A stretch of 11,832 nt of DNA from an uncultured Lachnospiraceae bacterium (GTDB lineage Bacteria > Bacillota_A > Clostridia > Lachnospirales > Lachnospiraceae): positions 1 to 11,832 of the forward strand of contig CAMOGO010000015.1 of assembly GCA_946614075.1 (NCBI GenBank), read 5' to 3'. Positions 1 to 11,832 of this stretch are shown here, piece after piece (the stretch's first letter is position 1; the number at the start of each line of letters is the position of its first letter). Under the pieces are notes generated by a model that made no database searches, was not told the DNA's origin, and saw nothing but the letters and a program-made list of their open reading frames with translations. The position numbers were made by a program, and so were the translations under genes.

Positions 1-1249
1 CGCGGGGGAGGGTGGCGGAGTCGCAGGAGACGTAGACGATCCGGTCGGGAGCCATTTTTAGCATCGTGTCAAGGAGGGCTGCGTCGCACCCTTTTCGGGG
101 CGGATCGACGACAATGACGTCGGCGTGGATGCCCTTGGTGCGGTACAGCTCGGGGACGACCTCCTCGGCTTTTCCGACGTAAAACTCCGCGTTTGTGATG
201 CCGTTTAATGCGGCGTTGTCGCGGGCGTTGTCGATGGCGGCGGGAACGATCTCCACGCCGTAGACCTGTCTGGCCTGCTGTGCGAGGAAAAGGGAGATGG
301 TGCCGATGCCGCAGTACAGATCCCAGACGGTCTCATTTCCGGTCAGGCCGGCGTACTCCAGTGCAGTGGCGTAGAGCTTTTCTGTCTGCTGCGGGTTGAC
401 CTGGTAAAAGGAAAGCGGAGAAATCCGGAAGGTGATGTCGCCGATGGTGTCGGTGATGTAGCCTTCGCCGTAGAGGTTCAGGATTTCGTGGCCCAGGATG
501 ACGTTGGTGCGCTCGCGGTTGACGTTTAGGGAGATGGAGGTCATGCCGGGGATCTCGAGGAGGGATCTCACGAGGTCTTCTGCTGCGGGCAGCTTTCGGC
601 CGTTGATCACCAGGCAGACCATGATCTGACCGGTGTGAAAGCCGACACGGATCAGGGCATGGCGAACAAGGCCCTTTCCGGTCTCCTCGGAGTAGGGCTC
701 GATGTGGTGTTTTTCCATGTGGGCGATGATGCGGCGCAGAATGCCGCTGTTCACCGGATGTCCCAGCAGGCAGTCCTCGGTCGGGATGATCGAGTGGGTG
801 CGGCCTGCGTAAAAGCCGGCGATGATCCTGCCCTCTTTGTCCCGCCCAAAGGGGAACTGCGCTTTGTTCCGATAGCGGAATGGCTCGCCGTCCATGCCGA
901 GGATGGGCTCCATCGGCAGGTTGGTAAAATGTCCGATCCGCTCCAGGTGGTTTCGCACTTTGTTCTCTTTGAATCGAAGCTGGCCTTCGTAGGACATGGC
1001 CTGCAGCTGGCAGCCGCCGCAGGGCGCAGCGACAGGGCACGGCGGCGTGACGCGTTCCGGGGAGGGAGTGAGGATGTTCAGAGCCTTCCCGTAGCCGTAG
1101 TTTTTCTTGACCTTGATGACCTTTCCCTCGACCTCGTCGCCGACGATGGTATCTTTAATAAAGAGGGTATTGCCCTCGAAGTGTCCAATACCCTCTCCAT
1201 TCTCGCTCATGTCCACGATAACCGTACGGAACATGTCGTTTTTATTCAT
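1..1249 (-). CDS. rlmD: 23S rRNA (uracil-5-)-methyltransferase, RlmD/RlmCD (TrmA/RumA) family, 3' end cut off
   Basis: SAM-dependent enzyme that makes 5-methyluridine in 23S rRNA. The start ATG (1249-1247) follows AAGGAGAG at a normal distance. 416 codons are visible before the left window edge. Seen in order: an N-terminal TRAM-like beta region (about residues 5-62), an iron-sulfur cysteine set C71/C77/C80 plus C160, FYQVN (281-285), the SAM loop DLYCGIGT (310-317), DPPRKG (382-387), and the catalytic cysteine in YVSCDSATL (C409). This is the full motif order of the RumA/TrmA family, and the missing tail should be only some tens of residues. The Fe-S cysteines favour the RlmD/RlmCD branch over TrmA. 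Whether it modifies one uridine (RlmD) or two (RlmCD, as in Bacillus) cannot be told from sequence alone. It lies downstream of yhaM in the same direction, separated by a palindromic repeat. Confidence 0.93.
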   Translation of the reverse strand, partial: MNKNDMFRTVIVDMSENGEGIGHFEGNTLFIKDTIVGDEVEGKVIKVKKNYGYGKALNILTPSPERVTPPCPVAAPCGGCQLQAMSYEGQLRFKENKVRNHLERIGHFTNLPMEPILGMDGEPFRYRNKAQFPFGRDKEGRIIAGFYAGRTHSIIPTEDCLLGHPVNSGILRRIIAHMEKHHIEPYSEETGKGLVRHALIRVGFHTGQIMVCLVINGRKLPAAEDLVRSLLEIPGMTSISLNVNRERTNVILGHEILNLYGEGYITDTIGDITFRISPLSFYQVNPQQTEKLYATALEYAGLTGNETVWDLYCGIGTISLFLAQQARQVYGVEIVPAAIDNARDNAALNGITNAEFYVGKAEEVVPELYRTKGIHADVIVVDPPRKGCDAALLDTMLKMAPDRIVYVSCDSATLPR

Positions 1250-1265
1250 AAATTCTCTCCTTTGT

Positions 1266-1355
1266 TGTGTCAGTGGGGACGGCTCTCAGGGTGACAACGG
1301 GGACGGTTCTCAGTGTCACCCCTCGGTGACACTGAGAACCGTCCCCACTGACACA
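1266..1355. repeat. REP-like palindromic element (two direct copies and one inverted copy)
   Basis: Three copies of a roughly 25-30 base motif with core GGGGACGGTTCTCAG. Copy 1 (1266-1295) and copy 2 (1299-1320) are direct; copy 3 (1325-1355) is inverted. Copies 2 and 3 form a perfect 22-bp stem with a 4-base loop (CCTC, 1321-1324). Copies 1 and 3 share an outer 24-base arm with one mismatch. The right edge directly abuts the yhaM stop codon (1356-1358). No T-tract follows on either strand, so a simple intrinsic terminator is unlikely. From memory, GGGGACGGTTCT-type palindromes are widespread in Clostridia and resemble REP elements moved by IS200/IS605-like or RAYT transposases. No transposase is present here. 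Confidence 0.85.
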
Positions 1356-2303
1356 CTAGAACGTCTGTGTGGTGGTGCGGCGGATGTTGGAGTCCACCAG
1401 CTTGTTGAAGCCGAGCCACTCATTATTCTGGGCGCCGCTCAAAAGCTCCGCCATCATCTCGAGCTTGGCGTCGAGATTGTCCGCCATGCTGAGGGCCAGG
1501 GCCTCGATCAGGGCAGGCTTTTTCGGGGAACCAAACTCAAACTCGCCGTGGTGTGCCAGGATGCAGTGCTTCAGCTCGGAAGCGGTCTTTTTCGGGAAGT
1601 CCGGCATAGTGCTTAGCTTCTCATCGACCATCTCCACGCCGATCACGATGTGGCCTAAAAGCTGGCCGTCGTCGGTGTAGTCGTTCTCCGGGAAAAGAGA
1701 GATCTCGCGGGTTTTGCCGATGTCGTGGAACATCGCGGCGGTCAGGAGCATGTCGCGGTTCACGGTGGGATAATTCTGCGCGATGTAGTCGCAAAGCTTC
1801 ACTACGCCAAGGGTGTGCTCCAGAAGGCCTCCGACGAAGCCGTGGTGGATGGACTTGGCGGCGGAGTGGCTCTTGAAGGACTTGATAAAGGCAGCGTCAT
1901 TCACGAAGAACTCGCTGGCCAGCTGGCGCAGGTGGTCGTTTTTCAGGCTGCTGATGTAGCGCAGCAGCTCTTTGTACATTTCCTCGATGTTCTTCGAGGA
2001 AACGGGCAGATAGTCTGCCGGGAAGTACTCGCCCTCATCGGCGACGCGGACTCTTTTGATATTCAGCTGGAGCTGTCCGGCGAAAACGGTGACGTCTGCG
2101 TCGACGCGTACATAGTCCATTGGCTCAAAATGGCCGATTCCGTTGTTGACATCCCAGATCTTGGCATTGACCAGGCCGGTCTTGTCCTGCAGGATCAGGG
2201 AATAGTAGGTTTTTCCGTTCTTGGTCTTTGCTACCTGCTTGGATTTGCACAGGTACACCTCTCCGATCCGGTCTCCTTCACGGAGAGCTTCGATATATCT
2301 CAT
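1356..2303 (-). CDS. yhaM: 3'-5' exoribonuclease YhaM family (OB fold + HD domain)
   Basis: Predicted cytoplasmic metal-dependent 3'-5' exonuclease acting on RNA (and single-stranded DNA in the Bacillus homologue). It is 315 residues, matching the usual ~314 of YhaM. Residues 10-95 form an OB-type nucleic-acid-binding region (SLILQDKTGLVNAKIWDV, then the strand around LQLNIKRVRV). Residues 150-285 are an HD phosphohydrolase domain with its metal ligands visible: H163 in LLEHT, H193-D194 in MFHDIGK, H218 in LLGHI, H251-H252 in LAHHGE and D275 in MADNLD. The start ATG is preceded by AGGAAGGAAG. The gene lies between the HtrA-like gene (106-bp gap upstream) and rlmD, all on the minus strand, so a shared transcript is plausible. 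A REP-like hairpin begins at the first base after the stop and could shape the 3' end of the mRNA. Confidence 0.93.
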   Translation of the reverse strand: MRYIEALREGDRIGEVYLCKSKQVAKTKNGKTYYSLILQDKTGLVNAKIWDVNNGIGHFEPMDYVRVDADVTVFAGQLQLNIKRVRVADEGEYFPADYLPVSSKNIEEMYKELLRYISSLKNDHLRQLASEFFVNDAAFIKSFKSHSAAKSIHHGFVGGLLEHTLGVVKLCDYIAQNYPTVNRDMLLTAAMFHDIGKTREISLFPENDYTDDGQLLGHIVIGVEMVDEKLSTMPDFPKKTASELKHCILAHHGEFEFGSPKKPALIEALALSMADNLDAKLEMMAELLSGAQNNEWLGFNKLVDSNIRRTTTQTF

Positions 2304-2390
2304 GTAGTTTCTTCCTTCCTATTACGGATTATTCGCTGTTTTTTGCGGAGGCTTTCTCCGCCCGGCTTTACGCTGTTTTTACGGGCTGCC

Positions 2391-2420
2391 TACCGGCTTT
2401 TACAGGCTTTTACCGGCTTC
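2391..2420. repeat. three 10-bp tandem repeats over the htrA-like stop codon
   Basis: Three consecutive 10-base units read TACCGGCTTT, TACAGGCTTT and TACCGGCTTC on the plus strand. The stop codon of the HtrA-like gene (2412-2410) lies inside the array. Weaker related bits (CCGGCTTTAC, TTTTTACGGGC) continue to about 2361, so most of the 106-bp gap before yhaM is degenerate repeat. A 6-bp hairpin GCGGAG/CTCCGC sits at 2345-2361. No clear promoter was seen for yhaM in the gap. Confidence 0.7.
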
Positions 2421-3906
2421 CGAGTGTGATCCGGTAGCTCTGGCGCACGTAGTCGGTGCGTCCCTGGCGGTAGATGATCACGACGACCTGGTCGCCGGGA
2501 GAATGCTGGGCCAGAAGGCTTTGCAGCTCTCTCATGGTGGAAACATCCACGCCGTCAAATCGTGTGATGACGTCACCGTTCTGGATGCCGCTATTGTAGG
2601 CGGGGGCTCCGATCAGGGCATTGGATACGTAGATGCCGACCGGGATCTGCTTGTCCGCGGCGATCTCCTCGGTCACGTTCGTGCCCTGGATGCCGAGGTA
2701 CGCGGCACGGCTGCCGTTTGACAGGGTCTCGATGATCTTTTTCAGGTCGGAAATCGCGATGGCCGCCGACTTACCGCCGTCCGTCAGGCTCTGGGTATTG
2801 GACGTCACGACGCCGATCAGCTCGCCGCCTGCATTCACCAGGAAACCGCCGCCGTCCACAACCTCGATGTCGGAGTAGAGGTATCTCAGGTCCGTGTCGA
2901 TGCCCGGGTTACTCCGGGAGACGTAGCTGATCATGCCGAGAGCGACCGACCAGATCGGGCCGGACGGGCTGCCCAGACAGTAGACGGTGTTGCCGATACG
3001 GACATTGTAGGAATTCCCCAGCGGGATGATATCCTCGTCCGTGATGCCGGCCAGCTCTGCCTCTCTCCGGTCGCAGGTCACGACCGCGATGCCTGTCACG
3101 TCATCCGCACCCTCCAGGATCGCGCGAATCTTGCCGCCATTGTAGAAGGTCACGTCGAAAGCGGTGGCGCCGCGGACCTTGCTGTAGTCCATCAGGATGT
3201 AGTACTCGCTCTTCGTCGCATTCCACAGAATACCGGAAGCCGCGGGGTACACGCTGCCGTCGGCATTGATGCTGTCTGCCTGCAACGACACGACGGCATG
3301 GTTAAACTGAGCAGCCTGATTCGTCGTCTCATTGCTGTAGGCGATGCGGTCTGCCGCTGCCTCTGCCACGGACTCGCCGCCGGCGCTGTCCTGTCCGGTC
3401 CCTGCCGGCTCCTCCTGGACGGGCTCGGCCAGATCCTCCGGATCCGGTTCCGGGTCAAAGGCCACTACGACATTGTCCGGAAGAGTCGCCTCGGTCTCCT
3501 CGGCTGACATCTGCGCCTCATCCGTGGCCCCGGCAGACTCTGTGCCGGAGGTCATCTCGGTGCTTCCCGCACTCTCGCCGCCGGATGGCTGGGCCTCATC
3601 CGCCTTTCGCGTCTCGGCCGCCTCCTCCGTGACACTCTCTGTCTCGGCAGCTCTTGTCGCGACCGGATCGTGGTCCGCCGGGATCGTCACCTCCTGCTGA
3701 TGAAACAGGTCAGGGAAACGCTCCTCCAGATACGGGAACGCAGTCTCCTCCCAGAAGGGCATTGTCACGACAAAAACGGCGCTTGCAATCACGCCGAATA
3801 AAACCGCGCCGAGCACAAGCCCAAAAAAGTGGGCCAGCCTCTCCCGAAACGGCTTTTTCCTTTTGACGACATTTTCTCGGATAAACTTTTCTTTCTCAGC
3901 TTCCAT
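2410..3906 (-). CDS. membrane-anchored HtrA-like protein with PDZ domain, probable inactive protease
   Basis: 498 residues. A short basic cytoplasmic tail (1-25) is followed by one membrane segment (about 27-49), a long acidic Ser/Glu/Ala-rich linker (about 75-185), a trypsin-like HtrA core (about 198-395) and a C-terminal PDZ domain (about 402-495, with AYNSGIQNGDVITRFDG). The layout is that of Firmicutes HtrA/DegP. By hand alignment to DegP, the catalytic His position (NNHVV) is S242 in MDYSKV, the Asp position (SDIAL) is G272 in VTGIAV, and the GNSGG nucleophile is G352 in VVDGGGFLVN. The rest of the fold is kept (LGSPSGP, GELIGV, PDZ). I therefore infer a pseudoprotease or peptide-binding scaffold outside the membrane, not a working protease. 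The start has only a weak AGG upstream, while a good -10 box lies at 3949-3954. It is the first gene of the leftward group. Confidence 0.9.
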   Translation of the reverse strand: MEAEKEKFIRENVVKRKKPFRERLAHFFGLVLGAVLFGVIASAVFVVTMPFWEETAFPYLEERFPDLFHQQEVTIPADHDPVATRAAETESVTEEAAETRKADEAQPSGGESAGSTEMTSGTESAGATDEAQMSAEETEATLPDNVVVAFDPEPDPEDLAEPVQEEPAGTGQDSAGGESVAEAAADRIAYSNETTNQAAQFNHAVVSLQADSINADGSVYPAASGILWNATKSEYYILMDYSKVRGATAFDVTFYNGGKIRAILEGADDVTGIAVVTCDRREAELAGITDEDIIPLGNSYNVRIGNTVYCLGSPSGPIWSVALGMISYVSRSNPGIDTDLRYLYSDIEVVDGGGFLVNAGGELIGVVTSNTQSLTDGGKSAAIAISDLKKIIETLSNGSRAAYLGIQGTNVTEEIAADKQIPVGIYVSNALIGAPAYNSGIQNGDVITRFDGVDVSTMRELQSLLAQHSPGDQVVVIIYRQGRTDYVRQSYRITLGSR

Positions 3907-3948
3907 AACTAAAATACCTGTGTCAAAGTCTGCTTTTCCTGAACCTTT

Positions 3949-3977
3949 ATTATACGAAAAATCTGCCTTTTAGGGAA
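3949..3977 (-). promoter_or_regulatory. candidate sigma-A promoter for the htrA-like gene
   Basis: On the minus strand a perfect TATAAT -10 box (3954-3949) has a weak -35-like TTCCCT (3977-3972) exactly 17 bases upstream. It lies about 42 bases before the ATG at 3906. The -10 match is strong but the -35 is only 3 of 6, so activator help or extended contacts may be needed. Confidence 0.5.
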
Positions 3978-3995
3978 TACCTTAGGATAAAAAAG

Positions 3996-4024
3996 TTCGC
4001 ATTCCCTTCACCTTGTAATATACA
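3996..4024 (+). promoter_or_regulatory. candidate promoter for the mutS2 transcript
   Basis: TTCGCA (3996-4001) and TATACA (4019-4024) with a 17-base spacer, each 4 of 6 to the sigma-A consensus. Transcription from here would start near 4031, just before the structured element at 4057-4137. Moderate match only; other A/T-rich hexamers nearby could serve. Confidence 0.35.
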
Positions 4025-4056
4025 TGGAAATTTCATCCAAAATGTAGTAGACTAAG

Positions 4057-4137
4057 GAAAGCAAAGCGAGGATGCGAACGAATGGACGATGAGTTTACTC
4101 ATCGGACAATCGTTTATCCACGCGCAACAAAACGAGA
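4057..4137 (+). ncRNA. structured leader element, copy 1 (upstream of mutS2)
   Basis: A long hairpin that recurs at 11718-11804. Base stem GGAT 4070-4073 with ATCC 4116-4119; middle stem AACGA 4077-4081 with TCGTT 4110-4114; an internal loop with a possible tandem G-A pair (GGA 4084-4086 facing GAC 4105-4107); and a perfect apical stem CGATGAG 4087-4093 with CTCATCG 4098-4104, loop TTTA. A single-stranded tail CGCAACAAAACGAGA follows. Compared with copy 2, the stems differ by paired changes that keep pairing, while GAGGATGC, GGACGA, TCGGACA and the tail are kept. This suggests a conserved RNA (cis leader or small RNA) or a mobile palindromic element. I do not recognise it as a known riboswitch class. 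Confidence 0.6.
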
Positions 4138-4142
4138 ATCCT

Positions 4143-4156
4143 CTCCTCGAAAGGAG
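4143..4156 (+). promoter_or_regulatory. hairpin masking the mutS2 ribosome binding site
   Basis: CTCCT (4143-4147) can pair with AGGAG (4152-4156) over a CGAA loop. The second arm is the Shine-Dalgarno sequence of mutS2 (AAGGAG, 11 bases before the ATG at 4168). The stem is short (5 bp), but its position right after the structured element makes translational control of mutS2 possible. Confidence 0.45.
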
Positions 4157-4167
4157 TCCTTTGCTTC

Positions 4168-6573
4168 ATGAACGATAAAGTACTGCGTACTCTCGAATAC
4201 GATAAAATCCTGGCAATGCTTACCGAGCTTGCCGCTACGCCTGCCGGAAAGGAAGCCTGCCGGTCGCTTGTCCCGATGGACGATGTGCAGGAAATCCGGG
4301 ATGCTCTGGCCAATACGACCGACGCCGTGACCAGGCAGTTTAAAAGCGGCACCGTTGCCTTTGGCGGCGTAAAGGACATCCGGGATTCCTTGAAGCGGCT
4401 TGCCGTCGGCTCTGTGCTCACGATCCCGGAGCTGATGAATATTGCCTCTTTGCTGGAGGTGGCCGCCCGGGTCAAGGCGTACAACCGCAAAGATTCCGAG
4501 GAGATCCTGCCGGACAGTCTGGATCCTTATTTCGACGTCGTCGAGCCAGCTCCGTCCCTGTGCCGGGAGATCCGCCGCTGCATCCTTTCCGAGGATGAGA
4601 TCAGCGACGATGCTTCCCCGACCTTAAAGGGCATCCGCCGGCAGCTCCATGCCCTCGATGACCGGATCCACGCGCAGCTGAATTCTCTCCTGCTCTCGAG
4701 CCAGGACTACCTGCAGGATCATGTCATCACCATGCGAGACGGCCGCTACTGCCTGCCGGTCAAGGCCGAGCACAAATCCCGCGTCGCCGGCATCGTCCAT
4801 GACCAGTCCTCGAGCGGTTCGACCTTTTTCATCGAGCCGATCGCCGTGGTGCGCCTGAACAACGAAGGCAAGGAGCTGGAGCTGGCCGAGCGGAAGGAGA
4901 TCGAGGTCATCCTCTCCTCCCTGAGCAACCAGGCTGCGCTGGAGGCTGACCACCTGGCCGCCGACTATGAAGTCCTGTGCAAGCTGGATTTCATTTTTGC
5001 CAAGGCCTCTTTATCCCGTAAAATGAAGGGCAGCGAGCCCGTTTTCAATACCGAGGGCATCATCCGCTTAAAGGATGCCCGTCATCCGCTGCTTGACGCG
5101 AAGCGTGTCGTCCCGATCACGGTCACCCTCGGCGAAAGCTTTGACCTTCTGATCGTGACCGGCCCGAATACCGGCGGCAAGACGGTCTCCTTAAAGACCG
5201 TCGGCCTCCTCTCCCTCATGGGGCAGGCAGGCCTTCACATCCCGGCCTTCGAAGGCTCACAGCTTTCCGTTTTCCCGGAGATTTACGCCGACATCGGCGA
5301 TGAGCAGAGCATCGAGCAGAACCTCTCTACCTTCTCCTCCCATATGGTAAACATCGTTTCCATCCTGGAGAAGGCGGATCCTAGCTCTTTGTGCCTGTTT
5401 GACGAGCTCGGGGCCGGTACCGACCCGGTTGAGGGCGCCGCCCTTGCCATGTCGATCCTGACCTTCCTGCACAATATGAAAACCCGCACGATGGCCACGA
5501 CGCACTACAGCGAGCTGAAGCTTTTTGCCCTTTCCACGCCGGGCGTGGAGAACGCCAGCTGTGAATTTGACGTCAATACCCTCCGCCCTACCTACCGCCT
5601 GCTGATCGGTATCCCGGGAAAAAGCAATGCCTTTGCGATCTCGTCGAAGCTCGGCCTGCCGGACTACCTGATCGACCAGGCCCGCGAGTTCATCGGCGAG
5701 CAGCAGCTGTCCTTCGAGGATGTCATCACCGACCTGGAGAACACGCGGACCGAGCTGGAAAAGGAGCAGGAGGAGGCCTCCCGCTACAAGGAAGAGATCA
5801 AGCGGCTGCGCGAGCGTCTCTCCCGTTCCAACGAGAACCTGGAGGAAAAGCGTGAACGCATGATGCGCGAGGCGAATGAGGATGCGAAGAAGATCGTCCA
5901 GGAGGCGAAGAGCTTTGTCGATGAGACCATCCGCAATGTCAACCGCATCACCGACGACACGAATATCCGCCGCGAGCTGGAGAAGGAGCGCCGGGCGGCG
6001 AATGAGCGCCTGAACCAGCTGAATGAAAAGCTTGCGTACCAGGCGCCCGCCAAAAAGAAATCGAACCGCCCCGAGACCTATCACGTGGGCGACAAGGTCA
6101 AGGTCCTGTCCCTGAATCTGAGCGGTACCATCAGCACCCTGCCGGATGCCAAGGGGAATCTTTATGTCCAGATGGGCATCCTGCGCTCGAGCGTCAACGT
6201 GAACGACATCGAGCTGCTGCAGGAGGATACGATCAATGGCCCTGCCGGCGCGGCCGGCGGCTCCCGGAAGCAGAAGGCCAACGCGAGCGCGATCAAGATG
6301 GGCAAATCGATGTCCATTTCCCCGGAGGTCAATGTCATCGGCAAGACCGTCGATGAGGCCGTCCCGATCGTGGATAAATACATCGACGACGCATGGCTGG
6401 CGCATCTGGAGCAGGTGCGGATCATCCACGGCCGAGGCACCGGCGCTTTGAAAAAGGCGGTGCAGGGTCTGCTGAAAAGGAATAAACATGTCAAGAGCTT
6501 CCGCCTCGGTGAATTTGGCGAGGGAAGCGGCGGCGTCACCATCGCCGAGCTTGACTATGGGAAGAAGAAGTAA
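4168..6573 (+). CDS. mutS2: MutS2 family ATPase / Smr-domain protein
   Basis: 801 residues, the usual size for MutS2 (~785). The N-terminal core/lever region (1-~310) lacks the mismatch-recognition domain of MutS1. The ATPase has Walker A TGPNTGGKT (331-339) and Walker B/D-loop LFDELGAGTDP (D412 at its centre). Residues about 515-630 are a charged coiled-coil segment, about 640-690 a small beta domain (YHVGDKVKVLSLNLSG), and about 718-801 the Smr domain with IIHGRGTGALKKAV (752 onward). MutS2 binds collided ribosomes in Bacillus subtilis and suppresses recombination in Helicobacter pylori. The usual LDLRG motif opening the Smr domain reads VNVIGKT here (721-727). The start is set by AAGGAG at 4151-4156. 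It is transcribed away from the htrA-like gene behind a structured leader. Confidence 0.95.
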   Translation: MNDKVLRTLEYDKILAMLTELAATPAGKEACRSLVPMDDVQEIRDALANTTDAVTRQFKSGTVAFGGVKDIRDSLKRLAVGSVLTIPELMNIASLLEVAARVKAYNRKDSEEILPDSLDPYFDVVEPAPSLCREIRRCILSEDEISDDASPTLKGIRRQLHALDDRIHAQLNSLLLSSQDYLQDHVITMRDGRYCLPVKAEHKSRVAGIVHDQSSSGSTFFIEPIAVVRLNNEGKELELAERKEIEVILSSLSNQAALEADHLAADYEVLCKLDFIFAKASLSRKMKGSEPVFNTEGIIRLKDARHPLLDAKRVVPITVTLGESFDLLIVTGPNTGGKTVSLKTVGLLSLMGQAGLHIPAFEGSQLSVFPEIYADIGDEQSIEQNLSTFSSHMVNIVSILEKADPSSLCLFDELGAGTDPVEGAALAMSILTFLHNMKTRTMATTHYSELKLFALSTPGVENASCEFDVNTLRPTYRLLIGIPGKSNAFAISSKLGLPDYLIDQAREFIGEQQLSFEDVITDLENTRTELEKEQEEASRYKEEIKRLRERLSRSNENLEEKRERMMREANEDAKKIVQEAKSFVDETIRNVNRITDDTNIRRELEKERRAANERLNQLNEKLAYQAPAKKKSNRPETYHVGDKVKVLSLNLSGTISTLPDAKGNLYVQMGILRSSVNVNDIELLQEDTINGPAGAAGGSRKQKANASAIKMGKSMSISPEVNVIGKTVDEAVPIVDKYIDDAWLAHLEQVRIIHGRGTGALKKAVQGLLKRNKHVKSFRLGEFGEGSGGVTIAELDYGKKK

Positions 6574-6648
6574 GTGGGTTTTCGCAAAGAAGAGATTGGC
6601 TGATTTTTTATACGGAAAAAATTACACACCATTGCTTGTAAATCGCGA

Positions 6649-6716
6649 TCTCCGATCGTGCGCGAGCTGCGCAACGTACGAAGTGCGTCTTCCTCTGCGC
6701 AGCTTTAGGAAGGAGA
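6649..6716 (+). promoter_or_regulatory. leader hairpin before the response regulator
   Basis: A perfect 9-bp stem, AGCTGCGCA (6665-6673) with TGCGCAGCT (6696-6704), sits directly before the AGGAAGGAG ribosome binding site (6707-6715). Its loop carries a smaller stem ACGTA/TGCGT (6674-6688) and a CTTCCT stretch (6689-6694) exactly complementary to AGGAAG of the ribosome binding site. TCTCC (6649-6653) could also pair with GGAGA (6712-6716). The pairings compete, so this may be a translation-control leader. No ligand class is recognised. No clear terminator for mutS2 or promoter for the regulator was found in 6574-6648. Confidence 0.45.
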
Positions 6717-6725
6717 TGAAACCTT

Positions 6726-7436
6726 ATGGATAAACAGAAAATCATGATCGTCGATGACGATGAGAATATCGCTGAGCTGATCTCCCTCTACCTGGAAAAG
6801 GAGTGTTTTGAAACCGCCCAGGTGCACGATGGCGTAGAGGCGCTGCGCGAATTTGAACGCTTCCGCCCGGACCTGATCCTGCTCGACCTGATGCTGCCTG
6901 GAATGGACGGCTACCAGGTCTGTCGGGAGATCCGCAAATCCTCCCACGTGCCGATCATCATGCTCTCAGCCAAGGGCGAGACCTTTGACAAGGTGCTCGG
7001 CCTGGAGCTTGGCGCGGACGACTACATCATCAAGCCCTTTGATTCCAAGGAGCTCGTCGCCCGGGTCAAGGCTGTCCTGCGGCGGACCTTTGTCCCGCGT
7101 GAGACGCCCGCGGAGGAGCCCAAAAAGACCGACGAGAAGGTCGTGACCTACCCGGGCCTTACCGTCAACCTGACCAACTACTCTGTGATCTGCCAGGGGC
7201 ACACGATCGACATGCCCCCGAAGGAGCTCGAGCTGCTCTATTTCCTCGCGTCCTCCCCGAACCAGGTTTTTACCCGCGAACAGCTCTTGGACAATATCTG
7301 GGGCTACGAGTATTACGGGGACACGCGGACGGTCGACGTGCACATCAAGAGGCTGCGCGAAAAGCTCCACGCAAGCCAGTCCTGGGCGATATCAACCGTA
7401 TGGGGCATCGGCTACAAATTTGAACTCAAACGGTAA
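6726..7436 (+). CDS. OmpR/PhoB-family response regulator
   Basis: 236 residues, typical for the family. The receiver domain (1-~120) has acidic residues D10-D11-D12, the phosphoacceptor D54 in ILLDLMLPGMDG, the switch residue S81 (MLSAK) and K103 in DDYIIKPF. A Pro/Glu/Lys-rich linker (~122-142) leads to a winged-helix DNA-binding domain (~143-234) with TREQLLDNIWG and TRTVDVHIKRLREKL, ending VWGIGYKF. It is expected to bind DNA as a dimer after phosphorylation by the kinase encoded next. The start has an excellent AGGAAGGAG site 10 bases upstream. Sequence resembles PhoP/ResD-type regulators but not enough to name the regulon. Its stop codon lies inside a 14-base direct repeat shared with the region just before the kinase start. 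Confidence 0.95.
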   Translation: MDKQKIMIVDDDENIAELISLYLEKECFETAQVHDGVEALREFERFRPDLILLDLMLPGMDGYQVCREIRKSSHVPIIMLSAKGETFDKVLGLELGADDYIIKPFDSKELVARVKAVLRRTFVPRETPAEEPKKTDEKVVTYPGLTVNLTNYSVICQGHTIDMPPKELELLYFLASSPNQVFTREQLLDNIWGYEYYGDTRTVDVHIKRLREKLHASQSWAISTVWGIGYKFELKR

Positions 7437-7518
7437 CAGATCGCGCCTGAGAATAATATTCAGCTGATATGACTACGGATCGTGTCCGATTTTTTTTCAG
7501 CTGCAACGGTAACGGATC
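7429..7518 (+). repeat. regulator-kinase gap with direct repeats and a T-tract hairpin
   Basis: AACGGTAACAGATC (7429-7442, containing the regulator stop) recurs as AACGGTAACGGATC (7505-7518, ending at the kinase start). A second pair begins TTCAGCTG at 7459 and 7496 and ends ACGGATCGTG / ACGGATCATG. Two CAGCTG hexamers (7461-7466, 7498-7503) can pair around a small CGGA/TCCG hairpin (7476-7479, 7485-7488) followed by eight T (7490-7497). The hairpin is short for a terminator; a weak attenuator lowering kinase relative to regulator expression is possible. Confidence 0.45.
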
Positions 7519-8931
7519 ATGACTAAAAGACTATCCTTCAAGCTTTTCATCATGTACCTGGCGTTTGGCATCGCCTCGCTGGTCTGCGTGACACTGATCG
7601 TGTCCTACATGAGCCGCGAGTACCTGATCAACCACTACGCCACGAGTATGTACGATGAGGCTTCCTACCTGGCCAGGGAGTGCCGCTTCACCGGCCAGGA
7701 AAATTACGATTCCGCTAATCTCGCCGAGAAATCCCGGGATCTGCATGCCCGCGTGGACTGCAGCGTGATGCTCGTGCAGCGAGACGGCCAGATCATCTTT
7801 GACTCCCATAACGGCCAGACGGGGCAGACCATCGCGGATTTTGACCCCGCAAGCACCGGCAGCAGCCGCTACCAGGTCGACCGTTTTTACGAGCTTTTTG
7901 CAGAGGACATGGTAAATGTCACGGTTCCGGTCACGGGAGGCTTCAGCACCTACGGCTACATCGCCGTCCTGATGCCGCTTTCCTCCGCGCTCGCCGACCA
8001 GCATGACATCATCAACATCTCAGCGGTCGCCTGCCTCGTCATGTTCCTGCTGTCCTCGGTGGTGCTGCTCTGGTTCCACGTCAACGTCTCCAAACCGCTG
8101 CGCGAGATCACAAGCGCGACCCGCGAGTACGCGGCCGGCAACCTGGACAAGCGCATCAACGTCAGCGGCGAGGACGAGATCGGAAACCTCGGCGCCACGC
8201 TGAACTACATGGCATACGAGCTCGCCAACACTGAGGAGTCCCAGCGGAAATTTATCTCCAACATTTCCCACGATTTCCGGTCGCCTCTGACCTCGATCAA
8301 GGGCTACCTGGAGGCGATGCTCGACGGCACCATCCCGCCGGAGAAATATGAGAAATACATGAAGCTGGTCGTCTCGGAGACGGAGCGTCTGACGACGCTA
8401 ACACAGCGGACACTCGCCCTGCAGTCCCTCGAGTCGGACGGAACGCTGCTGGAGCTGGAGGATTTCGACATCAACCAGACGATCAAGGACACAGCCCTCG
8501 CCTTCGAAGGGGCTTGCCAGCAGCGCCGCATTTTCCTGGATCTCACCTTCTGCGACGACGTCGTGATGGTCAACGCGGACAAATCCAAGATCCAGCAGGT
8601 GCTCTACAACCTGATCGACAACGCGATCAAATTTTCCCCGGAGAATTCCACCATCTGGGTGGAGGTCGCGGACCGCTACGAAAAGGTCTTCGTCTCGGTC
8701 AAGGACAATGGTCTGGGCATCCCGAAGGACAGCCAGAAAAAGATCTGGACCCGTTTTTACAAGGCGGACAACTCCCGCGGCAAGGACAAAAAAGGAACCG
8801 GCCTGGGCCTCGCGATCTGCAAGGATATCATTACGGCCCACGGCCAGAATATCGACGTCATCAGCACCGAAGGCGCCGGCAGCGAGTTTATCTTTTCGCT
8901 GAATAAGCCGGTAAACACCGCCGCCAATTAG
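7519..8931 (+). CDS. two-component sensor histidine kinase
   Basis: 470 residues, membrane protein. TM1 is about 8-30 and TM2 about 165-187, with an extracytoplasmic sensor region of about 135 residues between them. A HAMP domain (~188-240) follows, then HisKA with phosphoacceptor H251 in NISHDFRSPLTSIKGYLEAM, and HATPase_c with N box LYNLIDNAIKFS (N364, N368), G1 DNGLG (396-400) and G2 GTGLGLA (426-432). All catalytic motifs are intact, so it should phosphorylate the regulator encoded 82 bases upstream. No PAS domain is evident. The signal sensed is unknown; the next genes metabolise a 2-keto-3-deoxy sugar acid, which is only a positional hint. The ribosome binding site is weak (GGAT), and an in-frame stop at 7510-7512 rules out a longer start. 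Confidence 0.95.
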   Translation: MTKRLSFKLFIMYLAFGIASLVCVTLIVSYMSREYLINHYATSMYDEASYLARECRFTGQENYDSANLAEKSRDLHARVDCSVMLVQRDGQIIFDSHNGQTGQTIADFDPASTGSSRYQVDRFYELFAEDMVNVTVPVTGGFSTYGYIAVLMPLSSALADQHDIINISAVACLVMFLLSSVVLLWFHVNVSKPLREITSATREYAAGNLDKRINVSGEDEIGNLGATLNYMAYELANTEESQRKFISNISHDFRSPLTSIKGYLEAMLDGTIPPEKYEKYMKLVVSETERLTTLTQRTLALQSLESDGTLLELEDFDINQTIKDTALAFEGACQQRRIFLDLTFCDDVVMVNADKSKIQQVLYNLIDNAIKFSPENSTIWVEVADRYEKVFVSVKDNGLGIPKDSQKKIWTRFYKADNSRGKDKKGTGLGLAICKDIITAHGQNIDVISTEGAGSEFIFSLNKPVNTAAN

Positions 8932-8942
8932 GAAAGCGCTGC

Positions 8943-9170
8943 GTGGGAGATATTCTGAGCTATAAGAGAAGCAAGGAACTAAGCCAGGAAGTAAGCTATC
9001 AACTAAGCTATGAAGTGGGATATCAACTAAGCTATAAAGTGGGATATCAACTAAGCTATAAAGTGGGATATCAACTAAGCTATGAAGTGGGATATCAACT
9101 AAGCTATGAAGTGGGATATCAACTAAGCTATGAAGTGAGCTATGAACGAAGCAAGGAGGGTTATCTATGA
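8943..9170 (+). CDS. hypothetical 75-residue tandem-repeat ORF overlapping the aldolase start
   Basis: An open frame from GTG (8943, with AGGAAA 7 bases upstream, beginning inside the kinase stop) to TGA (9168-9170), which overlaps the aldolase ATG as ATGA. Nearly the whole product is a four-residue pattern, [LV]-[SG]-Y-[QEK], with LSYE-VGYQ as the commonest pair. It is bracketed by RSKE near both ends. Reasons to take it seriously: repeat length is a multiple of three, a plausible ribosome binding site, and the 4-base overlap typical of coupled genes. Reasons for doubt: GTG start, no recognised family, and codons (CTA, AGA, GGA, GTA) unlike the CTG/GGC/CGC use next door. It may be a leader peptide, a translated spacer, or no gene at all. 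Confidence 0.35.
   Translation: MGDILSYKRSKELSQEVSYQLSYEVGYQLSYKVGYQLSYKVGYQLSYEVGYQLSYEVGYQLSYEVSYERSKEGYL
8997..9140 (+). repeat. 24-bp tandem repeat, six units, with 12-bp sub-period
   Basis: Six head-to-tail units begin at 8997, 9021, 9045, 9069, 9093 and 9117. The unit is TATCAACTAAGC plus TATGAAGTGGGA; units 2 and 3 have TATAAA in the second half and unit 6 ends GAGC. Both 12-base halves share TAT-AA-T, so the basic period is 12. Diverged 12-base units continue in phase on both sides (8956-8996 and 9141-9160), including AGAAGCAAGGAA at 8968-8979 and CGAAGCAAGGAG at 9148-9159. The near identity of the central units points to recent expansion and probable length variation between strains. 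Confidence 0.93.
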
Positions 9171-9814
9171 CGAAGCAGGAAGTTATCGCACTGCACAATC
9201 AGTACAAAATCACGGCGATCGCGCGCCGCGTGCCTAATGAGAAGATCGTGCGTGTCGCAAAGGCGCTGTATGAGGGCGGCATCCGCATGCTGGAGATCAC
9301 CTACGATCAGGCGGATCCCAACTGCCTTTCCATCACGCCGGAGGCCATCCGGATGGTGCGTGCGGAGATGGGCGACAAAATGATCGTCGGCGCCGGAACC
9401 GTGCTTTCCATCGCACAGGTCGAGGCCGCTGCCGAGGCCGGCGGAGCCTTTATCCTGGCCCCGAGCACCGATCCTGCCGTCATCCGTCGGGCCAACGAGC
9501 TCGGTCTCGTCACCTTCCCCGGCGCCATGACCCCCACTGAGATCATCACGGCGTATGAGGCCGGCGCTGATTTTGTCAAGGTTTTCCCGGCCGACACCCT
9601 CGGACTGCCGTATCTGAAGGCCATCATGGGCCCGATCAGCCACGTCCCGCTGACCGCCGTCGGCGGCGTAAGCGTCGACAACATCAAGGACTTCCTGGCA
9701 CTCGGCGTCAAAGGCGTCGGCATCGGCTCGAACATCGTCAACAAAAAGCTCATTGCGGCAGACGACTACGAAGGACTCACCGAGCTCGCACGCAAATATA
9801 CCTGCCAGGTGTAA
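9167..9814 (+). CDS. eda: KDPG/KDPGal-type aldolase (Eda/DgoA family)
   Basis: Class I aldolase of 215 residues that should split 2-keto-3-deoxy-6-phospho sugar acid into pyruvate and glyceraldehyde 3-phosphate in the cytoplasm. One TIM-barrel domain. Seen: R20 in TAIARR, E43 in MLEIT, GAGTVL (75-80), FPGAMTPTE (117-125), Schiff-base lysine K138 in DFVKVFPA, and the phosphate-binding GGVSVDNI (166-173) and GIGSN loops. At the position of E. coli Eda Arg49 this protein has D47 (LEITYDQ), so the exact sugar epimer is open. The DgoK partner 24 bases downstream favours 2-keto-3-deoxy-6-phosphogalactonate, and family members often accept both epimers. Start has AAGGAGGG 6 bases upstream, and that site is part of the last diverged repeat unit. 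Confidence 0.88.
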   Translation: MTKQEVIALHNQYKITAIARRVPNEKIVRVAKALYEGGIRMLEITYDQADPNCLSITPEAIRMVRAEMGDKMIVGAGTVLSIAQVEAAAEAGGAFILAPSTDPAVIRRANELGLVTFPGAMTPTEIITAYEAGADFVKVFPADTLGLPYLKAIMGPISHVPLTAVGGVSVDNIKDFLALGVKGVGIGSNIVNKKLIAADDYEGLTELARKYTCQV

Positions 9815-9838
9815 AAGGGATAGGAAGGAGATTTTAGT

Positions 9839-10843
9839 ATGAAATACATCATCACGATCGACGCGGGAACCACCAACACCCGTGCCGTGCTCTTTGATCA
9901 GGACCGCAACATGAAGGGCATGAAGAAACGCGAAATCGGCGTGCGCAACACCGCGATCGACGGGAACAATGCCAAGCTGAAGGCCGCTGTAAAGGAATGC
10001 ATCGATGAACTGCTGGCCGATGAAGGCATCGGGTTCGACGATGTCATGATGATCCTGGCAAGCGGCATGATCACCTCGAACGTCGGTCTCGTCGAGATCC
10101 CTCACCTGATCGCCCCCGCTGGGATCAACGAGCTCGCTGCCGGCGTGACTCCAGTCGTCCTCGAGGATGTCTGCCCGCTGCCGATCCACTTCATCCCCGG
10201 CATCAAGAATACCGGTGCGGCGATCACGCTCGAGAATTATGAGAAGATGGATATCATGCGCGGCGAGGAAGCCGAAAGCATGGCCATGATCGACGGCCTA
10301 CCCAAGGGCAAGCCGATCCTCCTCGTCCTGCCCGGCTCCCACACCAAGTTCGTCGCGATCGACGACACCGGCCGCATCACCGGCTGCCTGACCTCCATCA
10401 CCGGCGAGCTGCTTTCCGTCATCACCAACAACACCATCATCGCGGATGCTGTCGGTCATCATTTCGTCGAGGAAGGAACCTACGATAAAGAGCTCCTCCT
10501 GACCGGCTATGAGAATGCAAAGCGCACCGGCCTGGGCCGCGCCTGCTTCTCCTGCCGCATCCTGAACCAGTTCTCCATCCCGGAGAAGGAGCGCCTGGCA
10601 AACTACATCCTCGGTGCCGTCCTGCAGAGCGACGTCGCCGCGATCAAGAATTCCGACGCGGTCCGGGCTACTTCCGACACCCTGATGATCGTCGCCGGCA
10701 AGAATCCTCTCCGCCAGGCCATCTGCGATATTCTCGAGCACGATGGATCCTTTGGCGAGGTGATCAACTACCAGCCGCAGACCGACATCCCGCTCTCCTC
10801 CCTCGGCGCCTTCCTCATCGCACACAAAGGCGGACTGCTGTAG
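9839..10843 (+). CDS. dgoK: 2-dehydro-3-deoxygalactonokinase
   Basis: 334 residues (E. coli DgoK is 292), an actin/hexokinase-fold sugar kinase that phosphorylates 2-dehydro-3-deoxy-galactonate with ATP. Seen in order: phosphate-1 loop IDAGTTNTR (7-15), SGMITSNVG (75-83), IPGIKN (119-124), DIMRGEEAE (138-146), LPGSHTKF (164-171), TSITGELLSVI (185-195) and a C-terminal LMIVAGKNPLRQ adenosine-side motif (282-293). These match the DGOK family closely. AGGAAGGAG precedes the ATG, and the gap to the aldolase is only 24 bases, so they are almost certainly one operon: kinase makes the aldolase's substrate. Dehydratase, dehydrogenase and transporter genes of the galactonate/galactose route are not in the window. 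The TAG stop lies in the first unit of a G-rich repeat. Confidence 0.92.
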   Translation: MKYIITIDAGTTNTRAVLFDQDRNMKGMKKREIGVRNTAIDGNNAKLKAAVKECIDELLADEGIGFDDVMMILASGMITSNVGLVEIPHLIAPAGINELAAGVTPVVLEDVCPLPIHFIPGIKNTGAAITLENYEKMDIMRGEEAESMAMIDGLPKGKPILLVLPGSHTKFVAIDDTGRITGCLTSITGELLSVITNNTIIADAVGHHFVEEGTYDKELLLTGYENAKRTGLGRACFSCRILNQFSIPEKERLANYILGAVLQSDVAAIKNSDAVRATSDTLMIVAGKNPLRQAICDILEHDGSFGEVINYQPQTDIPLSSLGAFLIAHKGGLL

Positions 10844-10933
10844 GAGGCTCTGTAGGGGGCTGTAGAGGGCTCTGTAGAGTGAGGGGTGCTGTAGTGGGCC
10901 TGTAGGAGGCTCTTAGGGGGCTCTGAAGGGGGC
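10839..10933 (+). repeat. G-rich degenerate tandem repeat over the dgoK stop
   Basis: Eight units of 10-17 bases, most starting TGTAG and ending GGGC or GGCTC: 10839, 10851, 10861, 10873, 10890, 10901, 10913 and 10924. Units at 10839 and 10901 are identical (TGTAGGAGGCTC). The first unit contains the dgoK stop codon (10841-10843). It has many runs of three to five G on the plus strand. A small hairpin CAGCC/GGCTG (10938-10951) and three diverged AGCTCCAG copies (10964-10995) follow. No gene seen here. Confidence 0.75.
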
Positions 10934-11039
10934 TGACCAGCCTAAAGGCTGCTGCAAAAAGACAGCTCCAGAGAAAGCTCCAGGGAAGCTTCCAGTTTTG
11001 TAACTTGTTTACCTGCCTGGTTTTCATGAGTGTTTCGAC

Positions 11040-11363
11040 CAGCACAGGGAAATACCCTTTGCTACGACCCGGTTACCTGCCCTGTTTCTTTCGATAAGTT
11101 TGAGCAGCACAGGGAAATACCCTTTACTGCGGCTTGCTTACCTGCCCTGTTTTTTTGATTAATTCGACCAGCACAGGGAAATACCCTTTACTGCGACCCG
11201 GTTACCTGCCCTGTTTCTTTCGATGAGCTTGAGCAACACAGGGAAATACCCTTTGCTATGGCTTGCTTACCTGCCCTGTTTCTTTTGATGAGCTTGAGCA
11301 GCACAGGGAAATACCCTTTGCTTTGGCTTGCTTACATGGGATTTTGAAAAGTTGTAGAAATGA
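11040..11363. repeat. tandem array of five ~65-bp hairpin-bearing repeats
   Basis: Units start at 11040, 11105, 11169, 11234 and 11299 (period 64-65), each opening CAGCACAGGGAAATACCC (fourth copy CAACACAGGG). A diverged partial unit precedes at about 11000-11039. Each unit can pair ACAGGG with CCCTGT about 30 bases on, followed by a T-rich stretch (eight T after the second unit, 11150-11157), so each resembles a terminator hairpin; the fifth unit lacks the CCCTGT arm. Two subtypes alternate: GACCCGGTTACC (units 1, 3) and GGCTTGCTTACC (units 2, 4), indicating duplication of a ~129-bp dimer. No convincing protein is encoded. Confidence 0.9.
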
Positions 11364-11414
11364 GCCACAGGGAAACTCCAAATCAGGAAATCAGCTTCCC
11401 TGTGTTTCTCATTT
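11358..11414. repeat. imperfect hairpin with ACAGGGAA core
   Basis: AAATGAG (11358-11364) plus ACAGGGAA (11367-11374) pair with TTCCCTGT (11396-11403) plus CTCATTT (11408-11414), giving 15 bp with one small internal loop. It shares the ACAGGGAA core of the neighbouring 65-bp array and lies one period after its last unit. Confidence 0.6.
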
Positions 11415-11458
11415 TTCAGTCTCTGGAGAGGCATGTAAGGATAGTCCATTTTCCCTCT

Positions 11459-11503
11459 CTTCCCTGTGTCCTCCCGAAATTCGTCCCGACCCGCACAGGG
11501 AAG
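11459..11503. repeat. 10-bp perfect hairpin with the same core
   Basis: CTTCCCTGTG (11459-11468) is the exact reverse complement of CACAGGGAAG (11494-11503), with a 25-base loop. Same core as the hairpins to the left, so probably the same repeat family. The stretch between it and the 19-bp repeats (11504-11585) shows nothing recognisable. Confidence 0.6.
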
Positions 11504-11585
11504 CTTCCTTATGAATGACCGAATTACTTGATTGGACCTGGCAGACGTTTCCGGTGACCCAAGAATTGCGACCCAGAGGCAAGCA

Positions 11586-11642
11586 AACTGCCACAGATAT
11601 AACGAACTGCCACAGATATAACGAACTGCCGCAGATATAACG
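11586..11642. repeat. three 19-bp tandem repeats copying a terminator arm
   Basis: Three units (11586-11604, 11605-11623, 11624-11642) of AACTGCCACAGATATAACG; the third has G for A (GCCGC). A partial fourth unit, AACTGCCGC, forms the start of the left arm of the strong hairpin at 11643-11672. All three units can therefore pair in part with that hairpin's right arm. Confidence 0.9.
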
Positions 11643-11678
11643 AACTGCCGCACGGTTTCCCGTGCGGCAGTTCTTCTA
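11643..11678 (+). terminator. strong stem-loop, probable intrinsic terminator
   Basis: Perfect 13-bp GC-rich stem: AACTGCCGCACGG (11643-11655) with CCGTGCGGCAGTT (11660-11672), loop TTTC, followed by TTCTTCT on the plus strand. The T-tract is interrupted, so efficiency is uncertain. It is the best terminator candidate downstream of eda-dgoK, but about 800 bases away. On the minus strand the following GTTATATC is a poorer tract. Confidence 0.6.
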
Positions 11679-11717
11679 CTCTATTTCACACTCTTCAGCG
11701 TTTGATAGCATTATTAT

Positions 11718-11804
11718 GAAAGCGGAGTGAGGATGCCAAACAGTTCGGACGAAGAGCTCGCTCTTCGGACAGCTGTTTGCATCCGAGCGAGCAACAAAAC
11801 GAGA
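11718..11804 (+). ncRNA. structured element, copy 2
   Basis: Same design as the element at 4057-4137. GGATGC (11731-11736) pairs with GCATCC (11779-11784); AAACAG (11738-11743) with CTGTTT (11773-11778); the apical stem CGAAGAG (11750-11756) with CTCTTCG (11761-11767), loop CTCG. The internal loop keeps GGA facing GAC, and the tail GCAACAAAACGAGA (11791-11804) is kept. The last 28 bases of the window (11805-11832) contain AGGAACGAAGTGACTGG; no gene start is visible before the edge, so what it precedes is unknown. Confidence 0.6.
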
Positions 11805-11832
11805 CAAAAAGGGACAGGAACGAAGTGACTGG

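What the first reader, a model, noticed from the sequence alone, without database searches (positions are those of the whole stretch)
4057..4137. Two-copy structured element with compensatory base changes (second copy 11718-11804)
Both copies start GAAAGC, keep GAGGATGC, GGACGA, TCGGACA and end CAACAAAACGAGA, but differ inside the helices in ways that preserve pairing. In the apical stem CGATGAG/CTCATCG became CGAAGAG/CTCTTCG (a T-A pair swapped to A-T), and in the middle stem AACGA/TCGTT became AACAG/CTGTT. The internal loop keeps a possible tandem G-A motif (GGA opposite GAC). Conserved loops and tail with covarying stems are the signature of a selected RNA fold. One copy is the leader of mutS2; the other faces whatever lies right of the window. 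It could be a new cis-regulatory RNA family, a small RNA, or a REP-like mobile element.
Basis: partly seen in the sequence, partly recalled or inferred. Interest (0 to 1): 0.72.

Follow-up and report, generated by a model that had tools for sequence, protein, structure and literature searches.

The report
Cloverleaf mobile repeat in mutS2 leader
The two matching folded sequences look like copies of a short jumping DNA element that carries no gene, and its nearest described relative is a family catalogued so far as a small RNA of unknown function.

Summary
In detail: two homologous copies with covarying stems lie at 4057-4137 and 11718-11804. The cis-regulatory reading does not hold for the family. 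The stretch is one arm of a longer cloverleaf element. A related genome (G315, MutS2 76% identical) carries at least 33 copies, in every orientation to neighbouring genes, mostly right behind a T-run (TTTTTAT). The same mutS2 leader in G315 lacks the element and is 105 nt shorter (the insert is about 111 nt), so copy 1 is probably an insertion, with the likely Shine-Dalgarno of mutS2 inside it. Of 15 G315 loci tested, 9 match Rfam RF01699 (Clostridiales-1, sRNA of unknown function) above its cut-off. The window copies are shorter and do not match, so I call them relatives, not members. RF01699 itself behaves as a transposable element. It matches 214 of 397 genomes of the family (176 over the cut-off). 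Of 64 well-preserved copies with both ends readable, 36 are flanked by exact 5-bp and 8 others by exact 6-bp direct repeats (shuffles: 2.1 and 0.2 on average; none of 1000 reaches either number). Best read as a MITE. The transposase is unknown, target duplications are not shown for the window or G315 copies, and any effect on mutS2 is untested.

The parts
4057..4167 (+). Copy 1: probably a complete short element (about 111 nt) inserted in the mutS2 leader
   Evidence: R3, built only from G315 copies, finds 4057-4137 at 51.6 bits, E 5e-14. The orthologous G315 leader lacks it; intergenic length is 261 in the window and 156 in G315.
4057..4066 (+). 5' strand of the closing stem (GAAAGCAAAG)
   Evidence: Pairs with 4159-4167; the same stem covaries in 21 G315 copies.
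4066..4123 (+). Arm I hairpin with GGA/GAC internal loop
   Evidence: RNA fold; 17 of 22 pairs with changes on both sides in 25 distinct copies, alignment fitted to the model.
4125..4137 (+). Conserved CAACAAAACGAGA; in G315 the homologous CAACAAAATGAG is the 5' strand of arm II
   Evidence: The 3' strand of arm II is absent here.
4143..4156 (+). Small hairpin CTCCTCGAAAGGAG holding the putative Shine-Dalgarno AAAGGAG (4150-4156) of mutS2
   Evidence: Sequence; hairpin listed. Function inferred.
4159..4167 (+). 3' strand of the closing stem, CTTTGCTTC, directly before the mutS2 ATG (4168)
   Evidence: compare the G315 3' ends TTTGCTTTCATG.
4168..6573 (+). mutS2 (801 aa), the gene whose leader was invaded
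   Evidence: TIGR01069 mutS2, 955.7 bits, cut-off 400.
11718..11832 (+). Copy 2: 5' part of a second element, probably cut by the window end
   Evidence: R3 67.1 bits, E 7e-19 for 11718-11804.
11731..11784 (+). Arm I of copy 2 (GGATGC...GCATCC)

Best explanation
Both copies belong to a dispersed mobile element of the MITE kind, too short to code for much, and related to Rfam's Clostridiales-1. A full copy is about 180-210 nt. Its two ends pair with each other and between them lie up to three arms, so one strand folds as a cloverleaf. Shown: high copy number and sharp left boundaries in G315, paired ends, and, for RF01699 copies of other genomes, terminal repeats with direct 5-6 bp repeats in AT-rich DNA on both outer sides. 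Inferred: a transposase made elsewhere recognises the ends, makes a staggered cut and inserts the element; internal deletions give short derivatives such as copy 1. In the window lineage one such derivative landed just before the start codon of mutS2. The leader RNA would begin at or near the element, fold as arm I plus small hairpins, and start translation from a Shine-Dalgarno inside the element. Whether that changes mutS2 expression is not known.
For: Homology free of training bias: R3, built from 18 G315 copies without the window, finds both window copies (E 5e-14 and 7e-19). Dispersal: 23 model matches in G315; 35 hits of the 5' motif with up to 1 mismatch against 1 for the reversed pattern. 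Boundary: TTTTTAT directly before the element (T at -5 in 31 of 33, A at -3 in 25 of 33), no clear preference beyond about -8. End pairing: two end pairs are G-C in 8 and A-T in 12 and 13 of 21 copies with both ends, 40-289 nt long. Empty site: same gene order in G315 without the element. Link to RF01699: 9 of 15 G315 loci tested pass the cut-off, best 96.3 bits. RF01699 as transposon: 214 of 397 genomes, 0 of 14 control genomes; exact 5-bp repeats in 36 of 64 copies against 2.1 expected, exact 6-bp repeats in 8 others against 0.2, 0 of 1000 shuffles each; similar stretches in 1 plasmid record and 11 phage records.
Against: The window copies do not match RF01699 even at E 10, and R3 does not find the six canonical RF01699 loci tried, so the link rests on G315 and G133 as a bridge. 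Copy 1 shows no target duplication (flanks printed). A duplication test on G315 copies was inconclusive (best of nine settings 7 observed, 4.2 expected, 133 of 2000 shuffles as high). No transposase with matching ends was found, and only the Y1 family was sought. No whole genome of the window's organism is held, so its copy number is unknown. The maintained cloverleaf is more than a plain MITE needs and could mean an RNA-level role.
Confidence: 0.84

Rival explanations
1. A cis-regulatory leader RNA of mutS2 and other genes: arm I senses something and opens or closes the Shine-Dalgarno hairpin.
For: Copy 1 lies in the mutS2 leader with the Shine-Dalgarno in a small hairpin. Two G315 copies (L111, L113) are also followed directly by a Shine-Dalgarno and ATG. 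Strong covariation.
Against: All gene orientations occur. Absent from the orthologous leader in G315. Downstream genes were not tabulated by name, so a shared target was not formally excluded. Weinberg et al. mark Clostridiales-1 as probably not cis-regulatory (PMC2864571, Table 1 passages).
Confidence: 0.06
2. An independent small RNA (the Rfam annotation) that is present in many copies and happens to lie in mobile surroundings.
For: RF01699 is typed as sRNA. The + strand folds better than the - strand in 19 of 19 genomes, one copy each, without a shuffle control for energy. A TATAAT-like hexamer lies within 16 nt upstream in 54 of 80 copies against 62 of 480 control windows.
Against: Near-identical copies with unrelated left flanks within one genome and direct 5-6 bp repeats outside both ends indicate that the element itself moved. 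The TATAAT excess may follow from the AT-rich target ATWWTA. The G-U excess on the + strand (34 against 18) is also seen in shuffles (138 against 92).
Confidence: 0.08
3. A REP moved by a RAYT or another Y1 (IS200/IS605-like) single-strand transposase.
For: G315 encodes 9 matches to Y1_Tnp, two in frames of 255 and 271 aa. T-rich left side and hairpin ends.
Against: In none of the 9 loci do the element's ends flank the gene (L156 lies near a copy, several loci are cut by contig ends). Target duplications of RF01699 copies are, as recalled, not a feature of Y1 transposition; they were not shown for the G315 copies.
Confidence: 0.1

Closest known systems
Clostridiales-1 RNA (Rfam RF01699; Weinberg et al. 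2010, PMC2864571, passages seen)
   Same: Closing stem plus three arms; G315 relatives match model positions 1-166 above the cut-off.
   Different: Window copies lack most of arms II and III and do not match the model. Rfam types it as an sRNA; the copies read here continue past the Rfam model to an end repeat and have direct repeats outside.
bcr1 repeats of the Bacillus cereus group (passages in PMC6542083; Okstad et al. 2004 not held)
   Same: 100-400 bp mobile repeat, on average 39 copies per strain, TTTAT motif associated with mobility; G315 copies follow TTTTTAT.
   Different: No sequence comparison made; the first BCR is described as restricted to the B. cereus group.
Pneumococcal BOX and RUP elements (passages in PMC3049150)
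   Same: Modular, folded, found in 5' and 3' extensions of operons; a BOX lies between two T-box riboswitches, as one G315 copy lies behind a lysine riboswitch and one G133 copy behind a T-box leader.
   Different: Other modules; cloverleaf fold here. No sequence comparison made.
Group IIC introns (terminator targeting recalled; only a search listing seen)
   Same: G133 relatives sit behind host terminators and their T-tract (6 of 8 measured).
   Different: Far too short; intron features were not sought. G315 copies show no terminator preference.

Membership tests
Clostridiales-1 (RF01699) | Covariance model score at or above gathering (48 bits) | tested here: not met
   Window: none at gathering, E 5 or E 10. 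Relatives: 9 of 15 G315 loci and 1 of 3 distinct G133 copies tested pass.
Clostridiales-1 (RF01699) | Closing stem with three arms | tested here: not met
   Copy 1 keeps the closing stem and arm I and has only two small hairpins in the predicted fold; copy 2 is cut. Full G315 copies have all.
MITE | Many dispersed short copies without a gene | tested here: met
   In G315: 23 model matches, 33 copies examined, 40-289 nt where both ends are readable. Lack of coding inferred from length. Not testable in the window's own genome.
MITE | Terminal inverted repeats | tested here: met
   Paired ends in 21 of 33 G315 copies and in copy 1. RF01699 copies, read by eye in L224: TGATACCAGGGTCAAAAGGT against the reverse complement of the 3' end, TGATGTTGGGGTCAAAAGGT, 16 of 20 alike.
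MITE | Target site duplication | tested here: inconclusive
   Met for RF01699 copies (36 of 64 at 5 bp, 8 others at 6 bp). Inconclusive for G315, none seen for copy 1, copy 2 not testable.
MITE | Mobilised in trans by an identified transposase | tested here: inconclusive
   None found among 9 Y1_Tnp loci; other transposase families not searched.
Cis-regulatory leader RNA | Same-strand position before genes across copies | tested here: not met
   All orientations among 33 G315 copies and 80 RF01699 copies.
REP of a RAYT | Short palindrome flanking a Y1 transposase gene | tested here: not met
   within 1.5 kb flanks of 9 loci, several cut by contig ends.

The most novel reading that the evidence does not exclude
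Clostridiales-1 and its relatives are a widespread class of transposable elements in which the transcribed cloverleaf is itself part of the life cycle, for instance bound by the transposase or protecting the transcript. They seed ready-made folded leaders and trailers next to promoters, terminators and riboswitches, and some, as at mutS2, have taken over a gene's translation start.
Probability: 0.15. Interest if true: 0.75.

Novelty: new variant of a known kind. Interest (0 to 1): 0.52.

Why it matters
An Rfam family filed as a small RNA of unknown function looks like a transposable element that matches about half of the genomes sampled in one large gut family (214 of 397 at E 1e-3, 176 over the cut-off). 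That would explain its copy number and missing gene link, and it warns that covariation alone does not prove a regulatory RNA. It also gives these bacteria a common source of new folded leaders, with mutS2 as a clear case of an insertion at a translation start.

Tried and rejected
Strict patterns of the two copies found nothing in viral contigs, genome contigs, 15 genomes or 7 genomes; a pattern of the G315 copies found nothing in viral contigs. BLAST of the copy 1 stretch found nothing in plasmids and of the copy 2 stretch nothing in phages; a full G315 copy found nothing in either. Direct Rfam search of the window gave no RF01699 and only sub-threshold matches that I take for chance.

Other model hits: besides G315, R1 gave weak matches in G226, G072 and G256 (25-33 bits), which on reading are a different three-armed repeat or its pieces. 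R2 matched 7 of 395 genomes: G315, G133 and five weak ones (27-30 bits), of which L162 looks like coding sequence and the others are hairpins that I did not follow.

A tandem-GA site as family signature was dropped because G315 copies lack it; the motif recurs in the G226 repeat (32 hits; 2 of 397 genomes in all), which also folds with three arms.

Terminator targeting as a general rule was dropped: G133 6 of 8 against 14 of 171 controls (p 2e-5), but G315 3 of 26 against 50 of 320 (p 0.79). My notebook line that G133 copies always follow a terminator is too strong: of 16 BLAST matches 8 were measured, one further copy (L179) had no run of four T, and two weak motif matches (L188, L189) had no T-run. 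The notebook's place 4157-4165 for the 3' stem strand is wrong; it is 4159-4167.

Strand asymmetry of G-U pairs as evidence for RNA was dropped after a shuffle control. The empty-site test for copy 2 failed because G315 gave no match to the neighbouring kinase-like protein. A search for a larger element sharing the RF01699 3' end gave nothing usable in plasmids.

Full report
Observation. Both copies are present as described, and the paired changes are real. No whole genome is held for it.

Finding relatives. A covariance model from the two copies (R1) matched 4 of 397 genomes of the family of G001, the genome of an uncultured Lachnospiraceae MAG. One, G315, has 23 matches when all its candidates are scored; its MutS2 is 76% identical to the window's. 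A model built only from 18 G315 copies (R3) finds the window copies at 67.1 and 51.6 bits (E 7e-19 and 5e-14), so the homology does not rest on a model trained on the window. R3 also finds four G133 loci at 42-47 bits, but none of six canonical RF01699 loci and nothing in the G315 mutS2 locus L117.

Anatomy. I examined 33 G315 copies: the 23 above plus 10 from a search for the 5' motif (35 hits with up to 1 mismatch, 1 for the reversed control). Hit L142 was dropped as a chance match, and hits for which no locus was given were not read. The sequence before the element shows no clear preference up to about position -8 and then reads TTTTTAT. In 21 of 33 copies a 3' end is recognisable (elements of 40-289 nt), and it pairs with the 5' end; two pairs are G-C in 8 copies and A-T in 12 and 13. 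This may reflect two subfamilies and not many independent changes. Full copies fold with a closing stem and three arms: 27 of 66 pairs have a double change among 8 copies, and one copy has z -10.1. For arm I, 17 of 22 pairs have changes on both sides in 25 distinct copies, and no shuffle of 500 reaches this. That alignment was fitted to the model, and the copies are related.

Genes nearby. In G315 the element lies in every orientation to its neighbours (++9, --12, -+6, +-5, one unclear; crude ORF calls). The mutS2 locus of G315 has the same gene order and no element. The intergenic distance is 261 in the window and 156 in G315, so the 105-base difference fits the 111-base insert. Read by eye, the insert begins within what aligns to the old Shine-Dalgarno region (CTAAG|GAAAGC against TATAAGGAGG) and ends at the ATG. 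A Shine-Dalgarno-like AAAGGAG (4150-4156) lies inside the insert. A promoter scan found no consensus promoter there.

Link to a named family. Rfam search at gathering of six loci gave RF01699 Clostridiales-1 in G315 loci L081 (54.2 bits) and L093 (50.0), cut-off 48, and not in L157 (G133), L082 (G226), L159 or L160. Of 13 further G315 loci, 7 pass (57.8-96.3 bits), one lies below for its element (L103, 37.5 bits), and five (L099, L101, L110, L114, L115) gave no match at E 0.01. Of three distinct G133 copies tested (L157 and L174 are the same place) one passes (L175, 60.1). The window copies never match. I therefore describe them as shortened relatives.

Is RF01699 mobile? In 397 genomes of the family of G315 RF01699 matches 214 at E 1e-3 (176 over the cut-off), with at most 7 candidates scored per genome; by my count of the listing about 80 genomes reach that ceiling; 0 of 14 control genomes match. 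I fetched 80 copies from 19 genomes, chosen from the top of that listing and so biased to well-preserved copies. Within a genome they are nearly identical, with unrelated left flanks. On the right they continue past the Rfam model through a hairpin to ACATCA. In 64 of 80 the 3' end was recognisable by that motif; the rule was set after I had seen some repeats by eye. Of these 64, 36 (from 12 of 16 genomes) have identical 5 bases on both outer sides; exchanging right flanks gives 2.1 on average, at most 8 in 1000 shuffles, and shifting the right end by one to three bases gives 0-8. Another 8 have identical 6 bases (0.2 on average in shuffles, at most 4). The target is AT-rich (roughly ATWWTA). 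These are direct repeats, as a staggered transposase cut leaves, and not extensions of the inverted ends. Gene orientation is mixed (-+23, --22, ++20, +-9, six unclear, of 80; 7 of 80 fall inside a crude ORF call). One such copy as query matched one plasmid record (Butyrivibrio fibrisolvens, three places) and 11 unannotated phage records from human faeces, three over at least 80% of the query.

Variation between lineages. In G133 most measured copies follow host terminators with their T-tract (6 of 8 with a stable hairpin against 14 of 171 control T-tracts; exceptions are told under Tried and rejected). In G315 there is no such preference (3 of 26 against 50 of 320; 7 of 33 dropped for lack of a T-run), and target duplications could not be shown. 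One G315 copy lies behind a lysine riboswitch, and one G133 copy behind a T-box leader match below its cut-off.

Literature. Weinberg et al. 2010 list Clostridiales-1 as probably an RNA, probably not cis-regulatory, in Clostridiales and human gut; the words mobile, transposon and repetitive element do not occur in that main text, and its additional files, where motifs are discussed further, were not seen (passages). Searches for Clostridiales-1 and RF01699 in the held library gave listings of 3, 2 and 3 papers, none of which has mobility of this element in its title or the part of its abstract shown. Bcr1 and BOX/RUP are the closest described kinds that I found (passages).

Verdict. The finding is a real structured repeat. 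It is best explained as a MITE-like mobile element related to Clostridiales-1; the mutS2 copy is probably an insertion in one lineage. The mobiliser, the role of the fold and the effect on mutS2 are open.

Noticed in passing
window 1266-1357: Palindromic REP-like stretch built on GTGTCA...GGGGACGG; similar repeats lie near a Y1_Tnp gene with a 271-aa frame in G315 (L155).
   Followed up: partly
window 8953-9160: Tandem 12/24-bp repeats (AACTAAGCTATGAAGTGGGATATC) directly before the start of a KDPG-aldolase-like gene at 9167.
   Followed up: no
window 10981-11338: Five copies of a 64/65-bp repeat with CAGCACAGGGAAATACCC.
   Followed up: no
window 11586-11652: 19-bp repeats AACTGCCACAGATATAACG.
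   Followed up: no
L099 1406-1819: A G315 copy lies directly behind a lysine riboswitch (RF00168, 103 bits) with a terminator-like hairpin, and before a gene whose start looks like dapA (name recalled).
   Followed up: partly
L177 1228-1591: A G133 copy lies just behind a T-box leader match (80.2 bits, below gathering 93).
   Followed up: no
L082, L086, L164-L173: Another high-copy three-armed repeat in G226 (32 pattern hits) with ends CAGCACCCC...GGGGTGCTG and the same GGA/GAC hairpin as the window; G226 also has RF01699 matches.
   Followed up: partly
L220-L299: 54 of 80 RF01699 copies have a TATAAT-like hexamer within 16 nt upstream (control 62 of 480); perhaps only the AT-rich target, but it could place the element at transcription starts.
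   Followed up: partly
L110, L141, L093: Three G315 copies have TTTTAT or TTTTTAT again 4-39 nt after the closing stem, which may be target duplications; the overall test was inconclusive.
   Followed up: partly
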